Part shown: positions 1-64,000 of the stretch, piece after piece
Numbering within the stretch: the stretch's first letter is position 1
Layout of the letters: every line of letters starts with the position of its first letter
DNA from: Carnobacterium sp. 17-4
GTDB taxonomy: Bacteria > Bacillota > Bacilli > Lactobacillales > Carnobacteriaceae
NCBI RefSeq assembly: GCF_000195575.1
Contig: NC_015391.1
Span: forward strand, 922,501 to 986,500
DNA: 64,000 bases
Reading direction: 5' to 3'
The notes under the pieces: model-generated
The model's input: the letters and a program-made list of their open reading frames with translations, nothing else
The model's database searches: none
Told to the model about the DNA's origin: nothing
Position numbers and translations under genes: made by a program

Positions 1-279
1 AAAAAGAAAGGGGGGTGTAAAAATAAAAAGTGGAAATAATTTCAAAAAGCTAATATAGCAGTGTTTTAAAACAATTTATAAAATTTCTAATAAAAGCAAA
101 TATTAATTTAATGCTATATGAATAGCCACCGATCAACGTTTATGAGTGTTTACTGTATCAATTATAATAAACGCTAAAAACAGGCTGTTTTTTATCAAAA
201 ATAAAATAAATATATCGGGTTTGAAATATTGGTTTATATGATTAATCAACCCGTTATTTTAATAAGTGAGGTGATTAAA

Positions 280-702
280 ATGAAAACTGAAACAGATAAA
301 ATAATTGAGGGTTCCTATAGGAGTATAGACAGGATCTGGAAAAAGCATTACGTTCGACCTATGAAACGACAATTAAATGAACATGAATTGATTCATTCTT
401 TTGATAAAGGCGTTAGGAAATATCAGAGGTTAAGAAATTCACTCCTAGTAAATGATCTGTTGAGAGAGAATCCAGACTTTAAACAATATGTTGAGCTTGT
501 TGCAGCTGTTATCAATACTAGAATACAAGCTATGACAATGATTAAGCAAAACAAGTTATCAGATCACATAATCCATAGTTTAAATGAAGTCACTAAAATA
601 GTTGAACTAGGGAATAGCTTAGTAAGTGAGTCTTTAGACTGGGCATATAAAGGCGGATATAAGTCCGATTTGTTAGATAAGTATAGAAAAAAATATTTAT
701 AA
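280..702 (+). CDS. Hypothetical phage-associated protein upstream of tape measure
   Basis: A 140-residue, basic, apparently all-helical soluble protein that I do not recognise. The ATG at 280 is chosen over an upstream ATG at 229 because GAGGTG lies at 268-273, while nothing like a ribosome binding site precedes 229. It ends 16 bases before the tape measure gene. In siphophages this slot usually holds the tail assembly chaperones (gpG/gpGT), but I see no slippery frameshift site or chaperone signature, so its presence here may reflect rearrangement. There are no membrane segments and no signal peptide. Function unknown; real gene very likely. Confidence 0.7.
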   Translation: MKTETDKIIEGSYRSIDRIWKKHYVRPMKRQLNEHELIHSFDKGVRKYQRLRNSLLVNDLLRENPDFKQYVELVAAVINTRIQAMTMIKQNKLSDHIIHSLNEVTKIVELGNSLVSESLDWAYKGGYKSDLLDKYRKKYL

Positions 703-718
703 TAGGAGGTGAAACTAT

Positions 719-3034
719 TTGGCGAAAACTGAAGAAAGTAATGTAGTACTGAATTTCAAAATGGATGGGCAAGTGCAATATGCTCAGACCATAAAAGAAA
801 TAAACGGAGTTATGAATACTGCTGGTAAAGAATACAACAACCATGTGTCAGCAATGAAAAAAGATGCTACTCAAACCGAGAAACTTCAAGCTGCTAAAGG
901 TAAACTTGAAATTCAATTAGAGGGTGCTGAAAAGCGTTCTAAGATGTTGAGAGAAGAATACGAGCGGTCCGTAAAAGAAACCGGTGAGTATTCAAATGAA
1001 TCAAAAAAACTATATGATCAGTTGCTTCAGTCTGAAACAGGTGAAAACAAGTTACGAAGTGCATTAGATGCTACCAACGACTCTTTGAAGGAACAAGGAA
1101 ACCTATCTATTGAAGCGGCTGATAAGTTAGCTAAGTTAGAAGAATCAGGCGAGAAAGTCAAGAACGTAGGTAAAGGAATGACCGTTGGTGTTACAGCTCC
1201 AATATTGGCCATTGGTGCAGTTGCAATAAAATCCTTTGGTGAAGTTGATGAAGCGATGGATACCATTATCATGAAGACGGGAGCCACTGGGAATGCAGCG
1301 GACAGCTTGACTCAATCTCTTGAAAACGTCGCTGGAAATACTCATTTAGAAATACAAACAGTTGGTGAAGCAATAGGAGAAATGAATACTCAATTTGGAT
1401 TTATGGACGAGAAGCTAGAAGAATCAACTGACTATATGCTTAAGTTTGCTGAAATTAATAATACTGATGTATCTGAATCTGCTATTAATTCCCGTAAAGT
1501 AATTGAAGCATATGAAATGTCCTATGATGATTTAAACAAAGTATTAGATGCTACTACTAAAGTATCGCAAAATACCGGTCAGTCTGTTGACATGTTGTTC
1601 GATAAAGCAATAACAGGTGCACCACAAATTAAAGCACTAGGTCTTTCTTTTGAAGATGGCGTTGAAATGATTGGTAAATTTGAACAAAGCGGACTTGATT
1701 CAGGGAAAATGTTAGGTTTTATGTCCAAGGCTTCAGTACTATTTGCTAAAGATGGAAAGACTTTAACCCAGGGTCTAGGTGATCTACAAGAAAACATGAA
1801 GAATGCCACCAGTGATACAGAGGCGCTTGCAATGGCCAGTGAAGTATTTGGTTCTAGAGGTGGAGATGCTATGTTTGATGCCATTAAAAGAGGAACTCTT
1901 GATTTAACAGAGCTTGGAGAAATTGCCAAAAACAGTGTTGGAGCAGTTGGTAACACATTTGATGAAACTAGGGATCCTATTGATCAAGCTCAAGAAGCTA
2001 TGAATAATGCAACTTTTGCATTTGCTGGTCTAGGTGATGCAATTCAAATAACCTTGTTTCCAGCATTCGAGAAGTTGACGGAACTTTTAAACCAATTTAA
2101 AGAGTGGTTCACTGCTTTGAGTCCTGAACAGCAACAATTCATTGTTAAAACTGCTATGATAGCCGCTGCGATTGGCCCTTTATTAGTCGTTTTAGGAACT
2201 CTGATGGGAAGCATGACTAAGATATACAACGGAGCTAGACTCCTTATATCAGGTATTAAAGCGCTGGGAGTTATACTAGGATTATTAGGAACTCCAATAG
2301 GTTTGGCAGTATTAGCAATTGTCGCATTCATTGCTATTTTCGTAGTAGCTTACAAAAAAGTAGAGTGGTTTAGAAACGGAGTCAATGCATTCTTTAGAGG
2401 TGTCAAAGATGTCGGAGTTGAATCGTTTAAATTTTTAGGTGGTTACATTAGTGGGATTTTTGAAGGTATCAAACAAAACTTTAGTAATTTTGCTAGTGCT
2501 GGAAAACGAATTTTTTCTGGAATCACTGATTTTATCGCTGGAGCTTTTACCGGAGATTGGTCAAGAGCCTGGAAAGGCGTGACTAATATATTTGGTGGAA
2601 TATTCGAGGGACTAGGTGCTATGGCTAAAGCTCCACTGAACTCAATGATCGGTTTAATTAATGGATTCATTCGTGGTTTGAGTAGAATCAAAATACCTAA
2701 ATGGGTTCCTGGAATAGGCGGAAAAGGATTCAGCATTTCTGAAATTCCATTCTTAGCTGAAGGAGGTAGCTTCTTAAATGGCCAAGCAATCGTTGGTGAA
2801 GCAGGTCCCGAATTAGTGACAAGTATGAATGGTAGAACGAAAGTTACACCATTATCTAGTGATGAAAAAGCTAAAGGGATTTCTGGAGCTTCTAAAGGTG
2901 GCCGGAATGTTGAAATGCATGTTCATTACGGTCAAATTAATACAAATAGTCCAAGCGAATTAGCTAAACTAGATAGACGAATGAAACGAGCATCTGATAT
3001 GGCCATGATTGCAACAGGAGGAGTACCGGAATAA
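719..3034 (+). CDS. Phage tail tape measure protein (siphovirus type)
   Basis: A 771-residue tape measure protein that sets tail length and is ejected during infection. It starts with TTG at 719 behind AGGAGGT at 704-710. Visible parts: a heptad-rich coiled coil at about residues 20-130, a region typical of phage tail TMP family proteins (MKTGATGNAADS at about 186, then the GAPQIKALG/FGSRGGDAM stretch), a strongly hydrophobic block at about 474-545, and near the C terminus (about residue 692) VGEAGPELV, which recurs in Gram-positive phage tape measures. The next gene is not a distal tail protein; a terminator follows at once. This points to a truncated or rearranged tail module. Confidence 0.93.
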   Translation: MAKTEESNVVLNFKMDGQVQYAQTIKEINGVMNTAGKEYNNHVSAMKKDATQTEKLQAAKGKLEIQLEGAEKRSKMLREEYERSVKETGEYSNESKKLYDQLLQSETGENKLRSALDATNDSLKEQGNLSIEAADKLAKLEESGEKVKNVGKGMTVGVTAPILAIGAVAIKSFGEVDEAMDTIIMKTGATGNAADSLTQSLENVAGNTHLEIQTVGEAIGEMNTQFGFMDEKLEESTDYMLKFAEINNTDVSESAINSRKVIEAYEMSYDDLNKVLDATTKVSQNTGQSVDMLFDKAITGAPQIKALGLSFEDGVEMIGKFEQSGLDSGKMLGFMSKASVLFAKDGKTLTQGLGDLQENMKNATSDTEALAMASEVFGSRGGDAMFDAIKRGTLDLTELGEIAKNSVGAVGNTFDETRDPIDQAQEAMNNATFAFAGLGDAIQITLFPAFEKLTELLNQFKEWFTALSPEQQQFIVKTAMIAAAIGPLLVVLGTLMGSMTKIYNGARLLISGIKALGVILGLLGTPIGLAVLAIVAFIAIFVVAYKKVEWFRNGVNAFFRGVKDVGVESFKFLGGYISGIFEGIKQNFSNFASAGKRIFSGITDFIAGAFTGDWSRAWKGVTNIFGGIFEGLGAMAKAPLNSMIGLINGFIRGLSRIKIPKWVPGIGGKGFSISEIPFLAEGGSFLNGQAIVGEAGPELVTSMNGRTKVTPLSSDEKAKGISGASKGGRNVEMHVHYGQINTNSPSELAKLDRRMKRASDMAMIATGGVPE

Positions 3035-3048
3035 AACAATAGCAAAAG

Positions 3049-3076
3049 CCATCTCTTAATTGAGATGGTTTTTTTT
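3049..3076 (+). terminator. Intrinsic terminator after tape measure gene
   Basis: CCATCTC (3049-3055), a six-base loop TTAATT and GAGATGG (3062-3068) form a 7-bp stem followed by eight T. It closes the tail transcript and resembles the hairpin at 5125-5152, which also has an ATCTC/AATT/GAGAT core. Confidence 0.85.
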
Positions 3077-3082
3077 GGTTAA

Positions 3083-3107
3083 GAGCCGAAGGGAAAATAC
3101 ACTTGGA
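3083..3107 (+). repeat. GAGCCGAAG...CTTGG element, copy 1
   Basis: A 25-base element beginning GAGCCGAAGG and ending CACTTGGA. It matches the copy at 7169-7193 at about 22 of 25 positions, and a more diverged copy lies at 8389-8415. Each sits just downstream of a hairpin with a T tract. Function unknown. Confidence 0.6.
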
Positions 3108-3149
3108 TTATTTTTATAAAGTATAATTGAAATAAAATGAGGTGTGAAT

Positions 3150-3524
3150 ATGGTCCAACAAATAACATTTAATGTACCTGAAAACTTTATTGTTCTAACT
3201 AAAGAAGAATATCGGCAATCGATGGACAAGATAAAGGTTAGTGATATGAAAGGAGTGAACGCATTGGGAAAACCAATAACTATTAATATTAACGAAGTGA
3301 GTCAAAATCCCGAACGTGCAAAAATTAAATACGGAAATAAAGAAGTGATCTGCAAAATGTACAGCATGAACAAATCAACTCTGAATACTTGGTTAAAGGA
3401 CATGAGAAACAATCCTAAATTTGCGCATGGTGTTGTTAATCCTACGCATAAAATTGTTTTAATACACTTAGATACTTTTGAAGATTACTTTAGATGGCTG
3501 GAAAAAAATAGATACAGGAGATGA
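3150..3524 (+). CDS. DUF771-like phage protein
   Basis: A 124-residue soluble protein. The N terminus (QQITFNVPENFIVLTKEEYR) fits the pattern of DUF771-type phage proteins, which open with an N-terminal strand, 'P...V.L.k.EY', then a helix-turn-helix-like middle and a C-terminal FEDYFRWLE helix. The middle segment MYSMNKSTLNTWLKDMR looks like a winged or HTH-like DNA-contact region. ATG 3150 follows GAGGTG (3139-3144) at 5 bases; a GTG at 3144 overlaps that ribosome site and is less likely. The family assignment is from memory of its pattern and is tentative. Such genes usually sit in early or replication regions of temperate phages. Confidence 0.6.
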   Translation: MVQQITFNVPENFIVLTKEEYRQSMDKIKVSDMKGVNALGKPITININEVSQNPERAKIKYGNKEVICKMYSMNKSTLNTWLKDMRNNPKFAHGVVNPTHKIVLIHLDTFEDYFRWLEKNRYRR

Positions 3525-3530
3525 TTAATT

Positions 3531-3680
3531 TTGGTTAATAAAAAGAAAGAAAGAAATTTTATTGTAACAAATTACGACAGAAATGGTAAAGTTATTGAAG
3601 ATTTATCAAAAGTAGTTATTCCAATTGAAAGACAAATCGCTTTGTTAGAACGTCTTAATCGTTTAGATAGAAGAGGATAA
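3531..3680 (+). CDS. Small phage-type protein (49 aa)
   Basis: A TTG-started reading frame (MVNKKKERNFIVTNYDRNGK...) of 49 codons, with AGGAG at 3516-3520 about 10 bases upstream and only 6 bases after the preceding stop. The segment 'NYDRNGKVIEDLSKVVIP' resembles tiny phage proteins with the pattern 'xPDGxxxxDLSKVxVP' found in lactic acid bacterial prophages. Basic N terminus, no membrane segment. Function unknown. Likely translated with the DUF771-like gene. Confidence 0.5.
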   Translation: MVNKKKERNFIVTNYDRNGKVIEDLSKVVIPIERQIALLERLNRLDRRG

Positions 3681-3783
3681 TTATTTGTGTGAAATATGAA
3701 GTTCAAAAGATATTTAGAAGTAAATAAATCTAACAGCTATACTTTGCATATATTATAAGTATCACGTTTAGAGGAGAATGAAA

Positions 3784-4014
3784 ATGCAAGAGGATACAAT
3801 GATGATTTATTTTGAAGATGAAGGTTTTAAAGTGATAAGTTTTGGACCATCCGCGGATATTCTTTATCAAAGTTATGTAGTTATATCGTACGAAGAAGAT
3901 TTAACTATATACCCTTGTTGTAATCAACTGATGGCTGTTAAAGTTTCATCAATCTTTATAGCAGAATACTGCCAAAGAATAGAGCATATAAATATGTTGT
4001 TTGATAACATGTAA
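3784..4014 (+). CDS. Hypothetical protein (76 aa)
   Basis: A small acidic protein of 76 residues (start MQEDTMMIYFEDEG). ATG 3784 is preferred because GAGGAG at 3771-3776 is 7 bases upstream; the ATG at 3778 is only 1 base from that site. It has two adjacent cysteines (YPCCNQ) and an EYCQR motif but no recognisable domain. It is followed directly by a terminator, so it is probably expressed alone. Not recognised. Confidence 0.5.
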   Translation: MQEDTMMIYFEDEGFKVISFGPSADILYQSYVVISYEEDLTIYPCCNQLMAVKVSSIFIAEYCQRIEHINMLFDNM

Positions 4015-4020
4015 TAAATT

Positions 4021-4053
4021 ATACCTTCATTTTATGAGGGTATTTATTTCTTT
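4021..4053 (+). terminator. Intrinsic terminator
   Basis: ATACCTTCA (4021-4029) pairs with TGAGGGTAT (4035-4043), with one G-U pair, followed by a T-rich run. The end of the T run merges into the -35 box of the LexA-controlled promoter, so the two transcription units are packed back to back. Confidence 0.7.
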
Positions 4054-4079
4054 ACAAAACAAACATACGTTCGTATAAT
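4051..4079 (+). promoter_or_regulatory. SOS promoter: LexA box inside the -35/-10 spacer
   Basis: TTTACA (4051-4056), a 17-base spacer and a perfect TATAAT (4074-4079). The spacer ends with CAAACATACGTTCG (4060-4073), one mismatch from the Gram-positive LexA/DinR box CGAAC-N4-GTTCG. LexA bound here would block RNA polymerase directly. The same layout is seen upstream of uvrB (44183-44211). It reads into the small genes from 4098. Confidence 0.8.
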
Positions 4080-4097
4080 AAACACGAGGTGAACGAT

Positions 4098-4358
4098 ATG
4101 AAAAAAATGAAGATTCAAGAATTTAATCAGGACTATATGATGATAGATGAAAAAGAAATGACATTTATTTATGAGTATCCAGAAAAGGAACAGTTCGATT
4201 ATATAACGGATAAGGTTGACCATCCAGAAATTAAAGAATATAACATTGAGTATTCAGCTATGATACAGACAATTCGCATGGGCGAAATTGGCAGATATAG
4301 ATTGGATGGCGTTCCATACGGATTCAATGCTTTCATCATTACTATAGTGATGAAGTGA
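4098..4358 (+). CDS. Hypothetical SOS-regulated small protein (86 aa)
   Basis: First gene behind the LexA-boxed promoter. ATG 4098 has GAGGTG (4086-4091) 6 bases upstream; a GTG at 4089 overlaps that site. The 86-residue product (MKKMKIQEFNQDYMMIDEKE...) is acidic in the middle with a YRLDGVPYGFNAF segment near the C terminus. It contains no family I can name with certainty. In lactic acid bacteria, SOS-controlled UmuC-type polymerase operons on phages and plasmids often carry small companions of this size, but no umuC is present here. DNA-damage function is inferred from the promoter only. Confidence 0.6.
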   Translation: MKKMKIQEFNQDYMMIDEKEMTFIYEYPEKEQFDYITDKVDHPEIKEYNIEYSAMIQTIRMGEIGRYRLDGVPYGFNAFIITIVMK

Positions 4359-4363
4359 TAGAT

Positions 4364-4504
4364 ATGGATGATATTTGGGGTTTGAGTGAATCGGCACTGC
4401 TGCTTATTGAGGATAAACTAGATGAACTACTAAATGAGGAGGATGAAGATCATGAACGCTGCTATGATGACTGGGAAAGTAGTTTCGGATGTAAAGGTGA
4501 TTAA
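4364..4504 (+). CDS. Very small acidic protein (46 aa), overlapping next gene
   Basis: ATG 4364 opens a 46-codon frame (MDDIWGLSESALLLIEDKLD...) five bases after the preceding stop. It is very acidic (run DELLNEEDED) with a CYDDW segment. Its last 53 bases overlap the SSB-like gene that starts at 4452 in another frame. The ribosome site is poor, so translation would rely on coupling to the gene before it. It resembles tiny acidic phage-encoded proteins but is not recognised. Moderate to low certainty. Confidence 0.4.
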   Translation: MDDIWGLSESALLLIEDKLDELLNEEDEDHERCYDDWESSFGCKGD

Positions 4505-4763
4505 TACTAAACACGGTTATCCGTTTTGCTACATTGCTTTAGAAGTGAATGAAAAAATTCATAACTGCTTGATTGCTGGACGAAAAGCTTTTAAATTTGT
4601 TTACGAGATTGAAAACGGTACTGGTTTAACGGTTGAATGTACAATTAACGAACGTAAGCAATTAATTATTCAAGAATATAAACTTGACAGTCAACCTACT
4701 CTTTTGGGTCAATTGTGGGATTATAAAGGAAGGCGACTGCCATTTAAGAAAACTATGTTTTAG
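4452..4763 (+). CDS. SSB-like OB-fold protein, SOS operon
   Basis: A 103-residue protein starting MNAAMMTGKVVSDVKV, with GAGGAGGAT (4437-4445) upstream of ATG 4452. The pattern of 'GKVVSDVKVI..KHGYPFCYIAL.V' followed by 'HNCLIAGRKAFKFVYEIENG..LTVECTINERKQLIIQEYKL' has the strand order and the 'G.xxxxR.Qx.Ixxy' ending of a single-stranded DNA-binding OB fold. It is short and lacks the acidic tip of housekeeping SSB. It lies third in the LexA-controlled unit, which fits a DNA repair or replication accessory role. The fold is inferred from pattern, not from a search. Confidence 0.5.
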   Translation: MNAAMMTGKVVSDVKVINTKHGYPFCYIALEVNEKIHNCLIAGRKAFKFVYEIENGTGLTVECTINERKQLIIQEYKLDSQPTLLGQLWDYKGRRLPFKKTMF

Positions 4764-4830
4764 AAAAAGTTTATGTATCTATTTACATTGATTTGATTTA
4801 GATTTAAGTCAAGAAGGAGGAGATCATAAA

Positions 4831-5106
4831 ATGAAAGAAAGAATTAAAAATGCTTTATTAAATTTAAAAGTACTATTTGAAGCTAAGCCTTATGATGAAT
4901 TGACTGAAAAAGATATGAGCGAACTTAATTCTTTTCATCCTGAAAAAGTCCACATGCTTGAAGAAAACGATGATTACTTTTTAGGAATGAGAGCTAATCA
5001 TTTCGTAATCGAAGAAGGCACTTCTGAGAACCATGATCAAATAACTTACTTAATTTCAGCAAACCACAAAGGTATAAGAAAGCAAACTATGCTGCTTGGC
5101 GACTAA
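4831..5106 (+). CDS. Hypothetical protein (91 aa)
   Basis: ATG 4831 follows AAGGAGGAG at 4813-4821. The 91-residue protein is soluble and mixed charge (MKERIKNALLNLKVLFEAKP...), with a helical N-terminal third and a strand-rich end (ITYLISANHKGIRKQTMLL). It is the last gene before the bidirectional terminator at 5125-5160, and no terminator separates it from the SOS promoter, so it may be the distal gene of that operon. Not recognised. Confidence 0.55.
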   Translation: MKERIKNALLNLKVLFEAKPYDELTEKDMSELNSFHPEKVHMLEENDDYFLGMRANHFVIEEGTSENHDQITYLISANHKGIRKQTMLLGD

Positions 5107-5124
5107 TAATAAACTCAAAAAAAT

Positions 5125-5160
5125 AACCCTATCTCAATTAAGAGATGGGGTTTTCCTTTT
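5125..5160. terminator. Bidirectional terminator
   Basis: AACCCTATCTC (5125-5135) pairs with GAGATGGGGTT (5142-5152) with one G-U pair. T-rich on the plus side and A-rich before it, so it can end the plus-strand operon and the minus-strand YozE-like gene, whose stop codon lies in the hairpin. Confidence 0.8.
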
Positions 5161-5353
5161 TATATTTTTCAAATGAACTTTCAGCAATTTTCATTGCTTC
5201 AGGAACTGCATTCATTTTTCTAAGATGATTTTTTAGTTCGGAAAGAGAGGTAAGGTCTATAGGAAAACTAGAATCATTTTTAGCATCATTTGCCAAATCA
5301 CCAATTGGAGATTTGTGATTAATATAATTTTGTAACCATACATAGTAAGTCAT
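5138..5353 (-). CDS. YozE-like SAM-like-fold protein
   Basis: A 71-residue minus-strand protein (MTYYVWLQNYINHKSPIGDLANDAKNDSSFP... kept short here). The layout 'YxWL..Y......gdlA.da..D.sFP......eL..hL', an early tyrosine-rich helix and the aspartate before SFP match the YozE/SAM-like family known from Bacillus, with normal length for that family. Those proteins have no established function. GAGGT lies upstream of its ATG. It is the only gene of this strand in the SOS/toxin-antitoxin stretch and has its own promoter region at 5354-5475. Confidence 0.7.
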   Translation of the reverse strand: MTYYVWLQNYINHKSPIGDLANDAKNDSSFPIDLTSLSELKNHLRKMNAVPEAMKIAESSFEKYKKENPIS

Positions 5354-5475
5354 CTTTTACCTCTTTTCTTATATTTTAATATCCTGATTATATCACTTAA
5401 ACAAAGCATTTAAAATAAACAGAGAAACAAAACTTAATCATTGTTATAATCTAGTAAAGACTAAGGAGACTATAA

Positions 5476-5964
5476 ATGATAGAAAAAATATTTTTTGATA
5501 ATTTAGGAAATTTTCAATGGGCTAGCATTGCAGCTATGATATCGTCATTAGCGTTTGTAACTTCACTTATATCTATATCCATAACTATTAAACAAGGAGA
5601 AAAAAATAGAAAAACTAGCAGTCTTGCTGCACTAAGAATTGATGAATTAAAAGAAGTGCGGAAAAATGTAAGTGAAATAGTGAATTCATTACATAACCTT
5701 CAATATATGGAAGATTTTGCAAATAAAAGACAAAATATGGTAAAAATACCGGAAAAATTCACAATTCATAAAAACGAAATCTATGCTTTATTGTACCGGG
5801 AAGAAAAGCATTCCAAAGAATTTATACAAGCGTTAATTTTATTTGAAGGAAATATAATTAATACTGAAAATATGCTTGAATTGCCTAATTTATTGGATGA
5901 TTTTGATGCAGCTGCTAAGGACTATTCGAAAAAAGAGTATAAAGAAATAGAAAATTACATTTAA
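5476..5964 (+). CDS. Single-span membrane protein, function unknown
   Basis: A 162-residue protein with one transmembrane segment at about residues 16-38 (ASIAAMISSLAFVTSLISIS) followed by a basic, helix-rich cytoplasmic region of about 120 residues. AAGGAG precedes ATG 5476. Single-span proteins of this shape are frequent in prophage and plasmid accessory regions, sometimes as phage-exclusion factors, but nothing in the sequence shows that role here. Single-gene unit between the YozE-like gene and the toxin-antitoxin pair. Not recognised. Confidence 0.55.
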   Translation: MIEKIFFDNLGNFQWASIAAMISSLAFVTSLISISITIKQGEKNRKTSSLAALRIDELKEVRKNVSEIVNSLHNLQYMEDFANKRQNMVKIPEKFTIHKNEIYALLYREEKHSKEFIQALILFEGNIINTENMLELPNLLDDFDAAAKDYSKKEYKEIENYI

Positions 5965-6017
5965 AACACTTAATCGAGTGGCTTTTATTTGAAAATTAGA
6001 AAAAAAATAGAAAATAG

Positions 6018-6046
6018 TTGAAAAAGGATATCGTGTCAAGTATGAT
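6018..6046 (+). promoter_or_regulatory. Promoter of the Panacea toxin-antitoxin operon
   Basis: TTGAAA (6018-6023), 17-base spacer, TATGAT (6041-6046). Transcription would begin about 10-15 bases before the ribosome binding site AGGGG at 6055-6059, giving a very short leader. Confidence 0.7.
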
Positions 6047-6067
6047 TACTTTAAAGGGGTGGTGAGT

Positions 6068-6712
6068 ATGCTTAATACTAGTAAGCGAAGACTATCTATT
6101 AGCAAGTGGCTCAAAGATAATAATCCTAGTGAATTCTATGAGCCTTTGAAATTACAAAAATATTTGTTTTTCTATGAATTGTTTTCTAAAGTAGAAGGGA
6201 AATCTTATTCTTTGGATTATCTTAAGGGATATGAAAATGGTCCAGTGTTTAGTGAGGTTTATGGGGATTACACATATCGCATTGATGAATTTGAACCCAA
6301 TGTTGATGTTAATGGTAATCTAGAAATTGAAAAAGATATTGCTCAAAAAGCAAGCTTCTTAGCTCAAATTTTGACAAAAAAAGAGTTGTCAAATCTGACT
6401 CATGAAATGAATATATGGAAAGCCAAAGAGAAGGATATTGAAAAAGGGATAAAGAATGTTCCTTTGGATGAAGAAGACTTCAACGATAACGATGAGTATA
6501 TTACAAAGAATTTGAAAGATTTGTATTCTAATGAATTTATAAATTCAGTAAATGTTATAAATATAGCAGATAAGAGTTTTGTAGTAAGCAAAGAAGATTT
6601 TTATAAGTTAAATAGCATTCAAAAAGATACTCTAGAATTATTATCTAATGAAGAATTAGATAATCCAGTTTATATATCAATTGGCGATGAAGGGGAGTTA
6701 TTAGTTGACTAG
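6068..6712 (+). CDS. Panacea-domain (DUF4065/SocA-like) antitoxin candidate
   Basis: A 214-residue protein. The N-terminal 75 residues carry the Panacea/DUF4065 pattern: KLQKYLFFYELF, then a hydrophilic turn, then YLKGYENGPVFSEVYGDYTY (the LQK...GPV...V signature). The remainder is charged and helical with an acidic tail ending DEGELLVD. Panacea proteins are known antitoxins that neutralise many unrelated toxins, with the toxin gene adjacent. Here the next gene overlaps this one by 8 bases, as in co-translated toxin-antitoxin pairs. ATG 6068 is chosen because AGGGG at 6055-6059 is 8 bases upstream; a GTG at 6059 overlaps it. Antitoxin role is inferred from domain and context. Confidence 0.72.
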   Translation: MLNTSKRRLSISKWLKDNNPSEFYEPLKLQKYLFFYELFSKVEGKSYSLDYLKGYENGPVFSEVYGDYTYRIDEFEPNVDVNGNLEIEKDIAQKASFLAQILTKKELSNLTHEMNIWKAKEKDIEKGIKNVPLDEEDFNDNDEYITKNLKDLYSNEFINSVNVINIADKSFVVSKEDFYKLNSIQKDTLELLSNEELDNPVYISIGDEGELLVD

Positions 6713-7142
6713 GGTAAAAGATGTTATCACTATGAAAGTTCCTTTTCCTAATATTACAGGGAACTTGGCACTAAGACCTCATATGTATATTTGTATCGAG
6801 GACGGGACTGATAAGAAATTTCTATCTTGTCAAACTAGAAAACCTACAAATATTCTTAAAGATGTCCCGCCATACATATACATTGAAGAAAGTAATAATA
6901 TTAATCGAAATCCATTTACGTGGCCAACGTTAATTGGTTGTGATTATGCATTTGAGATGAAAGACATCCATGTTGATCGTAGTTTACTTGCTAGAAAAAG
7001 AAGAGATGTTTGTGAGGAACTCTATGAAGAGATCTCATTAAAAATAAAACATGATTCTTTTTTTTATGAGTTAATGAACGAAATAGAATTACTTAGCCTT
7101 AATAGATCTTTATCTAAAGTAAATAAAGAAACAGCCTCATAA
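6705..7142 (+). CDS. Putative toxin paired with Panacea protein; PemK/MazF-like pattern
   Basis: A 145-residue protein starting at TTG 6705, with AGGGGAG at 6691-6697 placed 7 bases upstream inside the antitoxin gene, so the two are translationally coupled. Residues 11-60 (MKVPFPNITG..LALRPHMYICIEDG..KKFLSCQTRKP) recall the PemK/MazF beta-barrel pattern 'V..PFP......RPhxyI......' followed by a substrate-side T/Q. The C-terminal half is helical and charged. No catalytic residue can be assigned by eye. It could be an endoribonuclease toxin or a non-enzymatic partner. It ends inside a strong terminator, so the operon has just these two genes. Confidence 0.6.
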   Translation: MTRVKDVITMKVPFPNITGNLALRPHMYICIEDGTDKKFLSCQTRKPTNILKDVPPYIYIEESNNINRNPFTWPTLIGCDYAFEMKDIHVDRSLLARKRRDVCEELYEEISLKIKHDSFFYELMNEIELLSLNRSLSKVNKETAS

Positions 7143-7160
7143 TAGAGTGCTGTTTCTTTT
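7125..7160 (+). terminator. Terminator of the toxin-antitoxin operon
   Basis: AAAGAAACAGC (7125-7135) and GCTGTTTCTTT (7149-7159) form a perfect 11-bp stem that includes the toxin stop codon region and ends in a T tract. Confidence 0.9.
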
Positions 7161-7168
7161 ACGTTATA

Positions 7169-7193
7169 GAGCCGAAGCGAAAATGCACTTGGG
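7169..7193 (+). repeat. GAGCCGAAG...CTTGG element, copy 2
   Basis: Second copy of the 25-base element (GAGCCGAAGC...CACTTGGG), 9 bases after the T tract of the toxin-antitoxin terminator, in the same position relative to a terminator as copy 1. AGCC/GGCT and AAG/CTT halves allow imperfect self-pairing. Confidence 0.6.
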
Positions 7194-7358
7194 CTAGATA
7201 GAAACAAATAGTGAATTGAAATATTTTATTTTTAGTACAATAAGTTTAGAATAAAACTAGAAGCTCATGGAACTATTGTAGAGATGTAAGTCGCCTTGAT
7301 TAAAAATACTTTTGTTAACATAAATATTATATTTCCATATTAGAAAAGAGGTCAAATA

Positions 7359-7892
7359 TTGGAAGATAAAAAGGATACTAGAATATATAGAAAAACTTTA
7401 AGAATAGGAATTAGTTTAATTATATCTGCGGTTTTTACGATGTTTTTACAAAACAATTTGGATATATTAGTTCCTTTGTATTTAAATTTAAGTGAAATAT
7501 ACTCATACTTCTTTGTTTCGGGAATTTTTTTTATTTTAGAAGGTGCTATAGCTTTTAGGCAGAGTCTAGATCGATTGAATAAGAAGCCTCATAAAGACAG
7601 AAAGACTAGACTAGTAAACTTTTTGGTCAAATTTTTAATTACTGGAATATTTTTAGCTTTTTACTTAAACGGTTTCTTAATTATCGAACATTTTTTGAAT
7701 GATGATCGTTTATTTGTAATAGTATTATTATTTAACTTTCTTTCAGTATCAATTGTATTAGATGAAATAATTAAATTTTTCCAAGCAATTATTTTTATTT
7801 ATGTAAAAACAATACCCGATAGTAAAGATAGGTTAAGTATTATAATAACATTTGTAGGATTATTAATTTCTGGAATTTCTCTATTAAAATGA
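7359..7892 (+). CDS. Polytopic membrane protein, function unknown (177 aa)
   Basis: TTG start at 7359 with AAAAGAGGT at 7345-7352. About five hydrophobic segments are visible at roughly residues 14-30, 44-66, 83-107, 118-150 and 158-176, joined by a basic loop (RLNKKPHKDRKTR) near 70-84. No family recognised. AT content and lysine use match the neighbouring prophage genes rather than the chromosome to the right. Flanked by terminators on both sides, so it is a single-gene unit. Position between a toxin-antitoxin pair and phage relics suggests an accessory (moron-like) gene, but that is only context. Confidence 0.55.
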   Translation: MEDKKDTRIYRKTLRIGISLIISAVFTMFLQNNLDILVPLYLNLSEIYSYFFVSGIFFILEGAIAFRQSLDRLNKKPHKDRKTRLVNFLVKFLITGIFLAFYLNGFLIIEHFLNDDRLFVIVLLFNFLSVSIVLDEIIKFFQAIIFIYVKTIPDSKDRLSIIITFVGLLISGISLLK

Positions 7893-7954
7893 TTTTTACA
7901 TAGAGATTGCTTTTTTTATTATAAATATCAATTATGAAAGTATGTGATAGAACT

Positions 7955-7996
7955 AAAAAGAAAGGACCCAATTAAATTGGAGACCTTTCTTTTTTT
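7955..7996. terminator. Bidirectional terminator
   Basis: AAAAAGAAAGG (7955-7965) pairs with CCTTTCTTTTT (7984-7994), with an inner CAATT/AATTG stem. T tracts exist on both strands, so it serves the membrane protein gene and the minus-strand gene 8036-8284. Confidence 0.85.
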
Positions 7997-8035
7997 ATAT
8001 ATAAGTAGCCCACCAGACTATCCTTTCGAATTTTT

Positions 8036-8284
8036 TTACCATTCACTCATAATATTCATTAAAACTTCTTTAGCAGCATCAACTGGATACCAGCGTTTTC
8101 GACTTTTTCTAATCTCGATTTTCTTCATGCGAGGATCAGTTAGAAACTCTTCTTCAAGAAACGTTTGAGACATACAAGTTTTCTTTGATAACATATCAAC
8201 ATCCCAAAGCCATAGCTCATGAGTATCTTTTAAGATATTATGAAGCTGATCTCGAATTTCTTTTTTTACCAGTTCATCATCCAA
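8036..8284 (-). CDS. Small phage/plasmid-type protein with winged-helix-like pattern
   Basis: Minus-strand protein of about 82 residues: DELVKKEIRDQLHNILKD, then LWDVDMLSKKTCMSQTFLEE and KSRKRWYPVDAAKEVLMNIM. The 'cmS.tfLEe.fl.DPRM......KRWYp' arrangement is common in small proteins of Firmicutes phages and plasmids (DUF771-like, excisionase-like shape) and suggests DNA binding. Start is uncertain: the TTG at 8284 is 16 bases from the strong GGAAGGAGGG (8310-8301), whereas in-frame ATT codons at 8296 and 8290 are at better spacing. Function not known. Confidence 0.55.
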   Translation of the reverse strand: MDDELVKKEIRDQLHNILKDTHELWLWDVDMLSKKTCMSQTFLEEEFLTDPRMKKIEIRKSRKRWYPVDAAKEVLMNIMSEW

Positions 8285-8360
8285 GTGAATTATAATCTTA
8301 CCCTCCTTCCTTGTTGAAGTATATAATAATTTGTGAATTATAGTTAGTTTAAGAAGATGT

Positions 8361-8379
8361 CCTCAATTTTGAGGAGATG
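8361..8379 (+). repeat. Short hairpin, copy A
   Basis: CCTCAATTTTGAGG (8361-8374) inside AGAAGATGT...AGATGTTTTAT. The same frame of sequence recurs at 8574-8604 around CTCCAATTTTGGAG (8580-8593). They look like degraded terminators of lost phage genes. Confidence 0.55.
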
Positions 8380-8388
8380 TTTTATGAA

Positions 8389-8415
8389 TAGCCGAGAGCA
8401 ACAATGCGCTTGGAA
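8389..8415 (+). repeat. GAGCCGAAG...CTTGG element, copy 3 (diverged)
   Basis: TAGCCGAGAGC...GCGCTTGGAA. Here the ends pair better than in copies 1 and 2: CCGAGAGC against GCGCTTGG with G-U and one mismatch. Again directly after a hairpin with a TTTTAT tail. Confidence 0.5.
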
Positions 8416-8451
8416 TAGGAGGGCGCAATTGTGCGCTGTCTGAAAAGTATA

Positions 8452-8550
8452 GGGGTAAATGCTCTACACCTAAAATGTAGCAATTTTATATTTAAAATAA
8501 AAGTATGTAGGTCAGCCGAAAAAAAGGCCGACCTAGCGAATCGCTACCCC
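8452..8550 (+). ncRNA. Candidate structured RNA (three-way-junction-like)
   Basis: Nested complementarity: outer GGGGTA (8452-8457) with TACCCC (8545-8550); hairpin CTACA (8464-8468) with TGTAG (8476-8480); hairpin TAGGTCAGCC (8508-8517) with GGCCGACCTA (8526-8535), one mismatch and an A-rich loop. A competing dyad TAGCGA/TCGCTA (8534-8546) overlaps the last two. Strand and transcription are not established; no family is recognised. Confidence 0.35.
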
Positions 8551-8579
8551 ATTAGTCGTCCATCCAATTAGACAGAAGT

Positions 8580-8604
8580 CTCCAATTTTGGAGAGATGTT
8601 TTAT
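8580..8604 (+). repeat. Short hairpin, copy B
   Basis: CTCCAATTTTGGAG (8580-8593) followed by AGATGTTTTAT, a near copy of the hairpin at 8361-8379. Confidence 0.5.
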
Positions 8605-8840
8605 TTAGGGGTTGCTGAAAATTCGGCTGATCTATTCCTTTACTCACCTCTGTGTGAAAACAGTTTAACGTATAAGGTATAGCAAACTAAATTGAAATGA
8701 GCTTAGAATGCTCCTGGTGAAAGGGTCTATGTTAAGAATAGGTCGACAAATATAAAAAACATATTAATTAATGATAACTATTTGAAAAGTTGTTATAATA
8801 AGGGGGTCGCAAAACACGATACCCTGGAGGAATTCAAATA

Positions 8841-9011
8841 ATGGCTTACTACAAAGTGATCAACATTTTACAAGATGGTACTCGTTTAGATTCTATGGAA
8901 GGTTTTGTGCTTCCAAAAGAATTTTCAGATAAAGTTTTTGCTGTTTTCCAACGCTCTGCTGAAGAAAGAGAAATTGAAAAACAAAAAGAGAACTTTAAGA
9001 AAGTAGATTAA
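8841..9011 (+). CDS. Small hypothetical protein (56 aa)
   Basis: ATG 8841 opens a 56-codon frame (MAYYKVINILQDGTRLDSME...) ending ENFKKVD. A CTGGAGG lies 10 bases upstream and a TATAAT near 8795 could serve as -10. Composition is unlike noise: a strand-rich N terminus, FVLPKEFSDKVFAVFQRSAEE, then a highly charged helix. The base composition is closer to the chromosomal genes on the right than to the phage relics on the left. Not recognised; probably a real small chromosomal gene ended by the terminator at 9234. Confidence 0.6.
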   Translation: MAYYKVINILQDGTRLDSMEGFVLPKEFSDKVFAVFQRSAEEREIEKQKENFKKVD

Positions 9012-9233
9012 TTATTAAATAGTTTATTTAAAATTTCCCCTGACCTAGCAAATTATATTCTTAAAATTAATACCCTCATTAATACCCTTTACATGAATTC
9101 TATTAGATATCATTTTATTAGAAAAAGCTGAAAGTGTTGATATTGCTATACTTTTTAAGCTATTTTCTTCTATTGTATATTGCCTTTATAAACCCGTAGA
9201 CTCCATACTTAAATTTAATAGTTGTTTGTTAAA

Positions 9234-9270
9234 GCATTGATATAAAAGATTTATATCAATGCCTTTTGCT
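9234..9270 (+). terminator. Strong intrinsic terminator
   Basis: GCATTGATATAAA (9234-9246) and TTTATATCAATGC (9250-9262) form a perfect 13-bp stem with a three-base loop, followed by CTTTTGCTT. It may end the 56-aa gene transcript 220 bases upstream or a lost gene. Confidence 0.7.
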
Positions 9271-9613
9271 TGTGATGCTTTTCAGTTTGTAATTTAGGAC
9301 TTTCTTAATAGATAGATTTGCATTATTAATCAAATGAATCTTGTTTTGGAATCCGTTTGACTAATAAAAGTATTTTATTAGTAAAGTGGGAACTTATTTA
9401 GTCTTCATTTAAACAATAAAACTACTTCATTAGTCATAAAGAGCGATAAAGTCCATGTAATTGTGTAATAAGAAAATAAGCATAACTTTTTTCGTTCTAC
9501 AGATTAGGTACTAATTTCTAACTACGAAAATTGACTGAGTTATTATTTTTATTTGTAAATATGTAGAAGAAATGAAGGGTTTTTGAATGGTTAGTTAGAT
9601 TACATTAAAAAAT

Positions 9614-9631
9614 CTGTGCATTTTTTCACAG
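9614..9631. promoter_or_regulatory. Rex-like operator upstream of pox
   Basis: CTGTGCATTTTTTCACAG is an 18-base palindrome matching 11 of 14 fixed positions of the Rex redox-repressor site TTGTGAA-N4-TTCACAA. It lies about 27 bases upstream of the pox -35 box. Rex control of pyruvate oxidase by NADH/NAD is plausible but inferred. Confidence 0.4.
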
Positions 9632-9657
9632 AAATGTAATTTAATGGGAAATAAAAC

Positions 9658-9685
9658 TTGATTCTTAATTTAAACGTGATAGAAT
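9658..9685 (+). promoter_or_regulatory. Promoter of pyruvate oxidase
   Basis: TTGATT (9658-9663), 16-base spacer, TAGAAT (9680-9685), 47 bases before the ATG, which has AGGAGG upstream. Confidence 0.65.
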
Positions 9686-9732
9686 TGGATTTGCATTTAA
9701 TATTGTGAAATTTATCTAGGAGGATTATCAAA

Positions 9733-11514
9733 ATGACAAAAGGTAAAACTAATATTAGTACAGCTTCACTAAAAGTGATGGCAGGATGGGGAATAGATAC
9801 AATTTATGGAATCCCTTCAGGAACTTTAGCCCCTTTAATGGAAGCTTTAGGTGATCAACAAGAAACAGATATCAAATTCCTTCAAGTAAAACATGAAGAA
9901 GTTGGAGCAATGGCAGCTGTAATGCAATGGAAATTCGGTGGAAAATTGGGTGTTTGTGTTGGATCAGGTGGCCCTGGTGCTTCTCACTTAATCAATGGTC
10001 TTTATGATGCAGCGATGGATAATACACCTGTATTAGCTATTTTAGGTTCTCGCCCTCAAAGAGAACTTAACATGGATGCGTTCCAAGAATTAAACCAAAA
10101 TCCAATGTTTGATCATATCGCAGTATACAACCGTCGTGTTGCTTACGCTGAACAATTACCAAAATTGATAGACGACGCAATTCGTACAGCTATCTCTAAA
10201 CGTGGAGTAGCTGTATTAGAAGTACCTGGTGATTTCGGTTACCATGAAATCGATAACGATGCATTCTACTCTTCAGGCCACAGCTTCCGTGACTACGTTT
10301 CTTCTGCAATCAACGAAGCAGATATTGACGCAGCTGTTGAAGTATTAAACAATTCTAAACGTGCTGTTATTTATGCAGGTATCGGAACTATGGGACATGG
10401 TCCAGCGGTTCAAGAATTATCTCGTAAACTTAAAGCTCCAGTTATTACAACTGGTAAAAACTTTGAAACTTTCGATTACAACTTTGAAGGATTAACTGGT
10501 TCAACATACCGTGTTGGTTGGAAACCAGCTAACGAAGCTGTTAAAGAAGCAGATACCGTTCTTTTCGTTGGTTCAAACTTCCCATTTGCTGAAGTAGAAA
10601 ATACTTTCGCAAATGTTGAAAACTTCATCCAAATCGACAACAACCCAACAATGCTTGGTAAACGCCATAATGCAGATGTTGCTATTCTTGGAGATGCTGG
10701 TGAAGCAGTTCATTCATTACTTGAAAAAGTAGCACCTGTTGAAGAATCAGCTTGGTGGAATGCTAACTTGAAAAACATTCAAAACTGGCGTGACTACATG
10801 ACTAAGTTGGAAACAAAAGAAAATGGTCCATTACAACTTTATCAAGTATACAATGCTATCAACAATCACGCTGACGAAGATGCAATCTATTCAATTGATG
10901 TTGGTAACTCAACTCAAACATCTATCCGTCATTTACACATGACTCCTAAGAATATGTGGAGAACTTCTCCATTGTTTGCTTCTATGGGTATTGCACTTCC
11001 TGGTGGTATTGCTGCTAAGAACGTATATCCTGATCGTCAAGCATTTAACTTAATGGGTGATGGTGCGTTTTCAATGAACTACCCAGATGTTGTTACTAAC
11101 GTACGTTACAACATGCCTGTTATCAACGTAGTATTCACAAACACTGAATATGGATTCATCAAGAACAAATATGAAGATACAAACAAAAATACTTTTGGTA
11201 CTGAATTTACTGATGTAGACTACGCAAAAATTGCAGACGCACAAGGTGCAGTTGGTTTCACAGTAAGCCGTATTGAAGATATGGACCAAGTAATGGCTGA
11301 TGCTGTTAAAGCTTCTAAAGAAGGTAAAACAGTAGTCATTGATGCTAAAATTACAAAAGAACGTCCAATTCCAGTGGAAACATTGAAATTAGATTCTAAA
11401 TTGTATAGTGCAGAAGAAATTAAAGCTTACAAAGAAAAATATGAAGCTGAAGAATTGGTACCATTTAGTGAATTCTTAAAAGCTGAAGGTCTTGAATCTA
11501 AAGTATCTAAATAA
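9733..11514 (+). CDS. pox: Pyruvate oxidase (acetyl-phosphate forming)
   Basis: A 593-residue TPP- and FAD-dependent oxidase: pyruvate + phosphate + O2 gives acetyl-phosphate, CO2 and H2O2. Three domains of the POX family are present: the N-terminal pyrimidine-binding domain with catalytic glutamate in HEEVGAMAA (about residue 56), a central FAD domain, and the C-terminal domain with the TPP/Mg motif GDGAFSMNY (about 441) and the closing asparagine in VVFTN. Length matches Lactobacillus POX and streptococcal SpxB (about 590-600). Single gene with its own promoter and terminator. A possible Rex site upstream would tie it to redox state. Very frequent major codons suggest high expression. Confidence 0.95.
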
Positions 11515-11542
11515 TTTTCTGATAGATAAGTTATAGTTTAAT

Positions 11543-11584
11543 AAAAAGGTGAGTCGCTGTGTTATAGCGACTCACCTTTTTTTT
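11543..11584 (+). terminator. Terminator of pox
   Basis: AAAAAGGTGAGTCGCT (11543-11558) pairs with AGCGACTCACCTTTTT (11566-11581), then a long T run. Near-perfect 16-bp stem. Confidence 0.95.
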
Positions 11585-11619
11585 GTTAGGTAGAAGAAAT
11601 CACCCGACAACTAGACGTA

Positions 11620-12015
11620 ATGGGTGAAAAAATAGATCGTGTAAATAGAAATTTCGATTTAAACCGATACGCTGAAGTTCAGCATGCAAAAGAAAAGAAT
11701 GAAATGACCATGCTTGCTAAAAATTATGAATCAGAAGAAACTTTGGTGCATAACGCACTAAATAAAGTGACAGACGCTAAGAATTTATTATTAAACGAAT
11801 TACTTAAAAGTAAATTCAATTGGAATCACAAAAATCAAATAGTAAGATTCCTATGTTTAGTAGCAACTTATCCACTGCAGAGGAGATATGCTTGCGAATA
11901 TTACTTTTATAAAAACAATTTAAGTAAGTATCAAATAATATGTAACAAAGAGAAAATGTCAGTTCAAAACAATTCAGCTAACAAAGCTGTTTGCTTTAAT
12001 CTGACATTTTTTTAA
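11620..12015 (+). pseudogene. Probable gene remnant
   Basis: An open frame of 131 codons starting MGEKIDRVNRNFDLNRYAEV with no ribosome binding site at its ATG. The frame continues upstream to 11593 without a start (VEEITRQLDV), so the first part looks like an internal piece of a helical protein that has lost its 5' end. The last 20 codons run through the hairpin at 11953-12013, so the end is also not natural. Helical, charged, no known domain. It could be a fragment of a phage or plasmid protein; no function assigned. Confidence 0.35.
11953..12013 (+). terminator. Intrinsic terminator
   Basis: AAAATGTCAG (11953-11962) pairs with CTGACATTTT (12001-12010) over an inner AGCT/AGCT hairpin, followed by a T run. 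On the minus strand it may also serve nothing, since the GntR gene ends at 12048. Confidence 0.7.
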
Positions 12016-12047
12016 TTTTAATGAATTCATCTGAACTAATACTTGAT

Positions 12048-12752
12048 TTAAAAATTATTCCCTTGCACAAAGAATTGAGCTTCTTCGTAATGGTATTTGA
12101 TATTGGAATAGTTAAATGGATGCCCGCTGCTTAAATAATAGATACTTTCGATTGTTAAAGAAGGGTCGTGTGCTTCCAACTGTAAATATGCCGCTTCTTC
12201 TTGAGTTAATTTTCCAATACGCATAAATAAATCTGAAAAACGAATATTTATTTTTAGGTCCTCAGTTAAATAGTTGAAAATAGACTGACTGGCAATTTCT
12301 TCATTCAAATAAGGCACGACCGTCTTGAGGTAATAGGATTCTTCCACACAAAAGGGACGTGATTCAATGTAGCGGACGCGTTTAATGTAATAGATCGTTT
12401 CTTGGTTTGTGAGTTCAAGTATCTCTGCGACATTTGAAGGTGCTTCGATTTCTTTTAATTCAATGACTTCAGAAGACAAATTGAATTCTCTAAAAATGCT
12501 ATGGAATCCTTGAACATCAGTTAAATTCACAAATCCTTTGCGGTGACGACCACGTACATATGTACCGCTGCCTCTTACTTGGTAAATCACACCATTTGTC
12601 TCTAAAACTTCCAATGCTTTAATAATCGTGTTTTTACTGACTTCATATATACCTTCTAATTCAGTGAGAGTAGGCAATTTATGGCCGCGTGTTAAATTAT
12701 TTTCTTGAATGTAGATATTGATTTTATTGGCGACTTCATGGTATTTATTCAT
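12048..12752 (-). CDS. GntR-family (HutC-type) transcriptional regulator of the beta-glucoside PTS
   Basis: A 234-residue repressor. Residues 1-70 form the GntR winged helix (KLPTLTELEGIYEVSKNTII, ALEVLETNGVIYQVRGSGTY) and residues about 80-234 the UTRA effector domain of HutC/TreR-like members, which bind sugar phosphates. ATG 12752 has AAGGAG upstream; a longer frame from 12845 has no ribosome site and would run into the operator. It is divergent from the PTS gene, with the intergenic region carrying an inverted pair of GTATGGGTATAATT sites, so it most likely represses its neighbour until a phosphorylated glucoside is present. Confidence 0.88.
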   Translation of the reverse strand: MNKYHEVANKINIYIQENNLTRGHKLPTLTELEGIYEVSKNTIIKALEVLETNGVIYQVRGSGTYVRGRHRKGFVNLTDVQGFHSIFREFNLSSEVIELKEIEAPSNVAEILELTNQETIYYIKRVRYIESRPFCVEESYYLKTVVPYLNEEIASQSIFNYLTEDLKINIRFSDLFMRIGKLTQEEAAYLQLEAHDPSLTIESIYYLSSGHPFNYSNIKYHYEEAQFFVQGNNF

Positions 12753-12803
12753 CACTTTGGCTCCTTTGTTTATAATTATATCATATTTTAAATTGTAAGG
12801 GTA

Positions 12804-12863
12804 TTGACAAAGTGTATGGGTATAATTTATGATGTAGTCATACAACCGAAATTATACCCATAC
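12804..12863. promoter_or_regulatory. PTS promoter with GntR operator pair
   Basis: TTGACA (12804-12809), 18-base spacer, TATGAT (12828-12833). A 14-base sequence GTATGGGTATAATT (12814-12827) fills the spacer and is repeated exactly in inverted form, AATTATACCCATAC, at 12850-12863. One copy covers the promoter and the other the early transcript, a classic repression layout for the adjacent GntR protein. Confidence 0.8.
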
Positions 12864-12890
12864 GCTTTTTAAGTGAAAAGGAGGAAGAAC

Positions 12891-14321
12891 ATGAAAGAAA
12901 ATAAAAACCGCGTTTTAGCTGAACGGATTTTGGAAGAGATTGGTGGAGAAAAAAACATATCCAATTCGACTCACTGTGCCACACGCTTACGGTTGGTGCT
13001 GAAAGAAGAAAACGAAGAGATGGTTCAGTCTGTGAAAAAACTACCAGGGGTTATTGACGTAGTTCGTAAAGGTGGACAATTCCAAGTTGTTATTGGAAAC
13101 ACAGTAGATAAAGTTTACATTGAATTTAGTGAACTAACTGGAGGAGAGAAGAAAGAAGCGACAGAAGATACGAAGAAAGGCAATATCTTTAGCCGGATGA
13201 TCGCGACAATGTCAGCTGTTTTTGCACCATTTGTTTATGTATTGGCAGCTGCCGGAACGATTCAAGGGGCTTTGATCATTTTGTCTCAGATTTGGCCAAG
13301 CATTGTAGAAACAGGCACTTATCAAGTATTTGATGTGGTATCTTGGTCACCATTTACATTCTTACCGATTTTTATTGCGGTAACAGCGTCTAAACATTTT
13401 AAAACAAATACGTATACGGCAATTTTTGCAAACGCTGCCTTGGTAGCGCCAGGATTTTCAGAATTGGCGCAACGCGCAGGTGCAGGAGAAGCCATTTCTT
13501 TCTTCGGTATGCCATTAAGTGAAACCGTTTATACTTCAACGGTTATCCCAGCTATTTTGCTGGTATGGTTGTTATCGTATTTGGAACGTATCTTAGAACG
13601 CATTTTACCAGAGGCTGTAACGCGCTTGTTTACGCCATTATTTAGTATTTTGATTGCGGTTCCGTTAACCATTATCGTCATAGGACCGTTGTCTGCAGCC
13701 GGAGCAAATGTAGTGGCAGCAGGCTATACAGCCTTAGCGGTTTCTTTCCCAGCCTTAGCTGGTATCATTATTGGGGGAGCATGGCAGTTGTTTGTATTGC
13801 TGGGAGTCCACTGGGGAATTACACCAGTCATTCTAGCAAACCATGAACAATATGGAATGGACACTTTCCAAGTGTATCAAACGATTGCGGTTATCTCTCA
13901 AGTAGGAGCCGCTTTAGCCGTTTTCTTAAAAACAAAGAAAAAAGAAGTTCGCAGTGTCAGTTTATCTGCAGCGATTACTGGTTTATTCGGAATTACTGAG
14001 CCAGCAATTTATGGGGTTAACTTACGTTTCAAGAAACCATTTATTATTGGAATTGTTACGGGAGCAGTTGCTTCATTGGTAACTAGTTTCTTTAATTCTT
14101 TCTCATTTGTATATACAGGATTACCAGGGCCTCTAACCATCATCAATACGTACAGTGCTGATCATCCATCTTCTTTCTGGGGAGTGTTAACTGGAACGGT
14201 TATTGCTCTTATCTTGCCAATCGTATTGGTTCAAATCTTTGGTTATGGGGATGACGCTGTAGAAGAAGCAGCTGATGTACCATTGAGTACAACAGAATTG
14301 GATGCTGAAGGCAACAACTAA
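12891..14321 (+). CDS. PTS beta-glucoside-type transporter, EIIBC (EIIA lost)
   Basis: A 476-residue permease that imports and phosphorylates a beta-glucoside. The EIIB domain comes first, with the phosphocysteine in STHCATRLR (about Cys29); the EIIC domain spans about residues 105-460 with around ten membrane segments and the conserved GITEPAIYGVNL motif. The family order is normally B-C-A, but here an in-frame TAA after ELDAEGNN ends the protein just before a decayed EIIA domain. ATG 12891 has AAAGGAGG 7 bases upstream. Operon with the pseudo-EIIA and the GH1 enzyme. If functional, it must borrow EIIA from another PTS. Confidence 0.9.
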   Translation: MKENKNRVLAERILEEIGGEKNISNSTHCATRLRLVLKEENEEMVQSVKKLPGVIDVVRKGGQFQVVIGNTVDKVYIEFSELTGGEKKEATEDTKKGNIFSRMIATMSAVFAPFVYVLAAAGTIQGALIILSQIWPSIVETGTYQVFDVVSWSPFTFLPIFIAVTASKHFKTNTYTAIFANAALVAPGFSELAQRAGAGEAISFFGMPLSETVYTSTVIPAILLVWLLSYLERILERILPEAVTRLFTPLFSILIAVPLTIIVIGPLSAAGANVVAAGYTALAVSFPALAGIIIGGAWQLFVLLGVHWGITPVILANHEQYGMDTFQVYQTIAVISQVGAALAVFLKTKKKEVRSVSLSAAITGLFGITEPAIYGVNLRFKKPFIIGIVTGAVASLVTSFFNSFSFVYTGLPGPLTIINTYSADHPSSFWGVLTGTVIALILPIVLVQIFGYGDDAVEEAADVPLSTTELDAEGNN

Positions 14322-16237
<1,916 letters not shown>

Positions 16238-16305
16238 GATAGTTAAAAAGATAGCTTGAGACTTAAATTGAACTGCCTCTGTCAAGTAGACAGGTAAATA
16301 AACAT

Positions 16306-16346
16306 AAAAAGCCATGTATGATAAAAATCATGCAGGGCTTTTTATG
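16306..16346 (+). terminator. Terminator of the beta-glucoside operon
   Basis: AAAAAGCC (16306-16313) with GGCTTTTT (16336-16343) and inner GTATGAT/ATCATGC arms, followed by T. Confidence 0.85.
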
Positions 16347-16495
16347 TTGGAATGGTTAAACCTATTTTTAATGTTACTTTTTTTGATATTATAAAACTTA
16401 ATATATCTCTCAATGTCTTTTTCTAAACCTTCGTTGAGATACAGTTGAATATATTGTTCTAGTTCTGTATTTGTATGTTTACTATTCGAACGCAA
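16328..16495 (-). pseudogene. Possible transposase OrfA-like fragment
   Basis: A 55-codon minus-strand frame, LRSNSKHTNTELEQYIQLYL followed by NEGLEKDIERYIKFYNIKKS. The pattern 'ELEqYIqLYLNEG......y.I.KS.IKNRF' recalls the N-terminal HTH of IS3-type OrfA proteins, but there is no ribosome site and the frame runs into the operon terminator. Low certainty; no inverted repeats of an IS were found. Confidence 0.22.
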
Positions 16496-16542
16496 AAAAT
16501 CCCCCTAAAGTAGTTTGATTTTTTAGAGTCTACTTTAGGGGG
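16494..16542 (-). terminator. Terminator of def (minus strand)
   Basis: CCCCCTAAAGTAG (16501-16513) and CTACTTTAGGGGG (16530-16542) form a perfect 13-bp stem; read on the minus strand it is followed by ATTTTTTG. It lies 37 bases past the def stop. Confidence 0.9.
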
Positions 16543-16579
16543 AGCATATCGATAGATTCTGGCCTCTGCTTTTTCAGGA

Positions 16580-17143
16580 TTAAGAAATAACTTTTACATC
16601 GTCATCGATTTTAAAAGGATGTTCTTTATTGATGTGATCATAAAACATGATGCCATTGATATGGTCAATTTCATGTTGAATAACAATCGCTGGATAGTTT
16701 TTCAAACGCGTTTTGTGAAGTTCTCCTTCTAAGTCAAAGTAAGTTAATGTAATACGGCTGTGGCGAGGCACGTAACCTGGAACTTCACGATCCACAGATA
16801 AGCAACCTTCACCTTCAGTTAAACAAGCGCTTTGAACTGAATGACTGATAATCTTTGGATTGACCATTACAGTGCTAATGATAGGCTCGTCAATTCCTTC
16901 TTCAATTCCAGGGATGTGCACAGCTATCAAACGTTTTGAAATGTCTAATTGAGGTGCTGCAAGTCCTACTCCTGCACGTAAGTTGTATTTTTCAGCAATT
17001 TCAGGGTCTTGGCTGTTTTTTAGAAATTGAAGCATGTCGTTACCTAATTGCTTTTCTTCTTCACTAATAGGTAATGTTAATTCTTTAGCAACCATTCTTA
17101 GTGTAGGATGGCCTTCTCTAATAATGTCTTCCATTGTAATCAT
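16580..17143 (-). CDS. def: Peptide deformylase (type 2)
   Basis: A 187-residue metalloenzyme that removes the formyl group from nascent proteins. All three motifs are present: GVGLAAPQ (about 59-66), EGCLSV with the metal-binding cysteine, and [10 protein letters not shown] with the two metal-binding histidines and catalytic glutamate. The longer spacing and extra insert between motifs 1 and 2 fit the Gram-positive type 2 enzymes (about 184 residues). Start ATG with AGGAGTG upstream. Divergent from gdhA; single gene. Confidence 0.96.
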
Positions 17144-17355
17144 AAATGTTCACTCCTAATATATGTTTCATAATAGTCATTTTCCACATAGGGAAAATCC
17201 TTATCAATTTCATCTTATTTATTTTATCAGTAAACTCAACATTTTGCACGATGTATAAAAAGTTGAAAAAAAACTATTTTTCATAAATAGATTATGGGAT
17301 AATGGTGAACATGAAAAGAGAAAGTGTTTTTAAATCAAAAGTTAGAGGAGATTAA

Positions 17356-18705
<1,350 letters not shown>

Positions 18706-18713
18706 GATAAAAA

Positions 18714-18745
18714 AAGAATCCAATTTTAATTGGGTTCTTTTTTTT
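18714..18745 (+). terminator. Terminator of gdhA
   Basis: AAGAATCCAATT (18714-18725) with AATTGGGTTCTT (18728-18739), then a run of T. Confidence 0.9.
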
Positions 18746-20365
<1,620 letters not shown>

Positions 20366-20367
20366 AC

Positions 20368-21345
20368 ATGGCACAAAAAACAATGATTCAAGCGATCACT
20401 GAAGCGCTTGACCAAGAAATGGAACGCGATCAAGATATTTTGATTTTCGGTGAAGATGTAGGTAAAAACGGCGGAGTATTCCGTGCAACTGCTGGTCTTC
20501 AAGAAAAATACGGCGAAGAACGTGTTTCAGATACGCCACTTGCTGAATCAGGTATTGGTGGATTAGCTATTGGACTTGCATTTCAAGGTTTCCGTCCTGT
20601 TCCAGAAATCCAATTTATTGGATTCTTATTTGAAGTATTAGATTCAATCGTAGGACAAGCTGCACGTACTCGTTACCGTATGAGTAGCACTCGTAACATG
20701 CCTATTACTATCCGTACGCCATTTGGTGGTGGAGTTCATACTCCAGAAATGCACTCAGATAACCTTGAAGGTCTGCTTACTCAATCTCCAGGTATCAAAG
20801 TAGTTATTCCATCAAACCCATACGATGCAAAAGGTTTGTTGATCTCTGCATTGCGTGACAATGACCCAGTAGTATTCATGGAACACATGAAGTTATACCG
20901 TTCATTCCGTGATGAAGTTCCAGAAGAAATTTATACTGTTCCTCTAGGAAAAGCTGCTATCACTCGTGAAGGTAAAGATGTTTCTGTTATCACTTACGGA
21001 GCTATGGTACGTGAAGCTATCAAAGCTGCTGATGAACTAGAAAAAGAAGGTATCTCTGTAGAAATCGTTGATTTAAGAACTATTTCTCCATTAGATATTG
21101 AAACAATCGTAGCTTCAGTTGAAAAAACTGGACGCGTTGTAGTAGTTCAAGAAGCACAACGTCAAGCAGGTGTAGGCGCAATGGTTATGTCTGAAATTTC
21201 TGAACGTGCTATCCTTTCACTACAAGCTCCAATCGGACGTGTAGCAGCACCAGATACAGTTTTCCCGTTTGGTTTAGCTGAAAATGCATGGTTACCAAAT
21301 GCAACTGATATTGCTGATAAAGTTAAAGAAATTTACAATTTCTAA
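20368..21345 (+). CDS. pdhB: Pyruvate dehydrogenase E1 beta subunit
   Basis: A 325-residue partner of PdhA in the E1 heterotetramer. It has the transketolase pyrimidine-binding domain ([39 protein letters not shown]) and the C-terminal transketolase domain ([27 protein letters not shown]). Length is typical. Starts with ATG two bases after pdhA. A 129-base gap to pdhC lacks a convincing terminator or promoter, so the four genes are probably one transcript. Confidence 0.97.
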
Positions 21346-21474
21346 TCTATTCATATGTGAAATGATAAATGCGATAAAGCTTATAAAGTCTATTGCATTT
21401 GTCTGTTCTAGTATTAAAAAACTAAAATAATATTTCTAAAAGAATAGCTAAACATAGAAGGGAAGAAAAATAAC

Positions 21475-23082
21475 ATGTCATTTAAATTTAAATTACCAGA
21501 CGTTGGAGAAGGAATGGCTGAAGGCGAAATCGTAAAATGGTTAGTAGCTGAAGGCGATACAATTGAAGAAGAAGATTCAATCGTAGAAATCCAAAACGAC
21601 AAATCTGTAGAAGAAATTGCAACACCAGTTTCTGGAACCGTTAAAAAAATTATGGTTGAAGAAGGAACTGTAGCAACAGTTGGACAAGTTATTATCGAAA
21701 TTGACGCTCCTGGATACGAAGACGAGGAATCTGTTCCAGCTACTTCACCAGAAGCACCAGCTGCATCTGCTCCAGAACCTGCAGCAGCACCAGCTGCATC
21801 AGGAACTTCATTCTTCCAATTCAAAATGCCAGACGTTGGAGAAGGAATGGCTGAAGGCGAAATCGTAAAATGGTTAGTAGCTGAAGGTGATACCGTTAAT
21901 GAAGAAGATTCTGTTGCAGAAATCCAAAACGATAAATCTGTAGAAGAGATTGCAACTCCAGTTTCTGGAACAATCAAAAAGATTTTAGTTGAAGAAGGAA
22001 CTGTAGCAATGGTAGGTCAAGTATTAATCGAAATTGACTCTCCAGAGCACAACCCTGAAGGTTCAGCACCAGCTGCTCAAGAAGCTACAGCTGCACCAGC
22101 TGTAACATCAACTTCAACAGAAGCATCAGCTTCAAATAAAAATGTTTTAGCTATGCCATCTGTACGTCAATTTGCTCGTGAAAACGATGTTGACATCACT
22201 TTAGTTGCTGCTTCTGGTAAAAATGGTCGCACAACTAAAGAAGATATTGAAAACTTCAAGAAAAATGGTGGAAAAGCAACTGAAGTTGCAGCACCAGCTG
22301 AAAAAGCAACTGAAGCTAAAGCTCCAGCAGCTAAGAAAGAAGCTGCTCCAGCTAAAGCATTCAAATCTAACCAAGCTGAACTTGAAACTCGTGAAGCAAT
22401 GACTCCAATGCGTAAAGCTATCGCTAAAGCAATGGTAAACAGCAAAGCGACTGCTCCACATGTTACATTGTTTGATGAAGTAGACTCAACTAAATTGATG
22501 GCTCACCGTAAACACTTTAAAGATATCGCAGCAGGCAAAGGCGTTAAATTAACATTCTTGCCTTACGTTGTTAAAGCTATCGTTTCAGTATTACGTAAAT
22601 ATCCAGCATTGAATGCATCAATTGATGATTTAACAAACGAAATTGTTTACAAACATTACTTCAACATTGGTATTGCTACTGATACTGATCGTGGATTGTT
22701 TGTTCCAGTTATCAAAGATGCTGATGCTAAGAGCATTTTCTCTATCGCTGGCGAAATCACTGAACTTTCTGGTAAAGCTACAGAAGGTAAATTGGCAGCT
22801 AATGAAATGAGTAATGGTTCAATCTCAATCAGTAACATTGGTTCAATCGGCGGCGGCTGGTTCACTCCAGTAATCAACTACCCTGAAGTTGCTATTTTAG
22901 GTGTAGGCCGTATCGCTAAAAAAGCAGTTGTTAACGCAGACGACGAAATCGTTGTAGCACCAGTTATGCAATTGTCATTAAGCTTTGACCACCGTATCAT
23001 TGATGGAGCAACTGCACAAAAAGCAATGAATGAATTGAAAACATTGCTTGCTGATCCAGAATTATTATTAATGGAAGGGTAA
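21475..23082 (+). CDS. pdhC: Pyruvate dehydrogenase E2, dihydrolipoamide acetyltransferase with two lipoyl domains
   Basis: A 535-residue core protein of the complex. Domains: lipoyl 1 (about 1-78, lipoyl lysine Lys43 in [12 protein letters not shown]), Ala/Pro linker, lipoyl 2 (about 112-189, Lys154), Ala/Pro linker, E1/E3-binding domain (about 222-258, [15 protein letters not shown]), linker, and acyltransferase catalytic domain (about 300-535) with the active site [10 protein letters not shown]. The two lipoyl domains are almost identical at DNA level, with 59 identical bases starting at 21496 and 21829 (offset 333). Many Gram-positive E2 proteins have one or two lipoyl domains, so two is normal. 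Confidence 0.97.
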
Positions 23083-23094
23083 GGTGAATTCAAA

Positions 23095-24501
23095 ATGGTA
23101 GTAGGAGATTTCGCAATAGAGTTAGACACAGTTGTCATCGGTTCTGGCCCAGGAGGATATGTAGCAGCCATTCGCGCTGCTCAAATGGGACAAAAAGTTG
23201 CAATCGTGGAAAAAGAATATATCGGTGGGGTTTGTCTTAACGTTGGATGTATTCCTTCTAAAGCACTAATCAGTGCTGGACACCACTATCAAGATGCATT
23301 AGATTCATCTGTTTTTGGGGTAACTGCTGAAAACGTGGTTCTAGATTTTGCCAAAACTCAAGAGTGGAAAAACAATAAAGTTGTAGCATCTTTAACTAAA
23401 GGTGTTGAAGGTTTATTGAAAAAAAACAAAGTGGAAATTCTTCGAGGTGAAGCTTACTTCAACGATGAACATACTTTACGTGTGATGACTGAAACAGCTG
23501 CACAAACGTATTCATTTAAGAATGCAATCGTTGCAACTGGTAGCCGTCCAATTGAAATCAAAGGGTTCAAATTCGGCAAACGTGTAATCGACTCAACTGG
23601 TGGATTGGCTTTACCAGAAGTTCCTAAAAAACTTGTTGTAGTTGGTGGCGGATATATTGGTAGTGAATTAGCTGGAGCTTATGCAAACTTAGGAGCTGAA
23701 GTAACAATTCTTGAATTTGCACCATCTATTTTACCAACATTCGAAAAAGACATGGTTAAATTAGTAACAGATAACTTTAAAAAGAAAAATGTTACGATTG
23801 AAAACAATGCAATGGCTAAAGAAGCCGTTGAAACTGAAAATGGCGTATCTGTCACTTATGAAGTGAAAGGCGAAGAAAAAACAATTGAAGCTGATTATGT
23901 AATGGTAACAGTTGGTCGTCGTCCAAATACAGATGAACTAGGTTTAGAATCAACTGGTGTTGAAATGAATGAACGTGGACTTGTTAAAGTTGACGCTCAA
24001 GGTCGCACAAATGTGAAAAACATTTATGCAATCGGAGATATCACTCCAGGAGCAGCTTTAGCTCACAAAGCTAGTTATGAAGCAAAAATTGCTGCAGAAG
24101 CAATTTCTGGTAAAAAAGTAGCTATTGATTACAGAGCTATGCCTGCTGTTGCCTTTACAGATCCTGAACTAGCGGTTGTTGGTTATACAGCTGCAGAAGC
24201 TAAAGAAAAAGGATTAGATGTAAAAACTTCTAAATTCCCATTAGCTGGTAACGGACGTGCATTGTCTTTAAATGCTACTGAAGGTTTTGTTCGCTTAGTT
24301 ACAACTAAAGATGAAGGTGTTATTGTAGGAGCTCAAATTGCTGGTGTTAGTGCTAGTGATGTAATTGCTGAACTTGCTTTAGCAGTTGAATCAGGAATGG
24401 TTGCAGAAGATATTGCTTCAACCATTCATGCTCACCCATCTTTAGCTGAAGTATCTATGGATGCTGCTGAATTAGCTTTAGGTTTACCAATTCACGCGTA
24501 A
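23095..24501 (+). CDS. pdhD: Dihydrolipoamide dehydrogenase (E3)
   Basis: A 468-residue FAD enzyme that reoxidises dihydrolipoamide with NAD. FAD-binding [14 protein letters not shown] (about 15-28), redox disulfide [15 protein letters not shown] (about 42-56), NAD fold [12 protein letters not shown], second FAD contact [16 protein letters not shown], and the C-terminal active-site pair HAHPSLAEV. Starts at ATG 23095, 12 bases after pdhC, with a weak AAGGTG ribosome site. Last gene of the operon. Confidence 0.97.
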
Positions 24502-24565
24502 TTATTAAAAAATCTACTGTTTTTGTAGTCGTCCTAATTGTTCCAATTAAGACGTGTCCATACTG

Positions 24566-24609
24566 AAAAAGAGCTTCTCATTCTGATTTGGAATGAGAAG
24601 CTCTTTTTA
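24566..24609 (+). terminator. Terminator of the pdh operon
   Basis: AAAAAGAGCTTCTCATTC (24566-24583) pairs perfectly with GAATGAGAAGCTCTTTTT (24591-24608). Confidence 0.95.
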
Positions 24610-24737
24610 CTTTTTTAACTAGTTGAAAGTTCATTATACCCACTTTAACTATTTAGTTTGGTATACTAAGCATGTTAGAGTTAGGGTTTATCATAATAAA
24701 TAAAGGGAATCGCATATATAAAGTTGGGGGAGATTAA

Positions 24738-25676
24738 ATGAAAAGTGATAAAAAAATTATAGTCGTTGGATCAGACGATATCGCCTATCATTTTTGTTTT
24801 TTAAGCATGACAACATTAAATTTAAAAGAAGTTTATCTGTATCCATTTCCAATTCCACAAGAAGATAAAACGAATGATTTGCAGTATGCTTCCGAGCTAT
24901 TCCCTATGAGCAAAATAAAAATAGGCAATGAAAAAGATTATGCAGATGCTGATGTTTTAATTTTAACCGCAAGAGAGAATCGACTAGAAAATGAACCAGA
25001 TTCAGAATACCTTAGAAGGAATATTTTATTGGTACGTAAAATTATTAACCAAGCAATGGCTTCAGGTTTTAGTGGATTAATTGTTGTCGCGAATAAATTA
25101 GATGATTTGTTTACATACTTAGTTTGGAAATTTTCTGGCTTGCCAAAAAATAAAATTATCGGGTTAGGAACATACATTGACACAATTTATTTCCAAAAAT
25201 TATTAAGTGAAGCGTTAGATGTTTCTTTTAATGAAGTTAAAGGGTATATTATCGGAGGAAGCAGCCCTTTGCAAAAAACAGTTGCATGGAGCCGTTCAAG
25301 TATGGGAGGAAATTCAGTATTAGGTTTAACAATGGATCCAAATACTAATTTTAACCAAGATAATATGAGCATAATAGAAGAAAAGATAGCTAAACGGAAT
25401 CGAATGAACGAAAATAAAGAATTGACATTAACAACTGCAACAGCTTTACTTGAACTGATCCAGTATATTTTAACAAATAAAAAAGCCATCGTACCACTTG
25501 TTCACCTTATGGATATAGGTGAATTGAAAGATATACCTCTATCCATACCTGTTATATTAGGAGAGAGCGGTATAAGACAAATTGCTGGATTGAATTTTTC
25601 TGAAACAGAACAAAAAAGTTTATTAATCAGTGCTAATGAAATAAGAATCCAACTGGATTGGGTTGAGCAAGGATAA
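24738..25676 (+). CDS. Lactate/malate dehydrogenase-like protein, probably non-catalytic
   Basis: A 312-residue member of the LDH/MDH superfamily by overall layout: N-terminal dinucleotide fold (KKIIVVGSDDIAYHF), DVLILTAREN where LDH has DLVVITAG, IVVANKLD for ANPVD, and KIIGLGTYIDT for the substrate loop. But key LDH residues are absent: the arginine of DTxR is replaced (DTIYFQ, about 147-152), the catalytic histidine motif GEHGDS reads GGSSPLQ (about 172-178), and the active-site-loop arginine after KPGET is not found. NAD binding is uncertain because the first glycine motif is GSDDIA. GGGGGAG precedes the ATG; an extended -10 (TGGTATACT) lies at 24659-24667. Function unknown, perhaps a regulatory or structural paralogue. 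Confidence 0.75.
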   Translation: MKSDKKIIVVGSDDIAYHFCFLSMTTLNLKEVYLYPFPIPQEDKTNDLQYASELFPMSKIKIGNEKDYADADVLILTARENRLENEPDSEYLRRNILLVRKIINQAMASGFSGLIVVANKLDDLFTYLVWKFSGLPKNKIIGLGTYIDTIYFQKLLSEALDVSFNEVKGYIIGGSSPLQKTVAWSRSSMGGNSVLGLTMDPNTNFNQDNMSIIEEKIAKRNRMNENKELTLTTATALLELIQYILTNKKAIVPLVHLMDIGELKDIPLSIPVILGESGIRQIAGLNFSETEQKSLLISANEIRIQLDWVEQG

Positions 25677-25693
25677 TTATGGAGGTCAAACTA

Positions 25694-25975
25694 ATGGAAA
25701 AAAGTTATAGTTACCCAATTGATTACGATTGGACCAAAGAGCAAATGGAAGATGTAGTGAATGTATGGCGAATGGTAGAGCTGGCCTATGAAAAGGGAAT
25801 CGATCGTGAAGAGTTTTTAATGAAATACAAAAAGTTTAAAAAAGTTATTCCTGCTATTGGTGAGGAAAAAAGATGGGGTAAAAAATTTGAAGAAATTTCA
25901 AATTATTCTCTTTATCGTGTGGTAAAGGAAGCACAGACCTCTACTAGAAAAATGATTCACTTAACTGAGAAATAA
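25694..25975 (+). CDS. yktA: UPF0223 (YktA) family protein
   Basis: A 93-residue protein matching the UPF0223 pattern: SYPIDYDWTKEQMEDVVNVW near the N terminus, then 'EFLMKYKKFKKVIPAIGEEK' and a C-terminal helix. ATG 25694 is chosen because ATGGAGGT at 25679-25686 is its ribosome site; an upstream in-frame start would overlap that site. Length is normal for the family, whose function is unknown. Order pdh - yktA - suhB-like is conserved with Bacillus. Confidence 0.85.
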   Translation: MEKSYSYPIDYDWTKEQMEDVVNVWRMVELAYEKGIDREEFLMKYKKFKKVIPAIGEEKRWGKKFEEISNYSLYRVVKEAQTSTRKMIHLTEK

Positions 25976-26044
25976 ATACTTTGTATTTTAGTTGTCTTTT
26001 TTGATAAATTATATTAAATTATTTCTTGAAAGGAAGTGAATTTT

Positions 26045-26833
26045 TTGAATCAGTTTATAGAAAGAGACCAGTTAATTAAAGAATGGATTTATGATGCTGC
26101 TAAAACAATAAAAACTTCATTTAATGTTGAATTAGATATCCAACAAAAATCAAATCGTAATGATTTAGTCACCAATATGGATAAAGCCATAGAAAAACTG
26201 TTTATTGAAAAAATTCAGCAGTATTTTCCTGGAGAGCGTATTTTGGGAGAAGAAGGTTTTGGAGATGACGTTCAAAATTTAGATGGTGTGGTCTGGATTA
26301 TAGATCCAATCGATGGAACATTAAATTTTATTAAACAACAGTCTGATTTTGCGATTATGGTAGCTATTTATGAAAATGGAAAGGGTCAAATGGGTTATAT
26401 CTATGATGTAATGCAGGATAAACTGTATTCTGCTCAAAAGGGTAGCGGCGCCTATTGCAATCAAACCCTTATCCCGGTAGTTGATGATAAACCATTAAAA
26501 GAAGGTCTCGTGGCTATAAGTAGTGCATTGATGTCTAAAGAAGAAGGTTTGGCAAGGATAGTTGGTAGAGCAAGTTCTGGCGTTCGTTTAATTGGATCAG
26601 CAGGCATTGAAACCGCTCATGTTGTTTCTGGAAGGCTGATAGGGTACCTTGCCGCATCGCTTGCACCATGGGACATCGCAGCTGGTAAAGTGATTGCTGA
26701 AGAAGTAGGTCTAGTCTATACCAAGTTAAATGGAGATAGCATTGATTTGTTGAAAAAAAATGCTTCTCTTGTGGCCGCACCTCTAGCTCACAAAGAAATT
26801 ATTAGTCTTTTGAGTGCCGAAAACAAAGTTTGA
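26045..26833 (+). CDS. Inositol monophosphatase family protein (SuhB/YktC-like)
   Basis: A 262-residue magnesium-dependent phosphatase. The metal-binding motifs are intact: GEEGFGD, IDPIDGTLNFIKQ and PWDIAAGKVIAEEVG. TTG 26045 is preferred, with AAAGGAAG upstream; a GTG at 26036 is part of that ribosome site. In Firmicutes such proteins hydrolyse inositol or sugar phosphates and may have a role in rRNA maturation (E. coli SuhB), which is not shown here. Placed directly after yktA as in Bacillus. Confidence 0.9.
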   Translation: MNQFIERDQLIKEWIYDAAKTIKTSFNVELDIQQKSNRNDLVTNMDKAIEKLFIEKIQQYFPGERILGEEGFGDDVQNLDGVVWIIDPIDGTLNFIKQQSDFAIMVAIYENGKGQMGYIYDVMQDKLYSAQKGSGAYCNQTLIPVVDDKPLKEGLVAISSALMSKEEGLARIVGRASSGVRLIGSAGIETAHVVSGRLIGYLAASLAPWDIAAGKVIAEEVGLVYTKLNGDSIDLLKKNASLVAAPLAHKEIISLLSAENKV

Positions 26834-27156
26834 GGATCAAAAAATGATCACTTTCCTTTAATAAGTAATCATTGACTGTCCAATCAAAAAGTTATCTGTG
26901 AATCGTCTAATAAATAAATCGCTTACAACGAAAAAGTTAAAAATAACCTATCTTTTTTCTTTTCAATTCCTTATATAAGTGTTAGAATGGATAAGTTGAT
27001 AGTTGTCTTCATAAGTTTTCAATGCGTTTTCATTAAAGAATTGCAAAAAACTTATGAATAGTTCAAGTGCGAAAAATGTATTGAACAATTTTTTTATTCG
27101 TAGATAGCGATTCAGTAGCATTGAAATAACAAGAAGAATCTTGGAGGAATACATTA
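26834..27156 (+). promoter_or_regulatory. Intergenic region and leader of typA
   Basis: No gene in 323 bases. A promoter TTTTCA-17-TAGAAT lies at 26960-26988, giving a leader of about 160 bases. The leader contains GTTCAA (27061-27066) paired with TTGAAC (27081-27086) followed by AATTTTTTTATT, a weak attenuator-like hairpin. Confidence 0.45.
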
Positions 27157-28998
27157 ATGAAAAATAGAGAAAATCTTAGAAATGTTGCCATAATTGCCCA
27201 TGTCGACCACGGTAAAACAACCTTAGTTGATGAATTATTAAAGCAATCAGACACATTAGGCGCGCGTAGCCAATTGGCGGAACGTGCAATGGATTCAAAT
27301 GCATTAGAACAAGAACGTGGAATTACAATCTTAGCAAAAAATACAGCCGTAAAATACAAAGATACTCACATCAACATCATGGACACACCAGGCCATGCTG
27401 ACTTCGGTGGAGAAGTTGAACGTATTATGAAAATGGTTGATGGTGTAGTTTTAGTTGTCGACTCTTATGAAGGAACAATGCCACAAACTCGTTTTGTATT
27501 GAAAAAAGCTTTGGAACAAAAAGTTGTTCCTATTGTTGTAGTAAATAAAATTGATAAAGATTCAGCTCGTCCTGCAGAAGTAGTTGACGAAGTACTTGAA
27601 TTATTTATTGAATTAGGTGCAGATGACGATCAATTGGACTTCCCAGTCATTTATGCTTCTGCTATGAACGGTACGTCTAGTTTATCAGATGACAAAAATG
27701 ATCAAGAACCAACAATGGCTCATATCTTTGATACAATTCTTGAAAAGATCCCTGCTCCAATTGATAATTCTGATGAACCTTTACAATTCCAAGTATCATT
27801 ATTGGATTACAACGATTATGTTGGTCGTATTGGTATCGGACGTGTATTCCGTGGAACAATTAAAGTTGGAGATTCTGTAACTTTAAGTAAATTAGACGGA
27901 TCAACTAAAAATTTCCGTGTAACAAAACTTTTTGGATTCTTTGGTCTAGAACGTTTAGAAATCGAAGAAGCTAAAGCAGGAGATTTAATTGCAGTATCAG
28001 GTATGGAAGATATTTTCGTTGGAGAAACAGTTACACCAGTTAATCATGTTGACCCATTACCAATTCTTCATATTGACGAACCAACATTGCAAATGACATT
28101 CTTAGTTAACAATTCTCCTTTCGCAGGTCGCGAAGGTAAATGGGTTACTTCACGTAAAATTGAAGAACGCTTAATGTCTGAATTGCATACTGATGTTTCA
28201 TTACGTATTGATCCTACTGATTCTCCAGATGCATGGGTCGTTTCAGGACGTGGAGAATTGCATTTGTCAATTCTTATTGAAAACATGCGTCGTGAAGGTT
28301 ATGAATTACAAGTTTCTCGTCCAGAAGTTATCTTAAAAGACTTTAATGGTGTTCAATGTGAACCATTTGAATTAGTTCAAATTGACACACCAGAAGAGTA
28401 CATGGGTTCAATTATTGAATCTTTAAGTGCTCGTAAAGGTGAAATGACAGATATGATCAATAATGGAAATGGTCAAGTTAAATTGACTTTCTTAGCTCCA
28501 GCTCGTGGTTTGATCGGTTATTCTACAGAATTCCTTTCAATGACTCGTGGATATGGAATTATGAACCACACTTTTGATCAATACTTGCCTCGTCTAAAAA
28601 CTAAAATTGGTGGACGTCGTAATGGTGCATTAGTTTCAACTGAAACGGGTAAAGCAACAACTTATGGTATCATGGGTGTTGAAGACCGTGGAACAATCTT
28701 TATTGAACCAACTACTGAAATTTATGAAGGAATGATCGTTGGGGAAAACTCTCGTGAAAATGACATCACTGTTAATATCACGAAAGCTAAACAAAAAACT
28801 AACGTACGTTCTGCTAATAAAGACCAAACTAACGTAATCAAAGCGCCTCGTCATTTAACACTTGAAGAATCATTAGAGTTCTTAGGTGATGATGAGTACT
28901 GTGAAATCACTCCATTGAGTGTGCGTTTACGTAAACAAGTCTTAAATAAAAACGAACGTGAAAAATCAGCTAAGAAAAACAAAGCTTCACAAAACTAA
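27157..28998 (+). CDS. typA: Ribosome-associated GTPase TypA/BipA
   Basis: A 613-residue translational GTPase that acts in 50S assembly and cold or stress adaptation. G1 AHVDHGKTTLVDELL (about 14-28), switch I EQERGITILAKN, G3 DTPGHADFGGE, G4 VVNKIDKD, then EF-Tu-like domain II, EF-G-like domains III and V, and the BipA C-terminal domain (RQVLNKNEREKS at the end). Full family length. TTGGAGGA upstream of the ATG. Single transcription unit with a strong terminator. Start of a long stretch syntenic with Bacillus ylaG onward. Confidence 0.97.
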   Translation: MKNRENLRNVAIIAHVDHGKTTLVDELLKQSDTLGARSQLAERAMDSNALEQERGITILAKNTAVKYKDTHINIMDTPGHADFGGEVERIMKMVDGVVLVVDSYEGTMPQTRFVLKKALEQKVVPIVVVNKIDKDSARPAEVVDEVLELFIELGADDDQLDFPVIYASAMNGTSSLSDDKNDQEPTMAHIFDTILEKIPAPIDNSDEPLQFQVSLLDYNDYVGRIGIGRVFRGTIKVGDSVTLSKLDGSTKNFRVTKLFGFFGLERLEIEEAKAGDLIAVSGMEDIFVGETVTPVNHVDPLPILHIDEPTLQMTFLVNNSPFAGREGKWVTSRKIEERLMSELHTDVSLRIDPTDSPDAWVVSGRGELHLSILIENMRREGYELQVSRPEVILKDFNGVQCEPFELVQIDTPEEYMGSIIESLSARKGEMTDMINNGNGQVKLTFLAPARGLIGYSTEFLSMTRGYGIMNHTFDQYLPRLKTKIGGRRNGALVSTETGKATTYGIMGVEDRGTIFIEPTTEIYEGMIVGENSRENDITVNITKAKQKTNVRSANKDQTNVIKAPRHLTLEESLEFLGDDEYCEITPLSVRLRKQVLNKNEREKSAKKNKASQN

Positions 28999-29006
28999 AA
29001 CTAAAG

Positions 29007-29059
29007 AGACAGTTCCCAAAAAAATGATTGGTTCATTTTTAGGGAACTGTCTTTTTTTA
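29007..29059 (+). terminator. Terminator of typA
   Basis: AGACAGTTCCC (29007-29017) pairs with GGGAACTGTCT (29042-29052), followed by seven T. Confidence 0.9.
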
Positions 29060-29110
29060 TAGCTCATTCTCACCAAAAGAGGAATTGAACCAAATTAGTG
29101 TCCTTTGTTA

Positions 29111-29139
29111 TTGTTGGATGGATAGTTTGTTGCTATAAT
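29111..29139 (+). promoter_or_regulatory. Promoter of ftsW/pyc region
   Basis: TTGTTG (29111-29116), 17-base spacer, TATAAT (29134-29139), giving a leader of about 110 bases before ftsW. Confidence 0.65.
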
Positions 29140-29224
29140 AAAAGTGTTGCGTAATTTGCAACTAAAGAACGATGGATTAAGACTGGATTGAAATCTAATC
29201 AATACAGGATTAAAATTATAGAAT

Positions 29225-29257
29225 AGGGAGGCTAAAGGCTTCTTTTAGCCGTAAACA
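29225..29257 (+). promoter_or_regulatory. Hairpin between ribosome binding site and start codon of ftsW
   Basis: AGGGAGG (29225-29231) lies 25 bases before the ATG. Between them GGCTAAA (29230-29236) can pair with TTTTAGCC (29243-29250), which would both close the gap and hide two bases of the ribosome site. No alternative start exists in the interval; an in-frame TAA is at 29233. Confidence 0.55.
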
Positions 29258-30426
29258 TGAGAAAATTTAAATATCTTGATTACTATATCTTTATCCCTTA
29301 TTTAGTTTTATCTATAATAGGGATCCTAATGGTTTATAGTGCTAGTAGTTATGTTGCTATTAGTCAGTACAACAATTCTCAATTTTATTTTACCAGACAA
29401 GCCGCCTTTGTTATTTTGGGCTTAATTACAAGTATGATTGTTTTTTTATTCAAATATAAACTATTAAAAAACAAGCGCTTTTTAGTAGGTGCAAGTGGGT
29501 TTGTTGCAATCTTACTTGTTTACTTATTCTTTTTTGGTAAAATTACAAACGGAGCAAAAGGTTGGCTATTCATTTTTGGTTTTGGTTTTCAACCTGCAGA
29601 GTTTGCAAAAATAGTAGTTATTTGGTACTTTGCTTATATTTTTTCAAAAAAACAAAATCAACTCGTGCATAATTTTAAGGAAACAGTTACTCCACCACTA
29701 ACACTCTTTGGTTTTTATTTAGTGTTGATCCTTTTGCAACCCGATGTCGGTGGTGCTGCCATTTTACTTGTTACAGGAACCATCATGATCTTAGCAAGTG
29801 GAGTTTCGACAAAATTAACGGCGGCTGTTGGAGCAGTGGGAGTTGCTTTAATAGGAGGTATACTTGCGCTTGTGCGTGTATTTGGTATGAGTCTGCCTTT
29901 TTTAGAAAAATACCAATACGATCGATTCTTAGCTTTTTGGGATCCTTTTGCTGTATCTGAAAGTGCCGGGCTTCAATTAGTGAATTCCTATTATGCGCTA
30001 CGACGTGGAGGGGTTTTTGGAGTAGGAATTGGTGAAAGTATTCAAAAAACTGGTTATTTACCTGAACCTTATACAGACTTTATTATGTCTATTATTGGTG
30101 AAGAAATGGGATTGGTTGGTATACTGGTTATTGTTGCACTCTTTAGTTTATTGATTTTACGTATTTACTTAGTCGGTATTCGAACAAAAGATTCATTTGG
30201 ATCATTAATTTGCATCGGAATCGCAACAATGTTATTAGTACAAGGACTTGTTAATTTAGGTGGGGTTATTGGATTAATGCCTATCACAGGAGTAACCTTT
30301 CCATTTATTAGTTATGGAGGTTCCAGCACGATTGTTTTAACGATTTCTATTGGCTTGGTATTAAATGTTAGTGCAACAGATAAAAAGCACAATCAACAAA
30401 TTTTAGAAAAAAACAACAAAAATTAA
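29257..30426 (+). CDS. ftsW: FtsW/RodA-type lipid II glycosyltransferase (SEDS)
   Basis: A 389-residue SEDS protein that polymerises peptidoglycan at the septum, with its cognate class B PBP. About ten membrane segments. Conserved parts are seen: VYSASSYVAI near the N terminus, QPDVGGAAILL, the extracellular loop with QYDRFLAFWDPF, and the C-terminal GLMPITGVTFPFISYGGSST. Location before pyc matches Bacillus ylaO (ftsW). The start at ATG 29257 is separated from the ribosome site by a hairpin, an unusual arrangement. Confidence 0.94.
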   Translation: MRKFKYLDYYIFIPYLVLSIIGILMVYSASSYVAISQYNNSQFYFTRQAAFVILGLITSMIVFLFKYKLLKNKRFLVGASGFVAILLVYLFFFGKITNGAKGWLFIFGFGFQPAEFAKIVVIWYFAYIFSKKQNQLVHNFKETVTPPLTLFGFYLVLILLQPDVGGAAILLVTGTIMILASGVSTKLTAAVGAVGVALIGGILALVRVFGMSLPFLEKYQYDRFLAFWDPFAVSESAGLQLVNSYYALRRGGVFGVGIGESIQKTGYLPEPYTDFIMSIIGEEMGLVGILVIVALFSLLILRIYLVGIRTKDSFGSLICIGIATMLLVQGLVNLGGVIGLMPITGVTFPFISYGGSSTIVLTISIGLVLNVSATDKKHNQQILEKNNKN

Positions 30427-30537
30427 ATGAGTTTACTGGATGTAGTAAACAACTTGTTTACAGTGCTGTCTTTTTTAAAAATAAGTTGCATCCTACCTAT
30501 TAGATAGGAAGAAAAGAATACGAAGATTAGGAGTGAT

Positions 30538-33500
30538 ATGATGAAAAAAGTATTAGTAGCAAATCGCGGTGAAATAGCCATTCGTATTTTTAGAGCTCTA
30601 ACAGAGTTATCTATTGAAACAGTAGCTGTTTATGCACAAGAAGACGAGGGATCTGTTCATCGTTTTAAAGCTGATGAAGCTTATTTAGTAGGAAAAGGAA
30701 AAAAACCTATCGATGCTTATTTAGATATTGAAGACTTGATTCGTATCGCTAAAGATTCGGAAGCAGATGCCATTCATCCGGGATACGGTTTTTTATCTGA
30801 AAATATTGATTTTGCTAGACGTTGTGAAGAAGAAGGAATCATTTTTATTGGACCTAAACTACACCATTTAGATATTTTTGGAGATAAGATAAAAGCAAAA
30901 GAAGCTGCAATCGCGGCGGGTATTCAGTCTATTCCAGGATCAGATGGTCCAGTTGCGGATTTAGAAGGCGTAAAAGAGTTCGGAAACCTATATGGATATC
31001 CAATTATTATTAAAGCTGCTCTTGGTGGAGGCGGACGTGGAATGCGTGTAGCCAATAGCGAAGCAGATGTAAAAGATAGTTTTGAACGTGCACAAAGTGA
31101 AGCTAGAGCAGCATTTGGTAGCGACGAGATTTATGTAGAGCGTTATATCCAAGATCCAAAACACATCGAAGTACAAATTTTAGGGGATACTCATGGAAAT
31201 ATCGTTCATTTATATGAAAGAGATTGCTCTGTTCAACGTCGTCACCAAAAAGTTGTAGAAGTTGCACCGTGTGTGTCTATTTCAGAAGAGTTGAGAGCTG
31301 AAATGTGTCTATCTGCTGTTCAATTGATGGAACATGTTGGTTATGTAAATGCTGGGACAGTTGAATTCTTATTAGAAGGCGAGAATTTTTACTTTATCGA
31401 AGTAAATCCTCGTGTACAAGTTGAACATACCATAACTGAAATGATTACTGGTATAGATATTGTTCAAGCTCAAATTCTAATTGCTCAAGGGAAAGATTTG
31501 CACAAAGATATTCAGATTCCACAACAAAAAGATATTCCGTTGATTGGTGCTGCCATTCAATGCCGTATCACTACTGAAGATCCAATGAATAATTTCTTGC
31601 CTGATACAGGTAAAATCAATACTTACCGTTCTCCAGGTGGATTTGGTATTCGTCTTGATGCAGGAAATGGATTCCAAGGAACTGTAGTTACACCTTTCTT
31701 TGATTCATTGTTGGTTAAAGCTTGTGTCCATGCCACAACATTTGAGTTGGCGGTACAAAAAATGGCTCGCTCGTTAAAAGAGTTTCGTATACGAGGAGTA
31801 AAAACTAACATTCCCTTTATGCAAAACGTTATTTCACATCCAGTTTTTCTATCTGGTGAAGCTAAAACAACGTTCATTGATACTACACCTGAATTGTTTA
31901 AATTTTCAAAAGTTAGAGACCGTGGAAATAAAACGATGCATTATATCGGAAACATTACGGTCAATGGATTTCCTGGCATTGAACAAAGAGAGAAAAAATT
32001 CTTTGAACCTGCAAGAAAGCCTGCAAAATTACTAACATTAGATAATGACTATGTAAGTGCAAAAAATGTCCTAGACAATAGTGGTGCCGATGCTGTGGTA
32101 GAATGGATCAAAAATAAAAATGAAGTGTTGCTGACAGATACAACTTTTAGAGATGCACACCAAAGTTTATTAGCTACTCGCGTGAGAACACAAGACTTCT
32201 TAAATATTGCTGAAGAAACTCAAAAAGGTATTCCACAGTTATTTTCTTCTGAAATGTGGGGAGGAGCTACATTTGACGTAGCTTATCGCTTTTTGAATGA
32301 AGACCCTTGGGAAAGATTAGAGAAATTACGTAAAAAAATGCCAGATACATTATTCCAGATGTTATTTAGAGGCTCTAATGCTGTAGGATATCAAAATTAT
32401 CCGGATAATGTTATTGAAGCATTTATTCAGCAAGCGGCTAAAAATGGTATTGATGTGTTCCGTATTTTTGATAGTTTGAACTGGATCCAACAAATGGAAA
32501 AGAGCATTCAAAGTGTACGTGATGCTGGTAAAATTGCAGAAGCAACTATTTGTTATACTGGAGATATCAATGATCCGAAGAGAGATAAATATACAGTCGA
32601 CTACTATAAAGATATGGCTAAAGAATTAGAAAACCAAGGTGCACACATTATTGCCGTTAAAGATATGTCTGGCATATTGATGCCGCAAGCTGCTTATCGC
32701 TTAATTAGTGAATTAAAGGAAACAGTAAATGTTCCAATTCACTTGCATACACACGATACAAGCGGTAATGGGATCTTTACCTATGCTGCAGCTGTAAAAG
32801 CTGGTGTGGACATTGTGGATGTGGCTATGAGCGCAATGAGTGGAGCGACTAGTCAACCAAGTATGAACAGTCTGTATTATGCGTTGTTAAATGCAGATAG
32901 AGCTCCTGATATTACTATTGAGAACGTGCAACAAATTAATCATTATTGGGAAGATATTCGTGCACATTATAGTGACTTTGAAGTAGGGATCAGCGCACCT
33001 TCTACCGAAGTGTATCAACATGAGATGCCAGGTGGACAATACACCAATTTGCAACAACAAGCTAAAGCAATTGGATTAGCTGAGCAATGGGATGAAGTCA
33101 AAGTAATGTATGCAACAGTTAACCGAATGTTTGGAGACATTGTAAAAGTAACACCTTCATCAAAAGTAGTTGGAGATATGGCTTTATTTATGATACAAAA
33201 TAAATTATCTGAAGAAGATGTATATGAAAAAGGAATGGATATCGATTTTCCTGAGTCTGTTATCAGTTTCTTTATGGGGGATTTAGGACAACCGACTGGT
33301 GGTTTCCCTAAAGAACTTCAACGTATTGTGTTAAAAGGCAAAGAGCCAATTACCGTTCGCCCAGGTAGCTTAGCAGCACCAGTTGATTTTAACGAAGTCA
33401 AAAAAGAGCTAGCTGAAAAAATTCAAGCAGAGCCTACTCAAGAAGATGTTCTTAGCTACATTATGTACCCTCAAGTATTTTTAGATTACCGTAATAATCT

Positions 33501-33972
33501 AGAAACTTTTGGAGAAGTAACTCTTTTAGATACGATGACATTCTTCCATGGTATGCGAACTGGAGAATCTATCGAAGTTCAGATTGAAAAAGGGAAAACA
33601 TTGATTATAAAATTAAATCAAATAGGTGAACCCAATTCTGAAGGGATGCGTATTTTATACTTTGATCTAAACGGTCAAGGAAGAGAAGTAGTTGTAAAAG
33701 ATTACAGCATCACAAGTACAAAAGCTGTACGTAAAAAAGCAGAACCTACAAATAAAGAGCATATTGGAGCTACTATGCCAGGATCTGTACTTGAAGTATT
33801 GGTACAAAAGGGTGATCGTGTAGTTCAAGGCCAGCCTATTATTATCACAGAAGCAATGAAAATGGAAACAACGATTAAAGCCAATGTCGAAGGTATAATT
33901 GATCAGATTTATGTTGCAGATGAGGATGTTATTGAAACAGGAGATTTACTAATTGAAGTGAAAGCTAACTAG
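30538..33972 (+). CDS. pyc: Pyruvate carboxylase
   Basis: An 1144-residue biotin enzyme that turns pyruvate, bicarbonate and ATP into oxaloacetate. Domains in order: biotin carboxylase (about 1-450; ATP loop KAALGGGGRGMRVA, EVNPRVQVEHTITE), carboxyltransferase (about 530-800; DTTFRDAHQSLLATR and the metal-site HLHTHDTSGNG), PYC-associated domain, and BCCP with the biotinyl lysine in ITEAMKMETT (about Lys1108). Full length for a single-chain enzyme. TTAGGAGTG precedes two adjacent ATG codons; either can be the start. Feeds oxaloacetate/aspartate to amino acid and cell wall synthesis (asd, dapA in this window). Confidence 0.97.
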   Translation: MMKKVLVANRGEIAIRIFRALTELSIETVAVYAQEDEGSVHRFKADEAYLVGKGKKPIDAYLDIEDLIRIAKDSEADAIHPGYGFLSENIDFARRCEEEGIIFIGPKLHHLDIFGDKIKAKEAAIAAGIQSIPGSDGPVADLEGVKEFGNLYGYPIIIKAALGGGGRGMRVANSEADVKDSFERAQSEARAAFGSDEIYVERYIQDPKHIEVQILGDTHGNIVHLYERDCSVQRRHQKVVEVAPCVSISEELRAEMCLSAVQLMEHVGYVNAGTVEFLLEGENFYFIEVNPRVQVEHTITEMITGIDIVQAQILIAQGKDLHKDIQIPQQKDIPLIGAAIQCRITTEDPMNNFLPDTGKINTYRSPGGFGIRLDAGNGFQGTVVTPFFDSLLVKACVHATTFELAVQKMARSLKEFRIRGVKTNIPFMQNVISHPVFLSGEAKTTFIDTTPELFKFSKVRDRGNKTMHYIGNITVNGFPGIEQREKKFFEPARKPAKLLTLDNDYVSAKNVLDNSGADAVVEWIKNKNEVLLTDTTFRDAHQSLLATRVRTQDFLNIAEETQKGIPQLFSSEMWGGATFDVAYRFLNEDPWERLEKLRKKMPDTLFQMLFRGSNAVGYQNYPDNVIEAFIQQAAKNGIDVFRIFDSLNWIQQMEKSIQSVRDAGKIAEATICYTGDINDPKRDKYTVDYYKDMAKELENQGAHIIAVKDMSGILMPQAAYRLISELKETVNVPIHLHTHDTSGNGIFTYAAAVKAGVDIVDVAMSAMSGATSQPSMNSLYYALLNADRAPDITIENVQQINHYWEDIRAHYSDFEVGISAPSTEVYQHEMPGGQYTNLQQQAKAIGLAEQWDEVKVMYATVNRMFGDIVKVTPSSKVVGDMALFMIQNKLSEEDVYEKGMDIDFPESVISFFMGDLGQPTGGFPKELQRIVLKGKEPITVRPGSLAAPVDFNEVKKELAEKIQAEPTQEDVLSYIMYPQVFLDYRNNLETFGEVTLLDTMTFFHGMRTGESIEVQIEKGKTLIIKLNQIGEPNSEGMRILYFDLNGQGREVVVKDYSITSTKAVRKKAEPTNKEHIGATMPGSVLEVLVQKGDRVVQGQPIIITEAMKMETTIKANVEGIIDQIYVADEDVIETGDLLIEVKAN

Positions 33973-34076
33973 AACAGAATAGATTAAAGGACAAATTAAT
34001 ACTCATTTTAATGATGATAACTAGCACTAAGGTTCAATTAAAATGATTTAGCTACCAAATTGAGGAGGCTAAATGA

Positions 34077-35267
34077 GTGAAGACATTTTTAAGATCTTTG
34101 CCGCTGATTTTCATTATGCTTCTGGCTACTTATTGGTTGCCGGAAGTCATTTCAAGAAATCCGGCAGACATCATCACGCCAAAAGAAGAAAGTGAAATTA
34201 TTCAATCTGAATCTTTTGATTATCAAACAACAGATTTAGAGCCTGAAAAGCTTCCGGTTGCAGGTTTAGGCAGTTATGTCGGTCAAAAAATTGAAAATTT
34301 CACCGAAAAATTTGGCAATCCAAAGCGAATCGATCCAACTGTTTATGAAGAAGAGAGTTGGATATTTGGAAAAGATGAAACAGATTATGCACAGTTAATA
34401 GTAAAAAATGGCATAATCACAGACTTATTTGTATTGGGGTCTGAATTAGATGTAGCTCCATTTAAAATTGGCATGTCCATTACTGAGGTATTTCAATTGG
34501 CAAGTTTTTATCCAACTTATTCTGTAGAGAATCAAGGGGAACAACTTACCTTAGAATTAACAGAAAGTGATTTAAACTACCGCCCTTTAATTGCTTTTGA
34601 CAACCAAACATTTGCTGTATTAATGATGGATCGTTCAACAAATCAAATTATTGCTGTTCGTTATCTAGACTCACCATCGCTGATTCGTTTGGGAGTTTAT
34701 GATGATGGTTCAAAAAAACACTTAATTCCCTCTTTTGAGGTAGATGAAATAAGACAAGATGCCATTAACGAAGCTAATCAAAAACAAGCGTATGAGATAT
34801 TAAATATCTTACGACAACGATATGAACTTTCTGCGCTAACTCCGAGTGATGCTTTAACTGGAGTAGCTGAAACTATTTTTACAAATCAAGGAGAACAAAT
34901 TATTGCAGATCGTCAAGCCGATAAGGAAAGTAGTTTTTCAGAAACGGAAACCTCCGACAATGCAATTAAGAATCAAAATTCTTCCATTGAAACGTTTATT
35001 TTGGATGACAACTCTGACTCTATTGATGAACAGACAAATCAACCCTATCAAACATTAACAAGTGAGCAAATAGAGCGTACCTTACAAGAAACCGAGCTGG
35101 AGTTAAATGAAGTCCGAGTGCTGTATTCGATTCAAGAAACAGATGTCGCATGGCTTGCAACCAATTGGTTCAGTCTTGAAATTGAACGAAATTTCTTAAT
35201 GGATGCTAGTATGACAGAAATAGGATTATTTTATCGTGCTAATGATATGTTGCTTATCCTCCATTAA
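34077..35267 (+). CDS. YlbC-like secreted or anchored protein, CAP-associated domain with degenerate CAP end
   Basis: A 396-residue protein with an N-terminal hydrophobic segment (LPLIFIMLLATYWLPEV) that acts as signal or anchor. Residues about 60-205 fit the CAP-associated N-terminal domain of YlbC (GLGSYVGQKIENFTEKFGNP, IGMSITEVFQLA). The C-terminal third is where a CAP/SCP domain should be: EILNILRQRYELSALTPSDA matches the start, but the histidine/glutamate cavity motifs are missing and an acidic Ser/Asp-rich insertion follows. GTG 34077 follows GAGGAGG at 34062-34068; an ATG at 34073 is out of frame. Between pyc and ylbG, as in Bacillus. Confidence 0.8.
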   Translation: MKTFLRSLPLIFIMLLATYWLPEVISRNPADIITPKEESEIIQSESFDYQTTDLEPEKLPVAGLGSYVGQKIENFTEKFGNPKRIDPTVYEEESWIFGKDETDYAQLIVKNGIITDLFVLGSELDVAPFKIGMSITEVFQLASFYPTYSVENQGEQLTLELTESDLNYRPLIAFDNQTFAVLMMDRSTNQIIAVRYLDSPSLIRLGVYDDGSKKHLIPSFEVDEIRQDAINEANQKQAYEILNILRQRYELSALTPSDALTGVAETIFTNQGEQIIADRQADKESSFSETETSDNAIKNQNSSIETFILDDNSDSIDEQTNQPYQTLTSEQIERTLQETELELNEVRVLYSIQETDVAWLATNWFSLEIERNFLMDASMTEIGLFYRANDMLLILH

Positions 35268-35335
35268 ATAAGTAAGACATTTTTTAAATAATAAGAAACA
35301 ATACGGTTGAAATTACTAAATTAAGGAGGGAAGAT

Positions 35336-35647
35336 ATGGAATTAACCACAAATGAGAGACAAGGAATCATTGTTTGGGTTTATAGTTTAAGACATTTTAA
35401 AACACTTAAGCGTTTTGGGTTGATTCATTATGCTTCTAGACGAATGAAATATGTTGTGATGTACATCAATCAATCTGACGTAGAAATGACGCAAAAAAAA
35501 TTAGCTGACTTACATTTTGTTCGAAAAGTAGAGTTATCCTATAGACCGTTTATTAATTTAGATTTTAAAGATTTTTTTGGAAAAGAAAAAAGAGACGCTA
35601 CTAAAGAACAAATAGAAGAAAAAGGGTCTAGAGAGACTGTATTCTAA
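35336..35647 (+). CDS. ylbG: YlbG family protein (UPF0298)
   Basis: A 103-residue cytosolic protein with the UPF0298 pattern: RQGIIVWVYSLRHFKTLKRF, GLIHYASRRMKYVVMYIN and KVELSYRP. Family members are about 90-120 residues and have no settled function. AAGGAGGG precedes the ATG. It is followed by a terminator and then rsmD, matching Bacillus ylbG-ylbH order. Confidence 0.88.
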   Translation: MELTTNERQGIIVWVYSLRHFKTLKRFGLIHYASRRMKYVVMYINQSDVEMTQKKLADLHFVRKVELSYRPFINLDFKDFFGKEKRDATKEQIEEKGSRETVF

Positions 35648-35651
35648 TCAT

Positions 35652-35702
35652 AAATGCTAAATAAGTCGATACCATAAATTCATCGGCTTATTTAGCATTT
35701 TA
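35652..35702 (+). terminator. Terminator after ylbG
   Basis: AAATGCTAAATAAGTCGAT (35652-35670) with CGGCTTATTTAGCATTT (35684-35700), then TTTAT. Confidence 0.85.
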
Positions 35703-35755
35703 TAGTGTAAAAGGGTTTCTCAAACGTGAAGTTAAACTGAAAGGAAGTTGTAAGT

Positions 35756-36328
35756 ATGCGTATCATTACAGGAGAATATGGAGGCAGAAAATTAAAAGCT
35801 GTCCCAGGTAACAATACAAGACCCACAACAGATAAAGTAAAAGAATCTATCTTCAATATCATAGGACCTTATTTTGACGGTGGAAATTGTTTAGATTTAT
35901 TCGCTGGAAGTGGAGGATTAGCTATTGAAGCAGTTTCCCGCGGTATGGATAGTGCCGTATTAATTGACCGAGATTCTCTAGCCATCAAAACGATAAAAGA
36001 AAATATTAGCGTAACAAAGGAATTAGAAAAATTTGAGATTTATCGAAATGACGCCAATCGAGCAATTGATTTATTAAGAGGGAAGAAAAAATTTGACCTC
36101 TTATTCTTAGACCCTCCTTATGCTAAGCAAGAGATTGAAAAACAAATTGAAAAAATAGTCGATTCTGATTTATTGAATGACGAAGCCATTATAATTTGTG
36201 AGCTGGATAAGCGGACTGAATTAAATGAAACTATTGGTGCAGCAAAAGTCTTTAGAAAAGAATTCTATGGGGCGAGCCAAATTGTTATGTATGAATACAC
36301 TAAGGAAATGGGGAAGGTAAATGACTAA
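35756..36328 (+). CDS. rsmD: 16S rRNA (guanine-966 N2)-methyltransferase
   Basis: A 190-residue SAM-dependent methyltransferase that modifies G966 of 16S rRNA. SAM motif [18 protein letters not shown] (about 45-62) and catalytic DPPY in [10 protein letters not shown] are intact; N terminus [18 protein letters not shown] and [16 protein letters not shown] are typical. AAAGGAAG upstream. Its end overlaps coaD by 8 bases, so the two are translationally coupled. Confidence 0.95.
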
Positions 36329-36812
36329 AATCGCTTTGTTTCCTGGAAGTTTCGATCCATTTACTAATGGCCATCTCGATACAGTTGAAAGAACCTCAAA
36401 ATTATTTGATCAAGTTGTCATTGCTGTTGCGACTAATACGTCTAAAAATGCTTTATTCTCTCTAGAAGAAAAAATGACATTTATTAAACAGGCTATCGAA
36501 CATATTGAAAATGTAAGGGTTACGGAGCATAGTGGCGGACTGACAGTTGAACTAGCAAAAAAAATCGGTGCAGTCACTTTAGTAAGAGGATTAAGGAATA
36601 ATGCTGATTTTGAGTATGAATCTACAATTGCAACAATGAATAAAATTCAGCATAAAGATATTGAAACTGTTTTTTTAATGTCAAATGAGAAGTACCGATT
36701 TTTAAGCTCAAGCTTAATTAAAGAAGTGGCGATGTTTGGTGGCGATGTTTCCAGTCTCGTTCCAGTTGGAGTTAATGAAGCTATTAAAAAAAAGTATGCT
36801 AAAATAAAATAA
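36321..36812 (+). CDS. coaD: Phosphopantetheine adenylyltransferase
   Basis: A 163-residue nucleotidyltransferase that makes dephospho-CoA, the penultimate CoA step. Motifs: [19 protein letters not shown] with the (T/H)xGH site, [12 protein letters not shown] and the ISSS-like [11 protein letters not shown]. Normal length (about 160). Starts inside the end of rsmD with GGAAGG as ribosome site. Synteny rsmD-coaD-ylbL matches Bacillus. Confidence 0.96.
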
Positions 36813-36859
36813 ATAAATTCAATTAGCTAGTAAATTTAGGTATGCAGAGGATGATTGGA

Positions 36860-37903
36860 ATGAATGCTAAAGAAAAAAAGAGTCGCAAGGGTTTGCTTGT
36901 TGCACTGATCATAATTATTCTTGCAGGAATTTTTGTCCCTATTCCTTATTATATAGAAGGACCGGGTTCGGCAGTTCAGCTGAACGAATTGGTAGAAGTT
37001 GACAACAAAAAAGATCCAGAAGACGGTCATTTTATGTTAACGACCGTTGCGGTTCGAAGAGCGACTCCTTTTACGTATTTTATGAAATATTTGCCTTTTC
37101 ATGAAGGGCTTACCACAGAAGAACTGTTTGGCACAAATACTTCTGATGCAGAATATACTAACCTACAGAATTACTATATGACTAGCTCAATCAATTCGGC
37201 AATCGAACAAGCTTATGAGGCTGCTGGAGAAGAGTATCAGTTGACGTATAATGGCGTTTATATTATGTCCATTTTGGAAGGGTCCGACTTTGAAGGCAAG
37301 TTAGAGATTGGAGACACCATTCTTTCACTTGATGGACAATCTTTTGATAGTTCAGCTGAATTTATTGAATACGTTCAACAACAAAAAGTTGGTCAAGTCA
37401 TTGAAGTAACATATGAACGAAATGGCGAACAACAAACGATTTCTGGAAAATTAATGGAAATGGAAGAAACTAAAAAAGCTGGTCTAGGAATTTCTTTAGT
37501 CGATAATACTTCAATTGAAACAGATATTCCAGTATCTATCGATGCTGGAGAAATTGGAGGACCATCTGCTGGTTTTATGTTTGCTTTACAAATTTATACG
37601 CAGTTAATTGATGAGGATTTGCGAAAAGGGAATGAAATTGCTGGTACTGGAACGATGCAACCAGATGGCACAATTGGTCGTATTGGCGGAATTGATAAGA
37701 AAGTTGTTGCAGCCAGCGAAGAAGGAGCGACAATCTTTTTTGCTCCGGATGATACGATTGATCCAGTCATACAAGAAAATTATCCTGAAATGAAATCTAA
37801 TTACCAAGAAGCACTTGATGCAGCAAAAGAAATTGATACCGATATGAAAATTGTACCTGTAAAAACATTTCAAGATGCCATCGATTATTTGAAAAATCTA
37901 TAA
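36860..37903 (+). CDS. SepM/YlbL-like PDZ-Lon-type serine protease
   Basis: A 347-residue membrane-anchored protease: one N-terminal transmembrane segment (GLLVALIIIILAGIFVPIP), a PDZ domain at about 120-200 (GDTILSLDGQSFDSSAEFIE) and a Lon-like S16 domain with catalytic serine in GPSAGFMFALQIY and lysine in IGGIDKKVVAA. Streptococcal SepM processes competence peptides; YlbL in Bacillus removes a cell-division inhibitor after DNA damage. Either role would be an inference here. ATG 36860 is preferred because AGAGG at 36846-36850 suits it; earlier in-frame ATG codons have no ribosome site. Confidence 0.9.
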   Translation: MNAKEKKSRKGLLVALIIIILAGIFVPIPYYIEGPGSAVQLNELVEVDNKKDPEDGHFMLTTVAVRRATPFTYFMKYLPFHEGLTTEELFGTNTSDAEYTNLQNYYMTSSINSAIEQAYEAAGEEYQLTYNGVYIMSILEGSDFEGKLEIGDTILSLDGQSFDSSAEFIEYVQQQKVGQVIEVTYERNGEQQTISGKLMEMEETKKAGLGISLVDNTSIETDIPVSIDAGEIGGPSAGFMFALQIYTQLIDEDLRKGNEIAGTGTMQPDGTIGRIGGIDKKVVAASEEGATIFFAPDDTIDPVIQENYPEMKSNYQEALDAAKEIDTDMKIVPVKTFQDAIDYLKNL

Positions 37904-37923
37904 ACCGTTCTATGTAATAAAGA

Positions 37924-37979
37924 AATCCATAAAAAATCCGAAGACATAAACCTTGTCTTCGGTCTTTTTTTTATGGATT
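37924..37979. terminator. Bidirectional terminator
   Basis: Inner CCGAAGAC (37938-37945) with GTCTTCGG (37955-37962), extended by AATCCATAAAAAA and TTTTTTATGGATT. A and T runs on both sides serve sepM and the minus-strand TspO-like gene. Confidence 0.9.
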
Positions 37980-37983
37980 GACT

Positions 37984-38730
37984 TTAAAAGTGATAAGGAT
38001 TTTTTACGGTTGTTTTTCGATTAATCAAGAATGAAACGATACTTCCAATTATAAGAATAACCATTAACCCGGCTGTGAAAATAGCTATTGAGCGATGGTC
38101 AGGTAAGTTCTTTGTGAATATCCCGTACATTGCCCATATAAAGACCAGGATAATAGCCCAATCTTTTAAAAAATAAGCAATCCCTAGACCTAAAATAGTC
38201 GCTAGTGATAAGAGTACATAAGTGACTATTGTTTGTAGACTTGCATCGATGCCGATACTAGCAACTAACCAATAACTGAAATTTGTAATGGTAGCAACAA
38301 TGATCCAACCTAAGTAAAGTGAAATAGGAAGGAGGTACCATTTAGAATCATTAGCTTTCTTTTGAGCTTGGTATAAAAATACAAGTGAGAGAAGCAGTAA
38401 AAAAATAACAATAAATGCAATTCCGTCCAAGAGAAAATGCCAAACTAAAATCCATGATGTATTAAACAAACAAGTTAGTAAAAATCCCCAGAATTGGGCG
38501 GGACTTAGCGTCTGTTTCTTAAAACTAAAACTTAACAACCATAATAATAGTGCAAAATAGATGACTCCCCAAATACTAAAAATAAAACCAGCTGGAGTAA
38601 AAAATACATCATACATGTCAGAAAGTTCTCCAGTTTGATAACCATTTATTGGAAGAATATTGGCTAAAGCGTTCACAACAATCATTATTACAAAGGCTAA
38701 ATATAGAACAAACTGTTTTCCTATAGTCAT
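37984..38730 (-). CDS. TspO/MBR-related tryptophan-rich membrane protein
   Basis: A 248-residue membrane protein with about seven hydrophobic segments. The region NALANILPINGYQTGELSDM followed by FTPAGFIFSIWGVIYFALLL is characteristic of the TspO/MBR-related tryptophan-rich sensory family, which in lactic acid bacteria lacks a known ligand. The later W-rich helices (TSWILVWHFLLDG, LYLGWIIVATITNFSYWL) fit as well. ATG 38730 follows AAGGAGTG; a GTG at 38739 overlaps the ribosome site. Alone on this strand and interrupts the ylbL-comEA order. Confidence 0.8.
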   Translation of the reverse strand: MTIGKQFVLYLAFVIMIVVNALANILPINGYQTGELSDMYDVFFTPAGFIFSIWGVIYFALLLWLLSFSFKKQTLSPAQFWGFLLTCLFNTSWILVWHFLLDGIAFIVIFLLLLSLVFLYQAQKKANDSKWYLLPISLYLGWIIVATITNFSYWLVASIGIDASLQTIVTYVLLSLATILGLGIAYFLKDWAIILVFIWAMYGIFTKNLPDHRSIAIFTAGLMVILIIGSIVSFLINRKTTVKNPYHF

Positions 38731-38882
38731 TTTTATCACTCCTTAATTAGTAATGTTTAAGATTACTTTAACTTAACCATACTACAAACTAAAAAATAAA
38801 TAAATTAAAGCGACTGATTAAATGAAATAGGTTTTTTTACGTATATTACCTTTTAGAAGGACTCGAAAAGGAGTGATAGGGG

Positions 38883-39590
38883 ATGTTGAAGACTAGCAAA
38901 GACTGGCTAATAAAAAATCGTTTATTTATTGAGATAGGTATTCTTAGCTGTCTAGTACTCAGTATACTTGGAATCGTTTTGATATTTTTGAAAAGTACAG
39001 ATACTGTAGAAGAACCCTCAGCTGCGATGAGTTATTTGGAAAGTGAAAACTTGTATTCAGTAACATCAATTCAGGCTGAAAAACAATCAGATAGCGAACC
39101 AGAAATAATTTATGTAGATGTTAAGGGTGAGGTGTACCTGCCAGGGGTATATGAAGTGACAAGCGATATGAGGTTGATTGATGCTATTGAATTAGCTGGT
39201 GGTTTTAGTGACAAGGCTAATCAAAACCCTGTAAATTTATCTTTAAAGTTAACAGATCAAATGGTGATTTTTATTCCAAAAATTGGAACGGTTGATGAAG
39301 AATCTGGAAAACTAGAAACTTCAGCCGCTCCAATAGAAGAAGCTGTCATCACAGTTCCACAAGAAGATAGTGAAGAAGCAACGTCTGGAAAAATAAATAT
39401 CAACCTCGCAGACTCAATTGAACTCCAACAATTGTCTGGAATAGGGGAGAAAAAAGCAGAACAAATCATGATCTATAGAAAAGAGAATGGTTCATTTCAA
39501 AAAATTGAAGACCTGAAAAATGTGTCCGGCATTGGTGAAAAAACTTTTGAGGCATTACGAGGAAACATTACTGTGGGCGATGGCGAATAA
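38883..39590 (+). CDS. comEA: Competence protein ComEA (DNA receptor)
   Basis: A 235-residue membrane-anchored DNA-binding protein. One N-terminal transmembrane segment (about 14-36), an SLBB domain (YVDVKGEVYLPGVYEVTSDM, about 74-125), an acidic linker, and a C-terminal helix-hairpin-helix pair (ININLADSIELQQLSGIGEK, NVSGIGEKTFEALRG) that binds double-stranded DNA. AAAGGAGTG upstream of the ATG. First gene of comEA-comEB-comEC. Its presence with intact ComEC suggests a DNA uptake machine. Confidence 0.95.
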   Translation: MLKTSKDWLIKNRLFIEIGILSCLVLSILGIVLIFLKSTDTVEEPSAAMSYLESENLYSVTSIQAEKQSDSEPEIIYVDVKGEVYLPGVYEVTSDMRLIDAIELAGGFSDKANQNPVNLSLKLTDQMVIFIPKIGTVDEESGKLETSAAPIEEAVITVPQEDSEEATSGKININLADSIELQQLSGIGEKKAEQIMIYRKENGSFQKIEDLKNVSGIGEKTFEALRGNITVGDGE

Positions 39591-39697
39591 GGTGAGTACA
39601 AAATGAAGTGTTGAAAGTCTTTGTGGGCTTTTGTATACTTGAGAAAATGTTTAAGATCATTAACAACTTAAACAAACAAATGAGTAGGAGGATGAAT

Positions 39698-40210
39698 ATG
39701 ACTGAACGTATACCATGGGATCAATATTTTATGTCTCAGAGTTTGTTGCTGTCTTTACGAAGTACATGTGCTCGATTAACTGTTGGAGCTACAATTGTAA
39801 GGGAAAAAAGAATTATTGCAGGAGGTTACAACGGTTCGGTAAGTGGGGATGCACATTGTATAGATGACGGTTGTTATATTGTTGACGGTCATTGTTTACG
39901 TACGATCCATGCTGAGATGAATGCGATTCTTCAATGTGCAAAATTTGGAGCGCAAACTGAAGGTGCAGAAATTTATGTTACTCATTTTCCCTGTTTACAG
40001 TGTACGAAAATGATTATTCAAGCGGGAATTACAAAAATAAATTATTTAGAGGATTATCATAATAATGATTACGCTTTAAAATTGATTGAACAAGCCCACG
40101 TTCAATGTCAAAAAGTAGTGCTTCCAAAAGATTTTTTCCAACAACTAGATTTCAATACGAATGCTCAAACTAGTTTAAGCCAACTTAATGGACGCATGCC
40201 ATTCCAATAA
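39698..40210 (+). CDS. comEB: ComEB, dCMP deaminase family
   Basis: A 170-residue zinc-dependent deaminase converting dCMP to dUMP. Zinc and catalytic motif HAEMNAI and PCLQCTK are present, as is the substrate-side GGYNGSVSGDAHC. ATG 39698 is chosen because AGGAGG (about 39685-39690) fits; a longer frame from 39608 includes non-conserved codons. Directly abuts comEC. ComEB is not needed for transformation in Bacillus; the operon position is conserved. Confidence 0.93.
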   Translation: MTERIPWDQYFMSQSLLLSLRSTCARLTVGATIVREKRIIAGGYNGSVSGDAHCIDDGCYIVDGHCLRTIHAEMNAILQCAKFGAQTEGAEIYVTHFPCLQCTKMIIQAGITKINYLEDYHNNDYALKLIEQAHVQCQKVVLPKDFFQQLDFNTNAQTSLSQLNGRMPFQ

Positions 40211-42559
40211 GTGAAGGGATACGTTCTTTTTCCAGCTATTTCTTCTTTATTGTGTGCTACTGCTATTTTAAACCCTAATTGGTTGAGTATTTTTATATTC
40301 TTGATTTGGTTGATTCGATTGCTGTTTACACGTAGAAAGAAATGGCTCATTTATTCTTTTTTGTTCATGAGTATAACAGTTTTTTTTGTAGGGGTAGAAA
40401 AGTACAACAACCAAACGAGTCTTTCGATGGACACTAAAGATTTTTTGATTGAAATGGATCCCAATCAATTGAAAATCGATGGCGATCAAGTGCAATTTTA
40501 CGGTACAGTTAATCAAGCTGGAGAAACGATAAAGCATTCTGAAAAAATTGTTGTTTTTTTTCGATTGTCTACTAAAGAAGAAAAAGAGTATTGGGAGAAA
40601 CAACAAAAAATAACAGAGTTTGTAGTGACAGGATCTTTGACGAAACCTGAAAAAAATAGGAATTTAAATCAATTTGATTATCAGCGTTATTTGTCTCATA
40701 ACAAAATTCATTGGATTTTAGATGCAACATCAATTAAGGCGCACTCTGGAACTGAGAATAAGGCTTTTTGGGATCTATTTAACTTGAAAAATATCAGACA
40801 AAATATCCTGGTTCATGTTGAACGTAAAACAACAGTTACTGTGTCGAGTTACATTAAAACCTTATTATTCGCAGATACTAGTTCTATTGATGATCAAGTA
40901 ATGAATGGATACAAAGAAATTGGAATCATCCATTTATTGAGTATTTCAGGCTTACATATCCAATTTTTAATAGCTGGGCTGACGTACATCTTATGGAGAA
41001 GCGGGATGACACGTGAGCACACGTATATCCTTTTATTTATTTTTCTTCCTATATACGGAAGTTTGACCGGTTGGGGAACCAGTATTTTTAGAGCTGTTGT
41101 GATGAGTTTGATCAGTCAGACAGGTTTACGGATTCGTAAACCTATTTCCGGCCTGGACGCATGGTCATGGACGTTGATTGTCGGACTTTGGATAGATCCT
41201 TATCAAGTATTCTCTATTGGTTTTCAATTGAGTTATCTACTCAGTTTAGCACTAATTTTATTTTCAACATCGTTGTTTAACCAATCAAAATATAGCATTA
41301 TAAATAACTTATACATCTCTTTTGTTTTAACACTTATTTCTATACCGGTTCTCAGTTTCCATTTTTTTGAGTTTTCGTGGATTGGAATGTTTGCTAATTT
41401 GCTTTTTGTTCCATTATTTACTTGGTTCATTATGCCCTTGATGATTCTATTGTTTTTTAGTTCCTATATTTTTTCGGGAACACTATTTTTTCACTTTCTT
41501 ATAGACTTAGCGGAATGTTCGTTGGGAATGATTGAATGGCTGGTATTAAAAATCAGACTTTTTCCATATGGTACGATTGTTACCGGAAAAGTTCCTTTGA
41601 TGTTATTTATTGTAACGACGATGGTATTAATTACGTTTCTGATAGCATTAGAACAGCAAAAGAAACGGAAACGAGTTCTTATGTTGTTGATAACTGTTTT
41701 TATAGTCTTTATTCAGTATCAAAAATACAGTCCATTTGGAGAAGTTTTGATACTAGATGTAGGCCAGGGAGATGCGACTTTAATTAAAGAGCCTTTTGGA
41801 AGAGGTGTCTACCTAATAGACACGGGCGGAGCACTAGCATTTGAAAAAGAAGAATGGCAAATAAGAAAAAATCAGACAACTGTTTCAAGCCGTGTGTTAA
41901 TCCCGGTGATCAAGTCTCTAGGCGTAACACAATTAGACCAAGTGTTGATTACGCATGGTGACGAGGATCATATGGGTGAATTAATTGAACTAGCTCAAGG
42001 TATCGAAATTAAAGAGCTTGTTTTCCCAATAGGGACAACTAAAAAACAATCATTTTTTGATGCAGCTGAAGCATTAGAAAAAAGTGGTGTGGCTTTACGT
42101 GCAGTTAGCGCTAAACGAGCACGAGAGCAACTTTTTGGACCTTCTTTAGCTGTTTTGTGGCCCTTAGACAATGGTGAAGGAGAAAACAACGATTCGCTTG
42201 TATTGTATGGGAAAATTGGTCAGTTTAATTGGCTTTTCACAGGGGACATAGAAGAGACGGGGGAAGCCGAAGTAACAGCTCTTTACCCCAATCTAAAAGT
42301 GGATATTTTAAAAGTAGCACATCATGGAAGCCAAACGTCAACTAGTGAAAGGTTTATTCAAAAAATTAAGCCAAAAACAGCTTTGATATCTTGTGGGTTA
42401 AACAATCGCTACAATCACCCAAATGAGGATGTGCTAGAACGTTTGGCTTCATTAAATGCAATGGTCTACCGAACAGATCTGCAAGGAAGTTTTAGGTATA
42501 CCTATGCTGATTATTTACACATAGGGGTAGAAAAAGACTTTCAAACGATTTTAAAATAA
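40211..42559 (+). CDS. comEC: ComEC/Rec2 DNA uptake channel
   Basis: A 782-residue membrane protein. N-terminal region with two membrane segments and an OB-like domain (about 70-180), a competence domain with about nine membrane segments (IGIIHLLSISGLHIQFLIAG, GWGTSIFRAVVMSL) and a C-terminal metallo-beta-lactamase-like domain (LDVGQGDATLI, THGDEDHMGEL, AHHGSQTST) thought to degrade the non-transported strand. GTG start immediately after the comEB stop with no clear ribosome site, so translation is probably coupled. Full length and intact. Confidence 0.95.
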   Translation: MKGYVLFPAISSLLCATAILNPNWLSIFIFLIWLIRLLFTRRKKWLIYSFLFMSITVFFVGVEKYNNQTSLSMDTKDFLIEMDPNQLKIDGDQVQFYGTVNQAGETIKHSEKIVVFFRLSTKEEKEYWEKQQKITEFVVTGSLTKPEKNRNLNQFDYQRYLSHNKIHWILDATSIKAHSGTENKAFWDLFNLKNIRQNILVHVERKTTVTVSSYIKTLLFADTSSIDDQVMNGYKEIGIIHLLSISGLHIQFLIAGLTYILWRSGMTREHTYILLFIFLPIYGSLTGWGTSIFRAVVMSLISQTGLRIRKPISGLDAWSWTLIVGLWIDPYQVFSIGFQLSYLLSLALILFSTSLFNQSKYSIINNLYISFVLTLISIPVLSFHFFEFSWIGMFANLLFVPLFTWFIMPLMILLFFSSYIFSGTLFFHFLIDLAECSLGMIEWLVLKIRLFPYGTIVTGKVPLMLFIVTTMVLITFLIALEQQKKRKRVLMLLITVFIVFIQYQKYSPFGEVLILDVGQGDATLIKEPFGRGVYLIDTGGALAFEKEEWQIRKNQTTVSSRVLIPVIKSLGVTQLDQVLITHGDEDHMGELIELAQGIEIKELVFPIGTTKKQSFFDAAEALEKSGVALRAVSAKRAREQLFGPSLAVLWPLDNGEGENNDSLVLYGKIGQFNWLFTGDIEETGEAEVTALYPNLKVDILKVAHHGSQTSTSERFIQKIKPKTALISCGLNNRYNHPNEDVLERLASLNAMVYRTDLQGSFRYTYADYLHIGVEKDFQTILK

Positions 42560-42631
42560 ATTGAAAATAGGCTTGCAAAATAATTTAAAGCTTTGTACCA
42601 TTAAGGCAATACAAGAAAGTGGTGGAACAGA

Positions 42632-43691
42632 GTGAATTTTGTATCAGAATTAGCAAAAATAAAAAATGGCACGATTGCTCCCGTTTATATTGTATTAGGA
42701 ACAGAGTCCTATTTAGCAAGCGTAGCTAGAAAAACACTGTTGGATTCATTGCTTAGTGCAGAAGAACTGGAATTAAACTACGGTGCTTACGATATGGAAG
42801 ATGTTTCGATTGGAACAGCTTTAGAGGATGCAGAATCAATTCCATTTTTTTGGCGATCGCCGTCTCGTTTTTGTAGACAGACCGGTCTTTTTAACGGGAG
42901 ATAAAACAAAGTTAAAGGTAGAACATGATGTGAAATGGTTAGAAAGTTATTTAACTCATCCTTCTGAATCAACGACACTTGTATTCTTTGCCCCTTATGA
43001 AAAATTAGATGAACGGAAAAAAATAACTAAGTTACTAAAAAAAACAGCTACCATAATAGAAGTAAATGCATTATCAGAAAAAGATATGCGAAAATACATT
43101 AAAGATACTATTGCAAATGAAGAGTACCGTTATTCCCCAGAAGCGTTTGAATTATTTATTCAATTAACAGATGCGAAATTATCTGTAGCGATGGGAGAAT
43201 TGCCTAAACTTTTTATTTATGCCCAAGATACTAAATTTATTACACTAGATGCGGTTCAAGAATTAGTGGCTAAGTCGTTAGAACAAAATATTTTTGCGCT
43301 AAATGAATACGTTTTGAAAAAAGACGTAGGACAAGCGCTTAATTTATACCAAGATTTATTACTACAAAAAGAAGACCCTATTAAAATAAATGCGATTATG
43401 ACCTCTCAATTTAGATTACTGATCCAAGTCAAAATTTTAGAAAAGAAAGGCTATCAGCAAGGGGATATTGCTAAACAATTAAAAACGCATCCCTATCGTG
43501 TGAAATTAGCTATTCAACAAATGAGGAAAATTGAGGAGCATTCGCTGATCGAAGCGTATAATGGATTGATTGATGCTGAGTATCGATTGAAGACAGGAAA
43601 AGGCGATAAAGAAATGCAATTTGAATTATTCGTTCTGCAGTATGCGCAAAAAAAGGCAACGAACAGAGACCAATACAAGCGTTTAAAATAA
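42632..43691 (+). CDS. holA: DNA polymerase III delta subunit, single-base frameshift at a T7 run
   Basis: The clamp-loader delta subunit, about 350 residues if read through. The first frame (from 42632, MNFVSELAKIKNGTIAPVYI, ending YDMEDVSIGTALEDAESIPF) stops at 42904. The rest is in the +1 frame: FFGDRRLVFVDRPVFLTGDK onward to 43691, with the delta-family AAA+ and collar domains. The switch falls at 42845-42851, seven T after CCA; with six T the frame IPFFGDRRLVF would be continuous, as in other HolA. HolA is essential in Bacillus, so this is a sequencing error, an RNA-polymerase or ribosome slippage site, or a real mutation. Start GTG/ATG region has GGTGG upstream. Confidence 0.85.
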
Positions 43692-43727
43692 TCCAGCTAT
43701 CAAGTAAAAAAACTTTACACATTTTTA

Positions 43728-43756
43728 TTGCATTGAAGCTTGTCTTTATGTATAAT
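43728..43756 (+). promoter_or_regulatory. Promoter of rpsT
   Basis: TTGCAT (43728-43733), 17-base spacer, TATAAT (43751-43756), 67 bases before the rpsT start. Confidence 0.75.
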
Positions 43757-43823
43757 TGAATTTGTTGAAACAACTAGAATAGACTATTTTAAGTTGTAAA
43801 TAATTGAAAGTGGGGTGAATCAA

Positions 43824-44078
43824 ATGCCAAACATCGAATCTGCAATCAAACGTGTTCGTACTTCTGAAAAATCAGCTGTACAAAACAACGTTCAAAAAAG
43901 TTCAATGCGTACTGCTATTAAAAAATATGCTCAATCTATTGAAGCAGGTAACGAAAATTCTGAACAATTACTTAAAGAAGCAATCAAAGCAATTGACATG
44001 GCTGCATCTAAAGGATTGATTCATAAAAATAAAGCTAACCGTGACAAATCTCGTTTAACTGCTAAATTAGCTAAATAA
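43824..44078 (+). CDS. rpsT: Ribosomal protein S20
   Basis: An 84-residue highly basic, helical protein of the 30S subunit ([20 protein letters not shown], ending [15 protein letters not shown]). ATG 43824 with GTGGGGTG upstream; a GTG at 43815 overlaps that site. Normal length. Next to holA, as widely conserved in Firmicutes. Own promoter and a strong terminator. Confidence 0.97.
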
Positions 44079-44103
44079 GAGGTCATTGTTATAAAGAGTA
44101 AAT

Positions 44104-44148
44104 AAAAAAGCCTCAAGTCTTGAGTATTCAAGACTTGAGGCTTTTTTA
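44104..44148 (+). terminator. Terminator of rpsT
   Basis: AAAAAAGCCTCAAGTCTTGA (44104-44123) pairs perfectly with the sequence 44128-44147; bidirectional in form. Confidence 0.95.
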
Positions 44149-44182
44149 TTTTTTGAATACTAGTGAAGTTATATCAAATTAG

Positions 44183-44211
44183 TTGTAAGAACACACGTTC
44201 AGTGCTAGAAT
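44183..44211 (+). promoter_or_regulatory. uvrB promoter with LexA box
   Basis: TTGTAA (44183-44188), 17-base spacer, TAGAAT (44206-44211). The spacer begins with GAACACACGTTC (44189-44200), the core GAAC-N4-GTTC of a LexA/DinR operator (12 of 14 consensus positions with flanks). uvrB is a classic SOS gene in Firmicutes. Confidence 0.85.
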
Positions 44212-44294
44212 AATAAAATAGAATTGAAAAATGTGTGTCTTGAATTAGACAGGCTTCTTTTTATACTGAATAGAAGTGCGAGGAGGTACTTGAA

Positions 44295-46289
44295 ATGCCA
44301 AAAGACCAATTTGAACTGGTTTCTAAATACCAGCCTAGTGGTGATCAGCCGGATGCCATAAAAAAATTAATTAAAGGTATCGAAGCTGGAGAGAAAGAAC
44401 AAACCTTATTAGGTGCCACAGGAACCGGAAAAACATTTACGGTCTCAAATGTCATTAAGGAAGTAAATAAGCCAACATTAGTTATTGCACACAATAAAAC
44501 ATTAGCAGGTCAATTATATGGTGAATTTAAAGAATTCTTTCCTGATAACGCTGTAGAGTATTTTGTTAGCTATTATGACTACTATCAACCAGAAGCGTAT
44601 GTTCCTTCAAGTGATACCTTTATTGAAAAAGAATCAAGTGTTAACGATGAGATAGATAAACTGCGTCATTCCGCAACGAGCGCATTGCTAGAACGAAGAG
44701 ATGTCATTGTAGTAGCTTCTGTTTCGTGTATCTATGGACTGGTTAACCCTGAGGACTATCGAGATCATGTTCTGTCTTTACGTGTAGGTACTGAAATGAA
44801 TCGTGATGAGATGTTACGTCGTTTAGTCGACATGCAATTTGAACGTAACGATATTGACTTTCAACGCGGACGCTTTCGTGTTAGAGGAGATGTAGTGGAA
44901 ATTTTCTTAGCATCACGTGACAGTGAAGCAATACGTGTCGAGTTCTTTGGAGATGAAATTGATCGTATTAGAGAAGTAGATGTTTTAACAGGTGAAATCA
45001 AGGCCGATGTTCAACATGTTCCTATTTTTCCGGCCACTCACTTTGTAGCGAACGATGAACAAACAAGATCGGCTATAAAAAATATCCAAGAAGAACTAGA
45101 AGAGCGATTAAAAGTTTTACGGGCTGAAGATAAATTAATCGAAGCTCAACGGTTAGAACAGCGAACAAACTATGATTTGGAAATGTTGTTGGAAATGGGG
45201 TATTGTTCAGGAATTGAAAATTACTCTAGACACATGGATGGGCGTAAACCTGGTGAAGCACCGTATACGTTAATTGATTTCTTCCCGGATGATTTTCTGA
45301 TTGTCATAGATGAGTCTCATATCACGATGTCTCAAATTAGAGGGATGTATAACGGCGATAGAGCTAGAAAATCACAATTGATTGAGTATGGTTTCAGATT
45401 GCCAAGTGCTTTGGATAACCGTCCGCTTCGTCTGGAAGAATTTGAAAACCACGTAAATCAAATTATGTATATTTCGGCAACGCCAGGACCTTATGAATTG
45501 GAACGCGCTCCAGAAGTTATTGAACAAATCATTCGCCCTACAGGATTATTAGATCCAATTATAGAAGTGCGACCAATCAAAGGTCAAATTGATGATTTGA
45601 TTGGTGAAATAAATGAACGAACCGAAAAAAATGAGCGAGTATTTATTACTACGTTAACTAAAAAAATGTCAGAAGATCTAACGGATTACTTGAAAGAGGT
45701 TGGAATTAAAGTTGCCTACTTGCATAGTGAGATAAAGACATTAGAACGAACCGAGATAATTCGAAATCTGCGTTTAGGCGTATACGACGTGTTGATTGGT
45801 ATCAACTTGCTGCGTGAAGGTATCGATGTCCCAGAAGTATCATTGGTTATTATTTTAGATGCAGATAAAGAAGGATTCTTAAGAAGCGAACGTTCACTTG
45901 TACAGACGATTGGTAGGGCTGCACGTAATGAAAACGGGAAAGTCATTATGTATGCGGACCGTATCACAGACTCTATGAGAGCCGCTATATCAGAGACTGA
46001 GAGACGTCGTGAAACGCAAGAAGAATACAATGAAAAACATGGCATCACACCTAAAACAATTATCAAAGATATTCGTGACTTGATCTCGATTACTTCAGTA
46101 GTTAAAGGCGAGGACGAGGGAGCATCTGGCTTAGAAAACATTGCTAAGATGACAAGAGAGCAACGTCTAGAGTTGATTGATGGTATGGAAGTAGAAATGA
46201 AAGTAGCAGCAAAAGAATTAAACTTCGAAAAAGCAGCTAATATAAGAGACATGATCTTAGAAATAACTGCACAGTACAAATTAAAATAA
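44295..46289 (+). CDS. uvrB: Excinuclease ABC subunit B
   Basis: A 664-residue DNA helicase-like protein that verifies damage in nucleotide excision repair. Walker [10 protein letters not shown] (about 36-44), beta-hairpin region with [20 protein letters not shown], Walker B-type VIDESH, C-terminal helicase motif GRAARN and the UVR domain for UvrC binding ([14 protein letters not shown]). AGGAGGT upstream of the ATG. Its promoter carries a LexA box. uvrA does not follow here, unlike in many Firmicutes where uvrBA are adjacent; the next gene is rpsO. Confidence 0.97.
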
Positions 46290-46338
46290 CAATACACAAT
46301 AATGAATCTAGTAAAAATGGAAAAAAACTATTAATAAC

Positions 46339-46367
46339 TTGCAATTTCCTATAGATTCTAGTAGAAT
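46339..46367 (+). promoter_or_regulatory. Promoter of rpsO
   Basis: TTGCAA (46339-46344), 17-base spacer, TAGAAT (46362-46367). The 85-base leader contains TTTAC-TTG-GTAAA (46392-46404) and may include an S15 autoregulation fold, which is not proven. Confidence 0.7.
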
Positions 46368-46462
46368 TTAATTGTGTACTAAACACATACCTTTTACTTG
46401 GTAAAACGAATCACCAACGTCTACTCAGTAAGAGGAAAATTTGAGGAAAGAGGTGCTTAGAA

Positions 46463-46732
46463 ATGTCAATTTCTAAAGAACGCAAAAATGAGATCATCAA
46501 AGAATACGCAATCCACGAAGGAGATACAGGTTCTCCCGAAGTACAAGTTGCTGTATTAACAGCTGAAATCAACCATTTAAACGAACACGCACGTGTTCAC
46601 AAAAAAGACCACCATTCTTACCGTGGACTTATGAAAAAAATTGGTCACCGTCGTAACTTGCTTGCGTACTTACGCAACAAAGATATTACTCGTTACCGTG
46701 AATTGATTCAAAGATTAGGTCTACGTCGTTAA
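46463..46732 (+). CDS. rpsO: Ribosomal protein S15
   Basis: An 89-residue 30S protein that binds the central 16S domain. Typical sequence: [49 protein letters not shown] at the end. AGGAAAGAGG region upstream of the ATG. Position before pnp is conserved across bacteria, and a terminator separates the two here. Confidence 0.98.
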
Positions 46733-46750
46733 TTTTTCGTAGTCTATTTA

Positions 46751-46784
46751 GAAGCGAGGTTCTAACGAATCTCGCTTCATTTTG
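46751..46784 (+). terminator. Terminator of rpsO
   Basis: GAAGCGAG (46751-46758) with CTCGCTTC (46771-46778) followed by ATTTTG. Confidence 0.75.
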
Positions 46785-46927
46785 TTTGTAAAAGAAGAAG
46801 GCTATTTATTTTGTTGTCCATCCTACTATACAAATGTGAGTATTTAATCAGCTTAAATACTGACATTTGTTTAGTAGTCTGTTTGGAAAAACGAATAAAA
46901 GCTTTAATAAAAGGAGAAATGCACACA

Positions 46928-49036
46928 ATGACAGAGAAACAAGTTTTTACTAAAGAATGGGCAGGTCGCACATTAGAAATTGAAGTTGGACAATTAGCAA
47001 AACAAGCTAATGGTGCAGCATTGATTCGCTATAACGATACTGTAGTGCTATCTGCAGCAGTAGCTAGCAAAAAAGCGAAAGACGTAGATTTCTTTCCTTT
47101 GACAGTAAATTACGATGAAAAAATGTATTCAGTCGGTAAAATCCCAGGTGGTTTTATTAAGAGAGAAGCACGCCCAAGTGAAGCGGCTACTTTAACAGCT
47201 CGATTAATTGACCGTCCGATTCGTCCGATGTTTGCAGAAGGATTTCGTAATGAAGTTCAAATTACAAATACAGTGATGTCTGTAGATCAAAACTGTTCAC
47301 CAGCTTTTTCAGCAATGTTTGGTTCTTCTTTATCACTTGCTATTTCAGATATTCCGTTTAACGGACCGATTGCAAGTGTTGATGTAGGCCGTGTAGACGG
47401 AGAATACATCATTAATCCAACTCTTGAGCAAGAAGCATTATCAGACATTCATTTAACAGTTGCAGGAACTAAAGATGCCATTAATATGGTCGAAAGTGGA
47501 GCTGCTGAAGTTTCAGAAGAAGATATGCTTGGTGCTTTAATGTTTGGTCATGAAGCAATTCAAGAATTAGTTGCTTTCCAAGAAGAAATCGTAGCGGCTG
47601 TTGGAAAAGAAAAAATGACTATTCAATTGTTGCAAATTGATGCAGATTTAGAAAAAGAAGTCAACGATGCTTTCCAAACTAAAATGATTGCTGCAATTCA
47701 AACCGAAGAAAAATTAGCTCGTGAAGAAAATATCGAAGCGGTTAAAGAAGAAGCAATGACTTTTTATGAAGAAAAATATCAAGACAATGATGAAGCTAAA
47801 CGAATCAATAAAGAAGTAAAACAAATTGTTGAAGACATGGAAAAGAATGAAGTCCGTCGTTTGATTACAGTTGACAAAATTAGACCAGATGGTCGTAAAA
47901 TTGATGAAATTCGTTCTTTAGCTTCAGAAATTGGACTATTGCCAAGAGCACATGGTTCTGGTTTATTCACTCGTGGACAAACTCAAGCATTGTCTATAGC
48001 TACTTTAGCACCATTAGGCGAACATCAAATTATTGATGGTCTAGGAATTGAAAACAGCAAACGATTCATCCATCACTACAATTTCCCTCAATACTCTGTT
48101 GGAAGTACTGGACCATCACGTGGACCAGGTCGTCGTGAAATTGGACATGGAGCATTAGGAGAACGTGCATTAGCACAAGTTATTCCAAGTGAAGAAGATT
48201 TCCCATACATGATTCGTTTAGTTGCTGAAGTTTTAGAGTCAAATGGTTCTTCATCACAAGCAAGTATTTGTGCAGGCACTTTAGCTTTAATGGATGCAGG
48301 TGTTCCAATCAAAGCTCCAGTAGCTGGTATTGCAATGGGACTTGTTAAAGAAGGCGAAAACTATACTGTCTTAACAGATATTCAAGGTTTAGAAGATCAT
48401 TTAGGCGATATGGACTTTAAAGTAGCAGGTACTAGCAAAGGAATCACGGCTCTTCAAATGGATATTAAAATTGAAGGTATCACACAACAAATTTTAGAAG
48501 AAGCGTTAACTCAAGCTAAAAAAGCTAGAATGGAAATTCTTGATGAATTGATTTCTACAATTGCTGAGCCTCATGAAGAATTAAGTGCCTACGCTCCTAA
48601 AATTGAAATGATGCAAATTAAACCGGAAAAAATTAAAGTTGTTATTGGCCGCGGTGGTGACCAAATCAATGCTATTATTGAAGAAACCGGCGTTAAAATT
48701 GATATCGATCAAGAAGGAAATATCAGTATTGCATCTGAAGACGCAGCTATGATTAGACGCGCTAAAGAAATTATTGAAGAATTAACGAAAGATATCGAAG
48801 TCGGTAAAATTTATTCAGGAAAAGTAAAACGAATTGAAAAATTCGGAGCTTTTGTTGAAATTGCTAAAGGAAAAGATGGATTAGTTCATATTTCTGAATT
48901 AGCTAACGAACGTGTCGCTAAAGTTGAAGATGTTTTGACTTTAGGCGAAGTAATGGACGTTAAAGTTATCGAAATCGATAAACAAGGAAGAATTAATCTT
49001 TCTCGTAAAGTGTTGTTAACAACTGAAGAAGCTTAA
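46928..49036 (+). CDS. pnp: Polynucleotide phosphorylase
   Basis: A 702-residue 3'-5' exoribonuclease and RNA polymerase using phosphate. Two RNase PH domains ([20 protein letters not shown]; second one with [20 protein letters not shown]), an all-alpha linker, KH domain ([17 protein letters not shown]) and C-terminal S1 domain ([20 protein letters not shown]). ATG 46928 is chosen because the conserved [11 protein letters not shown] starts there; an ATG at 46919 sits too close to AAGGAG at 46911, and a longer frame from 46811 is not coding. Part of the degradosome with RNase J, also in this window. Confidence 0.97.
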
Positions 49037-49048
49037 GAGAATAAATAG

Positions 49049-49087
49049 AAAAAGAGCTCAATTTGAAAAAATTGGGCTCTTTTTTTG
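49049..49087 (+). terminator. Terminator of pnp
   Basis: AGAGCTCAATT (49053-49063) with AATTGGGCTCT (49070-49080) flanked by A and T runs; may also end the minus-strand gene at 49088. Confidence 0.9.
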
Positions 49088-49840
49088 CTATTCATTTTCG
49101 TCAATGTTTCTTAACCATTTTACTAGTTGGTCAACTGTCTGTTCTTGCTGTTGTTCGGATGAAATGGTGGCAGGGAGATCTCCCTCTTGATCTCCATAAT
49201 CGCCAAAACCAGCATGATTGCCCCCTTCAATAGTGTAGAATAGGGTAGTAGCAGGTAAATGATTTTTGCCAAGTTCAAAGGCCTCTTCATCCACCACGCC
49301 ATCATTAGAACCAATAAGGGAGAGAACTGAAATAGGCAGTTTATCTAACCGACCCTTTTCATCCGGGTAACTAGCTAGTAGAAAAACACCTTTTAAGGAT
49401 TCTGAATAACCTTCATTAGCAAATCGACTAGCCATCACACCACCTAAGGAATGGCCACCTATAACAAAGTTTTGAATCTCCTCATCAGTGATAATGGTTT
49501 TTGCTTTATTTGCATCGGTAACGGCAAGATTCAATGCATGCTTAACCAGGTAAACGGGGTATCCTTTTGCAGCGAGTTTTGCCGCAATGGAACTGTAACT
49601 TTTTTCTTCTACAAGACCCCCTTGATAAAAGAGGACAGAAGTAGATTGTTGCTCATTTAATGGCTTGAAAATAATCGCATCTTGAGATTCTTCAACCGTG
49701 TATTGATTAGTAGACTCTGTTTCATTCAATGCTTCGCTTAAAGGTTGATATGTTTTAGATTGCACAAAAAATAAACTGCCTAATAGAACCAAGATGAAGA
49801 AAATGAAACAACCAATTAAAATTTTATAGATACGCTTCAT
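49088..49840 (-). CDS. Membrane-anchored alpha/beta hydrolase
   Basis: A 250-residue protein with an N-terminal hydrophobic anchor (LIGCFIFFILVLLGSLFFV) and an alpha/beta hydrolase fold: nucleophile serine in GGHSLGGVMASR, acid in GSNDGVVD, and histidine in EGGNHAGFGDYG. The pattern fits the dienelactone-hydrolase-like family PF12695 of extracytoplasmic Firmicute hydrolases. Substrate unknown. ATG 49840 is preferred; a TTG at 49855 lies within the ribosome site AAAGGAG. Confidence 0.85.
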   Translation of the reverse strand: MKRIYKILIGCFIFFILVLLGSLFFVQSKTYQPLSEALNETESTNQYTVEESQDAIIFKPLNEQQSTSVLFYQGGLVEEKSYSSIAAKLAAKGYPVYLVKHALNLAVTDANKAKTIITDEEIQNFVIGGHSLGGVMASRFANEGYSESLKGVFLLASYPDEKGRLDKLPISVLSLIGSNDGVVDEEAFELGKNHLPATTLFYTIEGGNHAGFGDYGDQEGDLPATISSEQQQEQTVDQLVKWLRNIDENE

Positions 49841-50050
49841 AAATACTCCTTTCAAAAATTAATTTAAATAAATCTGAACAAAAAAAGTGTATCATATATT
49901 TCATTTTATTCGTTAGATAAATCAAACAAAACAGAGTGAATAATCTACATTTGTATAATTTACTCAAGAATTGTGCTAAAATGTATAATGGGAGTACATG
50001 GAGCCATAAGATAAAATAAAAAATAGAAATATGTATTAGGAGAGATATAA

Positions 50051-51100
50051 ATGAATGGATATACTATTGCAGTCGTAGGAGCTACGGGAGCTGTAGGAAC
50101 AAAAATGATTCAAATGTTGGAGCAAGCCAATTTTCCAATTAATGAAGTGAAACTCTTAGCCTCGAAACGATCAGCTGGGAAAAAAGCTTTATTTAATGGA
50201 AAAGAAATCGAAATCCAAGAAACAACGGCGAATTCTTTTGAGAATGTTGATATTGCATTGTTTAGTGCAGGTGGATCGATTTCAAAACAATTTGCTCCCG
50301 AAGCGGTAAAACGTGGCGCAGTTGTCATTGACAATACAAGCGCATACCGAATGGATGCTGAAGTACCTTTAGTCGTTCCTGAAGTAAATGAGGAGGCAAT
50401 TCGTTCTCATAAAGGAATTATTGCTAATCCGAATTGCTCAACGATTCAAATGATGGTTGCACTAGAACCGATTCGCAAACAATATGGATTAGATCGGGTC
50501 ATCGTTTCAACGTATCAAGCAGTAAGCGGAGCTGGAGTTTCAGCTGTTAAAGAAATGAAAGAACAAGCACAACATATGTTAAATGGTGAGCCTTATGAAG
50601 CGGCTATTTTACCATCAGGTGGAGATAAAAAACATTTTCCAATTGCTTTCAATGCATTGCCACAAATCGATTTGTTTACTGAAGACGGTTATACATTTGA
50701 AGAGTTGAAAATGATCAATGAAACCAAAAAAATTATGGGTGATGATAACATAAAAGTTTCTGCAACATGCGTCCGTATTCCAGTCATTTCAGGACACTCG
50801 GAGTCTGTTTATATTGAAGTGAAAGAAGATGGAGCTAGTGTAGCTTCTATTCAAGAGCTTATGAAAAAAGCACCAGGTGTTGAACTTCAAGATGATCCTG
50901 CTAACCAAGTTTATCCAACAGCATTAGAAGCAGAAGGCAAGAAAGAAACATTTGTTGGAAGGATACGGAAAGATCGTGACTTAGACAAAGGTTATCATAT
51001 GTGGATCGTTTCTGATAATTTAATCAAAGGTGCAGCTTGGAATTCTGTTCAAATTGCTGAAAGCTTACACAAGTTAAAATTAATTAAAACAAATAATTAA
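50051..51100 (+). CDS. asd: Aspartate-semialdehyde dehydrogenase
   Basis: A 349-residue NADPH enzyme converting aspartyl-phosphate to the semialdehyde for lysine, threonine, methionine and peptidoglycan synthesis. Nucleotide-binding [14 protein letters not shown], active-site cysteine in [13 protein letters not shown], catalytic histidine in [20 protein letters not shown] upstream. Probably one operon with dapA and rnjB (24-base and 31-base gaps), as in Bacillus. No lysine riboswitch was seen upstream. Confidence 0.96.
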
Positions 51101-51133
51101 TATAAGTCGAATTTAAGATAGAGGGTGATGGTA

Positions 51134-52012
51134 TTGGATTTAAAAAAAGCACGCATTATAACCGCTATGACTACACCATTTGATGAAGAAGGATCAATTG
51201 ATTATGGACGATTAGAAAAGTTGATCAACTTCTTACTTGAAAATGGAACAGAAGGATTAGTAGTGGGAGGCACAACTGGAGAATCTCCTACATTAACTCA
51301 TGATGAAAAGTTAGACTTATACCGTAAGACAGTTGAATTAGTTGCAAGACGTGTACCAATCATTGCTGGTACGGGGTCATTTAACACTGCTGAGACGATT
51401 GCTTTTACAAAAGAGGTTGAAACCCTTGCAGGCATAGATGCGGCACTAGTAGTGACGCCATACTACAGTAAGCCTAACCAAGCTGGTTTGTATGCTCATT
51501 TTGAAGCAGTAGCTAAAAGTACTAGACTGCCGATCATCATCTATAACGTCCCCGGACGGACTAGTGTTTCGATTGATCCTAAGACGACAATTAAACTTTC
51601 ATCGATTGAAAATATTATTGGTGTGAAAGAATGTTTAGGTTTAGATGCTTTAAGCGAAGAAATTGAACAAACACCAGATGACTTTTTAGTTTATACTGGT
51701 GAAGATGGTAATGCTTTTCCTGCTAAATGCATCGGAGCAACGGGCGTTATTTCTGTAGCAAGTCATGTTTTAGGGAATGAGATGTCTGAAATGTACAACT
51801 TGTTGCAAGAAGGATCTATGGCTGAAGCTGCACAGATTCATCGTCAACTAGTGCCTAAAATGAATAGTTTATTTACTGTTCCTTCTCCAGCACCTGTTAA
51901 ATTTGCGTTAAACCACTTAGGTATTAACGTCGGTAGTTTGAGATTGCCATTAGTACCTTGTACAAAAGCAGAAGAAAATCATGTGTTAACTGAATTAAAT
52001 TGGACAAAATAA
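51134..52012 (+). CDS. dapA: 4-hydroxy-tetrahydrodipicolinate synthase
   Basis: A 292-residue class I aldolase-type enzyme that condenses pyruvate with aspartate semialdehyde. GGTTGESPTLT near the N terminus, substrate tyrosine in IIYNVPGRTS, and Schiff-base lysine in IIGVKECLGLD (about Lys165). TTG 51134 (LDLKKARIITAMTTPF) is preferred because GAGGG at 51121-51125 is 8 bases upstream; ATG 51128 is only 2 bases from it. Length agrees with the Bacillus enzyme. Confidence 0.95.
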   Translation: MDLKKARIITAMTTPFDEEGSIDYGRLEKLINFLLENGTEGLVVGGTTGESPTLTHDEKLDLYRKTVELVARRVPIIAGTGSFNTAETIAFTKEVETLAGIDAALVVTPYYSKPNQAGLYAHFEAVAKSTRLPIIIYNVPGRTSVSIDPKTTIKLSSIENIIGVKECLGLDALSEEIEQTPDDFLVYTGEDGNAFPAKCIGATGVISVASHVLGNEMSEMYNLLQEGSMAEAAQIHRQLVPKMNSLFTVPSPAPVKFALNHLGINVGSLRLPLVPCTKAEENHVLTELNWTK

Positions 52013-52043
52013 AAAACGAAATGAAAGTAAAAGAGGTGAAGAA

Positions 52044-53723
52044 ATGAGCACAATAAAAATTATCCCACTAGGGGGCGTGCGTGAAAATGGAAAAAACATG
52101 TATGCTGTTGAGGTGGATGAAGACATATTTGTTTTAGATTGTGGATTAATGTTTCCAGAAACAGAATTATTAGGAATTGATGTAGTCATTCCTGACTTTA
52201 GTTATTTAGAAGAAAATAAAAACCGTGTTACAGCTGTGTTTCTAACTCATGGTCATGAAGATGCAATTGGAGCACTACCTTATTTTCTTCAAAAATTTGA
52301 TGTTCCAGTATTTGGAACTGAATTAACAATAGCTTTAGCAAAATTATTTGTTGAAAAAGATAGTCAAGTTAGTACTTTTGATGATTATCATATTGTTGAT
52401 GAAAATACAGAGATTGAATTTGGAGATGTTGTGGCTAGTTTCTTTAGAACATCCCATACTATTCCAGATTCTGTTGGGGTAGCTCTTAAGACCGACGAAG
52501 GAAGCATTGTCTACACAGGTGATTTTAAGTTTGATCAAAGTGCAAAACCAATGTACCAAAGTAATTTATCACGCATTGCAGATATTGGTAAAAATAAGGT
52601 TTTAGCTTTATTGAGTGATTCAAGTGAAGCTGAGAGCCCTGTTGAAAATATAAGCGATCTAAAAGTAGCTGAAGAAGTATTGGATACATTCCAAAATGCT
52701 AGTGGGCGTATTATTGTTGCCAGCGTAGCTAGTAATATCTTGCGTATCCAACAAGTATTTGACGCTGCTCACAAATCGCACAAGAAAATTTTCATCACGG
52801 GAAGCAATCTTGAAGAAATCGTTCAAATTGCTATGCAACTGAATAAGCTTCAATTGCCAAATGAAGATTTGATTGTTCCAATAACAGAAATTGAAAAATA
52901 CAGTGATCACGAAATTGTTGTGTTAGAAACGGGCGTTACTGGCGAGCCGATTAAAACGTTAACACGTATGGCAAAAGGAAAGCACTCTCAAGTAAATATT
53001 AAAGAGGGCGATCTAGTTTATATCGTAACAAGCCCATCGACAGCAATGGAAGTAACGGTTGCTCAAGCAGAAAACTTGATTTATCGTGCTGGTGGAACGG
53101 TAAAACAAATTTCAGATAATTTGAAAGCTTCTGGCCATGCTACTCCTAACGATTTAAAATTAATGATCAATCTGATTAAACCTACTTACTTTATTCCAGT
53201 TCAAGGAGAATATCGTATGCTTTCGGCTCATGCAAAACTTGCACATGAAGTTGGAATGCCTTATAAAAATATATTCATACCAGGTAAAGGCGATATCATG
53301 GAATACAAAAATGAGCGTATGCATGTAGCTGGTCAAGTTACAGCAGGGAATACAATGGTCGATGGTATTGGAATTGGTGATATTGGAAATATTGTTTTAC
53401 GCGACCGTAAATTGTTATCTGAAGATGGTATTTTTGTAGCGGTAGTTACTATTAACCGTAGAAAAAGTAAAATTATTTCAGGTCCTGAAGTCATGACTAG
53501 AGGTTTCGTATACGTTAAAGAAAATACAGATCTAATTAATCAAAGTAATGAGATTATTAGAGAAGTAGTAGAAGAGAATTTAAATCGTAAAGAATTTGAA
53601 TGGAGTCGTTTGAAGCAAGAAATTAGAGATGCTTTGAATAAACATCTCTTTGAACAAACACGTAGACGTCCAGTTATTCTACCAATTATTATGGAAACAA
53701 GTTCGCGCAACCGTAAAAATTAA
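52044..53723 (+). CDS. rnjB: Ribonuclease J2
   Basis: A 559-residue beta-CASP metallo-beta-lactamase RNase, partner of RNase J1. N-terminal MBL core (PLGGVRENGKNMYAVEVDED), beta-CASP insert and C-terminal domain. The metal motif is LTHGHEDAIGALPY, with alanine where J1 and other active members have histidine (HxHxDH), as typical of J2 proteins that act mainly through J1. Placement after dapA matches Bacillus ymfA (rnjB). AGAGGTG upstream of the ATG. Confidence 0.92.
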   Translation: MSTIKIIPLGGVRENGKNMYAVEVDEDIFVLDCGLMFPETELLGIDVVIPDFSYLEENKNRVTAVFLTHGHEDAIGALPYFLQKFDVPVFGTELTIALAKLFVEKDSQVSTFDDYHIVDENTEIEFGDVVASFFRTSHTIPDSVGVALKTDEGSIVYTGDFKFDQSAKPMYQSNLSRIADIGKNKVLALLSDSSEAESPVENISDLKVAEEVLDTFQNASGRIIVASVASNILRIQQVFDAAHKSHKKIFITGSNLEEIVQIAMQLNKLQLPNEDLIVPITEIEKYSDHEIVVLETGVTGEPIKTLTRMAKGKHSQVNIKEGDLVYIVTSPSTAMEVTVAQAENLIYRAGGTVKQISDNLKASGHATPNDLKLMINLIKPTYFIPVQGEYRMLSAHAKLAHEVGMPYKNIFIPGKGDIMEYKNERMHVAGQVTAGNTMVDGIGIGDIGNIVLRDRKLLSEDGIFVAVVTINRRKSKIISGPEVMTRGFVYVKENTDLINQSNEIIREVVEENLNRKEFEWSRLKQEIRDALNKHLFEQTRRRPVILPIIMETSSRNRKN

Positions 53724-53730
53724 ACACAAC

Positions 53731-53777
53731 AAAAAAAGCTCTTACTTCCTTTAGAAAAGGATATAAGAGCTTTTTTT
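53731..53777 (+). terminator. Terminator of asd-dapA-rnjB
   Basis: AAAAAAAGCTCTTA (53731-53744) with TAAGAGCTTTTTTT (53764-53777), with an inner CTT/AAG arm. Confidence 0.9.
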
Positions 53778-53781
53778 GTTG

Positions 53782-53816
53782 TAAAAGAAGAGCACTCACA
53801 TTAAGTGAATGCTCTT
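53782..53816 (-). terminator. Terminator of the opuA operon (minus strand)
   Basis: Minus-strand AAGAGCATTCAC and GTGAGTGCTCTT (53816 to 53788) with one G-U pair, then CTTTTAC. It lies 26 bases beyond the opuAC stop. Confidence 0.75.
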
Positions 53817-53841
53817 TGATCGAAAGTGATTTCAGACTAGC

Positions 53842-54737
53842 TTATTTTGCTACGCCTTCAGTCCACTCAGCAACACGGTCAGGATTTTCTTCAATCCACG
53901 TTTCAGCCGCATCTTCAGGATCTTCTCCTTCAGAAATATCTAGCATAATGCTTTCCATTTCTTCAGTTGTCCAATTAAATTGATCTAATACTTGATAAGC
54001 TTCAGGCATGTCTTCATCAAGACCTTCACGAGCCATAGTATTGATTGTTTCTGATTCGCCAAATGAATTTTCAGGATCTTCTAAATATTTTAAGTCATAA
54101 GAGGCGAACATCCAGTGTGGAGACCAACCAGTAATAACAATATCTTCTTCATTTTGAATTGCTTGACCCAATGCAACAGTCATGGCACCAGATGAAGAGG
54201 TTTCAAGATCCCATTCACTCAAGTTATCGTAATCTTCTAAAGATTTTTCAGTTGCAGCAACAACACCTGCACCAGGTTCGATACCAGTGATAGTCATTGC
54301 AGCTTCATCTTTAAGATCTGCAATTGAATCAACATCCATATATTCAGGAACGACAAGGCCAACTAATGCGCCTTCTAAGTTTGGTCCTAAATCAACCATT
54401 TGGTCGCCATATTCTTCAAATTGAGAACCATGAGTAGCTGGTAACCATGCAGCTACCATAGCGTCAGCGTCTCCGCTAGCTACGGCTTGCCACATTACAG
54501 CGTTATCTAATGGTGTTAGTTTTACATCATACCCTAAGTCTTCCAATACTTTACCAATAACGTTAGTAGAAGCAACTTCAGTATCCCATTCAACATAAGA
54601 TAATTCAATTTCTTGTCCTTTACCAACAGTTGCTGATTCATCCTCAGTTGATGACTTTTCAGTTGAACAACCTGCTGCAACTAATGATAACCCCAAACCA
54701 GCTGTAAGACCTAAATGTTTCCAATTAATTTTTTCAT
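53842..54737 (-). CDS. opuAC: Glycine betaine-binding lipoprotein, frameshift in the signal peptide
   Basis: The mature protein is intact: lipobox LVAAGCST, then an osmoprotectant-binding domain (ELSYVEWDTEVASTNVIGKV, TGWSPHWMFASYD). Upstream, a minus-strand ATG at 54737 starts MKK, but the frame is off by one: ATG is followed by six A, whereas seven A would give MKKINWKHLGLTAGLGLSLV joined to the lipobox. As written, only an internal TTG at 54696 opens the frame, leaving a truncated signal peptide. So this is a sequencing error or a phase-variable or broken gene. Third gene of opuAA-AB-AC. Binds glycine betaine or related solute outside the cell. Confidence 0.85.
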
Positions 54738-54790
54738 ATTAAATTTATATCCCCTTTTTTGTAAACTAATTTTTTTTTGATTTGTTATTT

Positions 54791-55636
54791 TTATTTTTTA
54801 TTTAATTTTTGCGTTAAGCGGTCAATAATAATCGCTAAGACAACTAAACCTAAACCAGATACGAAACCTGTTCCAATTTGTGCACGTTGTAGTGAAGAAA
54901 GAACTTCTCTACCAAGACCTGGAGCTCCAATCATTGAAGCAATAACTACCATAGATAAAGCCAACATAACAGTTTGGTTGATACCAGCCATAATTGTTGA
55001 TTTTGCTAAAGGCAATTCTACTTTAAATAATTTTTGAGCACCTGTGCTACCAAATGATTCAGCAGCTTCAACTAATTCGTGTGAAACTTGTCTGATTCCA
55101 AGGTTAGTAAAGCGAACAGTAGGTGGGATGGCAAAAATTAAAGAGGCGAATACCCCCGGAACCATACCAATACCAAAGAAAGCAACTGCGGGAATCAAGT
55201 AAACAAAGGCTGGCATTGTTTGCATGAAATCAAGAACAGGAGTAATAATGGCATTTGCAATTTTACTTTTAGCCATTAAAATTCCGAATGGAACCCCGAT
55301 GATAACAGATAATAAACTTGCAACCAGAACCAAAGTCAGAGTGTTCATTAAGTCTTCCCAAAGACCTTGATTATAGGTAAACCAAAGACCAATTATTGTA
55401 AATGTAGCCAATCCGATTTTTTTCTTTGAAGCAATAAAAGCAATCAAAGCAATAATCAAAATAAACAAAATTGGCGGAACAAGTAATAACGTATTTGTCA
55501 CAAATTCCATAACGATTTCTGAATATTTTTGAATAGGGTCAAACAAAAACGCAAAAGTTTGAGTTACCCAACTTGTAAAGTTTTCTACAGCATCAGCTAC
55601 TGGTAATTCTGGAATGATATCTAATATACTAGACAT
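54791..55636 (-). CDS. opuAB: Glycine betaine ABC transporter permease
   Basis: A 281-residue permease with about six to seven membrane segments and the binding-protein-dependent transport EAA-like loop ([20 protein letters not shown]). N terminus [20 protein letters not shown] is typical of OpuAB. ATG 55636 overlaps the end of opuAA by 8 bases and has GAGGTG upstream; a longer frame adds nine codons without a ribosome site. Works with OpuAA and OpuAC. Confidence 0.95.
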
Positions 55637-56825
55637 TTTCAAGCACCTCACTCTCTCCTGCAAGGGCAGCTATTACAGCGCCTCTGACAATTATACCAAC
55701 TAACTTACCATCATCTACAACTGCTACGGGAGTAGTTGCATCATGAATAACTGAAAAGATATCGTTCATGGAAGTTGTTCTAGTAACAGTTGGGATGTCT
55801 TTTTTCAGGATGTTTTCAATTGTTGTAATATTATTCTTACGAGCATCTGAAGCATCTTCTGCCGTGATATAACCTAGAAGGTTACGTTGGCTATCTACTA
55901 CTAGGATGCTGGATATTCCCTCACTACGCATTTGCTCAAGTGCAAAACGCGGACCATGATTTTTTATATTCAATGTTTCAGGACGTTGCATAATATTTTC
56001 AGCTGTTAATACTTTAGAACGATCAACGTCTTCAACAAATTTTTCAACGTAATCATTAGCTGGGTTAGTTAATATTTCTTCAGGAGAACCGATTTGTACG
56101 ATTGATCCATCTTTCATTAAGGCAATTTTATCACCGATTCTTAAAGCTTCGTTTAGATCATGAGTAATAAAAATAATCGTCTTTTTCACTTTAGATTGAA
56201 GTTCGATTAATTCATCTTGCATTTCACGACGAATCAATGGGTCTAATGCTGAGAAAGCTTCGTCCATTAATAAGATTTCAGGATCATTCGCTAAAGCACG
56301 TGCTAATCCTACACGTTGTTGCATTCCGCCAGATAGTTGATTAGGGTATTGATCTTTATATTCACCTAAACCTGCATTATCTAGAGCTTTTTGAGCTTTT
56401 TGCTGTCTTTCAGCTTTGTCAACACCTTGGATTTCTAGGCCATACTCTGTATTTTCTAGAATTGTCCGGTGAGGAAAGAGACCAAAGTTTTGGAAAACCA
56501 TACTTAGTTTTTCTCTTCTGACTTGACGTAAAGCTTTTTTATCCATTTTAGAGAGATTCTCATCATCTATATAGATATCTCCTTTTGTAGGATCGATTAA
56601 ACGATTAAACATTCGAACAAGAGTTGATTTTCCACTACCAGATAATCCCATAATAACAAAAATTTCACCTTCTTCAACAGTGAAACTAACGTTATTAACC
56701 CCAACAGTGGCCCCCGTTTCTTTTAAAATTTCTTGCTTAGATTTTTGTTCTTTCAACATTTCTAAGGCTTGTGTTGTTTTTTTACCAAAAACTTTCGATA
56801 CATTTTCAACAGTTATTTTTGACAA
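55629..56825 (-). CDS. opuAA: Glycine betaine ABC transporter ATPase with CBS domains
   Basis: A 398-residue ATPase. Walker [14 protein letters not shown] (about 58-70), signature [15 protein letters not shown], Walker [16 protein letters not shown]-loop [13 protein letters not shown]. Tandem CBS domains occupy about 275-398; in OpuA systems they sense ionic strength through the membrane surface and gate transport. Long N-terminal extension ([20 protein letters not shown]) is normal for the QAT family. First gene of the minus-strand operon. Confidence 0.96.
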
Positions 56826-57274
56826 AATAACATCTCCTTTCCCTTTTTAGGTATGAATCTCAAACTAATAAATCAAAATTGATGTAAAAGAGGATCCAAA
56901 CATAAATTGACTAGCTAACCACTGTCCATAGTAGTTTTATCTAAAACCCCTTTTACAAAAAAACAACGACAACTATTCATAAAAAAAATAGTTTCAAATG
57001 GAACACAATGAGTAGTGTAACATGAATGAAAACAAATGAAAAACCAAAGCATTTTCAAAAATAAGCTTTAGTGCCTTTGTTTTGCCTATATAACAGACCT
57101 TAGAGCATGAATAAAAAAAATGAAAAAACTTTTTTTTTGGCTATTTTTTGTTCGTTTATTTGAAAAAAGTCCGATAAAGAATAACATTACAATGGACATA
57201 TAACTTGTGATTTTTAAGTGAGATTGATAAACTTATTTTAAGTACTTTGATGACCCAAAAGAGGTGGACGATGG
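56826..57274. other. Intergenic region between opuA and the HD-domain gene
   Basis: No gene in 449 AT-rich bases. A minus-strand promoter TTTTCA-17-TACACT lies at 57042-57014 and would serve opuAA with a leader of about 180 bases. On the plus strand TTGAAA-16-TAACAT (57160-57187) may serve the HD gene. A and T homopolymers are frequent. Confidence 0.45.
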
Positions 57275-57940
57275 ATGTTAACGCAATTGCAAAAAAACAT
57301 AATAAATGAGACAGAAGAATATGTCTACCAACTTTTAAAAGATGATGCTAGCGGTCATGATTGGTGGCATATTGACCGTGTTCGAAATCTAACTAAAAGT
57401 ATAGCGCAAAAGGAAAAAGGAAATATTGATCTTTTTGTTTGTGAAATGGCAGCTCTCTTACATGACGTAGCAGACGGCAAGTTAAATAAGACAGAAGCTG
57501 AAGGAGAAAATAAGGTTAGAGTATGGCTTTCTAGATTTTCACTAATCGAACCAGAAATCGAACAGATAATGGGAATTATTCTTCATATGTCTTATAAGGG
57601 CGGAACAAATAAAGTGGTACTATCTTCTATAGAAGGACAAATTGTTCAAGACGCAGATCGATTGGATGCATTGGGCGCAATTGGAATTGCACGAACTATG
57701 GCTTACTCGGGCTCAAAAAATCGCTTAATCCATGATCCAGCGAAAAAACCACGAAATCAGCTTACAATTGAAGACTATCGTTCTGGAGAAGATACAGCAA
57801 TTATGCATTTTTATGAAAAATTATTAAAATTAAAAAATAAGATGAATACGAGTATTGGAAAAGAAATGGCTAAAAAAAGACATGCTTACATGGAAGCATA
57901 CTTAGAAGAGTTTTACGCTGAGTGGGATGGTAAAAAATAA
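57275..57940 (+). CDS. HD-domain phosphohydrolase (YedJ-like)
   Basis: A 221-residue HD-superfamily hydrolase with the motif set HDWWHIDRV (first His), LLHDVADGK (HD pair) and QDADRLDALGAIGIART (last Asp). Those residues bind the metal. The pattern and length match the uncharacterised YedJ/YpgQ-type enzymes, which hydrolyse nucleotides or phosphate esters. GAGGTGG upstream; an ATG at 57271 is out of frame. Possibly co-transcribed with the GNAT gene 52 bases further on. Substrate unknown. Confidence 0.88.
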   Translation: MLTQLQKNIINETEEYVYQLLKDDASGHDWWHIDRVRNLTKSIAQKEKGNIDLFVCEMAALLHDVADGKLNKTEAEGENKVRVWLSRFSLIEPEIEQIMGIILHMSYKGGTNKVVLSSIEGQIVQDADRLDALGAIGIARTMAYSGSKNRLIHDPAKKPRNQLTIEDYRSGEDTAIMHFYEKLLKLKNKMNTSIGKEMAKKRHAYMEAYLEEFYAEWDGKK

Positions 57941-57992
57941 GCTATACGTTGAAAATCAATGGGATTTGAAATAAAAGTATAGGAGGTTTGTT

Positions 57993-58493
57993 ATGGGTGA
58001 TATGAAAAGTCTAATTTTAAGAGAAGCAACGGTAAGCGATAATTTTATAATAGAAGACTATACAATAGAAGAAACACCATATACAGTGAAACCTATGGAT
58101 GGTATGACAGAAAGTTTACATGAAAGTGAAAAACATCCGATTCTAGTGTTAGAAGGGAATAAAATGGTGGCTTTTTTTATCCTTCAAACTGGAGACACTA
58201 TTCTAAATTACGTTTCAAATCCTCATGCGATTTTATTAAAAGCCCATTCGGTTGATAAGCAGTATCTAAAACAAGGATATGGAAAAGCTTCATTAGAAAA
58301 ACTACCTAGGTTTATTAACGAACATTTTCCTTCTATTACTGAAATTATTTTGTTGATTGATTACGATAACATTAGTGGACAAATGATGTATATAAAATCT
58401 GGATTTAAAGATACTAGAAATAAAGTGAAAGAGTTGGATGGCTATAAATTTGTTTACTCAAAAAAACTGACAAATGAAATGAGTTCGAATTAG
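57993..58493 (+). CDS. GNAT-family N-acetyltransferase
   Basis: A 166-residue acetyltransferase. The acetyl-CoA loop is seen in SVDKQYLKQGYGKASLEKL, and the C-terminal strand-helix NISGQMMYIKSGFKDTRNK is the usual GNAT motif B. Substrate unknown. TAGGAGGT lies 7 bases before the ATG. Likely same transcript as the HD hydrolase; the thiT promoter follows. Confidence 0.88.
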   Translation: MGDMKSLILREATVSDNFIIEDYTIEETPYTVKPMDGMTESLHESEKHPILVLEGNKMVAFFILQTGDTILNYVSNPHAILLKAHSVDKQYLKQGYGKASLEKLPRFINEHFPSITEIILLIDYDNISGQMMYIKSGFKDTRNKVKELDGYKFVYSKKLTNEMSSN

Positions 58494-58518
58494 GGTAAAA
58501 GATCTTATAAATGCTTCA

Positions 58519-58547
58519 TTGACAACTCCTAACAATCATCGTAAAAT
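58519..58547 (+). promoter_or_regulatory. Promoter of the thiT riboswitch leader
   Basis: TTGACA (58519-58524), 17-base spacer, TAAAAT (58542-58547). Excellent match; the aptamer starts about 34 bases later. Confidence 0.85.
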
Positions 58548-58580
58548 AGATATTGTAAGAAAAAATTAAATGAACAACCA

Positions 58581-58669
58581 TCACAAAGGGGTGCTGTAAA
58601 AAGCTGAGACTGAATCAAGTGATTCTAACCCTTGGAACCTGTTCGTTAGTACGAGCGTAGGGATTGTGA
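58581..58669 (+). promoter_or_regulatory. TPP riboswitch aptamer
   Basis: The thi-box is clear: GGGGTGC (58589-58595), GCTGAGA (58603-58609), ACCCTTGGAACCTG (58628-58641), then a variable stem and GAGCGTAGGGA (58654-58664). P1 is TCACAA (58581-58586) with TTGTGA (58664-58669). Controls thiT in response to thiamine pyrophosphate. Confidence 0.95.
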
Positions 58670-58704
58670 CGGGGACGAAATGTTATTTATAATGATAATT
58701 CGAG

Positions 58705-58754
58705 CTCCTCCTTTGATGTGTGGCACTGTTCAGCACAATAGGAGGAGTTTTTTT
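58705..58754 (+). terminator. Riboswitch expression platform: terminator that includes the thiT ribosome site
   Basis: CTCCTCCT (58705-58712) pairs with AGGAGGAG (58740-58747), with an inner TGTG/CACA arm, followed by eight T. The 3' arm is also the thiT ribosome binding site, so the hairpin can both terminate transcription and hide the site from ribosomes. Confidence 0.85.
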
Positions 58755-59318
58755 TTGAGAAATGATCGATTACGAGTTTGGATAGAAGGTACAATATTTG
58801 CGGCTTTAGCGATTGTATTGTCCCTGATTCCAACAAATATTGGGACAGGTTTTACTATTTCTTTAGGTATGATTCCATTGACCTTGTTTGCATTTAGACG
58901 TGGTTTTGCGGCAGGAACTGCAGCAGGTTTTCTTTGGGGGATACTTCATTTTTTAATAGGAAATGCTAGCATCTTACATCCATTACAAGGATTTATAGAA
59001 TATTTTGTTGCTTTTGCATTTGTTGGTTTTGCGGGTGTAGTTAGGAAACCTTTACAACTTGCTTTTAAAGAAAATAATCAATTCAAGCAATATCAATTTA
59101 TTTTAATTGGAACGATTATTGGTACAGTGGCCCGTTTCTTTTGGCACTTTATTGCAGGTTATTATTTCTGGGGAAGCTATGCTCCAAAAGGTATGAATCC
59201 CATTTGGTACTCGTTTATTGCGAATGGTGGTAGTGCTTTAGCAACGGGAATAGCTACTAGTGTAGTATTATTCATCATGGCCAAAACGACGCCAACTTTA
59301 TTTTTACCAAAAAAATAA
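58755..59318 (+). CDS. thiT: Thiamine transporter, ECF S component ThiT
   Basis: A 187-residue membrane protein that binds thiamine and works with the shared ECF energy module (not in this window). Six membrane segments; conserved IEGTIFAALAIVLSLIPTNI and the thiamine-contact region FLWGILHFLIG, YFVAFAFVGFAG, HFIAGYYFWGSYAPKGMNP. TTG 58755 is used because AGGAGGAG lies 7 bases upstream; a frame from 58680 would run through the riboswitch terminator. Regulated by the TPP riboswitch. Confidence 0.95.
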   Translation: MRNDRLRVWIEGTIFAALAIVLSLIPTNIGTGFTISLGMIPLTLFAFRRGFAAGTAAGFLWGILHFLIGNASILHPLQGFIEYFVAFAFVGFAGVVRKPLQLAFKENNQFKQYQFILIGTIIGTVARFFWHFIAGYYFWGSYAPKGMNPIWYSFIANGGSALATGIATSVVLFIMAKTTPTLFLPKK

Positions 59319-59349
59319 AGGTTGCTTTACTTTAGTAAGTCTATAGATA

Positions 59350-59384
59350 AAGAGAGTGGATAATTATTCCAGTCTCTTTTTTTT
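59350..59384 (+). terminator. Terminator of thiT
   Basis: AGAGAGTGGA (59351-59360) with TCCAGTCTCT (59368-59377), one mismatch, then eight T. Confidence 0.8.
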
Positions 59385-59473
59385 GATATTTTTTTATACA
59401 GATAGTTTCTAGTAGCTAAAAGAAAACGGAAGTAGTAAGATTAGACAATAATAAGGTGGAGAGGAATAATTGA

Positions 59474-60925
59474 ATGAACATTATAATATACATAATTTTA
59501 GGGCTCTACTTTCTAAATGTTTTACTTTCTATCATAACAGTATTTCGTGAAAAACGTGATATTGCAGCTACTTGGGCTTGGTTACTTGTGCTTATTCTTT
59601 TACCAGGTATAGGTTTTATTTTTTATTTATTTATCGGGAAAAAATTGACCCGTGAAAAAATATTTGATATTAATTCGCAAGAAAATATAGGGATGCCAGA
59701 GCTTGTGCAAGCCCAGAAAGAAATGCTAGCTGATGATGAAGAATTATTATCTGGAAAACAAGCTACTGAAAATGCAAAAGAAATGGCTAGTTTGTTTTTA
59801 GAAAGTGATGAATCTATTTTAACAAAAGGAAACAAGATTGAGTTATTTACTGATGGAGCAAAAAAATTTGATTCATTAATTGAAGATATTTCTAAAGCAG
59901 AACACCATATTCATATGGTTTATTACATTATTCATAATGATAAAATTGGAAAACGAGTTCTTGAAGCATTAGAAGAACGCGCAGCTGCAGGAGTAGAAGT
60001 TCTTGTCATCTATGATGCATTAGGATCTAGATCTTTAAGACCCAAATTTTTTAAAAACTTGAAAAAATTAGGTGGAAAAGCTGAACCATTTTTTGGATCT
60101 AAGCTACCAATTATTAATCTACGGTTTAACTATCGGAATCACCGTAAAATTGTAATAATTGACGGAAAAATTGGTTATACCGGTGGTTTCAATGTAGGTG
60201 ACGAATACTTAGGCGAATATAAGAAATTTGGCTACTGGAGAGATACTCACTTGAAGATCCAAGGAAATGCAGTGTTAGCTTTACAAACTCGCTTTTTGAT
60301 GGACTGGAATGCAGCTGTTTCAAAACATAAATTGGAATACGAAGAAAATTATTTTCCATTGATTGATAAAAAAGGACACACAAATGTTCAAGTGGTATCT
60401 AGTGGTCCTGATTCAGATCTTGAACAAATAAAAAAAGGCTACATCAAGATGATTAGTATGGCTAAAGAGTCAGTTTTCATACAAACACCGTATTTTGTTC
60501 CAGATGATTCAGTGTTAGAATCTATCCAAATTGCCGTTATGTCTGGGATTGACGTAAAAATTATGATACCGAATAAACCAGATCATCCCTTTATCTATCG
60601 TGCAACAATGTACTACGCAGAAGAGATGGTGGATGCTGGAGCAGAAGTGTACATCTATGATAATGGGTTTCTGCATGCAAAAACTGTTGTTGTTGATGGA
60701 GATATTTGTTCAATTGGTACAGCCAATTTTGATATCCGAAGCTTTAAATTAAATTTTGAAGTGAATGTCTTTATTTACGATGATAAAATTGCAAAGCAAC
60801 AGCAACAATTGTTCTACGATGATATGAAAAAAAGTTATTTGTTAACTAAAGAAATCTTAGACAATCAATCTAAATGGTTAAAATTCAAACAAATTTTTTC
60901 ACGGTTATTTTCTCCAATTTTATAA
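59474..60925 (+). CDS. cls: Cardiolipin synthase
   Basis: A 483-residue phospholipase D-family enzyme that makes cardiolipin from two phosphatidylglycerols. Two N-terminal membrane segments (about 1-60), then two HKD motifs: HRKIVIIDGKIGYTGG and HAKTVVVDGDICSIGTANFD. Length typical of Gram-positive Cls. GGTGGAGAGG upstream of the ATG. Cardiolipin tunes OpuA-type transporters and salt adaptation, which fits its location between two osmoprotectant systems, though that link is inferred. Single gene with a terminator. Confidence 0.96.
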   Translation: MNIIIYIILGLYFLNVLLSIITVFREKRDIAATWAWLLVLILLPGIGFIFYLFIGKKLTREKIFDINSQENIGMPELVQAQKEMLADDEELLSGKQATENAKEMASLFLESDESILTKGNKIELFTDGAKKFDSLIEDISKAEHHIHMVYYIIHNDKIGKRVLEALEERAAAGVEVLVIYDALGSRSLRPKFFKNLKKLGGKAEPFFGSKLPIINLRFNYRNHRKIVIIDGKIGYTGGFNVGDEYLGEYKKFGYWRDTHLKIQGNAVLALQTRFLMDWNAAVSKHKLEYEENYFPLIDKKGHTNVQVVSSGPDSDLEQIKKGYIKMISMAKESVFIQTPYFVPDDSVLESIQIAVMSGIDVKIMIPNKPDHPFIYRATMYYAEEMVDAGAEVYIYDNGFLHAKTVVVDGDICSIGTANFDIRSFKLNFEVNVFIYDDKIAKQQQQLFYDDMKKSYLLTKEILDNQSKWLKFKQIFSRLFSPIL

Positions 60926-60931
60926 GCAATG

Positions 60932-60978
60932 AAAGAACAAGGTTGAAACAAGTTTTTTGTTTCAACCTTGTTCTTTTA
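60932..60978 (+). terminator. Terminator of cls
   Basis: AAAGAACAAGGTTGAAACAA (60932-60951) pairs with the sequence ending TTGTTCTTT (60958-60977). Near-perfect 20-bp stem. Confidence 0.95.
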
Positions 60979-61008
60979 TGAGAGGGTTTTAATTAGAAGG
61001 CATCAAAT

Positions 61009-61037
61009 TTGATAAGGTGAAGCTTCTTTGAGATAAT
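61009..61037 (+). promoter_or_regulatory. Promoter of the opuC operon
   Basis: TTGATA (61009-61014), 17-base spacer, GATAAT (61032-61037), 47 bases before the GTG start. Confidence 0.7.
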
Positions 61038-61084
61038 AAATGGGAGTATGGTAAAAAAACGAAACTATATAAGAGGTGAATGTA

Positions 61085-62269
61085 GTGATAGAATTTAAAA
61101 ATGTTTCCAAAGTCTACAAAGGTGGGAAAAAAGCTGTTGACAATATTAACCTCACATTTAATGATGGAGAGTTTATTGTATTTATTGGTACGAGTGGAAG
61201 TGGGAAAACAACTTCTATGCGTATGATCAATCGCATGATTGAACCAACATCAGGTCAGATTTTAATTAACGGGGAAGATATTATGAAGAAAGATCCTGTT
61301 CAGTTAAGACGTAAAATTGGCTATGTTATCCAACAAATTGGCTTAATGCCACATATGACTATATATGACAATATCGTAATGGTTCCTAAATTATTAAAAT
61401 GGTCCGAAGATAAGCAGAGAGAATCTGCAGAACGATTGTTGGAGAAGGTAGATTTACCAAAAGAATTTTTGTCACGTTACCCAGCTGAACTTTCTGGTGG
61501 ACAACAACAAAGAATTGGAGTTATTCGTGCTTTAGCTGCTGATCAAGATGTGATATTGATGGACGAACCATTTGGGGCATTAGACCCTATTACTAGAGAT
61601 GCCTTACAAGAATTAGTTAAAGAGTTGCAAGTGGAATTGGGAAAAACTTTTATTTTTGTTACTCATGATATGGATGAAGCTTTAAAATTAGCTGATCGCA
61701 TTGTTATCATGCAAAAAGGACGTGTAGTGCAATTTGATACGCCAGACAATATATTAGCTGAACCGGCTAATCAATTTGTTGAAGACTTTATCGGTGAAGA
61801 CCGCTTAATTCAAGCTAGACCAAATATTCAAACAGTAGATCAAGTTATGATAAAAAATCCGATTTCAGTAACTCCTGGAAAATCTATTTCAGAAGCTATA
61901 CGTTTAATGAGAGACAAACGTGTGGATTCGTTATTTGTTACGGATGATTCAGGTGTGTTAAAAGGGTATGTAGATATCGAGAAAATTGACCGTAACCGCA
62001 AACGTGCTACAAGTGTTGGAGATATTATGATAGACAAAGTTTATTTTGTTCGAGAAGGTACACTTTTAAGAGACACTGTTCAAAGAATTCTAAAGCGTGG
62101 CTTTAAAAATATTCCAGTTGTGGATAATAAAGGCCGTTTAATTGGTCTTGTTACTCGTGCTTCGTTAGTAGATGTGGTCTACGATACAATATGGGGTGAA
62201 GAACAAGAAGAAGAGCTGACATCCAGCAGTGTTTTTGAAACAACCATTCCTAAAGAAAGTAATGAATAG
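61085..62269 (+). CDS. opuCA: Osmoprotectant ABC transporter ATPase with CBS domains
   Basis: A 394-residue ATPase of the OpuC (choline, carnitine, betaine) type. Walker [14 protein letters not shown], signature [15 protein letters not shown], Walker [14 protein letters not shown]; two CBS domains at about 255-375. GTG 61085 ([11 protein letters not shown]) follows AGAGGTG at 61071-61077; an earlier GTG at 61076 lies in the ribosome site. First gene of opuCABCD. Distinct from OpuAA in lacking the long N-terminal extension. Confidence 0.93.
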
Positions 62270-62283
62270 AGGAGGAAAAGACT

Positions 62284-62919
62284 ATGGCTGAATTTTTTGC
62301 AACAAATGGCTCTGATTTACTCCTGAAAACATGGGAACATTTTTATATCTCAGCAATTGCATTGGCATTAGGTGTTATTGTAGCTGTCCCTTTGGGAGTT
62401 TTATTAACACGATTTGAGAAAAGTGCTAAATTTATTATTGGTTTAGCTACTATTTTACAAACAGTTCCTTCATTAGCGTTACTAGCTTTAATGATTCCTT
62501 TATTTGGAATTGGCAAGGTCCCTGCGATTGTGGCATTATTTATCTATTCTTTGTTGCCTATTTTGAGAAATACTTATATAGGAATGAATGGAGTAGATGT
62601 TAACTTAAGAGATGCAGGAAAAGGAATGGGAATGACAAGCGTACAATTGATTCGTAATGTGGAGTTGCCTCAGGCTGCACCAGTTATTATGGCGGGAATT
62701 CGATTGTCCGGTGTTTACGTTATATCATGGGCTGCTTTAGCTTCATACATTGGAGCAGGTGGATTAGGTGATTTTATCTTTAACGGATTAAATCTTTTTA
62801 TTCCTAGTTTGATTATTGGTGGGACTATACCTGTGACTATTCTTGCATTGTTAACAGATTATGCACTAGGAAAACTAGAGAAAAAAGTAACGCCTAGAGT
62901 TATACAAGGTATTGAATAG
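62284..62919 (+). CDS. opuCB: Osmoprotectant ABC transporter permease
   Basis: A 211-residue permease with about five or six membrane segments and the EAA-like loop ([20 protein letters not shown]). Start ATG 62284 follows TAGAGGAGG, 15 bases after opuCA. One of two permease subunits in an OpuC system; its partner OpuCD begins at 63877. Confidence 0.93.
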
Positions 62920-62932
62920 GAGGGCTTCAACT

Positions 62933-63877
62933 ATGAAGAAAATTCAAAAAATTGCTGCCCTTTTTTTAGCAGCACTATTATTAAGCAGTTGTTCGTTGCC
63001 TGGTCTAGGCAGCGGGTTTAATGAAGAAGGTATCACCATCACAGGTGGTTCAACTACAGAGCAACAAATTGTTGGCTATATTGTTGAAGGCATGGTTGAG
63101 CATTACATTGATATAGATGCTCAAATTGTTAATAATCTGGGTTCATCTTCTCTAAATCATCAAGCATTGATTGGTGGAGATGCGAACGTTGCGGCAATAA
63201 AATATACTGGAACTTCGTTAACGGGTGAGTTAGGGCAAGATCCGATTACGGATCCTGAGGTAGCCTTGGATTTAGTTGTAGAGGGATTTGCAGCTGAGTT
63301 TGATCAAAAATGGTTTCCAACATATGGATTTGCTAATACGTATGCCTTTATGGTGACACAAGAACTGGCAGATCAATATGACTTAGTTACGATTAGTGAT
63401 TTAGAGGACATTGCTGGCGAACTTAATGCAGGAGTGGATACCTCTTGGATCCAACGTGTAGGAGATGGTTATGATGCGTTTCTAGACACTTATGGTTTTG
63501 ATTTTAACCGTGTATATCCTATGCAAATCGGTTTAGTTTATAATGCATTACAAGCTGGTGAAATGGATGTTGTACTGGGCTATTCGACAGATGGTCGTAT
63601 TAAAAGTTATGACTTAGTGGTATTGGAAGATGACAAACGACTATTCCCACCGTATGACGCAAGTCCGGTTGCAACTTTTGAAGTTTTAGAAGCTTATCCT
63701 GAATTGAATGAAGTATTAACGAAGTTGAAAAATACAATATCGGATGAAAAAATGCAAGAATTAAACTATATTTCAGACAATAATTTAATTGAACCTAAAG
63801 TTGTAGCAGATAATTTCTTGAAAGAAAATAATTACTTTGAATCAGTTGAAGTAAACGAAGAAGGAGACGAACAGTAA
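62933..63877 (+). CDS. opuCC: Osmoprotectant-binding lipoprotein
   Basis: A 314-residue lipoprotein with signal peptide KKIQKIAALFLAALLLSSCS (lipobox LLSSC) and a glycine betaine/carnitine/choline-binding domain (ITGGSTTEQQIVGYIVEGMV, TGTSLTGELGQDP, GYSTDGRIKSYDLVVLEDDK). ATG 62933 has AGGAGGG 7 bases upstream; a longer frame from 62912 is not favoured. Captures the osmolyte for OpuCB/OpuCD. Its stop overlaps the opuCD start. Confidence 0.94.
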   Translation: MKKIQKIAALFLAALLLSSCSLPGLGSGFNEEGITITGGSTTEQQIVGYIVEGMVEHYIDIDAQIVNNLGSSSLNHQALIGGDANVAAIKYTGTSLTGELGQDPITDPEVALDLVVEGFAAEFDQKWFPTYGFANTYAFMVTQELADQYDLVTISDLEDIAGELNAGVDTSWIQRVGDGYDAFLDTYGFDFNRVYPMQIGLVYNALQAGEMDVVLGYSTDGRIKSYDLVVLEDDKRLFPPYDASPVATFEVLEAYPELNEVLTKLKNTISDEKMQELNYISDNNLIEPKVVADNFLKENNYFESVEVNEEGDEQ

Positions 63878-64000
63878 TGATGGCAGACATGAATTTATGG
63901 GAACAATTACTTTATTACTTCTCAGAAAATGGCCTTTACATTTGGAGTCAATTTTTTCGTCACTTCTTAATTTCAATTTATGGGGTGTTATTTGCAGCAA
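63877..64000 (+). CDS. opuCD: Osmoprotectant ABC transporter permease, partial (window end)
   Basis: Starts at ATG 63877, overlapping the opuCC stop by one base (ATG at 63880 is an alternative); GAAGGAG at about 63859 is the ribosome site. The visible 41 codons (MNLWEQLLYYFSENGLYIWS, then HFLISIYGVLFAA) are the N terminus of an OpuC-type permease with the first membrane segment beginning. The gene continues beyond 64000. Confidence 0.85.
   Translation, partial: MMADMNLWEQLLYYFSENGLYIWSQFFRHFLISIYGVLFAA

Follow-up and report, generated by a model that had tools for sequence, protein, structure and literature searches.

The deposited genome of Carnobacterium sp. 17-4 raises the question of whether holA, encoding the delta subunit of DNA polymerase III, is truly interrupted at a run of seven T, or whether the interruption belongs to the record. 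If the run is real, replication in this bacterium would depend on slippage or on a delta subunit made in two pieces. We analysed a window, i.e. the whole stretch of 64,000 nucleotides, to which all positions refer unless another contig is named, together with further parts of the genome and those of its relatives. In all likelihood, the split holA is not a real feature, representing a miscounted run rather than a new form of replication control.

The holA locus in the deposited record

The reading frame of holA changes at seven T (42845-42851), the local sequence being ATTCCA, the run itself, and then GGCGATCGC. The features of the locus, all on the forward strand, are as follows.

40211-42559, forward: comEC-like competence gene upstream of holA; open frame, with Pfam Competence and Lactamase_B matches
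42632-42904, forward: first part of holA; delta residues 1-73, then 17 out-of-frame codons leading to a TAA stop
42845-42851, forward: T7 run and site of the frame change; the same codons in relatives are an in-frame Phe-Phe, the clamp-binding motif
42852-43691, forward: second part of holA; 279 delta-matching residues plus stop
43815-44078, forward: rpsT (ribosomal protein S20) downstream of holA; open frame, with a Pfam match from the ATG at 43824

Two open reading frames (ORFs) in different frames are involved, one of 90 amino acids from a GTG start (42632-42904) and one of 287 amino acids (42828-43691), the latter, as delimited mechanically, opening upstream of 42852 at the ATG at 42828. 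Counted from the GTG at 42632, 73 delta residues precede the run and 279 follow it in the other frame. Residues 19-73 of the first ORF correspond to positions 1-55 of PF06144, while the second ORF takes up positions 51-123 of the same family and the whole of PF21694. Similarly, the first part covers positions 1-57 and the second part positions 53-315 of the 316 in the holA profile TIGR01128, with scores of 28.9 and 258.5 bits, respectively (cut-off 80). The Pfam and NCBIfam profiles thus place the join of the halves at positions 51-57, and the two halves together match the delta family over its length, in a record that holds no single continuous reading frame for holA. Judged by these profiles, the two halves are a single delta protein cut at residue 73. 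The original prediction that holA is interrupted at the T7 run is therefore confirmed, the ORFs lying in different frames and consecutively on the family profiles; of the 73 and 280 residues given for the two parts, the first number is exact and the second should read 279.

The neighbouring genes are open, with a deoxycytidylate-deaminase-like gene and comEC upstream and rpsT and uvrB downstream. A Shine-Dalgarno-like AGAGG (42823-42827) directly abuts the ATG at 42828 of the second-frame ORF; this AGAGG-ATG (42823-42830) is also present in G005, the nearest relative, and so is independent of the frame change. A search for an internal promoter serving the second half returned two promoter-like sites, against a mean of 5.9 in shuffled sequence, neither of them just before 42828. 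Repeats around the T7 site amounted to one 10-nt direct repeat and one short palindrome, neither of which is telling.

Relatives, the origin of the T run and the state of holA

Among 18 genomes of the family, holA is split only in Carnobacterium sp. 17-4; each of the other 17 has a single match with no internal stop, and the frame transition is conserved in none of them. A survey of loci led to the same result: both halves were detected in 24 of 27 loci (L002 and L026 seem to come from a single genome, and the first half went undetected by the query in L019, L020 and L021), and the halves are in differing frames only in Carnobacterium sp. 17-4, being in frame in the other 23 of 23. Comparison of the run in relatives, which the original prediction had proposed as a check, thus shows the split to be unique to this genome, as is the single-base length difference in the run. 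Seven related loci (L004, L006, L007, L012, L013, L014 and L018) carry T7 at the same place without loss of frame, as the last base of the Pro codon before the Phe pair is itself a T. Seven T at this site therefore need no correction per se. Such runs are also commonplace, with 93 runs of exactly T7 and 439 of A7 in a sample of 616 ORFs of at least 100 amino acids from this genome, holA included.

The codons at the run specify Phe72-Phe73, the first being conserved without exception and the second almost so across 16 aligned relatives (the Carnobacterium sp. 17-4 sequence not being among them). In a profile alignment this pair corresponds to Leu73-Phe74 of E. coli delta, residues that, according to the cited passage of PMC11139829, insert into the sliding clamp as a hydrophobic plug and are critical to its loading. 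Both Phe codons precede the frame change in the deposited record, such that the hydrophobic clamp-binding pair of domain I is present. The protein offers the best explanation for the presence of a T run, in that the codons of the clamp-binding Phe-Phe readily make a homopolymer in A+T-rich relatives.

Against G005, the 1033-nt alignment of holA contains a single length difference, at the T run, and 62 of the 74 differences among 1023 compared bases are at third positions. Estimates by the NG86 method were dN 0.031 and dS 0.325 for the first 71 codons and dN 0.009 and dS 0.382 for the 270 codons after the run, or dN/dS of about 0.1 and 0.025 for the first and second halves. These ratios indicate that both halves are under purifying selection. 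Pseudogene decay of holA was considered and rejected, there being no sign of it in the dN/dS of either half. No second copy of holA was found in the genome, where the lone further match to TIGR01128 lies below the cut-off and matches dnaX. HolA is tabulated as present in all bacteria in the cited part of one review, which marks it as essential under seven species codes (Bs and Ec are two of these) but not under Sa, Sn, Mg or Mt (PMC3290774).

Breaks in other core genes

We compared 724 kb of the Carnobacterium sp. 17-4 chromosome (about 27%) with the matching parts of G005. Within the first 124 kb, holA is the sole break seen from all three relatives (100 kb having been compared for two of them). 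Outside the window, the same kind of break occurs in other core genes. The gene for topoisomerase IV subunit A, parC (G000:C2 ~1289497-1291735; L122), lies in two frames at an A8 run on the coding strand; topA (G000:C2 ~1300093-1301912; L128/L129) and xerC (G000:C2 ~1298723-1299596) are likewise in two frames, at an A5 and a T5 run, respectively. By family search, each of the three is whole in all five other genomes of the genus. Alignments with G005 of parC, xerC and topA (2470, 913 and 2076 nt) contain one 1-base length difference each, located in an A/T run of 8, 5 and 5 bases, respectively, in the Carnobacterium sp. 17-4 record. Compared with G005, this record has the longer run in holA, parC and xerC but the shorter one in topA. 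The junctions in parC, xerC and topA all fall within 11 kb, and this clustering of three split core genes may reflect a stretch of poor coverage. A further gene at G000:C2 ~830737 (L141), which we take to be divIB/ftsQ-like, changes frame after approximately 53 residues among A-rich runs and is open in G005, the sole relative compared. Additional genes, named by eye, are out of frame relative to G005 near A7 runs: a short regulator-like gene at G000:C2 ~1269715 and a membrane-protein-like gene at ~1085941.

Both topA and parC are generally regarded as indispensable. On the other side, paralogues of the two, scoring below the family cut-offs, occur in all six genomes of the genus. A growing cell is not expected to lack holA, parC and topA together.

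The overall rate of breaks is a different matter. Counting the genes in which a tenth or more of the length is out of frame yields 9 of 513 in Carnobacterium sp. 17-4 and 9 of 515 in the control genome G005, and the split matches in an earlier tblastn count were 9 of 399 and 11 of 408, respectively; both raw lists of out-of-frame genes include probable non-breaks, such as start-site extensions, doubtful ORFs and nearly compensated gaps. Two of the nine cases in Carnobacterium sp. 17-4 were set aside by eye, 69272_69961 as a start-site extension and 43542_44546 as a nearly compensated gap. An excess of breaks over the control genome, which would be expected for sequencing error without defining it, was thus not found. 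Since the raw counts are alike in G005, the break rate does not single out the Carnobacterium sp. 17-4 record, and we do not use it as proof. A run of at least five lies near the first gap in seven of the nine cases in this record versus three of nine in G005, a comparison chosen after seeing the data. G005 itself has affected genes of apparent importance, with a penicillin-binding-protein-like gene (G005:C8 ~489227-491363) split at an A9 run and an aspartokinase-like gene (G005:C8 ~2356882) out of frame near a G run, both named by eye.

Weighing the readings, with known systems compared

We consider the T7 in holA to be very probably a homopolymer length error from sequencing or assembly. The Phe-Phe pair for the sliding clamp, written in TTT codons in an A+T-rich genome, would give rise to a T run; the length of that run would be miscounted in sequencing or assembly, and an apparent frame change in holA would follow. 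The attribution to sequencing rather than to the cell, drawn from the record and the comparisons, is very likely correct. A stronger argument for it than the break rate is the joint damage to delta, topoisomerase IV and topoisomerase I, with which a live cell is not expected. Sequencing error was among the options offered in the original prediction, and it is the one that gains support, from the uniqueness of the split, the purifying selection, the lack of a second copy and the breaks in other core genes. Errors of this kind have precedent: 923 indels of a 454 assembly of C. maltaromaticum LMA 28 were corrected by Illumina reads, as reported in the cited passage of PMC3569318, and 243 discrepancies with the published finished genome of C. 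autoethanogenum, of which more than 90% were in homopolymers, are reported in that of PMC4687164. Moreover, unclustered frame transitions confirmed by BLASTp are, in the wording of a section of PMC3711429, expected to be sequencing errors and not genuine indels. The entry for Carnobacterium sp. 17-4 in PMC5341603 gives a size of 2.63 Mbp, a single plasmid and 25 fCDS; its sequencing method was not found in a literature search.

Were the seven T real, some of the transcripts or ribosomes might slip at the run, producing enough full-length delta, with slippage setting its dosage. The run does sit exactly at the frame change, and a tRNA bound at TTT could shift one base downstream and pair again. 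A 2010 title by Wernegreen et al., reportedly on the maintenance of frameshifts in homopolymers, also counts on this side. According to the cited portion of PMC1088944, some bacteria may slip on runs of fewer than nine, and deletion errors in runs increase with run length in Buchnera (PMC5574713). However, T7 falls short of the usual, though not obligatory, eight or nine A or T: in the passages concerned, a large share of genomes is described as showing selection against slippage at nine A/T, a threshold that varies between genomes (PMC1088944), and transcriptional realignment as often seen at eight or more (PMC3711429). Transcript errors at A/T runs are, moreover, chiefly insertions, 80% of them single-base, whereas rescue of holA would require the net loss of one base or gain of two; deletions beginning in uninterrupted runs numbered three in E. 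coli (<1%) and 15 in Buchnera (21%), and that transcript-error study contains no case of a frame-restoring transcription error (PMC5574713). The frame transition is absent from the 17 other genomes of the family, and the AGAGG at 42823-42827 is shared with G005, whose holA is in frame. No stimulatory RNA structure was found in the 84 nt after the run (z 0.15; 105 of 200 shuffled sequences fold equally well), although some programmed sites have none. Slippage at the holA run would by itself leave the breaks in parC, topA, xerC and the divIB-like gene unexplained. On conservation, downstream folding and published run lengths, we reject slippage or programmed frameshifting as the best reading and consider it very unlikely. 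Neither the suggestion of transcriptional slippage as a new control point for the replisome nor that of a programmed +1 frameshift finds support, given a split confined to one of 18 genomes of the family, the lack of a downstream fold, the in-frame T7 in seven related loci and the similar breaks in other core genes.

Another possibility is a genuine mutation in the sequenced clone or in a fraction of the culture, either temporarily tolerated or hidden by a mixed population, or else a genuine loss of delta. In its favour, indels in homopolymers are common mutations, and the run is present in the record. Against this, no second holA was found, neither half shows decay, and parC and topA are split as well, which is jointly unexpected in a growing cell; we regard such a mutation or loss as highly improbable.

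A broader possibility is that the indels in holA, parC, topA, xerC and the divIB-like gene are all real and tolerated because the RNA polymerase or the ribosome slips unusually readily. If true, this would be genome-wide frameshift rescue in a free-living bacterium, having so far been proposed for endosymbionts with long A/T runs; we hold it to be exceedingly improbable. The idea that holA works as two polypeptides, the second started at the ATG at 42828, where the 287-residue ORF does open in the second frame, has next to no probability, as AGAGG abuts that ATG with zero spacing, the cut lands in the clamp-binding motif of domain I, and AGAGG-ATG is also found in G005, out of frame with delta in a gene that is whole.

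The chief value of the homopolymer-error reading is a warning, in that a genome of two contigs that looks complete has holA, parC, topA and xerC split, and gene lists and pseudogene counts taken from the Carnobacterium sp. 17-4 record may be wrong.

In its protein, the locus resembles the known delta family (TIGR01128, PF06144 and PF21694; 3zh9_B and E. coli delta 1jqj_C), whose profile the halves jointly cover, and the gene order deaminase (comEB-like)-comEC-holA-rpsT is held in common with delta-subunit holA loci; unlike in known delta proteins, the frame in this record is broken at residue 73. As in the reported portions of the C. autoethanogenum (PMC4687164) and LMA 28 (PMC3569318) work, single-base homopolymer differences split conserved genes. 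The errors in those two genomes were shown by further sequencing, whereas the holA case is known from the deposited record. The C. autoethanogenum runs had been called too short in the cases described, in contrast to the present record, where relative to G005 those of holA, parC and xerC are longer and that of topA is shorter. The slippage in T. thermophilus dnaX likewise involves a homopolymer run in a gene of the clamp loader, there one of nine A giving a shorter second product, as described in the cited part of PMC1088944. The run in holA differs from it in consisting of seven T, in splitting the gene in one of 18 genomes of the family, and in lying at the clamp-binding motif of delta.
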